Assembly: GCA_014871385.1 (NCBI GenBank)
Contig: CM026427.1
Location: forward strand, 11,346,430 to 11,410,429
Reading direction: 5' to 3'
DNA: 64,000 nt
Origin: Ceratodon purpureus
Taxonomy: Eukaryota > Streptophyta > Bryopsida > Pseudoditrichales > Ditrichaceae
In this document: positions 1 through 64,000 of the stretch, piece by piece
How the letters are laid out: each line of letters opens with the position of its first letter
How positions within the stretch are numbered: the stretch's first letter is position 1
Position numbers and translations under genes: made by a program
The notes under the pieces: generated by a model
Database searches by the model: none
Told to the model about the DNA's origin: nothing
Seen by the model: only the letters and a program-made list of their open reading frames with translations

Positions 1-1700
1 ACGAGGCGGGCCCTCCCCCTCCTCCTCCTAAACCACTCCTATAGGTTGGTTTTGGAGTGAGTGGTGGTTCTAGAATAGTTGACCCTAGGAGCATCTGCAC
101 CGAAGTCTCTCCAAATAGCCCGTTGATCTGAATAACAGGAATGCAATCATGTGAGCAGCAAGCAAGGAACAGTGATTTTTTTTTTTTGAATTTTTTTTCT
201 TCGGATAAACATACAGTGTGTATTACCGTGGAATCTTTAGGGAATATTTATTGTAAAACTAAAGTAGATTCAGGGAATATTGAGTTGACATTAAGGCATC
301 AATTCCATTGCAATTAATTTTCAAAAAGTAAACAAATACAAATTCAAAAAATAATAGCAACGACCACTTGATTTTATTACACTGGTAATTTATGAAAACA
401 TGTCATAGCAGATGATGTGAACAAAGAACATCTTCTTCTACTATATATAGATACGGTTTAGGAATAATTTTGGACATTTAACCCCAAAAGTATTTGGCCA
501 TAAAATCCCAAATTGTGCCTCAATTCTGCCCTGTTTTAGTTCAAAGTAGAACTATGCAAATTTAAATGTATTTAGGAGAATCTAACCGTAGGATCTAGTA
601 CCTAATTTGTACATGTATGTGTACACAAAATTTTAGACTGTAACTCCTCACCGTTTGGAAGATCGTAAGGTTTGAACTTGAGTGAAAAGTTTTTTTTGGT
701 CCTGCCCGGCAGGGACAGCCAGACTTCGGAGAATAAAACAGTCAATTTTTGAAGATTGCATGGGTGGAGGCTCTTTAGTTTTGGATTCTAAAGTGAGTTG
801 GAAGTATGCCCAAAAACATTGAAGACAATACAACACACTAAAGCATTGGAAAACCACATTTATAGTGACGGGAGTCAAATGAAATGCATATTCACTAGGT
901 CTTTTTTCACACTACAAATGCCTAAGAAGATCATCAATTTTTGGGAATCCGAACGGTGTATTATTGTATACATGCATTTGTATGGAAAAGAAATTGTAGA
1001 GGAAAAAAATCCAAAAAATAAATAAATCGAAAATATATGAATTTTACAGCATATACTGTGGTTTAGGAGGAGAAAATGGTGAAGGGAAAGTGGATGATGA
1101 AGGTGACCCAATCACTGTTGATCTGTCTTGACAGTTTTTATAAAACTTGAAACTTTGACTGAATATATTTCAAGATCCGTACGGTCAAAGTTTACAAAAC
1201 TTGGTACGTAAACTAATTCGATGGCTCTAAACAAGATCCTACGGTTGGATTTTTCAAAATCAAATTTAAGAAAAAATTATGAAACAATTTCAGAAAGGAT
1301 CATTTGGAAGTCACTGTAGACTTTCACAGATTTGGTACACCACTCCCATCGGCCACAAACTTGCCCGAGCTGCCCTGAATTGAATATTGATCTTTAAACA
1401 CCAATTATTTCTTAACTACGGGCCCGATGGAAGTAAAATTTGGTCTTGCTAGAATGATATGACAATTTCCCATGTTGTGCCAAAGTTACAGCCACATTCA
1501 ATAAAATTTGACTCATAGGGAGCCTGACCGGACCCTAAATCATACCAAAACTGTTGAGTTGATACTTTAGGGGTTAAGTCATAATGGACGAGTCATTAAG
1601 GACTATATTTCTACTAGTGTAATGGTATTATATGTGGTCCGGTATACAAACTCATAGAGTTTGGTATATGGTATCAAAGTATATCTATGTATCAAAGAGA
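1..1700. other. AT-rich intergenic DNA, no gene recognised
   Basis: No open frame here has a recognisable motif or supporting splice signals. The first 60 bases are a GC-rich pyrimidine-rich patch, followed by AT-rich sequence with poly-T tracts near 178-200. The short open frames between 648 and 1111 look like chance frames. Confidence 0.5.
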
Positions 1701-1729
1701 AAACAAGACACCATATGTGAAACTAAAGC

Positions 1730-2212
1730 CTAGAAATGAAAATAATGCCTATGCAAATCATCATTATCAGAGGTGTCACTGCCAATGACAATAACACAGT
1801 GATCCTCATCATCGCCCCAACCATTGCTAGAGTCCGAGGAGGCACCATTATGAAGCCATGAGATATTGTCATCATTCTTTGGCGCTTCGTATGGTGATTT
1901 GGGGGGCAGAGCTCTTGGTGGGGGATAATAAGTGTAGTTGATCTGGCCGCCAAAAAATTCCTTCAAGCCATCCGAAGGGCAATCGAGTGGGTAGCCATCT
2001 AGAGTCCAATCATCATCAACAGAACGATGAACATCCAGCCCCCATGAATCCTTAGGCTTCGGGATTCCCTGGAGGCTGGTTTGAGTGGGAACTTCAACAT
2101 AGTAGTTGGTGTTCCCCACTTCAATCACCTGGATGGTGAGAACGTCGTCGTAGCCTCCAAGGTCAACTCCAGCTTCGGCAAGTGAGTTGTCAGGGTGAAG
2201 AATGTCGGCCAC
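1730..2212 (-). pseudogene. Unrecognised acidic protein fragment (decayed minus-strand gene-like region)
   Basis: A 160-codon open frame on the minus strand. It is rich in Asp, Gly and Pro, with an acidic tail of the type GWGDDEDH...GSDTSDNDD and a TYYPPPRALPPKSP stretch. I do not recognise a family. It is the downstream-most of several minus-strand coding-like pieces between 6.0 and 1.7 kb whose amino-acid make-up is protein-like, while the DNA between them is not. They could be exons of one decayed gene or of a transposon-borne gene. No convincing chain of splice sites was found, so a pseudogene or transposon remnant is as likely as a live gene. Confidence 0.3.
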
Positions 2213-2472
2213 TTCTAGAGCGTGTACATTCTTCGCACGTGAAGTTGTTGTAATTGCTTTGCCATCAACATTCTTGGAAGCTTTGAATTGTGATGCAACT
2301 CTAGCAAAGAGTTCTAAGTCTAGAGAAACTCGAGCCTCCGCTAGTCTTCCACTGAGCTTGGGTGAGAAGCATTGTGCTATGGAGAAGGATATACGTAAGT
2401 AGTTCTACACCTGATATTAATTGAAATGTTAGTACTAAGTCCAAAGGGCGTTTTAAGAACTCAAATGAAACA

Positions 2473-2874
2473 TCAACATATCATAGGAATAGAAATTGCA
2501 CTTGTGGAAGTTGAAAGATCAATAACATCCTCTTCCTCAATATAGACGTCAATCAGAGCCAGGAGCAAATTGTCTGATTTTTCATAAGACCTGCGCCAAG
2601 GAATTATAGAATCCCACTGTCTTGTCACAAAATCCTCAAAAAAAGAGTTAATAACCACCCCTTTGTTGATAAGATCAAGACCTTGCTCCATAAGCTGACT
2701 CTGAGAGTTGTAAGCAAAAAATGATTCAGGAATATGCTCTTCACTATTTTCTGTCCTTACAAACAACTTTGCCATAAAATACTTAACATGCTTCCCAACA
2801 AAATCTGGTTTTGTGAGAGGCATATTGTTTGTTACCATCATCTTCATGTCAACCTTGAATTTTGACCAATTCAC
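2473..2874 (-). pseudogene. Unrecognised protein fragment
   Basis: A 133-codon minus-strand open frame beginning MNWSKFKVDMKM, with ordinary globular composition, including a motif of the kind DFVGKHVKYFMAKLFVR and an acidic end EEEDVIDLS. I recognise no family. It lies about 260 bp upstream, in the direction of transcription, of the acidic fragment at 1730-2212 and may be an earlier exon of the same decayed gene. More short minus-strand coding-like pieces lie at 3451-3815 (for example DLIIYNVPKGLPIPRFLPAKE). Confidence 0.3.
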
Positions 2875-4077
2875 CTCACGGGAACCGTCTTAAAAAATCG
2901 AGACTTTTATGGTTGAAAAACCATCATGTAGAAAGAAATATCTATTCCAAAAGCAATGATGTTTCATCTATTCGAGCACTTGGCAAGTCAATCCCATACA
3001 ACAAACGATGAGCAAGTGGAAAACAATGCAAATGCAATAGAAGAAAATGACTTCGAATAGCTGCAAAATAATATACAAGTTTTAGCAGTACAACATATAT
3101 TTAATATGTATTGGTTGATTTCTTTTCTATTCTAATTAGATATTGATATTCCATTGTGTATTCCAAGCATGTATATATATATAATAACATATAATATATA
3201 GATATATATATAGATGTCTATGTGTATATATAATAATATAAAATATAAAATATTTTATCATATTTTTTAAATCTAAATATGTATAAAACTATGAGATGTA
3301 TGCAAAGTTGCAAGTTTGACATTTATTCCGGGTGGATTGATAAAAAGTGCAATTTTTGTCAATTTTTTCTTGAAATCTTTAGTTTCATCTAAACTCATGA
3401 GGGAGAGAGCAAGTGTGGTTTTCAAAGGCGATGAGCGGTTTTCCTCAATACTATGTTCGATGCAAAAATTTCATTGATAATAAATTCAGAATTGGGATAA
3501 AAGACAAGAAAACCTCCATCATCGCAAATCCAATCATCTGCGAACTCAAATGCATGTTTGATCCATGGCGCCTCTTTCCTCCAAAATTGTCCAGACTAAT
3601 CTTCAATGCATTCCAGTCCGGGACTTCCTTTGCAGGCAGGAATCTAGGAATAGGTAAGCCCTTGGGAACGTTGTAGATAATGAGGTCCACGCAGTCTCTT
3701 GTCTTCTTACCTTTGAATTCACAAAACTTATGTTTTGGTGTTCTTGCACAAACTCAAGGATCTTTGAATACAATGGCGGCTTCACTCCCTTAGGAGTGAC
3801 GAGTCTTGATATCATTGAACTTGGCTAAGACACTCCCTGCACTCTCATTCAATATAAGAACACCAGCGCGCTAATGGTCACGATCCTAAGTCTTGATAGT
3901 GTACATAGATTGCAATGGCATGCGAGACGTTCCTTGAATACTATCTGAAGGCTTGCTACTAGCAGAGGGCAAGATACTTTTATCCTCGCCTGCTTTCCTC
4001 AAGCCCATATTTGCTACTTTCTTAGCTTGAGTGATTCGAATGCGCTTCTCTTCCTTCTCTTTCATTTTAGCCTCTGA

Positions 4078-4528
4078 CTATCTTTCTGCCTTCTCAGCAC
4101 GTTCTCTTGCGTTTGCCTCCTCTAGCTGACGCTTCATCACAACCTTTCTGCGTTCCTTGTTAGTCATATCAACCACCACCTCTACATTCTCTATGTCCAA
4201 GCCTTTGGACTTCATCTCCTCGGTCTCCTTGTTGCAGATGACCTTGATATCCTTTTCATGGTCAAGGCCACGCTCTCTAGATCTAAGCTCAATGTACCAT
4301 CGGCACCTTAGAAGGTGCAGCCTAGTGAAATCGCGACGGTGCACATCAGTAAGAACACATCAAGAGCTCAACGTGTCCATCCATTTTGCAAAACGTGTTG
4401 GGAAGTGTTCTTCCGTAATTGCCCCTTTCTTTAATAATTCTTGATGAAAATATCTCACCACAGCCCTGCACATAACATCCTTGGTCTTCTTTTGTTCCAC
4501 AGCCTCCTTGGTTTTGGTGAACTTTCAT
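4078..4528 (-). pseudogene. Charged, coiled-coil-like protein fragment
   Basis: Two overlapping minus-strand open frames (4346-4528 and 4078-4344). The second is highly charged, with ERRKVVMKRQLEEANARERA typical of a helical coiled coil, and it runs on in the same style below 4078 before stops. No family is recognised. The frame change between the two parts at about 4345 suggests either an intron or a broken gene. Confidence 0.28.
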
Positions 4529-4754
4529 CCCTTCCCAAGGATTTCTGGGAAAGCTCTCTTCCAGATGACTAGGCCCCTGTCCAGAATAAACGTCTAAATA
4601 TCAATAATGGAACTAGAAAAGCTTGGCCGAGAGATATGAAGACTGTCATCCTCGATGATGTTAATGTAGAGATTTCTTGCTTCTTCCTTTAGCTGCAAAG
4701 AATCCAACTCTGTTAGTACCCCTTGAACCACTTAGAGCACCTATAGAAACCTAT

Positions 4755-5656
4755 TCTCGGATCCGAAAGTCCACAAGATGCAATAATTTTTTTGACTGAC
4801 TGTCCTAATGGAGAAACAAAAAGAAAGAAAACTATGACTAGAATAAAAAAAGTTCAGGTCCCCTACGTATTTCGGATCCAAAAGTCTTTCATAAGGAATG
4901 AAAATTGATGTAAAATAGAGAGTCTGGAAGTCTACAAATAAGAAATCTAACGGAGAGAGGAAAGCTGAGAGTTAACTCCAAGTACTTTCGGATCTGAGAT
5001 CAAATTCAGAGAATAGAGAAAGTAACTCCATAATTAAGTATGATTCATGAGTATACCTCGGTTGAGTGGTATCTGAGATTCGAAAGTCAATTTGCCACAC
5101 CAATCAAACTACCACAGAAGCTCCTCAACTATAGCAGCACATACTAAGTCTTTAAAATTTTACAAAGAAATCGGTTCCCATATGCGCTTTCGAATCCGAA
5201 AGTACCCCGGCCGTAGCACTTTTTTGATAAACAAATAGGATATAGAATCAAACTTACCCATGTGTAGAAGGATGTCACCTTGACCTATGGACGTAGCTGC
5301 ATAATGGAGCAAGGGTTTTCTGTGAAATTGTACTCGTTGCGTCCATCCTTGCTCATATTCCACCACTTTAGCCACCGTTGCTTGTACTTGGCATGCACTT
5401 TAGCCATCGCTAACAACTGTAGTTTTTTAAGATGCATCTCCGATTTTACCTAGAAGATGTTATAATGGTGTATAATCTGTCCAGAAACACAAAGAATTCA
5501 GGATTTGTAGCCATTTCATATGGAAAATCATATTTAATCATAGAGCAAGTTAAATTTACCAAGATATTCTTTAAATATCTTGATTTTATACTGCAAATTG
5601 AAAGATAGAGGGAAAAAGCAGGTACTACATGAGTACTTTCGGATCCGAAAGTACAC
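4755..5656. repeat. Recurring palindrome related to GTACTTTCGGATCCGAAAGT
   Basis: Six occurrences of a roughly 18-20 bp near-palindrome: about 4755-4772, 4870-4886, 4981-4998 (half matched), 5071-5088, 5186-5205 and 5631-5656. The last is a perfect palindrome around a BamHI-like GGATCC centre. The first five are spaced roughly 90-120 bp apart. The arms keep TTTCGG and CCGAAAG even where the centre varies. This is not a simple tandem repeat, because the intervening DNA is not similar by eye. Confidence 0.55.
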
Positions 5657-5694
5657 TGTACGGTATAAACATTTTTCTAAATAAATTAGCAAAG

Positions 5695-5967
5695 TCATAT
5701 CTCATTGATGAATTCCTCGCCATTTGTAGGGTCGGCAATGGCAAACATTCGTACATCCGTCATTGCCACCATCCTACACAATGGAACATCCAACTCCTCA
5801 ATAGGAGCCTCCACTAATTGGTTCAAGATGATGTGTGAGTTGTCAACACAATTCTTCCGCACTTTCTCCACCGTCACGTGAACTCCAGGGTCTTCTGCAG
5901 GTTCTTCATCTTTTGGAGCTCTCTCGACATCCATGGGGACGTATTCAGACCCGTGATGTATGAACAA
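5695..5967 (-). pseudogene. Unrecognised protein fragment at the head of the minus-strand array
   Basis: A 90-codon minus-strand frame starting MFIHHGSEYVPMDVERAP, with acidic and proline-rich composition. It is the most 5' of the minus-strand coding-like pieces (5967 down to 1730). The 739-bp TIR transposon at 6059-6797 lies immediately upstream and may have cut the gene off from its promoter. Function unknown; a small frame at 5160-5375 may belong to the same unit. Confidence 0.25.
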
Positions 5968-6058
5968 ACATAAAATAAATATGTCATTTTACCATTTCTA
6001 ATTTTCTAATCAATTCAAAATTCAGTACATATAAACTATCTAAAACCTTTGGTGGATC

Positions 6059-6797
6059 GGGGGGAAGCACAATAAAGTGTACCAAAAAAGTGCTCCGCTC
6101 ATTGTCAATTTCAGCCCCTACCGCAAAGACATAAGAAAGTGGCATCTCGAATGTTGGTATGTTGGGAAGAAGTATGGGTTTAGAAAATAGACTTGATTCT
6201 CTAAAGTGTGGGAAAATATGGTACAAATTCGCATCTTCTACAATGCGATACGAGAAGCTCAAAGTACGACAAAGTGAATGTCAAGATTTCAAAAAGTGAC
6301 AAGAACAATGTCGAATGTTGTCGGAAATCACTTCTGACTCCACCGGGATCTCCGTTTGTGAATTGCAGATGTATAAATGGCAATGACCACTTGAAATGAA
6401 AGTTTTGGGTGCACGAGAAGTATTTCAAGGACGTTTTTTAAAACACTGTTTTCCGTGAAACTTTTTGTGAGGTTTTTTTCACCGAACATTGTTTTTTAAA
6501 TTGGAAAAAACATCCTCTAAAGACAATAGAGGTCCCCAAGTGAAGAAATTAAAACTTTGAAAAAGTTCATTTTCATGATTTAGAACTAGCGGTCAAGTTA
6601 AGTTTCAATTGAAGAGGTTTCTTTCACGGAGATGTGTGTAAGATACCCTATGACACCTTAAAAAGTGACTAAAATGCTCAAAAACTACACCAAAATGCTC
6701 AAAATCAGCTTTGAGCTTTCAAAAACAGCACACTTCATATTCACTTCTTAGTCGTCACATATTGCACTTTGTGGTACACTTTATTGTACTTCCTCCC
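6059..6797 (+). mobile_element. Non-autonomous TIR DNA transposon, copy A (739 bp)
   Basis: The left end reads GGGGGGAAGCACAATAAAG and the right end is its imperfect inverse (…CTTTATTGTACTTCCTCCC). The terminal inverted repeats are about 26 bp. A 4-bp direct repeat GATC flanks it (6055-6058 and 6798-6801) and fits a target-site duplication. Copy B at 10942-11663 is the same element in the opposite orientation, with a different 4-bp duplication, which confirms the ends. No transposase is encoded, so this is a non-autonomous family. The superfamily is open: 4-bp duplications occur in Sola- and Ginger-type elements, among others. Confidence 0.85.
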
Positions 6798-6801
6798 GAT
6801 C

Positions 6802-7462
6802 CCAAGGTCATTTTATACATTCATATATTATTTTTTGTTAAAAATGTAAATTCTCAAAAGGGTATTTTAGATCGGAAAATCCCTTGAGGTAGGACTCAAT
6901 TTTGGTTGTTTTTTACAATCTTGGATGAAAAATGACATGATTCTATTTTTCTTCAAGATATGGCTTGTTATATGTTTTTGGAAAGCTCTCATTTAAGGCT
7001 TTCCAATGGTATATTGCAATATATATATTTGGAACAAATCTCCATGTGTAGTGCCTATTTTAAAAATATTCAAAATAGTGTGAAGCTCGGAGAACAAAAT
7101 TACAGTCTAAATGAATAAGAGCAGCTGCGCATCCATCACGCTGCGTCTTGACACAACAATATTAGGTAGACATACCTTTTTTGGTAGATCATCTATGTGG
7201 TTTCCAACCATTCAATCTAAATTAACAACCATCCATCTCAATTGCACACCGTTGGATGCATCTGACCGTGTTTGCTTTTGTGGTCCCTTCTATCCACATT
7301 TTCCCCACTCTATTCTATACTTGGAGTCTTTGACAATTCATAACTTAATCATATCAGCTCCAAGGATCACCAAAATCTCTTCAATTTCACATGCAAACCG
7401 TGCTTGAGACATTTTCATGACTGCATCTTGTTTTCTAATATTATGAAAATCTGCGTACACGG
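6802..7462. other. AT-rich intergenic DNA
   Basis: No gene or clear repeat is seen between the TIR transposon and the CACTA-like miniature element. The short plus-strand frame at 7111-7407 has no recognisable motif. Confidence 0.45.
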
Positions 7463-7465
7463 CCA

Positions 7466-7584
7466 GACTACTAGAAAAATGGTTTGGGGGGACCGGCGAG
7501 TACACCATGACCTTGGTGGAGTGGCATTTTATACCAGCTCATTGGTGTACTCGCTGGTCGCCCCAAACCATTTTTCCAGTAGTG
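7466..7584. mobile_element. 119-bp CACTA-like miniature inverted-repeat element
   Basis: The left end is GACTACTAGAAAAATGG. The right end, read on the other strand, is CACTACTGGAAAAATGG, close to the plant CACTA (En/Spm) terminus CACTACTAGAAAA. The arms continue for about 40 bp (…GTTTGGGG…GAGTACACCA) around a short centre, so nearly the whole element is a hairpin. A 3-bp direct repeat CCA flanks it (7463-7465 and 7585-7587), as expected for CACTA insertion. It has no coding capacity. Confidence 0.85.
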
Positions 7585-7587
7585 CCA

Positions 7588-8379
7588 GCGAGAGTAGGTA
7601 ATTCTACCTTATATTCTTCAGCGACTTTCATGTCCATGTCCATCAATCCTCTGCGCAGGTTCACACTAACCCCGGCATCTCTCCGGACCACTTTAGAACT
7701 ATGAAATCAAAGAATAAGCCTCTCAAATCCATGCACAAGGACCCTCGCCAGTTTCCCACGTCACAACAAATCTGCCTCAAGATCGCCCATGTATAGCATC
7801 GGTATCACCAAAGTATAGCACTAGTATCATCCAGGCATCAACCAAATATTCCAAGCGTCTGGAGAACGCTCCGGATCCCAGCGACTCCGGAACTGTGTGC
7901 AGTTTGAACACTCGGAACTTAAATCAAACTAAGTTACGTAGGCGGTTCATTCTCATAAAAAAATATAATAACGTAGTGTACCTGAAATTCTTCCCCGACT
8001 ATTCTGCCGACCCTTTGCTGCGGCGCCCACTAAGAACCAGTCACCTCGTATCCACCTCCGCCTATCGTGTCAACATGACTGTAGTGATCAAGACTGAGAT
8101 CTATCACCGCCACAGTTGAGATCATCTTTCTTCAAAAACGCGTTGAAGGTCTCGTGAGTTTGACAAACATGTACCTAGTCCACCCAGTCTAAGGTGGAAA
8201 CTAGTATTGAATTACTGTTTCGGTCTCTCATGCTAGTGGATTATCAGTGGACTGTCGGTCCCAGTTGATTTAGAAAATGAAGTACTCGTCTCACGACTGT
8301 TTCATTTTGCAACGAGTTTGTGAAGCTTGGAAAGCTCCTTCAGCGGGTCACTGGTGGAGGTGGAGGTGCAGGCCACGAG
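7588..8379. other. Upstream region and 5' leader of the WRKY gene
   Basis: No coding feature is supported. An upstream ATG at 8277 opens a short frame out of register with the WRKY start at 8380. It could be a small upstream ORF if transcription begins before it. No convincing TATA box was identified. Confidence 0.35.
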
Positions 8380-10257
8380 ATGGCGGTTGAAGGTGAAGCT
8401 GGTGGTGTAGAGCCCAGTTTGGAGGAGTTGAGCAAGGATCAGGTATCGTGGGCGCAGTGTCTGCTTGAAGCGTCCTACTTCGAGAGCTGCTTCTCTCCGA
8501 AGAGCTGTTTCTCTCCTAAGGGTTGTTTCTCGCCGAAGGAGGAGTTGGAGGGTGGACTTGGGTTTCCCGACTTGGGGTCTCTGTGTCCGTCGCCCATGTT
8601 GTCGGATCAGTTGAAGGTATTGCATAGTTGGAGCTCGAGGGTTACGAAGCAGGCGGAGGAGGCGGTGTCGACGTCGGTGAGTTCCGGGAGTGAGGCGTGT
8701 ATGAGTACTGCGGAGCTTGACAAGGTGGAAAGTGATTTGACGATGGGGTGTGGGGAGTCTGGCGAAGAATTTAAGGAGAGTCGCAAGAGGAAGGCCATTT
8801 CTGAAGAAGATGATGAAACACACGCTGAAGAGAAAAAAGCATCGTAAGTAATATTAATATTCAGTGAAACTTACATTGGTTTGTTGATGCCGACAAATAA
8901 AATTGAACTCCTAGTATGTGAGTGAGTGACTGTTTCATTGATTGAAAGAGTGGAAGCTAGCAGTGAGTGCGCAACTTAGTATGCGTCTTCTTAAGATTGC
9001 ACGTTTCTTGATTAAAAACGTGATACCTGGAATTCTTACTGAATATAATTTGAACTTGTCAGGCAGAAGAAAATGAAGGCCAAGGGTCTAAAGAGAACGC
9101 GGGAGCCACGATACGCAATTAAAACGAGATCTGAGGTTGACATCATGGAGGATGGATACAAATGGCGCAAATACGGGCAGAAGCCTGTGAAGAGCAGTCC
9201 TCATCCCAGGTACTGTGGGCGCTACATCGCACTATCCTCGAATGAGTGCCAAGAAGAAACGTTTGTTAGAAATTATAAGATCTATTCTCAAAATACTCAA
9301 GATTGAGTTCATTGAATAACGGAATTTGTATCTCCAGTTCAGTTATCATTCACCTTATAATTATCTAAAAATCCTAAGGTCTGATGGTTTCTATTTTGTT
9401 GGTCGCTTTCTGTCTACTAATGTACATACTTTACTAATCAAGATTATACAATCATTTTGGCAGTCCTCATGAAACTGCTGTTTCAATGAATATGCGTCTC
9501 CATGAGACTTGGATAACAAGATTATCTTTCAAAGTGACAGATGTGGTCAAGATGCTCTGCAGGTGAGAAAAATTATGAATGACGTGCAGACTAACCTTCA
9601 AAGTGCACAATTTGCAGAAACTACTACCGATGCACGACAGTTAACTGCCCTGTTCGAAAGAGAGTGGAACGATGCACGGAGGATACTAGCCTTGTCATCA
9701 CCAGCTACGAAGGCATACACTCCCACCCCAGAGTCATTCCACAAAAAAATTCTTTTGGAATGAGCAAAAACTTTGAACATCACGATTTAAGTCTGTTGGA
9801 TTCTTTGAATCGACCAGGTGCCACTTCTTCGAACCTCTTTCCCCCTTTCCCACCGGTTCCAAATCTGGGCCACTTGTGGGGTGGCCCACTAAGTTTTCCC
9901 GGGTGGCCAGTGCAACAGGCTCCATCAGCGCACGACAACATGAGCCTGATCATGGCGTACCAACTAGTCAAATTACAGTGGGAGTTGCAAGCCAGAACTC
10001 AGCAATTTATGGATTTCAACTCCCAAACTGCCGCCCAAGGTCCTGCTTTTTCTGATCCTGAGATGATGAACTGTGGTAGTAGTCTTCTTCGCAAGCGTGC
10101 CAGTGCATTTAGGAATGGTGGCCCCATTCCTTTGGATTTGCAAAGTATTGCCAAGATGCAACATCTCAGAGCTGCTCAACAGACGGGTGGGCGGTCTAAT
10201 TCAGGGCATGACCAAACCGATTCTGTCGATCATGGGCTTGTCCAGTCACCGCCTTGA
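8380..10257 (+). CDS. WRKY transcription factor (group IIc-like)
   Basis: WRKY proteins are nuclear DNA-binding regulators that bind W-box (TTGAC) promoters. Three exons fit the frame and GT-AG rules: 8380-8843, 9063-9209 and 9618-10257, giving 416 residues. The single WRKY domain has WRKYGQK at about 189-195 and a C-x4-C-x23-H-x-H zinc finger (Cys209, Cys214, His238, His240). The second intron splits the domain right after the PR before NYYRC, the classic conserved WRKY intron position. Basic stretches (KGLKRTR, SRKRK) before the domain could serve nuclear import. The N-terminus carries three tandem CFSPK units at a 6-residue period, possible proline-directed kinase sites (inference). The first in-frame ATG is 8380; the frame is open further upstream without another ATG. 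Group IIc is chosen from the single domain and C-x4-C-x23-HxH spacing. Confidence 0.93.
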
Positions 10258-10937
10258 ATATCCATTACAGTTGTTGCTGTAGTCCATCATCTTTAGCTTG
10301 TGTAAATTATGGTAGAATTTTGTACATCATGTATCCAGATGAGTTGTGCGTAGTAAAATATGTCTTCAGTAATTAGTTAGAACTGTGAGTTTGTTTCTAT
10401 CATGTGTGTTCGCCGAGGTTATGTTCCATTTCACGTCCGCCTGAACTTTCAGGAAGCGATGATATTTCAAACAGTGCTCAACGTTGAGTAAAGTGTGATG
10501 GTCATGTTTTTTGATCTTTAGTTCTAAAAATTGGGATGCCCTGTTTGTCGAAAAGTTTATAATAAAAATTTAACATGTTTGCATATCAGATTTTGGTTTA
10601 ATTGATACCAGATCATTCCTCCCTTTTAGGTTTCTGAACACTATTTGGGAAAAGTAGGCAAATTTGGGACTTCACCAACAACAAAGAGTCAAAGACATAT
10701 TGACAGCACTTGAAGTACAGTGGGGTATAGAATGCTTACGAATTGCCCATTTCTGCCATGTGCATTTTCTTGCATAGCATGGAAAAGAATTCGAATTTTT
10801 CTTCTTGAATTTTTTACACTCAATTCTCTTACAATCCCACTTAAGCCTACCAAATTTTAGTTAAAAAAAAGAAAAACTTCATTTTTGGTGAATTCTTGAA
10901 GCCATTTTTCATGGTTTTACATAACATTTTATAGAAG
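10258..10937. other. 3' flank of the WRKY gene, AT-rich
   Basis: Contains the likely WRKY 3' UTR and then AT-rich sequence with poly-A and poly-T runs. No other feature is supported. Confidence 0.4.
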
Positions 10938-10941
10938 ACAC

Positions 10942-11663
10942 GGGGGAGAGCACAATAAAGTGGACCACAATTTACAAAGTGCAAAATGTAATCACTTCTT
11001 TTAAGGCTCAAAGCTGATTTTGAGCATTTTGGTGTAGTTTTTGAGCATTTTAGTCACTTTCTAGGGTGTCATAAGGTATCTTACACACATCTTCATAAGA
11101 AGAACATTATGAATTGAAACTTAATTTGACCACTAGTTCTAAATCATGAAAACGAACTTTTTCAAAGTCTTAATTTCTTCATTTGGTGCCCTCCATTGAC
11201 TTTAGAGGATGTTTTCTTCAATTTAAAAAAACAATGTTCGGTGAAAAAAATTGCTCAAAAAGTACCGCGGAAGTGACCCCTTTAAAAAACATCCTTGCAG
11301 TACTTTTGGAACCCTAAACCAATTAATGAGTATGTGAATTGACTATTTTAGAATACCTCTTAAACATACAGAGGGCACCGCGAAATTAAAAGTGATTTCG
11401 GACAAAACCCTAAACTATTATGTTCACTTTTCCAAATGACTGCATTCACTTTGCTTAACTTTGATGTCTCCGTTTTTCATTGTAAACTCAATGTTTTTTC
11501 CCGCAACTTTGGGAAGTTGAAGAAGATCAAGTCTACTTTCCGTATCCCAAACTTAATTTGCATCACCATAACGTAGATCCCACTTTCTTTAGTGTTTACA
11601 GAAGGGGCTGAAATTGGGGAAAAGATAAGCACTTTTTTGGTCCACTTTATTGTGCTTCCCCCC
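10942..11663 (-). mobile_element. Non-autonomous TIR DNA transposon, copy B (722 bp)
   Basis: Same family as 6059-6797, inserted in the opposite orientation. The ends are GGGGGAGAGCACAATAAAG and …CTTTATTGTGCTTCCCCCC. The 4-bp direct repeat ACAC lies on both sides (10938-10941 and 11664-11667). The interiors are alignable with copy A along the whole length (for example the shared tract with GAGCATTTTGGTGTAGTTTT in B and its complement in A), with scattered substitutions and short indels, so neither insertion is very recent. No coding capacity. Confidence 0.85.
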
Positions 11664-12070
11664 ACACTTAGTGATGAATTTTTCAATTTTATTGCATGGA
11701 TATGTAGGTAACAAACATATGCACATCTTTCGAATCGGAAGGAATATCCGGGGGGAGCGATGGTGTGGAGACGCTGCTGAAGCTCTGTGAGGGCAGCGAT
11801 GGTGGGTATGCTCTGAGATGGTGACTGCTAGGAGGTACCAAGAGTCACAAGGAGGGTGGTGCCATAACCATGTGATAGGTTTTTGTGAGAAATAGAGCAG
11901 TTCAGATCTAGATCTGGAATTGGTAGTTATGATCAAAGTGTTACAATGTGTGTTCTGCAATCTGTGCGTGCTGGTGGAACAAGGATGTGAAGTTGTGTTG
12001 GACTCATAACCCACTGTAACACGAGATCTACTCCTCTTCCCCTAAGATCTGGCATACTACTCTTTCTCTC

Positions 12071-15000
12071 TTGAAAGAACCACACCTCTGGCAACCCCTC
12101 ATCGGCAGAACCACCTCGCTGCCCTACAACAAAACACAGATGAAGAAGAAGCACTCAGTATCTCAGGGAGCCCTCTTTCACAAACTTTCATACTCTTGTT
12201 ACCTGTTTCTTTTCATATGTTTCAATGTCAATCTTCATAGGCTAGCTATTAGTCACAACACTGGAGCACATTCAGATCATAGATCGCCCCAACCACCAGC
12301 AACTAGCCTAGCAAACACATCAGCCCATACTAGATCTAGTCGTTGTTATCCTCTGAAAAACTCCTTGCTTTCACCCCCTGTTGAGTACTGTCCTGTGCAG
12401 ACACATCAGAAACAACACAAGCAATATCAATGCCGGAGACTCAAGACCAGCTCTGAAGCTCATACCCAAGACCAACTCCGAACAGCTCAAGACCAACATC
12501 AAGTAGTTCAAGATCAAGCGCGCAGCTCACGCCACAACACCGAGCATCAATGCCGAGCAGCTCAAGATCAACGACGAGCAATTCAAGACCAGCCCAGCAG
12601 TCCGCGCCACTATGCCGAACATCAATGCCGAAGCTCACACAAGTTCAACACCGAAACACAAGATCAATACGATATCCTAGATCAGCACCGAAGCGCATGC
12701 AGCAGCCAAGACGCAGAATCAACATCCCTGCAGCGCTCGAAGAGAAGAACAGAGCTCAACCTGCAACACCAAAACGAAGACATATCCCTCGACACCCAAC
12801 ATCTGGAGATCGCTCGGAACCCAGTACACCAATCCTGCTGCCTCGACACTACTCATCGGTACACGCACACCAACTGTAAGTTACTTACAAATTTTTACGC
12901 TTTTCTTGTGATCACCAAGCTCTTCTTCGAAACTGGACCTTATCACAAAACTCAGACTCTCAGCTGTCAACCGCCTGAGCATTGCTGCAACCGTTGCTCT
13001 ATCTGCGAACTCAACCTATCCAACAGCTGCAACAACAAAAACGAAGAGCTGGAGAGTGAGTACCAAGAGGACCACAAACGTAGACAACACCAACATCAGC
13101 GAACATCAACACACCGCAACTACCTCAAGAAGAAGAAATTCCTGAGCTATGTCGAACCCAACATCCTGAGGCTGCACAACACCGCCTTGAAGCAGGGAAA
13201 ACCCATCATACACAACAAGGACAAGAAGGACACGGGCAAAGCGAAGATAATGGAGCGGCATCCTCCCCTAGGCAGCACAAACAACAAGCAATTCGCAGCA
13301 GCACACAAAGCAAACCAAGAGGTGGAGAATCAGAAGGCAAGGAAGGACCTTGGCAGCAAAGCGACCCTCTCATTGCGGCGCTCCAACGGCACTGCAAGAA
13401 GTCAGGTAAGTCTCCCTAACCCCAAAGTTCAAAATCTGTTTGAAACTCCAAAATTACACTATCCACAAGAACCGTGCGATCTCCAGTGGAGGGCATCCAT
13501 TGACACTTCTAACACTATTCCTAGGTCACATAAAAACATTTACCACAGCCGCCATGAAACCTCCCAATGCCCTAAAAACCCCCCTGTGCACAGCTGCGAG
13601 TATAATAACCCTCATTCTGAAGGCTTCACTCCCTTCAACTTTCATAGAGTGTGCTCATTCGAAAGCATTGCTAGTCAGACTGTAGTTAGAAAGAGTAGCA
13701 AAGAGAGACCTTACCGCAAGGATGTGGTAGCAGTAAGCATTAGCAGAGAGCCGAGTACAATAGAGGTTGAGTCGTTTGTCCCGAAGGAAGACAGTGTGAT
13801 ATCAACAGCTTCGGAGGACCCTGTGGAGACTTGAGAGGTGGAGCGCCTGCAAGCGGCGCACCCAAACGGCACGAGGGCCGCTGACGAAGCCAGCCGCGAC
13901 CACGCGAAGACGAATGCTCCTGAGGAAGGCGAATCAGCGGCAGTCGCAGCAAGGCCGGCAACGGAGGGTGGAGAGTCGGGAGTACCGAGTCAAGGAGGGT
14001 GCGTGGAACCCTTTGCAGCCACGGCTTTTACAAAGCCAGAAGGCTTAACGGCAGATAGGAGAGCAACCTCGAAACTGGAGGCATTGGAGACTGCGAAACA
14101 CGGCACGGCGGTGAAGACAGTGGGCTCGGGAGAACCGGCAGCAACACGGGGAGCGTCACCAACAAAACAAACCACAGCGGCGAAGGCAATAGGCGTGGGA
14201 GAAACGGCAGGAGCTCGGGGAGCATTAGCAGTAAGCAAAACTGAAGAACGATCGGTGTGTGTCGTGAAGAAGACCATTTTGACAGCAGTGGCGGCATACA
14301 CCAGAGCCTCGAGCTGGCAGTCAAGCGGTACTCCGCAAGGGTACAGAGGTGCATTGACGCCAATCTCAGGTAAAATGCTCTTTGATTTTTGCATTAGAAT
14401 ACAAAATTTTAACTTACATTGCAGCTGCAATGTATGGAACTGTATGGACTCAGATTATAAGAGAAAATTGGAAACCTTGAATGCTTCCAGCCAAAGGCTG
14501 GAGCAACTCTGTGTAAGTGTAATAAAATTTAGGTCAATTGTAGGGGTCATTAGAATTAGGTTGGTAGATGACTTTTGCATTAAACCCCTATGTTTGTTTG
14601 GAAATGGATGTATGCTTGGAAATTTTTGCTTGGCTGGATATGTGTGTAGCAATGTTCATTACAGCCAGTCTGTAATTGATCATTGTAACATTCAAAACCT
14701 TCCAAAATATGATGTTGTTCCTCATTACTACAAGTTTAGGTTGTCCATGTTATTGTCTTCAAGTAATTATATGTTTTGTGCATATTGTAAGTGCAAACAC
14801 AACCAGTTTGTGTTTGTTTCCTACATAAATGCATGCACCAAAAATCAAGATTTTGATAAACTTGTGAAAAGTAGAAGATGCTCTGTGATTGTAGTAATGT
14901 ATGATTTGAAATGCATGATTCAACTAGAAATAAGATGCAATGTGATCCTCTTCCCACTTACTATCTATCAAGGAGGCCCACAACTTAATTTGTGGAATGA

Positions 15001-15079
15001 TAGAGTATGTGGGATGATAAGAGGAAAATTCTCTACAAACCGTATGAAACACTTACAAACTCTTTGTTATTGCTACAGA
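12071..15079 (+). CDS. LINE upstream reading frame (function unknown)
   Basis: One plus-strand frame is open from 12071 to the end of ORF1 at 16723, except for a single TGA at 13832-13834. The first part is rich in Gln, His and Ser, with a 75-bp in-frame duplication near 12.53-12.63 kb (units containing RHNTEHQCRAAQDQ and RHYAEHQCRSSHKF). The part after the TGA is Ala/Gly/Glu-rich. From about 14370 to 15079 the same frame runs through AT-rich DNA giving a Cys-rich protein (for example CAYCKCKH). No known domain is seen. It may be an N-terminal extension of ORF1 or a separate protein. Splice-like signals (CAG/GTAAGT near 13406, CAG/GTAAAATG at 14370, CTACAG ending 15078) leave open that some of it is spliced. 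Confidence 0.45.
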
Positions 15080-16723
15080 ATGACAAGTCAACCCAACAAC
15101 ATTTCTAGCACTAGAAAACTTTTTGAAAGTAATGTTGATAGTCTTGCTGAATTGTCATCTGGTCAAAAGCGTCCAGTCCTGGCCGTGACACTTTCTAGCC
15201 AAAAGAAGGTCAAGGGCAAAGCATCTGAGATGCAACGCCCTCCCTTTTGGTTGGGATTTCATGCACTGAACTGTTTGGCTATTGAACAAAAGGGCCCTAG
15301 AGAACCCTCTTATTCTACAAGTGAACTTGTGAGGCTTGGGATGAATCATGAAGATGCACTTGAGTATGTAGAGGCAACTCCATCATTTCCATATGTCCTC
15401 CAAGATGAGTGGCCATCTAAAAGGGCAGATGGAAAAGATGGTGGACATTTCAACCTCACCCAATTACCACGAGACGTGGAAATTGATGAGTTTGGATTTG
15501 CCTTGGATTACCAAATAGCAATCTTTTTCGATTTAGGTGAAAAAATCATCCAAAGGGATGAAGTTTTTGCCTGGACAATGGATAGGCTCAAAATGATGGA
15601 GATTGAATTGGGGGATCTTTTGGGAGAACCATTGGCAGTCATGTGCTTCCATGGATCGAAGAGGTGGAGTGGATCTTTAAAACTCCATCTCAAAAATCCC
15701 GAAAAGGACGGTTCAATACTCCCCCAAGGCATTCGACCCTTCATCCTAAAAGTGGATGATACCACCTTTTGGAGAGGGAAAGTATGCAAATCATTTGATG
15801 CTATAGCCATTGCAAGCCTCCTATCCGTCCGAGTGGCAAGCCCTAGTTTGAAGGGGAAAAAATGGTTTGAAATGCTTGAAGAGCTTGTAGTTGACAGTTT
15901 CGATAGAGGTTTCGATTTCGAGGTGACAAACATCCAAAAGAATGACTTGGCTGACTTTGCATGGATTAAAACCCCATCCCCGGAAGAGGCTAAACGTCTC
16001 AAACTTCACAAAGTTTCATTTTGGAATGAAATCATCGATGTGAAGTTTGCAAGTACGGAAAAAATCTCCGAGGATGATAAAGCAAAGAAGAATGCCGTTG
16101 TCCTCATTGCCAAAAATCTCAACAAGACCAAGTCTATTGAGATGTTGGAAGAGGGAATCAAGTCATATATGGGGGTTGGCAATGTTGTAAGCACCTTTTT
16201 CCGCCTAGAAAAAGGAAAGCATGTAGGCACTTGTAATGTGCAATGCCTAAATGCTACAGTTTACAAGAAGCATGTCAAACAAAGTGCAAAAATACTCAAT
16301 AAATGGGTAGAATTTGCACCACATCCCAAAAGTTTGGATGGAATAAGCGCACCATCTAGTGCTGAATTGGTAAGATTAGGGTTTGCAGATGTCAATACCG
16401 CCTTAGCAAATACCATTAAAGCCCTCGAAAATGGACCATCAAGTGGATATTCCAAGGCGGATCTTCACAAGATGGTAGAAGATGCGGTTTCCAAAGGCAC
16501 AACAACAACAATGGTGGAGATTCGGAAGGAGATGAGCACACTTAAGGAGGAGATAGTAACCGAAGCCAGAACATATGCAGACAAGGTACAAGCAGAATCT
16601 AACAAAAACTCAAGGTATCAAATTGAACAATTGAAAAAACAAATGATGTTTACCCTTGAAGCCCTTCAAGCAGACCATCCAAGCACCACGGAAATAGAAG
16701 GATGCATGGACTTGACAAACTAG
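15080..16723 (+). CDS. LINE ORF1 protein, RRM-like RNA-binding
   Basis: About 547 residues if the Met at 15080 (MTSQPNNISS) is used. The frame is open far upstream, so the true start is uncertain. LINE ORF1 proteins bind the element's RNA and accompany it to the nucleus. Two RNA-binding-like modules are visible: one around PFILKVDDTTFWRGKVC, and one in which NAVVLIAKNLNKTKSIEML resembles the first strand and helix of an RRM. A C-terminal helical stretch (EIRKEMSTLKEEIVTEAR) is probably a coiled coil. RRM-plus-coiled-coil is a known ORF1 type. The stop at 16723 overlaps by 22 bp the next frame, starting at ATG 16702. The domain call is from pattern only. Confidence 0.6.
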   Translation: MTSQPNNISSTRKLFESNVDSLAELSSGQKRPVLAVTLSSQKKVKGKASEMQRPPFWLGFHALNCLAIEQKGPREPSYSTSELVRLGMNHEDALEYVEATPSFPYVLQDEWPSKRADGKDGGHFNLTQLPRDVEIDEFGFALDYQIAIFFDLGEKIIQRDEVFAWTMDRLKMMEIELGDLLGEPLAVMCFHGSKRWSGSLKLHLKNPEKDGSILPQGIRPFILKVDDTTFWRGKVCKSFDAIAIASLLSVRVASPSLKGKKWFEMLEELVVDSFDRGFDFEVTNIQKNDLADFAWIKTPSPEEAKRLKLHKVSFWNEIIDVKFASTEKISEDDKAKKNAVVLIAKNLNKTKSIEMLEEGIKSYMGVGNVVSTFFRLEKGKHVGTCNVQCLNATVYKKHVKQSAKILNKWVEFAPHPKSLDGISAPSSAELVRLGFADVNTALANTIKALENGPSSGYSKADLHKMVEDAVSKGTTTTMVEIRKEMSTLKEEIVTEARTYADKVQAESNKNSRYQIEQLKKQMMFTLEALQADHPSTTEIEGCMDLTN

Positions 16724-17763
16724 TTACTTCAGATGTAGCGACGGTAAACTTATATTATATAGTATATTTATATACTAAAAATAAAAAACAAAAAACAATA
16801 AATAAAGTATCTATAGGTACTACCATTCAAAAAGAATACATATCATCTCCAATTCATCCAAAAATTAAAAATCATCCAAAATCTAAAATTCATCCAAAAT
16901 CTAAAACTCATCCAAAATCTAAAATTCATCCAAAATCTAAAATTCATCTAGAATCTAAAATTCATCCAAAAACTAAAAATCATCCAAAATCAAAAATGTA
17001 TCCAAAATCTAAGATTCATCCAAAATACAGAAATCATCCAAAATACAGAATTCATCCAAAATCTAAAAATCATCCAAAGTACAGAATTCATCCAAAATAT
17101 AAAATTCACCAAAAATACAGAATTCATCCAAAATCTAAAATTCATCCAAAATACAGAATCCATCCAAAATGCAAAATTCACCCAAAATCCATAAACCACC
17201 CAATCTTCAAAGATCATTCAAAATCCAAAATTCATCCAAAATTCAAAATGTATTCAAAAGACAATATTTATCCAAAACCTAAAACTCATCAAAACCCCAA
17301 ATTTTATCAAAAGAACATATCACAGCCTCAATTTAAAATCCAACCTAAAATACATACAAACCATATGCCCCTAGAAATCAAAAGTCTTCCTAAACTGAGA
17401 ATACACTCAATACCTAAAACTCACATTATATTAGACACTATACAAAAACAAAATCTCTTAAACAAACACTCGACAACCATGGCCTATCAACACCTCAAAC
17501 AAATAGAATACACCCATCTACACTACGGGAAACTAAAGAATAAAAGAAACAAAAACCACCACATATACAATTGGTTTGCTAACTCAATTACAAACCATTC
17601 AACCGAAGTCATTAAAACCTCACATTACCCACCCTCACGTTTAGAACAAAAAATACCTGCATTACCTAATCTATTTAACACAACAAATTTTATAACAACA
17701 AAATATTATAAATTAAATTATAAAACCCCAAATCTTGTAACTACGAAGGATACTACTTTGTAA
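16702..17763 (+). CDS. LINE hexapeptide-repeat frame leading into ORF2
   Basis: A 353-codon frame starting at an ATG inside the last codons of ORF1 (22-bp overlap, different frame). After a short lead, about 24 tandem hexapeptides of the type HPKSKI/HPKYRI fill roughly residues 52-200, followed by a basic Lys/His/Asn-rich tail. No catalytic domain is seen. The basic repeat could bind nucleic acid (inference). The frame ends at 17763 while the 2A motif and APE lie in another frame that opens at 17724, so about 40 bp of overlap separates the two. Either a frame change broke ORF2 here, or the two are separate frames by design. Confidence 0.5.
   Translation: MHGLDKLVTSDVATVNLYYIVYLYTKNKKQKTINKVSIGTTIQKEYISSPIHPKIKNHPKSKIHPKSKTHPKSKIHPKSKIHLESKIHPKTKNHPKSKMYPKSKIHPKYRNHPKYRIHPKSKNHPKYRIHPKYKIHQKYRIHPKSKIHPKYRIHPKCKIHPKSINHPIFKDHSKSKIHPKFKMYSKDNIYPKPKTHQNPKFYQKNISQPQFKIQPKIHTNHMPLEIKSLPKLRIHSIPKTHIILDTIQKQNLLNKHSTTMAYQHLKQIEYTHLHYGKLKNKRNKNHHIYNWFANSITNHSTEVIKTSHYPPSRLEQKIPALPNLFNTTNFITTKYYKLNYKTPNLVTTKDTTL
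16855..17307 (+). repeat. 18-bp minisatellite (CATCCAAAATCTAAAATT-type)
   Basis: About 24 tandem copies of an 18-bp unit CATCCAAAATCTAAAATT and variants, always in whole units, so the encoded period is six residues (HPKSKI). Variants such as HPKYRI and HPKSKN are interspersed rather than blocked. The array lies inside the LINE, between ORF1 and the 2A-APE frame. Later units are more degenerate (IYPKPK, HQNPKF). Confidence 0.9.
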
Positions 17764-19145
17764 ATAAACTAGCCCTACTTCAATGCGGGGACATTGAGTC
17801 AAACCCAGGACCAATGCCCAACATACTTAGAACTCATCCAGCCGACCACAAGAAAAGAGCTAGAAGATACTTTATCCCTAGCACAATTAAATTGCGCCCG
17901 GAATACCAACATATTGCAAATTCATTTGCTCCAATTTTAATAACTAACCACCATCTACACCAACAAGCAATTATGGAATTTCCACACCTACATCGATATA
18001 TACAAACACAAATACAATCTCCACTACCTCACATACTATATGCATTAATCGTTACCATACACCCACTAATAAATACATGTAATAATATATTAGCTCAGCC
18101 CCGCATTCACCACTTCAATGATATATGGACCAATACAGTATTGATCAGACTAGCCAACCTAAATAACCCCCCGGAAAGACACATCCTCACTCAACACCCT
18201 TATGCCAAATTTATTGAATTGAACCATGACCTAATATCTCCAAAAAACTCAATTCACGACGAACTTTACAAATTTATCCATAACCAAGATACACTACCAA
18301 CACCTATCATACTCCAAAGAAAATTTCCCTTCTTACCAAATAAACTAATCACTGAAGCTTTAAGCTGTTTCGAAAGTCTAAATGAATACTCACATCCACC
18401 ACCCCTTCCAAACATCCCAACACCTCCGCCAAGAACAAACATCAACACTAATGACAAAACAAATATAATAACATGGAATGCATCTTCGCTTAATACAGCT
18501 CTACCAAACCTACAAAACCTCGTATACAATTCCTCAAGGAATACGGCAATTATAAATATCCAAGAAACAAAACTCACAGCAACCAAATCCACTAAATGGA
18601 TACAAAATTTATTTCCTGAGTATAAACTTATCTTTAATAACACACATGCCCTCACAAGATGCATGCAACAAAGAATGCCCTACACCCCCGGAAGAGGAGG
18701 CCTACTTACACTTATACACAATAAATATGCTTTCCCTGGAAATATTACCAAAATCCCTACACCAGCAAACATTTCCCCATATCTACAAATAATAAAAATA
18801 AACAACCATCCGTTATTACCATGGTTAATCATACACTTATACATGCCGACACATCTAGAAGACATACGCCTCATCCCCCACATTCAAACTACAATCACAA
18901 GCCAAATAAATGCACACCCTAATCATACATACATCTTGTGTGGAGACTTCAATCGTGATATAACACTAAACGGAAGACAAAATCACAACATCAACACCCC
19001 ACCACAAGAAGAAGATATTCAATGGAAAAACTTTACAAATTCACTAAATCTAGAATACATCCCAACAAACACAACATTCACAAGACAAGGTGGTTACAAC
19101 TACACATCAACTAGTCTCATAGATGGCTTCTACATAAAACCCTAG
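17724..19145 (+). CDS. LINE ORF2 part 1: AP-type endonuclease
   Basis: After the 2A motif comes about 440 residues. The first half has no recognised domain. The second half is an exonuclease-endonuclease-phosphatase fold of the APE type: NIITWNASSL (first strand with Asn), INIQETKL (catalytic Glu), RGGLLTLI, YILCGDFNRD (GDFN motif) and ending SLIDGFYIKP. The last element of the fold, SDHYPV (the SDH motif), follows in a different frame at about 19190. The APE domain is therefore split by one frame change near 19142, which would inactivate ORF2 of this copy. This enzyme nicks target DNA to prime reverse transcription. Confidence 0.85.
   Translation, partial: NPKSCNYEGYYFVNKLALLQCGDIESNPGPMPNILRTHPADHKKRARRYFIPSTIKLRPEYQHIANSFAPILITNHHLHQQAIMEFPHLHRYIQTQIQSPLPHILYALIVTIHPLINTCNNILAQPRIHHFNDIWTNTVLIRLANLNNPPERHILTQHPYAKFIELNHDLISPKNSIHDELYKFIHNQDTLPTPIILQRKFPFLPNKLITEALSCFESLNEYSHPPPLPNIPTPPPRTNINTNDKTNIITWNASSLNTALPNLQNLVYNSSRNTAIINIQETKLTATKSTKWIQNLFPEYKLIFNNTHALTRCMQQRMPYTPGRGGLLTLIHNKYAFPGNITKIPTPANISPYLQIIKINNHPLLPWLIIHLYMPTHLEDIRLIPHIQTTITSQINAHPNHTYILCGDFNRDITLNGRQNHNINTPPQEEDIQWKNFTNSLNLEYIPTNTTFTRQGGYNYTSTSLIDGFYIKP
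17763..17813 (+). other. 2A ribosome-skipping peptide motif (…GDIESNPGP)
   Basis: In the frame of the APE domain the codons read NKLALLQCGDIESNPGP and are followed directly by an ATG at 17814. This fits the 2A consensus D-(V/I)-E-x-N-P-G-P with an upstream Leu-rich helix. In 2A peptides the ribosome fails to join the last Gly-Pro and releases the upstream protein. Such motifs are known in picornavirus-like viruses and in some non-LTR retrotransposons (trypanosome L1Tc, sea-urchin elements). Here it would separate an N-terminal product from the APE-RT polyprotein. The frame is open upstream only to 17724. Confidence 0.85.
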
Positions 19146-22100
19146 ATAATACTAGACTTACCTCCACGACAAACACAAATTTGAATCTAAACTCAGATCA
19201 TTATCCAGTCACCTTACACATTCCACAAAACCTATTGATAGCCAGACCACCGACTCCCATCAATACCCCAACAATTAGAATCTTAAATCCAATACCTCCA
19301 GAAAACTTAGAAAAATTTAATATTGAATTTTTTGAAAAAAATTCTATACAAATAAATGAATTAACCAGACTTCTAGAAAATAATGACCATCTTACCACCG
19401 CTTTATGGCAAGAAGCTTGCGCATCCTTAGACAAAATCGTAGAAAAAATCTCAGAAACCATTGAAAAAACATGTAACGCACCCCCACTACCACAACTCAC
19501 AAATAGAACAAGACAACAAGGCGGCTTTTTACCTCGAAAACTAGCCAGAGAATGGAAAAAACACCTTACCACATACCATCTTATTAGAAAAACTATATAT
19601 ATTGCAAAAAACAACCCCCAATGGCAAACACACCCCATATTGAACGAAATACGTAGCCACCAATACGTTCAAATCCCACATCCACCAGCAACAAACTCTA
19701 TACCAAACGAATGGATCGATGACATAGCTAAAATCGCAAAAACTGCTAACAAAGAAGCCAGAAAAATAACCACAAAATACACTAAAGACTGCATCCACAA
19801 AGCTGTATCAAAATATCGACAACTGTATGAAAAAAGCCCCAAAAAAGTAAATCGAAAAGTCTTCAAAAACTCTGAAACTTCACCTCTTGACTCTATAATG
19901 GATAGACAAAACAACATCTTAACTAGTCCGGAAGATATTGCTCAAGAAATTTACATCCAACAGTCCATTAGCAACCGGCCAACAGTCCCCACATGTCACT
20001 ATCAAACTGCACACCCTCCACAATGCACATGTAGCGTCAGACAATATCCATGGCATGACTTGGACGGATTCACAATTGATCAATGCGGAGAACCACAAAT
20101 CCCCCTACACACATATTTTGATCAAGAAACTTACGATTTATGCCTCAAAAACCTAGGAAATAACAAAGCCCCAGGCCCAGACAAAATCCCTAACTCTATT
20201 CTGAAAAATATGCCCCCACGATTCCACAAACTACTATTTCTATTTTTTAAACACTGCTACAAACAAAAACAAATACCTGCAACATGGAAAACCAGCCTAA
20301 CTGTCTTATTATATAAAAAAGGTGAACCATCCCAACTTACAAACCATAGACCTATCGCTTTAGCAAACACCATATACAAACTCTTTACTAGCACATTAAC
20401 CTTTATCCTCTCCACATACGGTGAAAGACATCAAATTCTGCATGACAGCCAAGAAGGATTCCGAGCAGAAAGAGGAACATCGAGACAACTTCAACTACTT
20501 ATTGCAGCCTTAGAAGATGCAAGATTTACAAATCAAGATATATATATTCTCTACATTGACTTCAAAAATGCTTTTGGATCCATTGACCATGCGAGACTCT
20601 TGGCCATAATGAAAGATCTCGGATACCCAACTGATGCTATAAACTTGGTAGGAAATATATACTCACAATCCTCTACTATATTTTCTGGAGAACATTTTGG
20701 TAAAACTCTACCTATTCCCATACAAAGAGGAACAATACAAGGGGATACTCTTAGTCCATATCTATTTTTAATATTCTTAGAGCCACTTCTTAGATGGTTA
20801 CAACAAGGTGACAATGGATATACCTTTGGTACATCCAAAGTTACAATCTCATCCGCAGCATATGCTGATGATTTAGCAGCTATTGCTAACAAATTAGCAT
20901 CACTACAAATACAGCTAAATAAATTAGACAAATTCTGCGAATGGGCTGGAATGGATCTTGGTATACCTAAATGTGCAGTGACCGGATGCCCAAATAAATC
21001 AAAAATGAACCCCACAGCATTCAAAGCACAGATCCAAGCCACCAATATAAACTACAGAAACCAACCAATACCAGTTTTAGACCAACATGACCCTTATACA
21101 TACCTTGGAATAAACCTAGCATCATCACTTAAATGGAAAACACAAATAAACACCACCACAGCTAAAGTCATCAAACAATGTCAAGCCTTAGTGGCTTGCC
21201 CAGCCACTATGAAACAAAAAATCAACATGGCCGATACAGTCATACATGCCGGGATCGCATACAGCTTCTACGCAGTACCATACTCTATACCAGCCATTAG
21301 AAAACTTGACAAAAAGATCATAGCACTCCACAAAACAATATGTGGACTACCAAAAAGTACATCTAATATAGCTACACAACTCCCACACGATCTATTCGGA
21401 ATGGAAGCCTTTTCGTTAAAAAATGCCTATCTACGATGTATTGGAGAACAATTACAAAATGCTCTCAATGACAAAGGCAGACTCGGTAAAATCTACTTTG
21501 GCTTACTACAATTCATACTTGCAAAATTTGGAGGCTCCGAAGAAATAGAGCGCATCAAATATCAAGATTGTGTGAGATCCCCTATCACTAGAACATTGTT
21601 TTTACTCAAACATGAAGCCGGAGTCCACCTTAAAAGCACTATAGGAAACTTTCTATTAAATCCATCCCCACTCGAAACCGCATGGATGCAAGAAGCACAA
21701 CACCTACATGGACTAAATCCCAAAACTTCTCTCAAACTACTACAAAAACTACTAGTACATAATATAATAAATTTAGAACAAATAACCATGCCTAACGGGA
21801 CCACCCTAATGAACCCAGAAGAATATAAAATATACCACTCCAACCCCACAAAACTCATAAAAAGTGCGCTAAATATTGCCAGTCAATTATTTTGTAAACC
21901 CACTTGCCATCAAAGATGCCAAATACCATGTAGATTCCGATACCACTCCCCCCCAAGAACCCTAAAAAGTGATTACATAGTATTAAACCACAACATTCTA
22001 CCACGACAATTGCACCCCCCAATACACCCCCCCAACCCTCTTATTCCAGAACTTCCTCCTCCTCCCAACAATATGCTTAAATATCCAAGACAATTCCCCA

Positions 22101-23143
22101 TACACACAATATTAAACCACAAACAAAATAAAATAAAAGACCCAAATGGGATAAACTATAAAGATACAACATATTTATGCCAATGGACCACGCCAAATAA
22201 TAATACATACAACAAATGGCGTAGCCAAAGAGAACTTTTCCCGTGGAGCGACATTAACACCTTCCTCCACAATACTGAATTACTTACACAATACTACACT
22301 AAACAACAACATAAACATTTTTCAAACATCATCGAAAAGTACTTCTCCATAGAACAACAAAAAGATACAAGATACATTACTCCGGCCACAATTATCCCAT
22401 TGGCACATATCTCCATTAATGAATGCAACCCAGAAAATGACATCGAAACAGAATCGAACATTATTCAAACACAACATGACGTTGCACACATATACGAAGA
22501 TAATGGCCGACACCTCATCACCATTCCGAAAACTAGACTACTATGGCTATGGAAACAATATCAACATGCAAAAAACACTCCACATAGCCTTGAGCCATCC
22601 ACCCAATCATTTGAAACTGAAATTGTGTGGCTATATCAAAGATATAAATACCGTATCCCAAAAAATGATCCACTTAAATGTGCTCAATACACAATACCAA
22701 CTGAAATACTAGATTTTCTAATATCAACATTCAACATCCACCAATCCTACTTTTCATCACCAATTACATGCCCTACACAATTTACACAATTTTACTCACC
22801 ATTCTCACGGGATATAATATTCGGCTCCCTAGGGAAAGCATTTGATCACAAATGGAAAGGAATTGGCTACGCTCACCCCCACAATGAAACCGACATACAA
22901 CAAGCCATTCATTGGGCCCGCCTTGCGGCAAAAAATAACCCAAACAACATCACCATACTCATCTCTCCCGATTCTAACTGGTACCAAAACTCCAACCCCC
23001 ACACTGGTCCATTCCCGGACACACATATTATTGCCCATTTTGCTGCAGACACCATTACATATGACGAGCCAACAATTCCCCCCGAGCTTAAACTAGAAAG
23101 AAAAGAACTTTCTACGCTCCGAATATTATGTATCCATCACTAA
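19142..23143 (+). CDS. LINE ORF2 part 2: reverse transcriptase and unassigned domain
   Basis: The frame opens with the end of the APE fold (LNSDHYPVTLHIP). The reverse transcriptase follows: KAPGPDKIPNSIL, NHRPIALANTIYKL, DSQEGFRAERGTS, ILYIDFKNAFGSIDH, PIQRGTIQGDTLSPYLFLIF and the catalytic AAYADDLAAIA (YADD at 20861-20872). The order and spacing are those of non-LTR reverse transcriptases, and all catalytic Asp residues are present. A long connection region follows. Near 22.75-23.1 kb is a compact block (SRDIIFGSLGKAF, KWKGIGYAHPHN, ISPDSNWYQN) that I cannot assign firmly. The frame ends at TAA 23141-23143 and the same frame reopens at once with RNase H, so this stop is probably a nonsense change in one long ORF2. 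Confidence 0.9.
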   Translation, partial: LDNTRLTSTTNTNLNLNSDHYPVTLHIPQNLLIARPPTPINTPTIRILNPIPPENLEKFNIEFFEKNSIQINELTRLLENNDHLTTALWQEACASLDKIVEKISETIEKTCNAPPLPQLTNRTRQQGGFLPRKLAREWKKHLTTYHLIRKTIYIAKNNPQWQTHPILNEIRSHQYVQIPHPPATNSIPNEWIDDIAKIAKTANKEARKITTKYTKDCIHKAVSKYRQLYEKSPKKVNRKVFKNSETSPLDSIMDRQNNILTSPEDIAQEIYIQQSISNRPTVPTCHYQTAHPPQCTCSVRQYPWHDLDGFTIDQCGEPQIPLHTYFDQETYDLCLKNLGNNKAPGPDKIPNSILKNMPPRFHKLLFLFFKHCYKQKQIPATWKTSLTVLLYKKGEPSQLTNHRPIALANTIYKLFTSTLTFILSTYGERHQILHDSQEGFRAERGTSRQLQLLIAALEDARFTNQDIYILYIDFKNAFGSIDHARLLAIMKDLGYPTDAINLVGNIYSQSSTIFSGEHFGKTLPIPIQRGTIQGDTLSPYLFLIFLEPLLRWLQQGDNGYTFGTSKVTISSAAYADDLAAIANKLASLQIQLNKLDKFCEWAGMDLGIPKCAVTGCPNKSKMNPTAFKAQIQATNINYRNQPIPVLDQHDPYTYLGINLASSLKWKTQINTTTAKVIKQCQALVACPATMKQKINMADTVIHAGIAYSFYAVPYSIPAIRKLDKKIIALHKTICGLPKSTSNIATQLPHDLFGMEAFSLKNAYLRCIGEQLQNALNDKGRLGKIYFGLLQFILAKFGGSEEIERIKYQDCVRSPITRTLFLLKHEAGVHLKSTIGNFLLNPSPLETAWMQEAQHLHGLNPKTSLKLLQKLLVHNIINLEQITMPNGTTLMNPEEYKIYHSNPTKLIKSALNIASQLFCKPTCHQRCQIPCRFRYHSPPRTLKSDYIVLNHNILPRQLHPPIHPPNPLIPELPPPPNNMLKYPRQFPIHTILNHKQNKIKDPNGINYKDTTYLCQWTTPNNNTYNKWRSQRELFPWSDINTFLHNTELLTQYYTKQQHKHFSNIIEKYFSIEQQKDTRYITPATIIPLAHISINECNPENDIETESNIIQTQHDVAHIYEDNGRHLITIPKTRLLWLWKQYQHAKNTPHSLEPSTQSFETEIVWLYQRYKYRIPKNDPLKCAQYTIPTEILDFLISTFNIHQSYFSSPITCPTQFTQFYSPFSRDIIFGSLGKAFDHKWKGIGYAHPHNETDIQQAIHWARLAAKNNPNNITILISPDSNWYQNSNPHTGPFPDTHIIAHFAADTITYDEPTIPPELKLERKELSTLRILCIHH

Positions 23144-24844
23144 AACAACAGTATCGGTACGCACGAGCAAATGAATCAACTTGCTCAGACAATTAACAAT
23201 CTCCAAATATTACAAACTCACACACAAATTGCATCCCCGACCCCCTTAAACACTCATGTCAATCCCAGTAAAAAATGGTCCAAATCATATTATCCAAACA
23301 CCCCTGCAAATAACTCAACACCTATCCCACAAATACCAAATTACCAAACAAATCTACCACTAAAATTCCACCCCCAATTCAGTTATTACACAGATGGATC
23401 ATTCAAACCCCCAAAGGAAATGGACAACGGTAAATGGAGAAGAGAAAAAGCCGGATACGGTATTTACAGCCCCAAAGGCCTCAATATCCCCAAAAGACTC
23501 CATGGACACCAAAATATACTCCGTGCCGAAATGATGGCAGTACACAAAACACTTAGAATTATTAACACACAATTCCCCAACGAACCAGCATACATATTTA
23601 CCGACTGTCTAAATGTACTATACCTACTTAATACACAAATAAAACACCCCACACTACATAATAGTCACCCCAACCAAACCACACTTGCCTCCATAGTAGA
23701 ACTACTCCAACAAAGAACACAACCAATTTCACTATACAAAGTTAGAGCACACATCAACATTGACGGTAACGAAGAGGCAGATTATTTAGCAAAGCAAGGT
23801 CTAAAACTAGCACACAGAAAAGCCCTACACTCGTACGAACATGCCCATGCCACTCCGTTCTACTTCCAAAAAGATAACTGGCCTTCAAAAAACGATGTTC
23901 CAGACAAAGGACCAGTTAGAACTCTAGAAAATCAAATCAAAAAATATGACAGAGAAAACAATCTAGAAAACATGCCCATACAAACCCCCAACATTTGCAA
24001 ATGGACGGAAAATGTAGACATAGACAATGTACTTTCTAACGAATTTTGGGAAAATCCAGCCATTACTGACAAGCAAAAATCATGCCTCATAAAATTCCGT
24101 ACGGGAACTTACATGGGCCAAGCTAGAAAACAAATGTTCTTCGGAAGAGAAAGATTTCCATCCATCACATGTCCAATTTGCAATTCACGCGAACCGGATA
24201 CATGGCTACATGTATTACTCACATGCCAACAACAACATATACACTCCCTCCGAGTCAAAAGACACAACAAAGCAGTATGGGAAATTAGAAAACTACTAGT
24301 CTCATCCGAAAAATCTCGTTGTTTTATTCTAATGAATGCGGGCACCTTCAATGATAAATCCCCAGAAAATACCGTTCCCAACTGGTTACTTCCATGCACA
24401 TGTGGCACTCAAAGATGTCATTGTAACTCTAGATTTAGACCAGACATTCTTTGCGTTAAAGGTTTGCCGTACCAAAGCGACCCCCCTACAGAAATAAACC
24501 CCAATCTTACCATACAATTCATTGAATTCACATACTGCAATGACAGATTCTCACCAGAAACATTTTTAGCTAAAGCCAACAAATACAACCCACTAATTGC
24601 CAGTCTTACCGCTAGAGGATGGAAAGTCGACCCCCTCATTGTCATCACAGCAGGCGCTAGAGCTACCACACACATTCCTTCAATGAAACTACTTGCAGAC
24701 AATTTCAAAATACCATGGCTTACCATCAAAAACACCTTTAAAAACATAAACACTATTGCCATACAATATGCCATGTCTATACTTCTCCACAAAAGAAGAA
24801 TAGAAAACCACCAACCATTACCCGAAACATTAGACCCCCCATAG
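23144..24844 (+). CDS. LINE ORF2 part 3: RNase H, CCHC finger and restriction-like endonuclease
   Basis: In frame with part 2. RNase H shows its acidic residues in YYTDGS, LRAEMMAV, IFTDCLN and GNEEADYLAKQG. A zinc finger CPICNSREPDTWLHVLLTC (CCHC) follows. Then comes RPDILCVKG (RPD at 24437-24445), a spacer of 26 residues, FIEFTYCNDRF (Glu at 24524) and KANKY (24572-24586). The last set matches the R2-type restriction-like endonuclease, in which R2Bm has KPD…VDVQVVSG…KRNKY at the same relative positions. The catalytic-type residues (PD, E, K, KY) are all present. A C-terminal helical tail follows. Together with the APE domain this gives two different endonucleases in one element. Confidence 0.85.
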   Translation, partial: NNSIGTHEQMNQLAQTINNLQILQTHTQIASPTPLNTHVNPSKKWSKSYYPNTPANNSTPIPQIPNYQTNLPLKFHPQFSYYTDGSFKPPKEMDNGKWRREKAGYGIYSPKGLNIPKRLHGHQNILRAEMMAVHKTLRIINTQFPNEPAYIFTDCLNVLYLLNTQIKHPTLHNSHPNQTTLASIVELLQQRTQPISLYKVRAHINIDGNEEADYLAKQGLKLAHRKALHSYEHAHATPFYFQKDNWPSKNDVPDKGPVRTLENQIKKYDRENNLENMPIQTPNICKWTENVDIDNVLSNEFWENPAITDKQKSCLIKFRTGTYMGQARKQMFFGRERFPSITCPICNSREPDTWLHVLLTCQQQHIHSLRVKRHNKAVWEIRKLLVSSEKSRCFILMNAGTFNDKSPENTVPNWLLPCTCGTQRCHCNSRFRPDILCVKGLPYQSDPPTEINPNLTIQFIEFTYCNDRFSPETFLAKANKYNPLIASLTARGWKVDPLIVITAGARATTHIPSMKLLADNFKIPWLTIKNTFKNINTIAIQYAMSILLHKRRIENHQPLPETLDPP

Positions 24845-24894
24845 TCAAAGAAAACCCCTAAATATAATCAAAAAAATTTTAGTAGCTAAAGCTA

Positions 24895-25135
24895 CTTTAT
24901 TTGAATTGATAGCATACGGGTGTCAAGTCTCTTGTCAACTTCTCACAGAGGGGGCTGTTGGTTGGCACAACTCTCTACTGCCTGCAATTGCTCACTCAGC
25001 AGTACCAAGCCACTTCATCCCCCACATCCACTCAAACGAGTCCATCAGGGTTCGAACCCGGACCAGATTAATGAGACAAACGCTCACCTCCAACCAACAA
25101 ATGAGCTCGTGGCTTGATGTCCAAAACTGAAATCA
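24895..25135 (-). mobile_element. tRNA-derived SINE-like sequence
   Basis: Read on the minus strand, a tRNA-like head runs from about 25125: GAGCTCATTTGTTGGTTGG resembles a tRNA A-box region (AGCTCA…TTGG), and about 25 bases later GGGTTCGAACCC (25048-25059) is a good B box. A tRNA-unrelated body follows down to about 24900. This layout fits a Pol III-transcribed plant SINE. It abuts the 3' end of the LINE, so the hairpin at about 24880-24895 (AGTAGCTTTAGCTACT on the minus strand) could belong to either. No target-site duplication was found. No full cloverleaf can be folded by eye, so it is not called a tRNA gene. Confidence 0.55.
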
Positions 25136-25159
25136 AATGAATCTTGAGTTGATAATCAC

Positions 25160-25212
25160 TACTATTACTGGCTACTTGTTACTAGTTACTGGTTACTGGT
25201 TACTTTGTGACT
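25160..25212 (+). repeat. Short GTTACT/GGTTACT tandem repeats
   Basis: Irregular repetition of TTACTGG/GTTACT units (TTACTAGTTACTGGTTACTGGTTACT). It is a local simple repeat between the SINE and the fold-back element. Confidence 0.6.
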
Positions 25213-25253
25213 AAAGTGTCTACTCTCGAAAGGGGGGGAGTAGATCTTTACTT

Positions 25254-25836
25254 CCATACCTTTGTCCTGTGGGCATTGGCTTGGGGGTGGATCGAACAGA
25301 CACTTAATTCACTTCGGTCTCCTCCGGAGACCGTAGTTTCTCTCTCTCTGCACATCTTTCATATGTAAAAACAAATCCTATTAAGTAACAAAAATATAAA
25401 CTCTCTATAAGGGCTAAATTGAGGTGTCATTTGACCAAGCTTTGAGAAATAAATATCCTTATATTTTGAATTAGATTTTGGCAAAGAAATTGTACCACCA
25501 TGCTCAAATGTCCTAAATTAGTTACCGCATTGATGACAAATAGAAAAATCTGATTATAATAAAGAAATATCTATTTTTACAACATTTAGACATTGTCATC
25601 CTAATTCTTAAAACTCTATAGAAGGAATTGTCAAACTTTTTTGAAGAAACTTGCCTTGGTAAAGTTGTGCATATGGATGATCTCTACATACATAAACAAT
25701 CAAATTTAAAAAATTGAACACTGATTGCTTGCAATTAAAGAGAGAGAGAGAAACATCGGTCCCCGAAGGGGACCGACGTGAATGAAGTGTCTGTTCGATC
25801 CACCCCCAATCCAATGCCCACAGGACAAAGGTATGG
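25254..25836. mobile_element. 583-bp fold-back (long TIR) element with internal hairpins
   Basis: The left arm (25254 to about 25349) starts CCATACCTTTGTCCTGTGGG. The right arm (about 25738-25836) is its inverse and ends …CACAGGACAAAGGTATGG. Each arm of about 100 bp also contains its own small perfect hairpin: CGGTCTCC-TCC-GGAGACCG at 25315-25333 and CGGTCCCC-GAA-GGGGACCG at 25757-25775. The two arms end in CT and AG microsatellites facing an AT-rich centre. No coding capacity and no clear target-site duplication (only TT on both sides). The superfamily is unknown. Confidence 0.7.
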
Positions 25837-27583
25837 TTGCAATTAAATATCTTGTAAAACCATGAAAATTGACTAAAAAATTGGATAATGGAGGGACTCT
25901 TGGAGGGATTTATGGAGGGGAGGGAGTTGAGTGACCTACCCCAAAATCTTTAAAATCGGGTTTGTTACACATTGCCCAAGTCTATTCCTTTGGTACAAAT
26001 CACAAGGTATTGATTAAATTTGAACCATTCTTCTAGTTTTCTTCCCAGGCTATCCTTGATTAAATTTTTTAGTTTAACTCATTTTTCAAGGTACCCCTTT
26101 GTAGAACCGTGAGGCTTTGGACTTCAAAGTATATTTAAAGTTGATTGTATTACAATCCAAATTTTGAATTCCAAATTTTGATTGTGAGAGTTTTTTATTT
26201 TTTATTTTTTATTTTTATTTTGAAAGTCAAATCTTTACTTATACTTATTTTAAAATAATTTGTGTCTACATGAACTTAAGATAATTCTAAATAGAAGGTG
26301 TGTTATATTTTTAAAAACATCTTTTCTAGTTTTTGTTGATTGGGTATAGTATATAAAGACATATGAGTTGTTGAAATTATATTATCTCACTTATCTTCTC
26401 TTATATTTCTGAGTTGGTCACTTATGATATATTTTCTCCCCCTTATGAATATATTTTACATATATACTTCAAAGGTTTGATAACATATATTTCTATCAAT
26501 ATGTTTGAAGACTTAAACATATTTGAAGATTGATATATTTTTTATCAATATATATTATCATCATATAATTGTACTTATAAATATTTTATGAAAATATATT
26601 TTATAAATTCATTTTTGGATCTTCAATTTTCATTTTTTGATCTTTAATTTTTATTTTTGGATTAAAAAAAATCATGGTTAAATTTTGGTCTATGTACCTC
26701 ATATCTATGTATGATCTTTGACTTTCCATTTATGATTTTCAATCTTCCATTTATGATTTTTAATCCTCTATTTATGATTTTTGATCTTCCATTTATAATT
26801 TTCAAACATTCAATTATTTTGAAGTGCTTCAAATATTTTGCTCAAAACTTTGGAATTTTTATTACTGAAGTGACAGTTTAACTATGCTTTTGGTAATTCG
26901 TCATGACCAAATCCCTTATTTGCAATTATTTAAACCCTGACCACCATGACATTTGTGATTAAAAATAATCTTTAACTCAAAAGATAACCCTCCAATCATA
27001 ATGAACTACAAAGATGCTGCTTTGGAGGGGAGGGAAGATGAACCGCAAGGCCCTCATATATTCAAGGAAGCTGGCTTTAGAGGGTGTGGCGCCCTGAGTT
27101 TATGCGTTGGCGGGGTCCATTTATGGCCGGGTGGGAACTACCCCTGGGATTTGAGGTTGGCAGGGCAAAAAGAGCTTGCGGTGCAGATGCTCTAACTATT
27201 TGTACGAGGAAGAGACCAACAAGAGTCACCCAAGGCAATAACTCCAGTGCTTCCTCAAGACTCTGGAGAGAACTTAACGACGGTGTAGAACATCCTCACA
27301 GAAATTGTAGCATTTAAAAGGTAACATGAACTTACAACTCTCTGCAATGCCATTGTCTTCTCTTCGACCAGACCTCATGACTCGTGACCACTAAAGCTCA
27401 TCCTAAAGAATCTGCATGTTTCAGCACAATTCTAACACTAAAACTACCTGGCATAACAGATACATAATACATACTCTGAAGGCAAAGAAATCAAAGAATG
27501 CTATCCATCCACGGTGCTTGATTCTACCTCAGGGAACAGAAGAAGAATGAATGGGTGGGAAGAGACACAAGGACGGATCAAAA
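25837..27583. repeat. AT-rich intergenic DNA with a 21-22 bp tandem repeat near 26720-26812
   Basis: No gene is recognised. At about 26720-26812 a unit like CCATTTATGATTTTCAATCTT is repeated about four times with small changes. Around 26190-26220 is a (TTTTTA)n tract. The plus-strand frames at 27001-27317 carry no known motif. The last ~250 bp are the likely 3' UTR of the minus-strand TGD4 gene. Confidence 0.5.
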
Positions 27584-30246
27584 TCATCTCTCGAGTATCC
27601 GAAACTCAGCCATGCCCTCCCGCCTGGTTGGCGAGTACCATACACAAAGCTTAGCAGCACCACTGGCGTCGAGAGGATAGTCGAGTCCGCAAATAATCTC
27701 TTCGACAGACGGTTGCTGTTTCAGGTTCAATGGGTCGACAGAGACACGGGAATCAACGCGTGCACGAAGGGGTCCCAGCACCTGCGAAGAGGTCAGGTCA
27801 GTCCATGAGGAATGGTGAAACTTTGTTGGACATGAGATGACTGTAAAAGAGAATGAATAAGTCAGGTGACTCTACATATAGATCGATGAAAGACTCGGAG
27901 AAGTATTGTTCTTTACGTATGAGATTTGGATGCCTGGACCAAAATGGGTTCGGTCATTTGTTTCATAGCACAGATTTCTTGACACCAGTCATGACTTACA
28001 CAGACATGCATGGTTGTTTGAGTGAACACAGTTTAGCGTGACTGTTGAAGTACCTGCTGTTGAAGAGACAAAGCCAAGGTTGGGCGCACACGCTCACAAA
28101 TAGGCCATCCCTGAGAAGATGCAGCCTGCCGGGATTTGGAAGAGATGGCAGATATCAACTTGGAAGCGGCCCCGACATCCACCCGTACCCCGAACTTTGT
28201 GAAATCGAGATAACGTCTTTCGAATTGGCCGAATTGTGCGTTTAAGCCTGCTGAAGCGAACATGTCGGAAGAGTAGCGGGGGTTGCTTGAGTCTGGCGGT
28301 GTAGGTTGATTGGAGCCATTGGTTCCACCGTTGTAAGAATCCATTGAAGTTTTTGTTCCATACAACGGATCCATCTGAACACCTACCATACCCCCTGCAC
28401 GAGCATCACGGTGCTGTTCAGAATACAACATTGCACGGCAAGAGGACTACAAATCATCAGTTGTTATTGACCTTGATCCAAACCTCAGGAACACAGAATT
28501 GATTTGCCTTGGAAGGTAATCTCATATATGGCGACTCATCTTTTCGTTTCGATAATAGTAGAGTGTGATCAATTACATCGTACGGGGACACTTAGAAAAT
28601 GGAGGTCACTGAATGTAAAGAAACAAGCCAGAAGGTACTCACAAAATCATTACTCCACATATTGTCAAAGAGAGTAATTATTAACATGGTGAGCTTACCC
28701 AGCACGCCCGAGAGGGAGATGGAGGGTCGAGCTTCGAGAAAACTGTAGGAATTCTTCGAACTGCGGTTTGATTCACCCTTCCAGAGATTCAAAGATTTTT
28801 CCATGGAAGCACCAGCCTGAATGCGCAGCCCTGGAAGCGCCCCTGGTGGAACTTTTAAAGCACCTTGGCCTCCGCCACCTTTGAGAGGAGCACCGGCGCT
28901 ATGGTGTACCCCAACCCGGTACCGAAGGCCTCCGAGAGCTCCCCGCGAGGCTACATCAGCAGAAACAGTGTGGGGCACTTCCCAGGAATTCGAATGACGA
29001 TCAACATAGCACTCATGGTACGCTGCTTCCAAAAGAATTTGGTGTTGATCCAACTGCACAAAAGGGAAAAAAAGAAGTACAAACTCGTGAATAAGCCAAC
29101 ATTTTGATTGCACAGGAAAGCAATTGCAGAGCATTTTATTTTTTCTTTGTGACCATAGCAACATGCTAAGAAGTTATAAAAGACCTTGTGACGAAGTGCA
29201 GCGCGCCCTCTCCAGGGAACCACTCCAAGGGGCGGTTGTTGATCAGGAAGCGATTGGCGAGAAAGATTATCCAGTTCTGAGGTGCCACTGAGGGTAGTCC
29301 TCCCAAGCTGAACCCTTGATCGGAAACAAAGGGCGTACAAAGAGCTGCCCAGAAAGCGGTTTGCACTTTCTTTCAGTTTATCAAACGCACTCGATGTCGA
29401 TGTCTCATCGGTCATACTGGTCCCTCTGCTTACTGGTTGATCGCTACGCCCCATTCGCTGCGGCCGTACCCGACCCGTTAGTGTAGCCCACCTGCGTGAT
29501 CCCAAGATGAGTGAATACATGTTCAAGACATGGATCTGCATATAGGTATGATGGCATTACACAAAAAAAGGTGAGTGAAGCTCAGTATTTTGAAACTGAG
29601 CACATACAGGTTTTTTGAATAAGGTTGAGCAACTACAGCCAACAAGCGCCAAAATTCATAAATATAAACTACACTTCTGGCATCGAGCGCAGGACAAATA
29701 CTCTACTTATGTGCGGGAAGCACCACAGTGATTGCGGAGAATGGAAACACCATACAACATGTGTGTGTGTATGACTAAAATGTAGGTGAACCTTTCTTTC
29801 TAAAGGACTTGTAAACAGAGGGATAGCAGAACTAGCAGCTGCGTTAGTATCGATACAAACGCAAATCTCAATGGAATAACAGAACAAGCCTGGATTTGGC
29901 TTCGCTTTCCATGAGACCAGAGCTGATGTTTGGGATGAACATTAAAAGGAAAAATTTATGCATAGGATTGCGAAGCATAGGCTCACCAATTGTCGCCTCC
30001 AGTGCTTCCCAAGACACGGTCCAGGACCAGCCCACCCTTGTTGTCTGCATCCACGGCATACGAGGGTGTGCAAGGAATCGCCAGAAACCGCTGCAACAAA
30101 AGCAACTGCTGGGACCTGGAAAGGCGAGTCCCGGCCACCAGCCCCAAGGGCGGAGGCTCCGCAGGCAGTGAGTGTGCAACTCCATCGAGAGACCTCGACG
30201 AACTGACTTCCTCATTCCAATACTTCGATGGGAGTACTGACTTCAT
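27584..30246 (-). CDS. TGD4: TGD4-like chloroplast lipid-transfer protein
   Basis: TGD4 is a β-barrel-type protein of the chloroplast outer envelope that binds phosphatidic acid and helps carry lipids from the ER to the plastid with the TGD1-2-3 transporter. Five exons fit frame and splice rules (minus strand): 30246-29987, 29491-29185, 29053-28699, 28394-28054, 27781-27584, giving 486 residues against about 480 in Arabidopsis TGD4 (from memory). Matching landmarks are the N-terminus SLDGVAHSLPAEPPPLGL (Arabidopsis TLEGTARSVPGEPFPL), the WW at the first splice junction, SWEVPHTVSADVAS with RYRVGVHHS, the repeated LQQQ at the end of exon 4, and the C-terminus CVWYSPTRREGMAEFRILER (Arabidopsis AWYSPKRKEGMIELRFYEF). 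The exon 2 donor (AAG/GTCTTT) is the weakest splice site. It appears intact, with no transit peptide required for an outer-envelope protein. Confidence 0.9.
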
Positions 30247-32260
30247 TATGAACCTAGTCCGCAGCCACTCTCCCTCCTCCCTCTCTCAACAGCAACGGTA
30301 GCACATTACTTCCCAAATTCTCGCACCCGCTGGTCAAAATCCGATTCCGTAACCCTAATCTTCACAACATTCGGATACAGAGACAAACTCCCTCACAACA
30401 GCAATGGCTCCCAAAACAGAGAACTTGTATCAGAATCACAACTCTCGTCCGCTAATGAATTCCACCATAACCATAGAAACAAAGAAAACTTACAATTCCA
30501 TCAAAATCCTCCCACCCAAAAACCATGGACTTTCAAGCGCCCCCTGCTATGTCGAATCGACATACTCCATGAACTCGGACAGAAGTAGACAACAAACGAA
30601 TTAACCAAGAGAAAACTGTGTTCCTGGAATCAAATCCCAAAGCACCAGCATTTATAAGAAGAATGGCAACACCATACTATACGAGACTAAAAGGAACTAC
30701 TAAAAGCTCCCCAATTCCTATCAACACAACATCCTCAGGATTGGTCTCAACGACATCAACATGGGTCCCCGAGGACTAAAACTTGGCAATCAGTTGGAAA
30801 GGAGGGAATCTGAAAGGGGCCCAAGTGTGAATTTTGCTGTTGCAAATGAATGATGCGAGTTGCATCCGAAATGGGCAGGTGAGTTAGGCCACTGCAGGTG
30901 TGTTGCCTGAGAGCACACACACAGGAACTTCATCATGTGGCGTCTTCTCAAAGGGTTTCTGTCCAGTTGGGTCGCAGTTCATCCAGATCGCTTGGGTTGT
31001 TTGTTTCCGAGTCGAAGGTGTGAGTCGATGAAGGAGGCATTTCATCCGGCGTTGTGGATATGGCTGCCAAGCGTCCTCGAATCCTTGTGATTGTGGCAAA
31101 CTCGATTGGGTCTGCGTTGCAACAGATTTTCTCATTCCGAGGTCACATCTCGAACGAGTTAGTCTGGTGGATGATCGATGGGTGGAGTCTCTGGAGTGCG
31201 AGGAGCTTCCGAAGACAATGGATCAAGTGGGCTGATATTGGAGATGGTCGCTTCTTAATGCGGATTCAAGCAATGAGTGAGGAGCTTCAACACCTCTTTT
31301 GTGTCCAAAGTGGAATGGTTTAAAGTTGTGATGAAGAAGCTGGCTTGTCAAGTATTTTAGAAAGAGAAGGGTGCAACTATTCGGGCACCGACCTTGCATG
31401 GAGCAAATTTGGTGCATCATTTGCTTCCAGAGAGAGTGGGAGAGAAAGCAGTCAGTTCAGCAGGAAGAATGTCAAGTGCCAAATTTGCTGCAGCAACGTC
31501 TACAGTCCTTAGAGAAATTTACAAATTGAATAGCCATTTGAGAACAGAGGATTATCACTGAGTGGCATGGATTCAACGTCATGATACAACACGGGAAGAT
31601 CGCATAATTAAATTGAAATGTTTTCCCAAACAGACTGAGAAAGTCAGAAAGGCAAAGGTGACGTTGAGATTCGATGACAGGAATTAACACTATTAAACAG
31701 TCAACGAAACAAAGTGATTAGCAACAAGTCTACAATGCAATAGCTGGAAAGGAGCAGGATGGACAAAATGAAGAACCACAAACTAGCTTCAACAGAATGA
31801 AATTTAAAAGTACAACTAAATTGTTAACATATACTCTTTATACTCATTCCGTAACTTTACAGTTCTGTCTTGATGCTTTCCGGGAAAATACTGTCCTGGT
31901 TTTGGTTACCTCAGGAAATTTGGAAGCGGTGATTGAGAAGAGCGAGTTGTATTGATTGATTCCATAAACGAGCACATTGTAGGACCAGGTCAGAATTCAT
32001 ATCGTTGCTGATTTGGGTGGGTACTTGGAGAGCACTGAGATGGGAATTGAAACTTGGTCGAATGTGCACCCAAGCATCCTAATCTCAGAGATTGTTCGGC
32101 ACCGATGCCTGAGGTTGATATGCAGGTACTTTGAATAGATTCATCATTATCATCATTGTCAAAATGATTCATTTTACACTAAAATGTGACATCACCGTTG
32201 GAGTCTCCAGTGTCCTCAACGCACTCATAGTTGGCTTTTTCCATAGACATACTGTAATAG
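30247..32260. other. Intergenic region between TGD4 and the oxidoreductase gene
   Basis: Contains the TGD4 5' leader and promoter side and the 3' flank of the next minus-strand gene. A stretch at about 30880-31330 has coding-like composition on both strands (minus frame 30884-31135 ends DEVPVCVLSGNTPAVA; plus frame 31054-31323). I recognise neither and see no splice chain, so no gene is claimed. Confidence 0.4.
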
Positions 32261-33686
32261 CTATTGAGATAAGGACCTCATCTTCGAAAATCTGGAAGGA
32301 TCGAAAGGCTTCAAACTACACGTTCTTGGTGAACCGTCTACAATAAGCTCAGCTAAAGCAGACCCGGTAGCCGGAGCATTGAGTATGCCCCAACAGCTAT
32401 GTCCAGTAGCCACAAACGCACCCTCTAAGTCGGGTAGCTTGCCAATAACAGGCACATCGTCTTCAGAAATTGGCAAGAAACATGCCTGTGAAACAGAAAC
32501 CTCAGCGTCAGCTAAATGGCTAGACACTGTGGATGCAACTCCTTGCAGCATCGCCGTTACATCATCTCTCGGTAAGACTTTCAAAGCATCATCGGGCACC
32601 TCCATCTGCTCCGACGTGCCACAGACGTATACTTCTCCAGTGCCTCGCGGATAGATCTCAATCTCAGGGTCAATTACTTTACCCTCCTTTGTCTTGTACC
32701 TGGATGTCAACCAAAAATAAATAAAAAATTGCAGAACATTTTCAGAATCACGACAACGTTTCGGTGTCAAAAACGATCTGCTCTGGCTTAGCTACGACTT
32801 TTGGAAATGTGCTGAAAAGAGTGACTTACTGGAGAAAAAGGGCGTGTGCTGAAATTGCACCAGGGTTCTTCGGCAGAAGAACAATACTTTGAGATTTCAA
32901 TGCACTGATGGTAGTGAAAGAAGAGATAAGTGGATTGCGGCTTGACCATGGCCCCAGCGCTAAGACAACGGCGTTTCCAGCGATGAGCTTTCCATCAACC
33001 ACAACTCCAACAGCTCTCTGGTTCTCCACTTTCACCTCCTGGACTTCACCTATCAACAATGAAGCTCCGTACTTCTTCTGCGCTGCCGAGAACACTGCCC
33101 TAGTGAAAAGCTGAGGATGCACCTGGGCGTTCGTTGAGGTGGTGCCCATAGAAGAAGGCATACCTGCAAGATGGGAAAAAAGAGTCAAATCTTTGCAACT
33201 TAATGAACTGATAACAACCTGATATTCAGACAGAAAGACATTTTAAGCACCTTTGATGGGGCCATCAATCCAGGCAGGAGTGCCGGCCTCCAGAACACGC
33301 TCTGATGGATGCTGTGCAGCTTGTGGCTCCTCGACATCCACATTGAGGGAATTAATCCGCCTGTAACCGTAGCTCTCGCCGCCCAGCTCATCTGCTAACT
33401 CTGCATGCAATGCAAAGCTCGCTCTTGCAAGCTCTTCAATTGCGCTTCCATCACACATATCTAGAGCCAAAAACCCGCCGGCCTTGCCTGACGCTGCACA
33501 GGCAATTCCTGTTCTCTCCACCACGGTCACCTTGACCCCTTTCTTCCCCAAATAATACGCTGTGCAGCATCCAATCACACCTCCTCCACAAACTATAACA
33601 TGTAGCAGCTCCCCGCACTGGCTTGTGGCCATCGACGTTGTAGTTTGAGACGAATTCAACGTCTCTGAAGCAACTGGAGCCGACAT
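32261..33686 (-). CDS. FAD-dependent oxidoreductase (DAO family, TDA3-like)
   Basis: Members of the DAO family use FAD to oxidise amine-type substrates; the substrate of this plant subgroup is unknown to me. Three exons (minus strand): 33686-33251, 33163-32830 and 32699-32261, giving 402 residues, a normal length for the fold. The N-terminal Rossmann motif is VIVCGGGVIGCCTAYYL (GxGxxG at 34-39) followed by VTVVER, whose acidic residue binds the ribose of FAD. The middle (AVVLALGPWSS) and C-terminus (ATGHSCWGILNAPATGSALA) are the usual DAO substrate-domain and flavin-closing motifs. Splice junctions rejoin in frame (GPIKG/MPSS and LFLQ/YKTKEGK). It has no obvious targeting peptide, so it is probably cytosolic. 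It is in the same orientation as TGD4 but has a separate promoter. Confidence 0.9.
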
Positions 33687-35036
33687 TGAACCCTAACCAC
33701 TGCAAACACAAAACATGTCACACTAAAAACAGACCAAAGGGACAAGAGAAACATCGAAGCTGCAAAAACAACAAGATCCAAATTGTGAACCTCACCCTTC
33801 CTCACCTGATTCCCATTTCGAAACAATCGACGAAGTAAGAACAACACAATTCATTTGCTCGATCAACTAATTCCAGCTTGTTTAAAATGACCTAATCTCT
33901 AAACCTCTCTTTTTCACAGACCTTCCATGAATATCAAATCTAAACAACGAGCAGAGAATGTCATTCAACATGCTTGCAAGTTCCAATTTTGAGAGCTGGA
34001 AGAAGCCTACAAAATTCCAATCCTCCGTTTCATTACAAAACACAATGCACATATCATACATACATACATACGATGACTAAGACTGTGAACACTTAATGCA
34101 ACTTGTTTTCAAATCTTAGCATTATAGATTTAATCATCACTTCGGGAAACAATTCCTGAAGAGCAAAGAGTAAAACCATATATCCTTAAAATAGTTTGTA
34201 AAGTAACAATCTTGTACCCATATCATTAATCAATTATCAACATCTGTTATCCATAACTAAAATCAAAGAACAACACACTACTAGGCTATGCACTTATTGA
34301 AGTTTACTGAACTTCTTCCCTCGAAAGGTTTATCAACGAAGCTGACAGTGCCCAATTCAGAACAAGTGCATGCGTACCTCTGCTCTCCACCAAAGTGTGC
34401 CCAATTCTTCCACTCTCTCCAAGTTGTTGGATATTGAACTCGGCAGCTGCACAACGAGACTGAGACTGAGACTGAGTAAGCTGATGAAACGGATCCTTGC
34501 AAAGCAAAGCTAGACGACCCACTTCGATGAGAGAATGAGGCGCGTGTGGGAGCTGAATCAGTTCCAGTTTCGTTCGGTGTTGAGACTGGAATGTTATCAT
34601 CTTCGGAAGAAGTTGCAGTCTCCGAAGACAATTCGGGGTTTTGATTCCAATTCAAGCCTTTGATGGGGTGGTTTAAGTGTAGGGTAAGCTCCTAGACCAA
34701 GGTGGTTCATGGAAATAAGTATTCACCATGCGGATGTTGAATGACATACTCTGCTCGTTGTTCATGTTTAGGGATTGAGGTGATTCATGGGAAATTTCTG
34801 GGTGTAAAAAAGTTTGGCTTATATCTGATAATGTTTGTCAACGGACTATAACTTAGTTCCTTAGCGGAGTGAAGAAAAGCTATGACGTGAAAAGTTATGC
34901 CGTATGAATAACATAATTTGTTATAGTTGAATATCATCAAACATTGAATGAGAATGTGATGATTTGATGAATGAAATATGATTGAATAGTGATAAAGTTT
35001 GTGGAATAATTATGTTAAGTGTATGAGTTTACATCA
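33687..35036. other. Upstream region of the oxidoreductase gene
   Basis: AT-rich. A 124-codon minus-strand frame at 34281-34655 is Ser/Thr-rich with no known motif and no clear link by splicing to the oxidoreductase start. It is not called as a gene. Confidence 0.35.
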
Positions 35037-35045
35037 TTTGATTAC

Positions 35046-35581
35046 GGGTAGAATGCGCTTTCAGGAACACCCGCCATTGCACCCGGTGGAGCTCTGGGCC
35101 GGGCAGGGGTGACCCCTCAATCAGCTGCCCGGAGGCCCCACTTCAATCCGACCACAACAAATTTCATCCCCACCAACAGGGCACGATCATTCCTTGATTA
35201 TATCTCCTTTGCTGGATATGTTTAATTTACCTTTTGGGATTAGGGTTTAGGATTCAAGGGTTTTTGGGTTTAAGGTCTAGGATTAATTGGGGTTTAGGGT
35301 TTAGGATTTAGGGGTTTTAGGATTTAGAGTTTAGGGTTAATTGCGGTTTAGAGTTTTTTGGGTTTTTTAAGTTTTTTGGGTTTTTGGGATTTCTCTAGAT
35401 TTTTCGTGATGTATTAATTTTACTAAAGAGGGAAGTTGGGCACTGCAGATGGAGGGGGATGGATGCGACGGGGGGTCCGATGACCCACCCTGTCAGGCAG
35501 CTGCTTTGTCGGGTTTATCCCTGCCCGGCCCGTAGCTCCACCAGGTGCTATAGCGGGGGTTTCCGATGCAGCATGTGTCCC
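35046..35581. mobile_element. Mutator-like miniature element (536 bp) with telomere-like filling
   Basis: The ends are inverted repeats that align without gaps over 63 bp and more loosely to about 100 bp. They share blocks such as GGTGGAGCT and GGGCCGGGCAGGG. A perfect 9-bp direct repeat TTTGATTAC flanks the element (35037-35045 and 35582-35590). Long TIRs plus a 9-bp target-site duplication are the signature of Mutator-like elements. No transposase is encoded. The GC-rich arms contrast with the AT-rich surroundings. The centre is a degenerate TTTAGGG-type repeat (see separate entry). Confidence 0.85.
35225..35400 (+). repeat. Degenerate plant-telomere-like repeats (TTTAGGG type)
   Basis: Many GGGTTTAGG, GGATTTAGGGG and TTTAGGGTTA units with drifted spacing, for example GGGGTTTAGGGTTTAGGATT. 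They fill the centre of the Mutator-like element. The unit matches the plant telomere repeat TTTAGGG and its reading-frame variants. The array is short and decayed, and it lies inside a transposon rather than at a chromosome end. Confidence 0.75.
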
Positions 35582-35590
35582 TTTGATTAC

Positions 35591-37620
35591 TTTAGGAAAC
35601 TTTAGATTATGTGGTAGTAATAGAATGAAGGACATCTAGCTCACTAAATTGTCCATATTATTTTTATAGTACTTTGAATTGTTTGTGATTATTTAGATTA
35701 CAATTTTTCTAAATTCTAACAAATACTCTTTTAATGCAAATGTTTTTAACAATGATAATAGTACATTGATTTATTTTGAAACATAAATATATTTGGATCA
35801 TCATTGTAGGCACATGTCTAGGAGTAAATTTATCTACGCATAGGTATAATTTACTTATTCTATAAAAGAAAATGTATCCATCCATCCCTCCATTTGTCCA
35901 TCCATTTGTCACAAGCCATTTCTAAAAAATATCTTGTACAAAACCTAGTTTATGTGTTTTTTCAAAACAATGCAACATTTTTTAATGCTTAATGGATTAT
36001 TTATATGTTGTTTGAATTTCTTCAATCATTTTCAATAGATCTTTCAACGCAATTCTCTTAATACATGCCTTTGTGTATCTTCACACAATGAACATTATGA
36101 ATGCATTCATAATAAATCTAATTTGAAATTTGAAATTTGTAAAATTTAAAACTTTGTAAATTTTTATATTTTAAAATGTAAAATTCAAATTCAAATTTAA
36201 AAGTTGATGTAGAAATATTTGGGCACATCATGGAAACTTTTTATAACAACGTGTTTATTATCACAAAATGTACATTTTAAGCTGAATCTATGTTTTTTTT
36301 CCAATCACTGAAATCTTAATATCAAGTAATATAAAACTTTACATATTAAAATTTTATCATAATACAAATTACTTGGATTATGTGATTACTTTGCTAGTGA
36401 AAGAATACCATAATAGAATGGATGTATATTTTTTTAACCATATTTTTTGATAATAGTTTCTGGAGATAAATCAACATTGGCATTGTAGGCACTAATGATA
36501 AACCGATTGGCCTAATTGACATCAATCCTTATCGTCCAAATGGATAACTGCATTGTGGAGGTTGTGTATATTGAGGAACATTTAAAGCGGTAGGAAGTAG
36601 TTCCACAAGAGCGAATTAAGGAGGGATGGTTGCAGAGATGTGTAAATGATTCGATTGGAGTTTGAGACCAGCATTTACATGGTGTGGAAGCCTAAGAATT
36701 ACTGCATAATCCAATATAACTATATATTTAAAGTGATTCAATGATGCATATATATTTTGATATTTAAAAATTCACTCTTTTTCAAAAAAATATGTTATTT
36801 AATTTACATGTCATAACATGTTGATTCTCCTTTATTATGCTTCAAAAATTGATCAATATTAATTTTTTAATTTTTTAAAATTTGTAGCATCAAATATTTC
36901 ACATGCTTTTCTACATTCAATATATCTTTATTTTGACATTTATATTAATATGAATTTTATATGGTAAATGATCACTACTAATGTTTTATATACCAACATA
37001 TTCATTTCTTTCAACCAAATACATTCAAAGTCAAAATGAAAATTTTTGGAATGTATCAAAGTTATACCTACAGTTAAATAAAAGAGTTTAAAAACCAAAC
37101 CTTCCACCAGGTTTTCACAAATTCTAAAACAAATTCAAAGAGAACAATTAAGCATGGAGACCACCTCTCATTCACCATCCAAAATAATGTGAAAAAATTT
37201 AAAACAAATAAATAAATAAAAACTATCTCCCTCCACTTTACCTTGTCTATGCTTCATTTATCACTACATCTTCTAAAAAACTTCACATACTTATCTAATC
37301 AAATTTCTTTGTCTACATTGTATATAATACATTTAGCACTTTTTTCCAATTCATGATCTTAAGTTTACATATATATAAAAAAAATACAAAGTCTTGAAGA
37401 ATCAATGTGGCGCAATGCATATTTCCTACATAGAACACACAAATTCAAAGCATAAAAGCACACCAAATTTTTTTTTTGTTCTACCATTGTCTAAGTTATG
37501 TTTATTTTTATGTTTTTTTTTAAAATGGTTGCACTACATGAGGGTTATTTTTATAAAACATGCGCCATGTACCCTTCTAAGACAAATGAAGAGCCGCATT
37601 GCCTTAAGTTTCTGAACAAC
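35591..37620. other. AT-rich intergenic DNA
   Basis: About 2 kb of strongly AT-rich sequence with no coding feature and no clear repeat ends. A CCATCC microsatellite-like patch lies near 35878-35905. Confidence 0.45.
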
Positions 37621-37649
37621 CTGTAAAACCGAGGTCATCAGCTGATGAG

Positions 37650-39600
37650 CTATGCGAGATGAGTGCACAAGCTCAGAAACAGATCTTCATTCAAATTAGA
37701 GGCCTGGATAAATCAAGGAATCAAGAGCTAGAGCTTGTTAGGGGAGGTGGTGGGAGGGAAAACGGGCGCAGAGGGAAAATGCAAGCATGCTATGATCAAG
37801 GTGGACCACATGAGGCATTGTACAAGCATGAACTCAGGTGGTTCGTCTTAGCGTTCCTTGTCACTTGGATGGGATGATTCAGGTGGCACCGGTGCTGTAC
37901 TATCCAGCAGTGATCTCCTCGACTTCTAGTTCGGTTCAGACTGGCCAATAGTCAAAAACGTTCTTCCGGTCGAGGTCAACAAGTACGGATATCCTAGAAG
38001 TGTGTACAGAGCCCACATGAAGCCGTATTGCTACAACAGAGGTCAATACCACTTCCCTTGGCACATTGAATGAAGAAAACAGTCTAATGTTCTAAGACAA
38101 AGTTCATTCTCAGGCTTCGCACTAAGTACCAAGAAACTGGGAATCTAAAGGTGTTCTTCCATCAATTGGTAAAAGCTTACAAGAAAAACGAGCTCGTCTA
38201 AAGGCATGTTTTAAAACCTACAACAACTCAAAAGATGTATCGTACCCATTGGATGCAGTACAAAATTGTTTTGGCAAATCCATCGGGACTCAAGAGACCC
38301 TGCAAAGATGGCCAAGTCTGAATTGTGCACAGCGAGGGCATAGGAACGGAAGGCCACAGGAAAGCTCACCTTCAACCATCGATGTGAAAGACATGGATAT
38401 GATGGTGTATACAGAATTTTCATATGTTTTTGACTCATGCAACTCTGTATTTACTTTATCACCCTTGCCTGAGATTTATTTATTTAACATTGATGGTGGC
38501 TGAGCTTTAATATGATGAATTTGCTCTCCAAAGTACTCTTTTTTTCAAGTTCGTCAACGTTATTGCTAATGCATTTAATTGTAACAGTGGAATAGGATAG
38601 TAGATAACCTCTAAGTGTTTGAATGATTCAATAATCGCTTATTACATTCTTCTTTACTCTGAATATTCTCCTCTCATTTGAATTTTTCTTCAAATTGTAC
38701 ATTAATGTGCTTTGCAATTCTACTATGTAGCTTTGTGAATGAGATTTTGTTTACACAACATCTATGCTGACTGAGTAGTACTCTAGAATAGCATTAGTTT
38801 TATCACGGGTCCGTAAGATCGAGTTGAATTTTTTTCCTAAAAATATGACCTTTGAATGTACTAGAATGTTTTCCACATGACTTTCACTATGTTCGTTATG
38901 AATGTTGTCTATACAAGCGCACCCCAACTGTGCATTTCAATTTTATTTTTTTAATAGCGTTTCTTTTGTGTGCTTTTGTCTATGCCAATTTAATTGATCA
39001 TATTATTGGGCAGTACATGGTGGATTTTATAGCTTCAATGTAATCTCATTGCATCCGACTACTAAGAATGTAGTTCTAACCATGTATTGTTGTATTACAC
39101 AGGGTAACGAATTCCAGAGACCCCTTAATCAGGAAGAAGTAGATTTCGCTCGGAGGAATGGACTGGAGGAGTTGTTATCAAAAACCAGGTCGATGAGGGG
39201 TGGAATTTTTTGATAGCCCTACGTATCTGGAGATAATGAGCGATCTTCAAGCGGAGCTGAACAGGTGTCTAGGACGTCTCGAACCTCCTCATCCAACTCT
39301 AGAAGAAGCGGTTACAGCAACTCTGGTGAAGAAAGCGAATATTCCAATTCTGAAGCCAAGCCGGAGGAGCAGTCATAGAGTTTCAGGCAAGGTAGGATCT
39401 GTAATATGTATGAATTTGCTTTGGAATGTAGGACATGATTTTTGTTTACTTAAGTTCAAGGGAGTCTATACGAGGTATAAGGATATAGATATAATGTGCG
39501 AAAAGTCATTATTGCATGTCCACTTGACCGTGCACAACAAACTTGCACCAGATGTTGTCAAGTTCTTGTTATCGGCTGATGCTCATCACTCGAGTTAGTT
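37650..39600 (+). pseudogene. Unrecognised, decayed gene-like region
   Basis: Less AT-rich than its surroundings and protein-like in pieces, but broken by stops. Pieces include MSAQAQKQIFIQIRGLDKS at 37659, RSVYRAHMKPYCYNRGQYHF near 38000, a frame at 38249-38503, and at 39103-39210 an exon-like stretch after a good acceptor (…TTACACAG) reading EFQRPLNQEEVDFARRNGLE. A frame at 39200-39598 follows (DLQAELNRCLGRLEPPHPTL). No family is recognised. Either a multi-exon gene with poor exon prediction by hand or, more likely given the stops, a pseudogene. Confidence 0.3.
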
Positions 39601-41530
39601 TGCATTGATGTAAATTTTATAATTTTATTGCACTCATTGGTTTGATGTATCTGCATGAATTTTATATCGTTGTATATATCGATTGATAATTATTTGTTGT
39701 GTTGCACCGCATTTGGGCAAGAAGTTTGCCAAGTCACCAAGTGAAAATTAGGATCCCTCTACATGTTGCACTCAAAGAAACTTGGAGGCCTTAATTTTTT
39801 TTACATCACAAAAAATTGTCATGTTTTTGGCAACATTCAAAAAAACTTAGCATGTTATTTCACATTTTTTGTTGACGGATTTTAAAGATGATATCAAAAC
39901 CATTAAAGAAAACACAAATGCATGTTTTTCTTGACATCCAAAAAAACCACAGTTTCACCATTAGTTAATAGCTTCTTTATAAGCAATTCATAAAAGGCAT
40001 ATTTTTTATGTATGCACACTTTTTTTTTGTTATTTTTTGAACAATAAATGTTTTTTTTTTAAAATTAATTTTTAAACAATATCTGCACCTATGTTAGGGC
40101 ATGAATTTTCATGTTATATGTGTAGAATAGAATTCTAAAAAAGATGTAGTGGTTTCCAACGAGTAAAGAATATATATCCTAAATTTAATTGAATTAAATT
40201 AATAATATTGTTGTTTATTTTGAATGCACAGAAGTGAATATCATTGGAGTTTTCCACGAACTAAGCAATTGCTTGTCATACAAAAAATGCACAATTTGTA
40301 ATATTGTCAAAAACCTTACTTGCTAAAAGTCTTTACCTCTTTAGCTTTTTATTTGAATTGACTTCACCACTTTACGATGAAATTGACTATTGATTTTCAT
40401 AAATAAAATATAAATGAAAAGATGCAATGAGGCATGTTTTGAAAGTAATGTTTTGTAGAGTTCGATGAACAAGCAATCCCTTGTATAAAGATTAAAAAAC
40501 AATCAATCCCTATTTACAAATCTTTAACATAGGTAATGCGTGAAATAACATGTAATGAATGAATTTTTCAGAAAAACCAAAACCATAGAGAAGATACAAA
40601 TCTAAACGACATATAGTACAATGAACATTAAGTTAGTCGATTGTAATTTGTTTCATAATACATATAATTCTTAGGGATAAGAAAAAACAAGTTTTTGTAG
40701 TAACTAGAAGATCACAAGATGCAAAAAGTAATCAAAACTTGTAATTCATGTTCGAAAACATCAAACATTCAAGTTGAAGTTTCTATATTCCCCTTATTTT
40801 TACTCTTATTGCTAAATATTGACATTCTATAGTTTGATCTATAAGTAGGATTTGACAAAAGTGTAAAGAACAAAAATTACCTATAGGGCTTTGTTGTGAG
40901 TTAAGAGCACCATGACTTACTAATGGAGATGTCAATGTGTGAGCGTGGTGTTGGAAGTGAAAAAAATTCCAACAATCTCTTTACATCCTTGCAATTCCTC
41001 TTTGCAATTCATGAACTATGTTTGCATTGTCAAATGAAAAGCTACTATTTCCAATAATTTCTTTTTTTGAATGTGATATTTTTTTTAGGTAAAAGGTCCT
41101 AATATTGGCCACCACCCTATGCTTATCTTATAAGTAGTAGTTAATTCCAACCAAGGTAAAACATAATTCCAATTAAAGCTTGGAATGCATGTTCATATTT
41201 TTTTGAGTTTGGATCTAATCAATTCACGACACATGTTGCAAAGTAGTGAACAATAAAGTAGGAAGTAATGACTATGGAAATAGTTCTTAAATGATTGGAA
41301 TTAAAAGAGCCTACACACGGACTACATAGGTCCAAACTTTGAAGCACTTTTTGCCTTTTAAAATTCATGATAATTTCAATTCAAGATATTAAATTACCAA
41401 TATTTCTCCAATCCCCATTGATTTTTTTGTCTTTGCATCTCTACAAATTTTTGTTTCACCTTGCACTACCCCCAACCACGTCAACATATCTTATTTGATC
41501 AGTTACAAGTCCCTATAGCTTAAACCTGTA
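39601..41530. other. AT-rich intergenic DNA
   Basis: No coding feature is seen. It includes poly-T and poly-A tracts (for example about 40018-40070) and no inverted or direct repeat with clear ends. Confidence 0.45.
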
Positions 41531-41537
41531 ATACGAA

Positions 41538-41990
41538 TATATAAAGTGGAGACACACTCTGCACCATTTGTAACCCTAATCATGTGAGCCTATTCCTTTG
41601 AGGGCTCTCCACCTATCTCAAAGCTCTCTTCCAATCACAGTAGTAGTCAAGGTTTTTTAACCTCCAAATACAATAACTCCAAGGTAACCTCGGCAGTGCA
41701 CGTAGATAGGCTCCAAACTTTTGATATACCAGGAGTCCGGGTATATAAAGCGAAGACACACTCTCCACCATTTGGAATCCTAATCTTATGAGGTCTCTCC
41801 ACCTCCTAGGGAAATCACTGCGAAGCATAGCAATAATCTAAATTTAGATTTCTTTTTACTCCAAATTTAGAAACACAGAGGTAACCTCAGCATTGAGCGA
41901 AGATAACCGAAGTAAAGGTATATAAAGCGGCAATAGGCATGTGCTCATTTGTAACCCTAATTCTGTAAGGACCTCTCTCTGGGAGCTCTC
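41538..41990 (+). promoter_or_regulatory. Three tandem copies of a TATA-containing promoter block
   Basis: The motif TATATAAAG occurs at 41538-41546, 41742-41750 and 41919-41927. Each copy is followed by related sequence: about 20-30 bp downstream comes (C/T)CATTTG(T/G)AA(C/T)CCTAAT, then a CTCTCC/CTCTCT pyrimidine stretch, with the next block beginning after …CTCCAAATxxA…GGTAACCTC. The units are about 180-200 bp apart, with clear but imperfect similarity. The last copy lies about 540 bp before the ATG of the phosphatase-kinase gene and is its best candidate core promoter. Start sites would fall about 30 bp after each TATA box. Confidence 0.65.
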
Positions 41991-42234
41991 TTCCAATCCT
42001 CACGACGTCATCGTCGTCAGATTTTCGAATGGTTTCGCTATCGATGATGAACACCAGAATCCCACAATCGCGACAACGGGCGGAAACGATCTGCGTATCC
42101 TGCAGAACGTTCGATCGCCATTTTTCCTGAATTGCTGACTTAGCAGTGACCGGAGTACTGTCGATGGAATAGATATGAAAGCATTGCAGAATGAACTGAA
42201 ATTGAGCGAGCCATCTATCTAGTCGGTGCAAGCG

Positions 42235-42420
42235 ATGGCGAATGTGTTTTCGCTTAGTGTTTTGCTTAGCTCTATGGAGAAGTTTGATGTGAGTGACTTC
42301 GATCTCGCGGTGATTGCTAATTTTCAAGGGCTTCGATCTCTAGCTGAGGATTCGAGGCAAGCTGCTGTGGTGTGTTTAGTCGAGGATTTTTCGTTTAGGT
42401 TTTTGGAGTTTCATCAATGA
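42235..42420 (+). CDS. Possible upstream ORF (61 aa) in the leader of the phosphatase-kinase gene
   Basis: ATG at 42235 opens 61 codons (MANVFSLSVLLSSMEKF…FRFLEFHQ) ending 43 bp before the main ATG at 42463. If the transcript starts after the third TATA box, ribosomes would meet this frame first. No family is recognised. It could regulate translation or be a chance frame. Confidence 0.3.
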   Translation: MANVFSLSVLLSSMEKFDVSDFDLAVIANFQGLRSLAEDSRQAAVVCLVEDFSFRFLEFHQ

Positions 42421-42462
42421 GATTACGGAGCTGGAAAGAATTGGCAGCAGAGGAGAGGCGCA

Positions 42463-45400
42463 ATGAGGCGTCTGGATGCCGTGGTGCTGGCTCTTCTACT
42501 TTTCTTGCATTGCAGTGATGCTCGCAGTGAACAAGGGGATGGCGATTCTGGAGGAGACCATGCGGTTTCTGTGGCGTTTGAGAATTTCTTTACTCGGTTC
42601 GTTATCGTGACTGAGGAATGCGAATTTGTACTTAACCTAACATTTCAATACTGGTGTGAGAGAAATATGAACAGTCTGGACTGAATTGTGCGCATGTCTT
42701 TGTGATCACAGCGATAGTAGCAGAGAGCCGATCAATTGTGGAGCAGCGCTCTTACAGGGACTGCGTCCTCGACAGGAGGATCGCATTCTTTGTATGGTTG
42801 ACATTGCGCTACCTCCATTTGGTAAGTCTAACGTATTCTTCTTCAAATTTGAGGAGCTTAATGGTTGAAGGAATGGCTAAACCTTTGAGACCTCACTGTT
42901 TAGTGTAGCTTGAATAAGTTCATGTCTATCTAGGAGCTGATCGAGGAGATCAACCGATGTCAGTGCTTCTAGCTGATTTTGGAACTGCTTGCATGAAAAG
43001 TGAACTTATATTGCTTTTGAATTACTTAGCATGCATCATCAACTAGACTTGGAATTTGGATCATGTAGGTGGTATGCCAGATACGAAGGTTAGCCTGTAC
43101 GCAGTCTTTGATGGCCATGGCGGAGATGAAGCCAGTCACCTAGCCTCTCAAACCCTCCACAAGAGGTTCATTTATCATTTTTATAAAAGAGTTCAGTCGT
43201 CTCTTTCGGCAAGTCTTCCAAGTGAAGTTCCAGAAGTTCCCTCCGCTGGTGCAAGAGAAAATCCGGGTATACGCACGCACGGGTCTAATATGTTTTTTAA
43301 CAGCTCGACTTCGAACGCAAGTAGGACAATCGCAGCAGGGGAGTTGTTCGGGCACTCTGCGCTTGGAGTTATTTTAAAGGAGGCTTTGGCTGAAGCTATT
43401 TCAGATGTCGAGTCAAGTTTTTCAATTGTAAGTTGCACACTCAGTTTCTCTTAAAAATTGGTGGTTTCGTTGTTTAATATTGGTGCGCCTCTCAGATTGA
43501 TATCTATTGATGTGATTTCTGGTTCTTTTGAAATTTGGTTAGGAAGCGAAGGAGAGAGGACTGCAGGCTGGCAGTACGGCTTGTATTGTTCTTCATGTAG
43601 ACGATCATTTACTGGTCGCTAGTCTTGGTGACTCCAAGGCACTTCTATGTCCTGCTACGGCTTGTTCATCACCTGCAGATGCTACAACAAGTACGATTGG
43701 TTTTACCACAGTTCTCTAAAATGCAGCTACTGAAACTCATCTTTCTAATTCTATAAGCATGAGTCATTCCTACGGAATATAGTTGTGATAAATTCATCCC
43801 TTTTCTATATCATTTGGTTCTGATCGGTTGCCCTCTTTCATGTACAATTTGCCTCTAGAACATATTTTTTCTAAATTAGGGGGGGTATGGCTTTTATCTG
43901 CCTAGAAAACTGTATGCTTAACGGACACATCATGTCGTCTGGCTTGGTGAAATTTCCAGGTGAATTGATTGATGCTAGAAGAAGAGCGATTTTGGAACGA
44001 AGGTTGAAGAGAAAGAGTGGGAAGAACGCCATTGTTGGTGCTTGTGAGGGTGGATCATCTACCATAGAGCTCACTAGAGATCATCGGCCGGATAGAGAGG
44101 ATGAGAAGTTAAGGGTAGAAGCTGCTGGGGGGTTTGTCGTTGATTATGGAGGTCTACCCCGAGTCAATGGGCAGCTTGCAGTTTCGCGCTCAATTGGTGA
44201 CCTGGAATTGAAGAAGTGAGTTTTTCTCTTACTTCAGGTTGATGTACTTTGAATATTGCTAGAGCGTGTGGTTTCTATTGAGATCCCTTTGGAGGATCAT
44301 TGTTAGTGAAGCAAAAACATTCGCGGTTTAAGACTACCATACACTTCGCGCTTGGCAACGAGTCGAATAACTAAATAGTTCCCATCTGATTTTGTGTCTC
44401 AGGTTTGGAGTCAGCGCCGAACCAGAGTGGACTGGCTGGCTGAAAATTGGAAGTAATGCAAGTCATCTGGTTATAGCATCTGATGGCATATTCGAGAAGT
44501 TTACAACTCATGAAGTTTGTAGTGTCGTATCTGCTGTTATGTCGGGGATTGATGTTTCTGTTGCTTTGAGACTACCACAAGTGTCAGATCCCCTGATTGC
44601 ACTACCCCCCAGACATCCACATTTGAACGAGAAGCAAAACTCGCGGTACTTCTTTGAGCGAACTCACCTTTCTGGGGAGGATTAGAGCCTACCCCCCAAA
44701 CACGATATTGGCTATAGGCAATACTGAAATTCACATTTCAGTAATTTTAGTGCAAAGTCAGTTGTGGCCTGGTGGCTATTGATTTATTGAAGTGTTGCTG
44801 TGTACAGTACAAGGGTAATGAAGACTGTTGTAATCCGATGTATCAAATGTTGCTCTGCTGCTTGGCGAGAACTTAACACGCACAGGTATTTGCTGCAGGG
44901 CTATTGTACCTGTGCCTGAAGCTAACTCCGGATCTGCATCCTCAAATCTTTTGGATACTGCACAATTTATGAATTTTGTTCAAGAAGAGGACGTAAAATT
45001 TGAAGGCATACTGGGTCCACTTGAAAGAAAAATCGTAGGAAATCAAGAACCGGATGTTCAAGATGAAGAGCACGGCATGGGAGTAAGAGATGTTGCTGTT
45101 GGCAGTGAAGTTTTACCTCATACGCCTGAAACTCCGGCTAGAGTTCTTGCAAAAGCAATTGTGGATGCAGCTTTCAGATCAGGCAGTAGAGATAACCTGG
45201 CTACGATTGTTGTTCCACTTCGTGATGGTGAGCCAATACTTATCAAGTACAGGTTTCGATCAAGTCAACTACAGTTATCTGTATGGTCAAAGATATAATG
45301 CTTAATTCCTGAAAGATCACTTTTTATGAATTTTCGTATGTTGATCCAGCTAAAAAGATTTTCATAGTTTAATTTGAAGTACTAGAGTTACGAATTGACC

Positions 45401-48400
45401 TGGTCGTTAAGTTTGAACAGTGATTCCGCGCACGAATCTTGATTCTTAGTAGGGCCATAGATTTAGAGTCCAGGATCATGTGCATCACTATTCCATCACC
45501 GCTTTCATGAAGGAGACTCTCTCTGGAGCTATATGGCTTTTGTAGACTCCTCAAGCACTTGTTTGATGTCATAGACCTTCTGCTCATTTGACAGGTTTGT
45601 TATTTTGACCTTAGGTATCAGGCATGGCCACGACTCGTTATCGCATGAAAACTATAAAGAAGATCATGCTGCTCGTCGGGTATCGGAGGCTGGCAGTGAG
45701 TCAGCTCGAACTTTGATTGATATATCCAGAGATTTGCATGAAGGAGAACTTGCGAACGACGAATTACTTATCATCTCTGGAATGCTGGTATGTTGTGTCT
45801 CACATCTTTGTTGGTTAGTGTGATTATTGAGTGGGTTGAAGACATTGTCCACGAGGGAAAGATGGTGTACAATCTTGTTTCGTTTATAACTTTCATGTCA
45901 TCAAAGTCAGGCTAACGAAAATAGTGACGATCATGTCTAGAAAGGATTTTGGATATGTAAATCAATGTAAATGTTATGGGTTAAATTGCAGGTTAAAGGC
46001 ATTGGAGATGGAGACTGCTACGAGCTTGTTGACACAGTTGTGGGGAGCTCAATACTTCCTTGGCGCCCTTTCATTGAGTATACCTTTTCCGAGGACTCCA
46101 ACGAGGCAGTTAAGCCGGTCGTCGAACGTCTGCCACCAAGTTTTCCTCACGGAGGTACTCTTTCTTCTCTTTGAGCTTGTCTATCTGTGACCGTAAAATA
46201 AGGCTCAAGATTTCGTTTCGGAGGTTGTCGAGTAGAGGTTGAACTTTGTATGGACATTAAATAGGCTCACCTACCCATACACCTAAAGTGCACATCTTCA
46301 GCAATACCTATGAGTACTATAATTTTTTTTGGCACCAAGCAGTATTTTTTCCTTGAGAAATGAGAATGCGTCAATCTTATAGATACGTTGTGCATTTTGC
46401 AGGGGTTGCTGGCGGTCAGTTGGAGATTTATCGTGAGCATCTGATATGCACTCCAAAAGTTACAGCAGAAGGGGATATCAAGGAAGTGTGTTTACCACCT
46501 GAAGGTCTTGCTCGATTTCTGAGCCTGATTGGGTCGATCCCACTAGACAAGCAACGCTTAATGCCAAGGCATTGGGATTCAGAAGGCCGACCTCGAGGCT
46601 CCAAATCAGTTCCACCGTACTCCATTTATCACCATAGGTACGGCAATATCATGATTTATTATCGTATTGTAAGCAATCATTGACAAATATCAGGGCCTCC
46701 TTTAGTCTATTTTCGCAAGTGTATAGTCAGTATGGGCTCCTTCCTTTTCAGAGCAAGTATATAATGGGGTTCTTTGAATTTTTTGAAACCATTATTCTCT
46801 GCTGCTACAAATTTAGTTGAACGCATTTTGAACTTCGTGTCGATCAATTAACTGAACATTATCTCGTCATTCTCTAGATATATGTTGCAGAAAAACTTCG
46901 CTAGAGGGGCTTTTGGCGAAATTTGGTTAGCAGTTAAGCGACCGTGTTTGAAGGAAGACATTGATAAAAAGGAGTTCTTTCCTGTTCAAGATAATGCTTT
47001 CCTGCAGAACAACTCCTCCGAACGTGCAGGCTACATCCCTAACGGCAAATATTCTAGTAAACATCGCAGTACCGGTGGTTGGGCACCAGGACATTTTCGA
47101 CATAGTGACACATTTATATTGAAGAGAATCATGGTGCGTTTTGAACTTCAAACTTCTTGAGCTCTAGATATGTTGTGAATTTTCCTTGCACAAGCTTTCA
47201 GTTTTTTCTTGGCCTCATCCGTTGTGTTTGAATACCGTATACCAGGTTGCACCAGTTTATACCCATGTGTTGTGCTGATATATGACAGATCGAGAAGGGT
47301 GGCAATGTATATTTAAGTGGTCTCCGGGAAAAGCATTTTGGAGAAGTGTTCCTTAACGAAACTGATGTTTCTATGAGAATTGACCAAGGTTATCTAAATT
47401 CGGATTTAGGCGTCAATGGGAAGGGTTTTCATTGGACGGGTTCGTGGAGTGTGAAAAAAGTGTTGGAGTTCTTGAATTTTGCCAACGTGAGTAGTCAAAC
47501 TGAGGACCCTAATTCGGGTTTAGACCATATAGCGCGCTATGTTGAATCCTTTGAGTGGCCAGGTAAAGAATTGTGGCTCGTATTCCGTTATGAAGGGAAG
47601 TCGCTATCGAGCCTTTTATATAATGCAGGGGTGGATGCCGAGGATGACAGGGATCTCAAGGGTTTCAAAGTTGTGCAGCCATCGCCATGGTGGAGGTGGC
47701 TCAAAACAACAGAAGATGGTAGATCAGAGATGCGCAGCATTATACACCAGTTGCTACTAGCTGTCAAAGCGTGCCATGATCGCAATATCACTCATCGGGA
47801 CATCAAACCTGAAAACATGGTTGTCAATACGGATAGAGGAAGTGACTGGCCTTCCAACTTGACAGTGCGGATTATAGACTTTGGAAGTGCTATTGACCGA
47901 TATTCTTTGAAGCATCTATATAACCTTTCTGGTCCCTCTCAAGCAGAGCAAACAATAGAATATGCACCTCCAGAAGCTACTCTTAGCCAACACTGGCTTT
48001 ACTTTCATCCTGATCAAGCACATGTGTACGACATGTGGAGCGTTGGGATAGTAATGCTCGAGCTAGTGCTGGGCACCCCACACGTGTTCCAAATTAGTTC
48101 TCGTACCCGGGTTCTCCTGGACCAACAACTTGAAGGCATGGATGAAGCAGCCAAGAACACTATCTACTTACTGAGAGCATATTTGGAGATGTGCATCTTG
48201 CTTCCTGGAATCCCGCCGCATCATCACCATCACCATCAAGCAGGTTCTGTTGAGCAATTTGAAGAAGTGCGCTTGGCAGCTTGGAAGTGTACCGAGGAGG
48301 CGGTCATGCAACAAATCAAGCAGCGGGACCCCCTTGGCATTGGAATTCCAGATGTATGGGCACTCCGACTTCTTCGTGAGCTATTGCAGTGGTATCCTGA

Positions 48401-48464
48401 GGATCGAATTTCAGTGGATGAGGCTTTAAAGCATCCTTATTTCCATCCAAGTCAGCAACGTTGA
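42463..48464 (+). CDS. PP2C phosphatase fused to a protein kinase, with signal peptide
   Basis: Twelve exons fit: 42463-42596, 42712-42821, 43069-43427, 43543-43690, 43960-44215, 44403-44580, about 44870-45252, 45595-45787, 45992-46154, 46403-46637, 46878-47133, 47289-48464, about 1,196 residues. The exon 6/7 join is uncertain. Residues 1-20 ([19 protein letters not shown]) form a signal peptide or membrane anchor. The PP2C domain has RPRQEDR (63-69), DGHGG (96-100), [37 protein letters not shown] and [10 protein letters not shown], so all metal ligands are present. The kinase has a Gly loop ARGAFGE (~728), FILKRI Lys, HRDIKPEN (974), DFG (1002) and PPEAT, so it looks active. There is a ~60-residue insert between the Gly loop and the Lys, and a natural six-His run at 48219-48236. 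Arabidopsis has neighbouring PP2C and kinase gene models that may be one such gene (memory, not checked). Confidence 0.88.
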
Positions 48465-49243
48465 TTGAAACTTTTTCTTCAGTTCCTGAAATATGCGCAG
48501 GACTTATATGATGGTCATGAGTCACAGATGATTATGCTACGTCAAATCAGGCATAGGGGGTCTTGTATCCTATTTGAGGTACTCTCTCCCTAGCTTCTTT
48601 CTTTCCAGTGCCATCAGTATTACTAGTGTAGTTGCTGTACAATTTTTGAACCTTTTCTTTCAAGTTTGGTATATGACCTTTTCTACTCATCCGCAGGATT
48701 CGGTGTTCAACCTCGCAATTGCTCTATTGCAAGACAAGAAAAGACCTCTTGCAGCTGCTGTGACATGGATAAGCCCCCCATTATCATCATTTCTGCGTTA
48801 CGTTTCTGTTTCTCAGCATTGATGACAACTTGGGTCTGAAGGACTTTATTTTCTGAAGGGGGAGAGTGCGTGCTATTGATTCTTATGATGCAGTTGCAGT
48901 TCATTTTTGCCACAGTCGAATTACATTAGAGGGATGTGATACTCCTATTGGCGAGGCCATATGTGATACTGCAGTTTCTTTCACTTTGTATCTGGACATG
49001 TACGATTGACGACTTGACTTCACCTGGTTTGTCTGTTTTGCACGTTTTAGACAATGCCGTGTGGCACATGTTAAGTGCTACCAAAATGCATATTATGGCA
49101 TTGTTTCCCTGACCACCTGAATGGAAGTCACCAAAATAGTTCTGAACGTAACTAGATATTATGATAGCAGAGCCAGTGCAGGGAGAAGTTCAGGAACTGA
49201 TTCGTTGTTGAATCACATGGGCATGTGTTACTTCAGACATCTG
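48465..49243. other. Convergent 3' flanks of the phosphatase-kinase and XS genes
   Basis: About 780 bp between two stop codons facing each other. It should hold both 3' UTRs. No other feature is seen. Confidence 0.5.
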
Positions 49244-52200
49244 TTATAATATGTTCCTGCTTACAATTTTCCAGTTCTGAACGTACTTGCGTGTGGGATC
49301 AAACACCTCCATGTGCCTAGGCTCAGCCAAGTAACCATAGAGGACCCTTTTAGGTTTTCCTGTGTCGTCCAAGCGCACAAAATCAGTGCCGTCTTTGATA
49401 CTCTCTGGACCTAGTTGTCTCCATCGGGGTTTAACAGCCAGCCACTCAGTGTAGCCCCTGGCATTCATCTTGAATTGCTTGTGCAGGGTGGTTGCGTCAG
49501 CCAAAGCCTGCCTGGAGGATGGGAACTCAACAAGTACTCGCCCCTTGTGTCCATTCTTCCCACAGATCGGCCTGAAGGTGTGATTTCCCTTGTGTGCCAA
49601 TGCTACTGCAACCACAGCATGCCCATCAGCAAGCAAGAAGTAGAGAGTCTGGAAAGGAGCAGAGGTATTTGCTGAAGAGCATGTTCAATGAAATGACTAC
49701 ACTTTAGCTGGATTATATACATGGGCATCCCTGGCGGTTGACGTACCTTCGAGAACTTCGGTAAGTTCTGCTTCATCCACACCCTTCCATTGTCCATCGG
49801 GACCTTTTTCCGTGCGTGTATTTTCCAGCACCAGTACTGGAGGCCATACCATTATGTCATCAGCTGGCTTTTTTGAAGACTTGTCGATTGATTTGTTGAC
49901 TTGATCTAGTGCCACCATGTCAAAGTTCATGAGTTCGCAGATAGCCCGTGCATAACCTCGGTGCTCGGCCATCTTGATCTTCTTCATAGTCTTCGCATGC
50001 GACACCAGTGCCTTGACATCTGGGACGCATTTTATTTTCCTGAGAAAACAATTTACCTTGTGGTATTTAGTCCAGATTTCATCTGCTACAAACATGCTGA
50101 GCTACATGAACTAAGTTACGTGATTGGAATCTGTAAGTGCGGAGACCCAGGTAGCTCCTCCATCTACATAATTACTCGCTATTACCATCATGCATCAATG
50201 TGGAAATACCATCATGCATCAATGTGGAAATACCATCTTACCCTCCGAGGTTGCAGACATCGCACGTTAGACGTTCTGCGGATTCAAATCCTTCTTTCCA
50301 GCTCTTATCATCTGCAAATAATCGCAAGTATCGAATGACAGCTCGTTCCTCCCGCTGACACGCCTCTTCATCGTAATCTTGGTCATTTGCACTCGTGCAT
50401 ACCGAGTCGAAGGAGCTTTCAGACTTTTCTGGAGCTGGTGTCGCAGGGGCCTGGTACAGTGGGGATGGTTTCCAGGCAAGTGTCTTCTCACCCTTTGCAC
50501 CTATGAGACACAACGGCGTAACGTGAATTTAATAGCGCTATTTACCGTGTCAGGACGAAACAATACAAGTCTTAGACGCACAGCTTGCCCTGGAAGTGTT
50601 AGAATAAAAAGCGGTTTTGTATATTCCAGGATAATAGTACCTGTCTCTTACCTGTGGAGAGGAATGTTTTGTTAAGTTGCAAAATCGATTTGAGGATTTT
50701 AGTATAGGTGATGTACCAATGGCGTTTTTTATTTTTCAGCCAATGTGAACATAAAGTAGCAGTTGATTTTATGAAGAGATTGACACTCCGGATTAATAGG
50801 TGATGTTACCATCTTCCGACTTGACTTGACACCAATACTGCAAAGTGATCAGATATCCGAGAAGAGGCAATGGTTTTCACCTGGATGGATCAGATCCTGA
50901 TCTGGCACAACAACAAGGTCGCATTCTGCATTGCCATCATGATTCTCGCTTAAGTCCAGATTGTCACCGTCATCAATGAAGTCAGGGGGATCATACTGCA
51001 TGAGACCTCCAGATTCGGATCTTGGCACCGCCCGGAGACCGTGCCTGGCGTCAAAAGGGATTCCGCTTTGTCTTGCTCCACGACCATGGACCAAGCCTTC
51101 TAAATCGCAGGGTTCCGGGGAAAGGGATACATCCGAGCTGTCGATTCTTTTGAGTCGACCTGATACGGTAAGCGACGGAGTGGAGAGTTCCTGGGGCCTC
51201 GACTCTGCATCCGATTCTAACATGATTTTATCACCTCGTAATGCAGGTCCTGCCCCTGGCGGACCAGCTGGGTTCAAGCAATCCCATTTTTCGACATTCC
51301 TCAAGCGCAATGTCATGCGACTGGCCGTATCCATGGGGCCATTGGTAGGGGTGGATACGTCTTGTCCACAGATTCCAGAGCCTTCGTCAGATTTCGAGGT
51401 CCGATTTTGAGTTCTCCCTGTTCCATTCCTTCGTGCCGACCTGACCCTTGACCTCGGACCATCTCGGGACGAATGATGACGGTCAGACCTATCCGGGCGT
51501 ACATTCCGGTATCGATGCTCGCCGTGACCATTTCCTCTCTCCCTGTGCTCACCCTGCCCACTTCCTCGTTCTTTATGTTCGCCATGGCCGTGACCATGAC
51601 CGCCACCTCCGCGCTCTGGTTTTCTGTCGCTGGACTCTCGCGCCTTCTCGAGCTCGCTCCAGTTTCTGCCGCGACTAGATGGGCGATTGTTATTGTTGGG
51701 TGTACCTGTAGGCGGCGGCGTGTCCCAGGGCGAAACGAATATTTCTAGAGGCGACGATCTTTCTGCATGACCAGTGAAGCAGGTCAGAAGACAATCACCC
51801 TTGAGATGCCAGTAATTGGAAGCTTGGATAGCGACCTTACATTCTGCAGTCATTTGAGAAATGGAGCTATTATGTAAGTTAGAGAAGGAATTATGGCTTC
51901 GATTGGAGTCCATCGTACCACATTGTCTTGCATCGTCTCGCGGATTCTCAACCCTGCGAAGCTCGGATGGGTGCAGCTCGTGAAGGCGTGTTTCGACTGC
52001 AAGGCCAGGACGTTCATCTCTGATACTTCCATAGAGCCGATCATATGATCTGAGATCAGCTGTAGATGGTCGCAAATCCTTGTTTGTTGTTGCACTGGCG
52101 AGATCACTTTGCAATGCCTTGGAGTCACAAGGATCAGCAGTTCCATATCTAACGTCATTACCTACTTCTCGTCCGAGTGGGTCATGGGCTATGGGCCTAT

Positions 52201-52607
52201 CTGGACCTGGACTTTAAAGCAACTTCGTCAAGATGACAGAATTGGAAATGACAGAACCTTGAGAGCATGTGTTGAGAAACAGGAGTGTGCTAACTTTCAT
52301 ATTCATGCTGCAACAAACAATCAGGGGCAAGCTGCTGTAAAGATCACATACCATCAAAGAAGAAATGTGTTGGATACTTTGTCGCAAGCCACTGCGAACA
52401 TTCGGCCAGATCCTCGGACGAGCACGGGCGAGCGATGGGTGTTCCAGTGGGAGTTGCCAACGCAAATGCGAAGTGGTTGCTATCGCCCAATTGGACTTTG
52501 TGTGCAATCAGCCCGAATTCACAAAGTACTTCCTTCAATTTCCTCTTCCTCTCGAACCTCTTCATGGTCTCCTCTGGTGTCTCCATCATCATCCTTTGGT
52601 AATCCAT
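49244..52607 (-). CDS. SGS3-like protein with zf-XS and XS domains
   Basis: XS proteins such as SGS3 bind double-stranded RNA with 5' overhangs and act with RDR6 in plant small-RNA pathways. Five exons (minus strand): 52607-52352, 52059-50881, 50500-50242, 50039-49747, 49605-49244, giving 782 residues. All four junctions keep frame. The N-terminal half is Gly/Arg/His-rich and disordered, including HGHGHGEHKERGSGQGEHR-type repeats. The zf-XS finger spans the exon 3/4 join (LTCDVCNLGG/KIKCVPDVKALVSH). The XS domain has WPPVLVLENTRTEKGPDGQW and, across the exon 4/5 join, FRPICGKNGHKGRVLVEFP. The protein ends about 70 residues after the XS core, without the long C-terminal coiled coil or XH domain of SGS3 and the FDM/IDN2 proteins. 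It therefore belongs to the shorter XS branch or has lost that part. Exon 1 is the least certain. Confidence 0.82.
50182..50229 (+). repeat. 24-bp tandem duplication in an intron
   Basis: TACCATCATGCATCAATGTG plus four more bases (GAAA) occurs twice in a row (50182-50205 and 50206-50229), followed by the start of a third copy. It lies in intron 3 of the XS gene, right beside the minus-strand donor site at about 50241, and could influence splicing only slightly. Confidence 0.85.
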
Positions 52608-54290
52608 TTTCTTCTTAGCCCCCCTCGAAATCTAGAGCAACTCAGTGTTCACCTCCAAATCCAGAGTTTCATCGCGTCCATTCTGTCTCCCTGCTCTTCA
52701 TCCCTGCCCATCCCAATACTCATCAATATCGCTTTTCTCATTCCAGGACACATTCAGACGCCTTTAATATGATCTTCTCTGGAATATGCTGCAAACTTGG
52801 TAGACTGTCAAGCTCGTCACGCATTTAAACTGTGTCAGTGTCGTTTAATATTAGGACCCCAAGCAGTCAGATTCAAGGAGTCAGGGTCTATCCTAGTGGG
52901 AGAAAATGTCACAACTCTGGCTCTCGGATCCCGCTAGACCAACAGGTTTATTGTAGATGGATACAAAACAGGCATCTTTGCAACTGCAATCGCAAATGAC
53001 CTAACTTATTGGAATATGTACAGAATCTTCAGAGCTTTTGTGAAAAATCTGCCGCCTCTCAAGGTAACCCAGTGCCGATTGCTGCACCTGTCCTTCTACC
53101 CCTAACCTCTGATGTTTCTCTTCTCGTTTTATCTCCCGTACCACAGTGCTCACTTTCATGCATTACGGACATCATTTGCAACTGTGGAATGTCTGACAGT
53201 TAGTCGGAATCCAGGACAAGGAGTATGTAACGGGCGTTGTCACCAGGGACGCCCTGCGCCTGGCCTGAACCCCCGCTGCAGTGAGCCGTACTCCGACCGC
53301 CGAGGAACAAGCATTCATACGGTAATCATGCATGTAACTTAGCAGGAATTGCTCCTTTCACAACTTACAGAGATCGAGACCCTAGTTGTCATTTAGTTCG
53401 TCATCGTTCTCGTATTGAAAACACTGCCCACATCCTGGACGACTACTTTACATACTGCACCTTGATCTGACTTCGGATTCCTGATTTCAATGACTAAAAA
53501 ACTCGAGAGGTACCTGCGTACCGACCTTCTTGAAGAGAGACTAAGAAAGCGCGCAGGCAGGCGTTGGGGAAGACATCCACATTGAGAGCTTGATTGGTCT
53601 CGTCGCTTGACTGCAGCAGCAGCTCCTCATGATCGAGAACCCATGGACTATCCCAGCAATGGTTCGGCCGTCTTGATCACTCTCATAAGATCGATGAGTC
53701 ATGTGCAAAACTCGTAACGGAAAATGGAAAACTCTAACGGAGGTCGTACGCGGCAACACTGAGTATACATGGGTGTAGCAATGCACCCCTGGCTGAGGCT
53801 CCCTCCAGACACACCAATGTTGTGGGACAGACAAATTCGGGAGAGCAGTGCCACTCCTCTTGTGAGAAAAAACGCGAGACTGCCGCAACTACTCGATCTT
53901 TGTTCAGCCGGCCCCAAATACGAAGGTCGAAGTCTGTAGCTTTGAAACCATGCTCCTCGCTTACACTACTCTGTATCTGCGAGCGGGTGAGGTCTGAAGA
54001 GAGGAATCTAGGTCAGGAATTAATCGGGAAAAAAAAGAACAAGAAATTTATGGTGGCGGGGAGTGATCTCGCAATGGCAATCCATCTGCAAGGTATGTCA
54101 GGACGATGACGACAAACGGAGAGGTTGTTGCAGGGCAGGTTGGGAGTTTCTTGCCTGGCCTGACTGCCTTATTAGGGAAGGAGACGAAGGTGGTTGCAAA
54201 GAGACTGGGTCCTTCCCTAGCTAACAGAGTATCGCCCGCCATCCATCCATCCAATTCGACCATCAATCGAGTCTCAACTACTACTTAACG
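52608..54290. other. Intergenic region upstream of the XS gene
   Basis: Moderately GC-balanced sequence with short frames on both strands (for example 53541-53888 minus and 53822-54109 plus), none with a recognisable motif or splice chain. It contains the XS gene promoter. No gene is claimed. Confidence 0.4.
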
Positions 54291-54293
54291 TCT

Positions 54294-54389
54294 CATCCAG
54301 AGCATCTCACACACATTTTTTGGGAATGTCCAAAGAGTAGAAAAATCCACTTTAAACACCATAAATATTTTCTCAAATGTGTAGTATAA
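54294..54389 (+). mobile_element. Short LINE remnant (zinc-finger tail of ORF2)
   Basis: The plus-strand frame at 54294-54389 reads HPEHLTHIFWECPKSRKIHF and then a stop. The core HLTHIFWECP matches the zf-RVT motif (ExxxHiFWxCp) found after the reverse transcriptase in plant LINEs. Nothing else of a LINE is recognisable on either side, so this is a small fragment. It is not related to the big LINE at 12-25 kb, whose finger reads differently. Confidence 0.5.
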
Positions 54390-56100
54390 AAAAATCTATA
54401 TCCCTGTAAAGCTCTTGCACTCCCCTACGTCTATAAAAAGAATACAAAAAAAATCACGTCTCAAATTGATAGTGTAGGAACCTATTTTAATTTTCAAAAA
54501 ACCTCATTCCAAGGCTATGACTAATTAGGGGTGAAGAGGCTAGTGTGAATAGAGTGTATGTTGGTTGACTATTTTGAACATGTTTCCAAAAGATAATAGA
54601 AAACTATTTGAACATGATTGGTTGACTCTTTCTTTAGTAGAATTTGTATAAGTCTTCTAAATTTTTTGCGCTATTCAAACGTTCAATATTGCCATTGTTA
54701 CAATTTTCCATCAAATAAAAATTATAAAATTTCACACTATTTTTAATTTAAGTTTACTTTTAGATAAATAACATACACTCACATTATTTGCAATTGAATT
54801 AATGTTGTGAACTTACTTCCCTTGCTTATCAAAAAACCAATAGCCACTGCAAGTAAATTTTATTTAACTTTGAAGTAAAGGATATTGCACCCTACAAGTG
54901 GAGAATGTTATACACGCTCTAAATAAATCTATGCCAAATTAACAACAATTCTAATTATTCTACAAACTCATTTTATTTTGGAGAAACAACCAAAAGCTTG
55001 CATTGAAATATTTGCTTCAACAAATCAACCAAAGCATACTGGTAATGAACTCCTAAATAACATCATATACCATACTTTACAGGCAGCTCCATCACCACTC
55101 ATTTGAATTATTAATTAATTTTAAAATTTGGTTTTCAGCAATATTTTTTTATTTTTTTTGAATTTAAATTTTTATGAAATAAATAGCCTTGAGCTCAATT
55201 TCCATCAACAATTGATGAAGTTTTATTGGATGTTTGTTATTTTATGTTATGTGATCACTTTGAACATTTTTAATTCCATTGACGATTGTAAAATTGGAGA
55301 AAGGTTTACACACTATAAAAGTATAGGAAAATTAAGCGGTACTGTGTAGGAATGGTGTACATTACAAAGATCTAAACCCAGGCAAGATGTTCTCTAAAAT
55401 CTAAGACAATTGTAGAATGTAGACGGCATATAGGCAGGCGTAAGGGTAGTTCGGATGGGTAGCGAAATTGAAGTTGAAGTTGAAAACTTGAAAGGTTGTT
55501 TGAATTTTGAAAGGTAGTATAGATTATATATATGGCTATTCAAAAAACATATTCAAAAGTAATTTCAAACAAAATTAAAAATCAATTGATATATTTCAAA
55601 AACAAAACCATTGCTAGACTTCATTCATTTTTTTTCTTCTAAATTTTATTCTATTTCATATTTACGTGAACACTTTATATTTTTTATATTCAAATTTAAA
55701 ATATATAACTCAATATATTGTCTATTAATATTTTGAATTACATTATTTTGAAATATATATATATATAGTGTTATTTTCATATAATGTTACAATTTTATTT
55801 GTATATACATACCAAACTTGGAAAGGATTGCAGGACTTAAAAGATATAAAAATTAGATCTGAGATGAAATTTTTTATACTAAATATGATTATTAAATTTC
55901 TACTATTCCATATATACATATATACATATATACATATAAATATAACTATTGTTTTTGACTTAAACATAAAATCAAAGATTAAATTAAAAATGACTCAATA
56001 TCTTATATTTTATTATATTTTAGATTATCAAAAAGATACAATAATCTTTCCTAATGCATACAAATCTCCACAAAGTAAATGTATAAATATCTTTGCCACA
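54390..56100. other. AT-rich intergenic DNA
   Basis: No coding feature. A stretch at about 55625-55735 (…TTTCATATTTACGTGAACAC…) resembles the ends of the direct repeats at 56.5 and 60.8 kb and may be a third, partial copy. Confidence 0.4.
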
Positions 56101-56103
56101 TAG

Positions 56104-56650
56104 AAAAAAATATGTAGTAGGCTATAAGCCTCCACAAATCATTAGTGACTACAACACCAATATATAATCATTTCTAGAAGCCAACATAAATCTATAATTT
56201 AAAACATTAATACACTTACTTTGAAAAGGGATTTTTCACAAACAAAGTGGTTATAGTTTCCAAATAATTTATGTTACAATAGAATTACAAACTTTAAAAT
56301 CAAATCTTATTTACTTAAAAGGTTTCTTTAACTTCCAAAGATTAAGAAAATTAAATATGTGTATTAAAAAGTAAATTTAAATGAATCTATATACATCTTT
56401 AAAACATTGTAATGGCCTACAAGCCACCAAAATAGTAAGCACTGAGGTAACCATTTTGAATTCATTTCTAAAACACAAAAGAATAAAACTACACAAATAA
56501 AAATTTAAAAAATTTAAAATAAAAACAACACATCCATTTTATTATTTTATCTTATTTCATTATTACATGAACAATTTATATATTTTTATATTAAAATTAA
56601 AATATTAAGATTTTTGTCCAGAGAGGTGTGTAGTATTGCACTGCCCAAAT
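56104..56650 (+). repeat. Long direct repeat, copy 1
   Basis: This stretch of about 550 bp (with TAAGCCTCCACAAATCATTA near its start and AACATTGTAATGGCCTACAA later) recurs in the same orientation at 60345-60865. By eye the identity is high in the first 350 bp and fades afterwards. No protein-coding frame lies in it. Confidence 0.75.
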
Positions 56651-57505
56651 TGTTTGAAATAAAATAAAAAAATAATTAAAGATGATAAATAGGATAAAAG
56701 AACATACATAAAATAACATTATGTCACAAAAAAATTATTGAGTTAAAAAATTTCAAATTTTCAAAATGTGAGAGCTGCTACATAGATTATATGTTGTAGT
56801 CAAATAACCTCAAATTCAGAAGCAATCTATAGTAATATCACAAACAAATTTCTTACATATCTAAATAAGTCCAAATTTGAAAGAGTCTACACATGTATTT
56901 AAAAATAAATAAATAGATAAATAAATATAAAAATAAATATTACATATTTCATTATAATTGATTTAAATCAAACTATAAAAACCGTTAATATACACAACAA
57001 TGAAAATTTCAGCATTTATCTTGCACATTTAAGTTTTTTACGTTTTCACACTCGTCAAATAAAATTTGAAATATATAATAACATTTGAAATATATAAAAA
57101 ATACGAGAAATTAATTTAAAATATTTTTTAAAATATTAAATTTCTACCAAATTATATAGAATTAAATCACATTCAACAAATAACTTTAAAAGCAAAAACT
57201 TAATATGAATTAAAATACATATAATGTTTGATTGTCAAATTACTTTAAACACGTTTTTAATAATACTTTCATGTTTTGACATATGATTAAATGTCAAAAT
57301 ATTTTATATTTATCTTTACCAGATTAGAAATATTTTAATCTTCGTAAATGATTGTTTCTACTAAGTAAAACAGTTTTATAACAAATTTATTTTAAGTTTA
57401 TATAAAATATTAATTCATAAAGCAAAATTCATTTATCACTTCTATATTGTACATTTTATTTAATAATATATTTTAAATACATTAATTTTTTCCACTAATT
57501 TTATT

Positions 57506-57507
<2 letters not shown>

Positions 57508-57541
<34 letters not shown>
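57508..57541. repeat. (AT)n microsatellite
   Basis: An uninterrupted AT dinucleotide run of about 34 bp at the outer edge of the long inverted repeat. A related ATATATGTCT repeat marks the other edge at 60255-60312. Confidence 0.95.
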
Positions 57542-57543
<2 letters not shown>

Positions 57544-57556
57544 TTAATTTTTTTTT

Positions 57557-60255
57557 TCAATTATAAATAATTTGAAGCAATATTCATAATGTTTTATAGA
57601 TTATTTAATGACTTTATTTTACATATAATATCACGTATTATTTATTTTAATAAATATGTTAGTCTTTTATATTTTACAGTTGTGATTTTTAAAATATGAA
57701 AAAGTTACATATGCTAGAGGAAAATATTAATCTATTAATATAAATATTTTTTCATGATTTCTTTAAGTGATGTTCTTATGATACTATAAGCTTTAGTCTT
57801 GTGAAATTTAATCGATGCCATTATAAATTTAACATAATTACAATGAACTATCAAATGATAAAACTTTGAAAATAAATAAAATTAAAAGACAATAATAGTT
57901 AAATAACATGAAAAAGTGAAAACAATAAAAAAACATTTCATCAATCAAAATTTATTTAGGTAATAAGATAAAGGATGATAAAAAAGAAGAGGAAAATCGA
58001 GTCGTGCGAGGAGTACAGAGGTAGACATGATAAAAAAGTATTAGAGGGAAGCAGTAAAAAGTGAACCAATTTATTCCATGAATATATTCTTATCAAAAAT
58101 TATATTAATCCTAAGGATTGTGTGATAATTTAAAAAAATTGGGCGTATGTGTAAATCAAAATATAAATTGAAAATTAGAGTGTTATTGTTAAAAAGTTGT
58201 GCTTTCCATAATTTTTTAAAGATTATGCTTCTGTATTGTGCTCCTTGAGTAATAAATAATGGAAAAATTATAAGTTAAATTCTATATGAATTTTGTTTCA
58301 GGATGCCGCTATGAACTCACACTTTAGAATTGGATTAATTAAGTGGCCCATGATTGTTATCATATTATATGATATATACTTAGCCACTAATAAGTTCCAA
58401 TTTTAAAGCGTGTGCCTTTTCGAGTATTTTTACACAATTATTGTTTAAACTGAATTATGCGCTGAAGAAGGTATTTCAACACAATTTGAGACTTCACAAA
58501 CACTATTCAACCATTCCATCATGTCTCCAGTTTTGGCTTTACGATTGGGCTTTCTGCTAGCTCAACCTATGCCTTGTTGTTGGAGATCAAAATCTCCGAG
58601 GAGAGAAGACCTCATTAAAGCATTAATAAAGAAAATGCAACAATGTTTCTATTCATCCCCATTAACAAGAAGGTTAAGATCCTTTGATTCGTGTAGAGCT
58701 AAAATATATTAAGTGGTAGGCAAAGTCAATCAGACCATAGCATGTATCCATCTTGGATCTGACGATCACCTAGTCAAGGTTAACAACCATAAAGACAGTA
58801 CGGCGGAGATTAGTAGTTTAATTGAAGATTAAATGAAAATGACTCCTCGAGCTATTAAGAGCACCGTTGTGTAAGAGGCGAGCAAAGTTCTGATCGGAAG
58901 CTCCTTCCTACATCGTGATGACGCAATACCGAAAAAGCTAAGCATAGCGGATCTTCTTCTTATTATATCGATGCAAAGACATGGCGTCACTAAACATTCG
59001 CAACAAAGTGATGACTTTTTGACGATTGAAAAAATACGGTGTAATGGACGCTATTACTAAGCTCCGTGGAATAAGTTTGTGGGCTTTCATCCAGAAGAAT
59101 AAGTTTCTAAATCAAGGAGCTGAACAAGAGAAAGTTTTTCTCTTCAAAATCTCAGGAGTTGGGCCAGGTAGTGGTGTAGACTTGGTCACTAGAATGCAAC
59201 CTGGCGAAGATCTCGAGAACGCCTAAGTCGTATTCAATCATATCAGACGGTTAAGACACTTGTCCACGAAGACGTGCCATGCGTACGACTTTACTCAGTG
59301 CTGCGTTCTGCCAATTGTGACATGCAATCTGAGGACTGTGAGTCCCAACTCGTATTCTCGAAGAATCTCAATCTTGTCATAGAGAAAAATAGCGGCTAAC
59401 GCTCAAGCTAACTTAAATGCGGAATTGTTCATCTACGCCAATAGAAAGAAAGAAGAACATATAGAGGATCGAGAAAGGTCTTCCACGTTTCACTGGATAC
59501 AAAACATAGTGCAATATACTGTCAAGTATACGATATAACTTTTAATTTTCCATTATTTATAACACAACGAGAACAATACAGAAGCATAATCTTTAAAAAT
59601 TGAGGAAAATACAAACTTTGTACAATAACACTCTGATTTTCAGTTTATATTTTGATGTCCAAATATGCATAACTTTTTTAATTATTGCACAATCTTGAAG
59701 ATTAATACAATTCTTGATAAGAATTTATTCTTGAAATAAATTAGCTCACTTTTTATTGCCTCCTTCTAACACTTCTTCACTATGCCTCCCTCTCTATTCC
59801 TAGCGTGACTCGATTTTCCTCTCCCTCTTGCTTACCGTTTTTATTCACCTAAATATATTTTGATTGATTAGATGTTTTTTATTGTTTTCACTTTTTAATG
59901 TTATTCAATTATCATTGTGTTTTATTTTTGTTTATTTTCAAAGTTTTATCATTTGATAGTTCATTGTAATTATGTTAAATTTATAATGCCATCAATTAAA
60001 TTTCACAAGAATGAAGCTTGTAAGACCATAAGAACATCATTTAAAAAAATCATGAAAAAATATTTATATTAATAGATTAACATTTTAGTCTAGCGTGTGT
60101 AACTTTTTCATATTTTTAAAAATCACAATTGTAAAATATAAAAGACTAACATATATATTAAAATAAATAATACGTGATATTATATGTAAAATAAATTCAT
60201 TAAATAATCTATAAAACATTATGAATATTGCTTCAAAGTATTTATAATTGAAAAT
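57557..60255. mobile_element. Element with ~730-bp inverted arms (57557-58290 and 59530-60255)
   Basis: The left arm (starting TCAATTATAAATAATTTGAA) reappears inverted as the right arm (ending …TTCAAAGTATTTATAATTGA). The arms align almost end to end with scattered changes and small indels; for example, AATCGAGTCGTG on the left faces GCGTGACTCGATT on the right. The centre (58291-59529) is less AT-rich. Very long terminal inverted repeats suggest a Mutator-like or fold-back transposon. No target-site duplication is clear because both edges are AT microsatellite. Confidence 0.7.
58291..59529. pseudogene. Centre of the long-inverted-repeat element, decayed coding-like DNA
   Basis: It is richer in GC than the arms. 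Plus-strand frames such as 58521-58712 (MSPVLALRLGFLLAQPMPCC) and 59026-59226 (KLRGISLWAFIQKNKFLNQG, then SGVGPGSGVDLVTRMQPGED) look protein-like but are interrupted by stops. No transposase or host family is recognised. It could be a degraded transposase or a captured gene fragment. Confidence 0.3.
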
Positions 60256-60344
60256 TATATATATATATGTCTATATATATACATGTCTATATATATATGT
60301 CTATATATATTAGACTTTAAATATTTTTAATACAAAGAAAAAAA

Positions 60345-60865
60345 TATGTGGTGGCCTATTCGCCTCCACAAATCATTGGTGCATACAACACCAATGTATA
60401 ATCATTTCTAGGAGCCAACATAAATCTATATTTTAAAACATTAATACACTCACTTTAAAAAGAGATTTGGCACAAACAAAGTAGTTATAGTTTCCAAATA
60501 ATTTATACTGCAATAGAATTATAAATTTTAAAATAAAATCTTATTTACTTTAAGGATTTCTTCCACTTTCATAGATTAAGAAAACAAAAAATGTAGATTA
60601 AAAGTTACATTTTAAGGAAATTATATGCATCTTTTAAACATTGTAATGGCTTATAAGCCACCAAAATAATTAGCGCTTAGGTAACCATTTTGAATTAATT
60701 TCTATAAAACAATAGAATAAAATTATACAAAAAAAAGAACTATACATCCACTTTATCATTTTATTTAATTTCATTTTTACATGAACACCTTTCATTTTTT
60801 ATATTCAAATTGAAAAATTATGACTTTTGTCGATGGTTGTGCATAGCATTGAATAGCGTTAGTGT
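60345..60865 (+). repeat. Long direct repeat, copy 2
   Basis: Second copy of 56104-56650, about 4.2 kb downstream in the same orientation. The two copies bracket the inverted-repeat element. It carries the same landmarks (CATTGTAATGGCTTATAAGC, GGTAACCATTTTGAATTAAT). Confidence 0.75.
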
Positions 60866-61468
60866 ATTTAGTTTTAAGTTCATGTGTTTGATTTCAAGAT
60901 ATTTTATCATTCATCTAATTATATTTTATGGTTTTCGGGCAAATATTAACTTATTACCTCCAACTATTAACTTATTACCTCACCTGAAATTCCCCACCAA
61001 AAACAACGGATGAACAAAAACCGCAAACGGGAAAAACTGTCCGTCGCCCCCAGTCCCCTTATCCACCTCCACCCCCACCAATAACCAACACACACACACT
61101 AAACCAACATTGTTTTAATAGATTCACCCCCCTTAAATCCACACAGACACTACATGATGCCGGAATTACGCCCCATGACGACTTTGAGTTCCCGCCCATC
61201 AGCTAGTCGAGAGGAGCTCTTCACGCATCGCAGCGCCCTTCCTCGAGCTCCATCTCCACCATCTCCGCCTTCGCCACAAATCTCTCACTTCTCGCACAGC
61301 GAGCGCCTCGTCTCTGCAACACACTCTGCTGATTCCGCTTCTTTTGAGCCACTGCAGGCCAGAAGCAGTGCAAATTTGAGTGAGGGAGGGAGGAGCGCGA
61401 GAGAGGGAGGAGTGTCGGAGAGGGAGCTCCGTGAGGTGAATTGGAGGACGTTTTGAGATTTGTGCGCA
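60866..61468. promoter_or_regulatory. Promoter side and 5' leader of the plastid HMA-like gene
   Basis: Composition shifts abruptly from AT-rich to GC-rich near 61000, as is common at plant promoters. Tracts of CCACC/CACACA (61060-61105) and GAGAGGGAGG (61395-61430) occur. No TATA box is clear. The open frame at 61154-61456 is probably a leader sequence effect. Confidence 0.4.
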
Positions 61469-63168
61469 ATGGCAGCTGCAGCGTGCCAGATGACGGCGGT
61501 GGGAGCGGTGCGCAGCCACCGGGTGGAGAGTCAGGCCGTGGGGAGCTTCAGGGCCGCGGCGTCGTTTGGAGTCAGGTTTGGAGGTTTTAGTTCCATGAGT
61601 GCGCGCGTGTGTGGTGCTGGGTGGAGCCAGAAGAGGAGTAGCGGCGTGAGGTTCGTTGCTAGCGCGGCTGTGGATGCGGCTGTGGATGCGAGCCAAGCTG
61701 AGGCCGGTGCGGAGAGTTTGGCTATGTATTTTAAGGTAATTTAGTGCTGGCTTGTTTGGTCTGGGATTGATTGTGGTGGTGAAGAAGCTACTATATTGGC
61801 TACATTGTGTTTTCCTCCTTTGGGCTATCTCATTTCTGTGGAGATTGTTTCAAGAAAGTTATGTCCATTGCTGAATTGGCTTGTGTTTTTTTTTTTTTTT
61901 TTAAATTTTTTTTTATAATAAATTTAATAAATTTAATTTAATGTTTCTTTTCTGTAGTTGCTGCTGTTATCTGCATTGCGAGTTTCTTGTGCGTAATGTA
62001 TGTGGTTGTTCGAGAATTCTGTTCTATAGCGAAAGCTCAAGAGCTCGAGAAGTCGGGTCTGATTGCTAGGCTTTATGTGCTGATGTTTATCATATGAAGA
62101 TCGTCAGAATCTGTGATTAGGGAATGGGGCAATTTGCGGAGTTTTCTGCGTTGGTGGGTGGTTTTAAGAGATCGTGTTTTACGTACAGTCCATATCGAAG
62201 CTTTGAGGTTTATGATGTAAGCCTGGTATGTGTTGCAGGCAGAAGGATCATTGAATGAGAATGCTGTCGCGAAGGTCACGAAGGTTCTTGAGGTAATCCT
62301 GCCAAGTTATGCTACCTGTTTCAGAGAGGCGAGAGGAGTTTTATAAAGGAATATGTGTGATTTTTAGTAAGGGTTACTCCTTTTAGTTTTCCGAACCTGA
62401 ATGACGAACTTCTTGTTTGTGTTCTAGGGAACTGAGGGTGTGAGCAAAATCAAGGTGTACGTTGAAGAAGGTGCTGCCACCGTTGAGGTAACTCCACCTG
62501 CCTCCTGGCAATTGTTAAACTGAAACCGGGGTGTTTGCTACGTTGCTGTTCCGTTAATCCCAATCGGTGTCTTTTGGTTTTGCAATCTCTGGCAGCGTTT
62601 AGACGAAGTTTGGGTGATCGAGCTCAAGACATACTAGACAATCATACTGTAGTTTGGTATTCCTTTTGTACTTACAATTGCCTGTTATCTACTCATCCCT
62701 GAACAAGCTATTGCTTTATTACACCTTGCCAACGATTACTTTAGACAATACAGAAAATAATTTCAAGTATGGACGTTTCTGTTTAGAGAACTTCCTATGA
62801 TAGGGTTTTAAACCTGATTTTCTCGGTTCCAGCCTGGTTTGTTGACAAAGTTGGGATGAATGACGCCAGACCTGGCTTTTTCGTAGAAAACATACATATC
62901 ATCTCAGTGTTTAGAGAAGCTAGTGGTATCTGAAGATTTCATTTTGGAACAGACATATGAAACTTATAACTTGTATATGATTTTGCAGTTAGTCAAGCAG
63001 ACCAGTATTCAAGCAACAGGTGTTGCTTCGAGTTTGGTTGAAATCATCGAGCAGGCAGGGTTTAAGATGCAAGCGTTGAGCTTAGGCTTCGATGACGATG
63101 ATGCTGAGGATGATGATTACATCGACTACGATGCTTCTACAGGAGACGAGGAGGCCACTGCAGAGTAG
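61469..63168 (+). CDS. Plastid-targeted HMA-fold protein with acidic tail
   Basis: Four exons: 61469-61735, 62239-62292, 62428-62487 and 62989-63168, giving 186 residues. All introns are phase 0 with clean GT-AG ends. Residues 1-65 or so are Ala/Ser/Arg-rich without acidic clusters (RSHRV, RAAASFGVRFGG), a typical chloroplast transit peptide. Residues about 95-162 follow the β-α-β-β-α-β order of the heavy-metal-associated (HMA) fold: AVAKVTKVLEGTEGVSKIKV, GAATVE, ASSLVEIIEQAGFKMQAL. The CxxC metal-binding pair of copper chaperones is absent, so metal binding by the usual route is unlikely. The tail is highly acidic (DDDDAEDDDYIDYD). The role is unknown; plants have other CxxC-less HMA-fold proteins. 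Confidence 0.82.
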
Positions 63169-64000
63169 ATGTTGATTAGTCAATTATTCCCCCTTCTGAT
63201 CGCTGAACTCTCGGTCTTTCTTGCAGAGAGGACAAATTCTTCCTCGTCTCTAGGTAATAGTGAATGCACAGTAATGTGCACAACTCAATACTTGTTCAGA
63301 AAGTGAGCCCCTCGTATCTGGTGATTAAATTTAGGAGCTTTCAGGCTGGAAGGTCGATGTGCTCATGCTCACTCGAGTATAATCTCACTCTTTCCGAAAA
63401 GAATGTATACCTCGCAGGGTTACAGGAATTGCTCATAGAAATGGAAAACGTGTTTTTTGGCGATTTCTTAGTTTTTAATGAAGCTTGGTATGTGTTCTCA
63501 GATTTTACACTTTGTCGACTTTGGTTTGGTAGAGTCGTCCTTATGCTGGATTGGCTTACTAGTTGACGCAGTTGCAGTCCATATTCATTGACGTCAATGA
63601 GTTTGGTAGAATCGTCTTGGACTAATTTTAGTTGAGAGTACTTTAAACTTGCACAATCACAAGCTGCTTAGAATTCGGCATGCGTAGGTATACGGCAATA
63701 CTCTTTGTCAAACAACTGGGTGAGTCTTCTGAAGGCCCATGGTGTTGTAACATATTGCTATGACATTTCCGTTGGTTTGCTGGCAAGACTAGTCATCTTC
63801 CCATTTTGACATATCAACAACTATACCAGTGCTGGGAGGGTAGGTTTTGTATACACCTGAAATGTAGTCTATGGCTGGACTCAGGGGGAACTCTTATGTG
63901 ACTGTTTTTTTGAGTGTGTGAAATTTAGAAACACTTCTGACGTATGAGAGTTGTTTTGTTTATAAATTATATTGATGATATATATTTGTGTTGAAAGAAA
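63169..64000. other. 3' flank of the HMA-like gene
   Basis: Probably the 3' UTR for the first few hundred bases, then intergenic DNA to the window end. The plus-strand frame at 63264-63566 has no recognisable motif. Confidence 0.45.

What the first reader, a model, noticed from the sequence alone, without database searches (positions are those of the whole stretch)
17724..24844. A LINE with two endonucleases (APE and R2-type REL) in a land-plant genome
Seen: an APE fold (GDFN, then SDHYPV), an RT with YADD, an RNase H, a CCHC finger, then RPD…IEFTYCNDRF…KANKY, which lines up with R2Bm KPD…VDVQVVSG…KRNKY. Known: elements with both endonucleases define Dualen/RandI, described in Chlamydomonas, and were proposed to preserve an early stage of LINE evolution. 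A copy in an embryophyte-like genome with nearly all domains readable would extend that clade and give material to test which endonuclease is used.
Basis: partly seen in the sequence, partly recalled or inferred. Interest (0 to 1): 0.88.

Follow-up and report, generated by a model that had tools for sequence, protein, structure and literature searches.

The report
Two-nuclease retrotransposon in a land plant
A land-plant genome, most likely a moss, carries many copies of a very large retrotransposon whose enzyme has two different DNA-cutting domains, both conserved by natural selection, plus a viral-type 2A peptide and an altered RNA-cap methyltransferase-like domain, so it can be asked in a plant why such an element keeps two nucleases.

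The parts
11721..11731 (+). 5' target-site duplication GCACATCTTTC
   Evidence: identical to 25350-25360, at the two ends of homology among copies
11732..25349 (+). whole element, full length, 13.6 kb; sequence shared with copy L039+L021 begins at 11756
   Evidence: blastn with own-genome copies; TSD
11732..15079 (+). 5' region ahead of the ORF1 Met, presumed untranslated (3.3 kb)
   Evidence: in copy X21 against X30 the blocks ahead of the Met have dN/dS about 0.4-0.9 where computable, far above the 0-0.06 of the ORF1 body; the start codon is inferred
15080..16723 (+). ORF1, 547 aa from the presumed Met, no Pfam match
   Evidence: X21 against X30, codons 640-1139 (Met is codon 594): 96-100% aa identity, dN 0-0.021, dS 0.11-0.38; 0 Pfam families
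16702..17763 (+). start of ORF2: ATG at 16702 overlaps the ORF1 stop; leader in frame 1, with a 1-nt deletion near 17721 relative to L020
   Evidence: ORF lists, ATG position, comparison with copy L020; leader and 2A in one frame in 9 of 12 long-frame sibling copies
16851..17294 (+). 18-nt tandem array, 24.7 copies, KIHPKS-type repeats in the leader
17748..17813 (+). 2A (StopGo) peptide GYYFVNKLALLQCGDIESNPGP; expected release point before the last P
   Evidence: sequence; in a frame over 250 aa in 17 of 19 fetched copies; same place in P0005
18462..19142 (+). APE-type endonuclease
   Evidence: PF03372 E=1.7e-5; dN/dS 0.048 between subfamilies
19135..19135 (+). 1-nt deletion relative to copy L020: frame change in this copy
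20144..21115 (+). reverse transcriptase
   Evidence: PF00078 E=6.6e-27; tree; dN/dS 0.026
22490..23140 (+). PCIF1-like methyltransferase-fold domain; HPHN where PCIF1 has NPPF
23141..23143 (+). TAA nonsense codon of this copy
   Evidence: open in relatives P0001 and P0002 and in the 12 long-frame sibling copies
23387..23794 (+). RNase H
   Evidence: PF00075 E=2.6e-13; own profile
24170..24226 (+). CCHC zinc finger CPICN-H-C
   Evidence: four invariant columns in 16 sequences
24074..24841 (+). finger plus restriction-like endonuclease; PD at 24440-24445
24881..24896 (+). 3' UTR hairpin AGTAGC-TAAA-GCTACT
   Evidence: stem perfect in 18 of 19 fetched copies, one mismatch in L037; z only -1.0 for the 116-nt stretch alone
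25337..25349 (+). 3' tail TTTCTCTCTCTCT
   Evidence: CT-type pyrimidine tail in 19 of 19 fetched copies
25350..25360 (+). 3' target-site duplication GCACATCTTTC

Best explanation
It is a Dualen/RandI-type non-LTR retrotransposon of a land plant, one decayed copy of a family that moved recently. Proposed mechanism: a bicistronic RNA makes ORF1 (547 aa, presumably an RNA-binding partner; inferred) and ORF2, whose ATG overlaps the ORF1 stop (shown; reinitiation inferred). In ORF2 the ribosome skips a peptide bond at the 2A (motif and conservation shown, activity inferred), releasing a repeat-rich leader and an enzyme of about 2340 aa. The enzyme carries APE, RT, PCIF1-like domain, RNase H, CCHC finger and REL (shown). 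It inserts by target-primed reverse transcription starting at the hairpin and CT-rich 3' end, giving 10-12-bp duplications (duplications shown in two copies, priming inferred). Because both nucleases keep their active-site-type motifs and are under similarly strong selection, the likeliest use is a division of labour: one opens the first strand and the other the second (inferred; which does which is unknown). The PCIF1-like domain, lacking the NPPF motif, most likely binds rather than methylates RNA, perhaps the capped 5' end of its own transcript (inferred).
For: Domains by Pfam; REL by profile and fold; PCIF1-like by profile and fold; all five domains in 22 of 22 clade members extending far enough both ways; RT clade 100/98; 77 scored copies, 12 with frames of 2373-2896 aa; dN/dS 0.026-0.151 in ten of ten segments; full length with TSD; 2A in 17 of 19 fetched copies, changing inside GDIExNPGP only at the free x and once I to M; land-plant host genes.
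Against: No activity was tested. dS between subfamilies is 0.8-1.5, near saturation for the method, so the ratios are approximate. A domain can be conserved for binding rather than cleavage. The window copy itself is broken. No sequence labelled Dualen by its source was available. The 2A motif is seen in only 9 of 41 relatives with at least 200 aa ahead of the APE, five of them from one species. Codon-position entropy gives no support for selection on the leader repeats.
Confidence: 0.85

Rival explanations
1. Only the APE cuts DNA; the REL fold is kept for target or RNA binding.
For: Matches dispersed over 12 contigs, unlike a site-specific R2.
Against: The PD, E and K motif patterns of REL are found in 12 of 12 long-frame copies; PD is invariant and E at least 90% in 16 diverse sequences; dN/dS 0.055.
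Confidence: 0.15
2. Only the REL cuts; the APE is a relic.
For: RT nearest to R2 among solved structures.
Against: APE motif patterns found in 12 of 12 copies except one pattern unmatched in L038; dN/dS 0.048.
Confidence: 0.05
3. The PCIF1-like domain is an active methyltransferase with an altered motif, methylating the element's RNA cap.
For: Whole fold kept, matching SAH- and cap-bound PCIF1; of 71 rows 19 read NPEY, two HPPF, one SPPF and one NPPS, the SPPF row being close to a standard amino-methyltransferase motif (the last point recalled).
Against: The position varies widely: 41 different tetrapeptides and one gap in 71 rows, none NPPF; HPHN in this family.
Confidence: 0.2
4. The 2A motif is a coincidence without function.
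For: Seen in only 9 of 41 relatives with at least 200 aa ahead of the APE, five of them Haematococcus.
Against: Kept in 17 of 19 fetched copies of two subfamilies about 20% apart in ORF2 DNA, changing mainly at the free position; present in P0005 at the same place.
Confidence: 0.1
5. Algal contamination or a mis-assembled contig rather than a plant element.
For: The named relatives by RT are mainly chlorophytes.
Against: 77 matches on 12 contigs (C1-C12), and plant genes on both sides within the window.
Confidence: 0.02

Closest known systems
Dualen/RandI clade (Chlamydomonas and other green algae)
   Same: APE and REL in one element (PMC3636483 and PMC4640811, passages seen), RNase H (PMC4640811, passage); RT clade with Haematococcus and Pleodorina proteins
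   Different: Land-plant host; CT-type 3' tail instead of the (ATT)n or (CTATTT)n given for green-algal RandI in PMC3747384 (passages seen); whether the founding elements carry a 2A or the PCIF1-like domain could not be read
R2 non-LTR retrotransposons
   Different: R2 lacks APE, RNase H and PCIF1-like domain and targets rDNA (recalled); this family is dispersed
PCIF1/CAPAM cap m6Am methyltransferase
   Different: NPPF catalytic motif absent; embedded in a retrotransposon polyprotein
2A-bearing APE-type LINEs (Odon 2013, title seen in a reference list only)
   Same: 2A of DxExNPGP type
   Different: By its title APE-type elements of multicellular organisms; the paper itself was not held

Membership tests
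Dualen/RandI | N-terminal APE endonuclease | tested here: met
   PF03372 E=1.7e-5, dN/dS 0.048
Dualen/RandI | C-terminal REL with CCHC finger | tested here: met
Dualen/RandI | RNase H | tested here: met
   PF00075 E=2.6e-13
Dualen/RandI | RT grouping with named Dualen/RandI sequences | tested here: inconclusive
   97-row clade 100/98 of dual-endonuclease proteins with Haematococcus and Pleodorina rows, but no row is labelled Dualen or RandI by its source
Dualen/RandI | RT position between REL-type and APE-type groups | tested here: inconclusive
   R2 rows in the tree but no L1 or I rows; R2 104 bits against 62 for 8c8j
R2 | REL only, no APE | tested here: not met
   APE present
PCIF1 methyltransferases | NPPF catalytic motif | tested here: not met
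   HPHN in the window and in 12 of 12 long-frame copies
2A/StopGo peptides | D(V/I)ExNPGP consensus | tested here: met
   GDIESNPGP
2A/StopGo peptides | splits the nascent chain | not testable with these tools
   needs a translation assay

The most novel reading that the evidence does not exclude
A recently mobile land-plant LINE that needs both an APE and an REL for one insertion cycle, is released from its leader by a natural plant 2A, and uses a captured, catalytically dead cap-methyltransferase fold to read the 5' cap of its own RNA, a module kept across the clade from green algae to a moss.
Probability: 0.25. Interest if true: 0.93.

Novelty: new variant of a known kind. Interest (0 to 1): 0.8.

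Why it matters
Dual-endonuclease LINEs have been taken as evidence that APE elements arose by replacing REL (PMC4640811, passage), and it is open which nuclease they use. Here both are under similarly strong constraint in a family with many long-frame copies in a land plant, so the question becomes testable. The PCIF1-like domain without its motif, in 58 of 58 clade proteins long enough to include it, is undescribed in LINEs as far as I could search and suggests a new role for a cap-enzyme fold. The 2A would be a natural StopGo in a plant genome, whereas PMC12846837 (abstract and passages) found no evidence of natural use by plant viruses.

Tried and rejected
Single-sequence searches of the C-terminus gave no REL match in PDB or Pfam; the 16-sequence profile did. 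The first TSD search failed because I placed the 5' end at about 16.7 kb; the copies later put it at 11732. I first took ORF 13835-16723 for a foreign gene because of its base composition; the copies show that its last 547 codons are ORF1. Programmed frameshifting at 17.7 kb and 19.1 kb was considered and dropped: long-frame siblings read through there in one frame, and the window has 1-nt deletions relative to L020 at both places. Codon-position entropy of the 18-nt array shows no third-position excess, so selection on the repeats is unsupported, although the frame after the array is open beyond chance (about 1e-4 in a Markov-1 simulation). No target-site consensus could be drawn: only two copies had both flanks. 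One viral-contig scan gave no relative. tRNA and Rfam scans of the window gave nothing. A genome-wide 2A pattern search and a PF12237 search of the host genome were asked and never answered. Literature searches showed no land-plant Dualen, no PCIF1-like domain in a LINE and no natural plant 2A, but several listed only the top of long rankings (15 of 3014, 40 of 95, 15 of 656, 12 of 974), so this is weak evidence of absence. The founding Dualen paper and two others were not held.

Full report
Observation. Stop-to-stop frames 17724-19145, 19115-23143 and 23144-24844 contain, in order, a 2A motif, APE, RT, a PCIF1-like domain, RNase H, a CCHC finger and the RPD...IEFTYCNDRF...KANKY stretch.

Clade. 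In an IQ-TREE of 113 RT rows (109 of the 120 proteins with stretches of at least 290 aa, the window and three R2 stretches) the window lies in a 97-row clade with support 100/98, sister to P0003 (100/100) and near P0004, P0006 and P0007 (98/83). Haematococcus lacustris and Pleodorina starrii proteins are inside; R2 and other REL-only rows are outside. Two long-branched rows with APE, RNase H and REL but no PCIF1-like domain (P0112, P0117) lie just outside; the tool warns that long branches meet there. No L1 or I row was included. Among solved structures the RT scores 104 bits with R2 and 62 with 8c8j, labelled only RNA-directed DNA polymerase and recalled by me as L1.

Host. The window carries a WRKY domain and a kinase whose closest matches are unnamed (93%) and whose named relatives are headed by land plants (Marchantia 64% over 68% of the query, angiosperms about 50%), with a Chlamydomonas protein at 34%. 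The genome holding the window has 362.5 Mb in 151 contigs, one of 110.5 Mb. PMC8000587 (passages seen) gives Ceratodon purpureus U and V chromosomes over 100 Mb each and about 30% of a 360-Mb genome, so this moss is the likely host.

Copies. A search of that genome with the 566-aa C-terminal piece scored 77 matches (1620 first-look candidates, so a lower bound): 54 at 89-100% identity (subfamily A, window included) and 23 at 82-84% (subfamily B). Twelve of the 77 have open frames of 2373-2896 aa. I fetched 19 copies, including all twelve. In 17 of 19 the 2A lies in a frame over 250 aa (not in L024 and L029); the residues that vary inside GDIExNPGP are the free x (S, T, P) and once I to M, with a few more changes just before it. 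In 9 of the 12 long-frame copies a leader of 367-546 codons precedes the 2A in the same frame; in L023, L037 and L038 it is shorter. The ORF2 ATG (16702 in the window) overlaps the ORF1 stop.

Extent. Copy L039+L021 matches the window from 11756 to 25343, and other copies to 25349. The window has GCACATCTTTC at 11721-11731 and 25350-25360, and L021 has GAGCACGCAG at both its ends: two of two copies with both flanks in hand show a duplication. The 24 nt (window) and 21 nt (L021) between the duplication and the shared 5' start differ between the two copies and are unexplained. All 19 fetched copies end in a CT-type pyrimidine tail. The 3' hairpin stem is perfect in 18 of 19, with one mismatch in L037.

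Selection. Between three A and nine B long-frame copies (27 pairs, NG86, after the 2A) dN/dS is: N-region 0.121, APE 0.048, APE-RT linker 0.077, RT 0.026, post-RT 0.104, PCIF1-like 0.082, linker 0.144, RNase H 0.080, linker 0.151, CCHC+REL 0.055; dS is 0.8-1.5, so the ratios are approximate and the 27 pairs are not independent. The motif patterns tried were found in the 12 copies except for two patterns (APE, RNase H) unmatched in L038. In ORF1, X21 against X30, the 500 codons 640-1139 have dN at most 0.021 against dS 0.11-0.38; the block holding the presumed Met (codon 594, window 15080) has 0.095 and 0.195; the blocks ahead have dN/dS about 0.4-0.9 where computable. Nucleotide identity after the 2A is 96.8-98.1% within the three A copies, 93.5-98.7% within B and 80.6% between, which points to recent movement.

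State of the window copy. It is 99.0% identical to L020 over 9885 nt, with 1-nt deletions near 17721 and 19135 relative to it and a TAA at 23141, so it is not expected to be functional. Several sibling copies are broken too.

Mechanism. Shown: anatomy, duplications, constraint. Inferred: reinitiation at ORF2, StopGo at the 2A (an N-terminal 2A-like sequence of sea urchin works in plant cells: PMC4981915, passages seen), target-primed reverse transcription, division of labour between nucleases, and cap reading by the PCIF1-like domain.

Novelty. The passages I saw of PMC3747384 list RandI families, among plants, under green algae only. The searches named in Tried and rejected showed no land-plant report, with the stated limits. 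The founding Dualen paper was not held, so whether its elements already show the PCIF1-like region or a 2A is unknown to me.

Noticed in passing
window 25741-25852 (- strand): A second copy of the element's last ~110 nt in inverted orientation (87.5% identical), either a 5'-truncated copy or a SINE sharing the tail, as listed for RandI and SINEs in Chlamydomonas (PMC3747384).
   Followed up: partly
own-genome copies L020-L038, ORF1 part: ORF1 does not track ORF2: against the window ORF1 is 97-99% in L020 and L021, about 71% in L022, L026 and L027 (A-type ORF2), about 91% in L030 and L031 (B-type ORF2) and about 65% in L032-L038, so modules appear to have been exchanged.
   Followed up: partly
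own genome C6 (110.5 Mb), rows: C6 holds 24 of 77 copies, near its share of the genome, but 14 of the 23 A copies at 89-93%; a giant, possibly non-recombining chromosome may be keeping old insertions.
   Followed up: no
window 25048-25061: The element's 3' UTR contains GGGTTCGAACCCGG, like a tRNA T-arm or pol III B box; ARAGORN finds no tRNA.
   Followed up: no
proteins P0004, P0016, P0020, P0029 and others: Relatives add further host-like domains: OTU (PF02338), Josephin (PF02099) and PHD fingers (PF00628).
   Followed up: no
proteins P0112 and P0117: Distant dual-endonuclease proteins with APE, RNase H and REL but no PCIF1-like domain, just outside the main clade.
   Followed up: no
L020, L025, L026 near 5300 nt before the ORF2 stop: Three copies change frame at about the same place; hot spot for indels, assembly error or something programmed.
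   Followed up: no
window 16851-17294: 18-nt array with 78% matches and no indels; the leader length varies among copies.
   Followed up: partly
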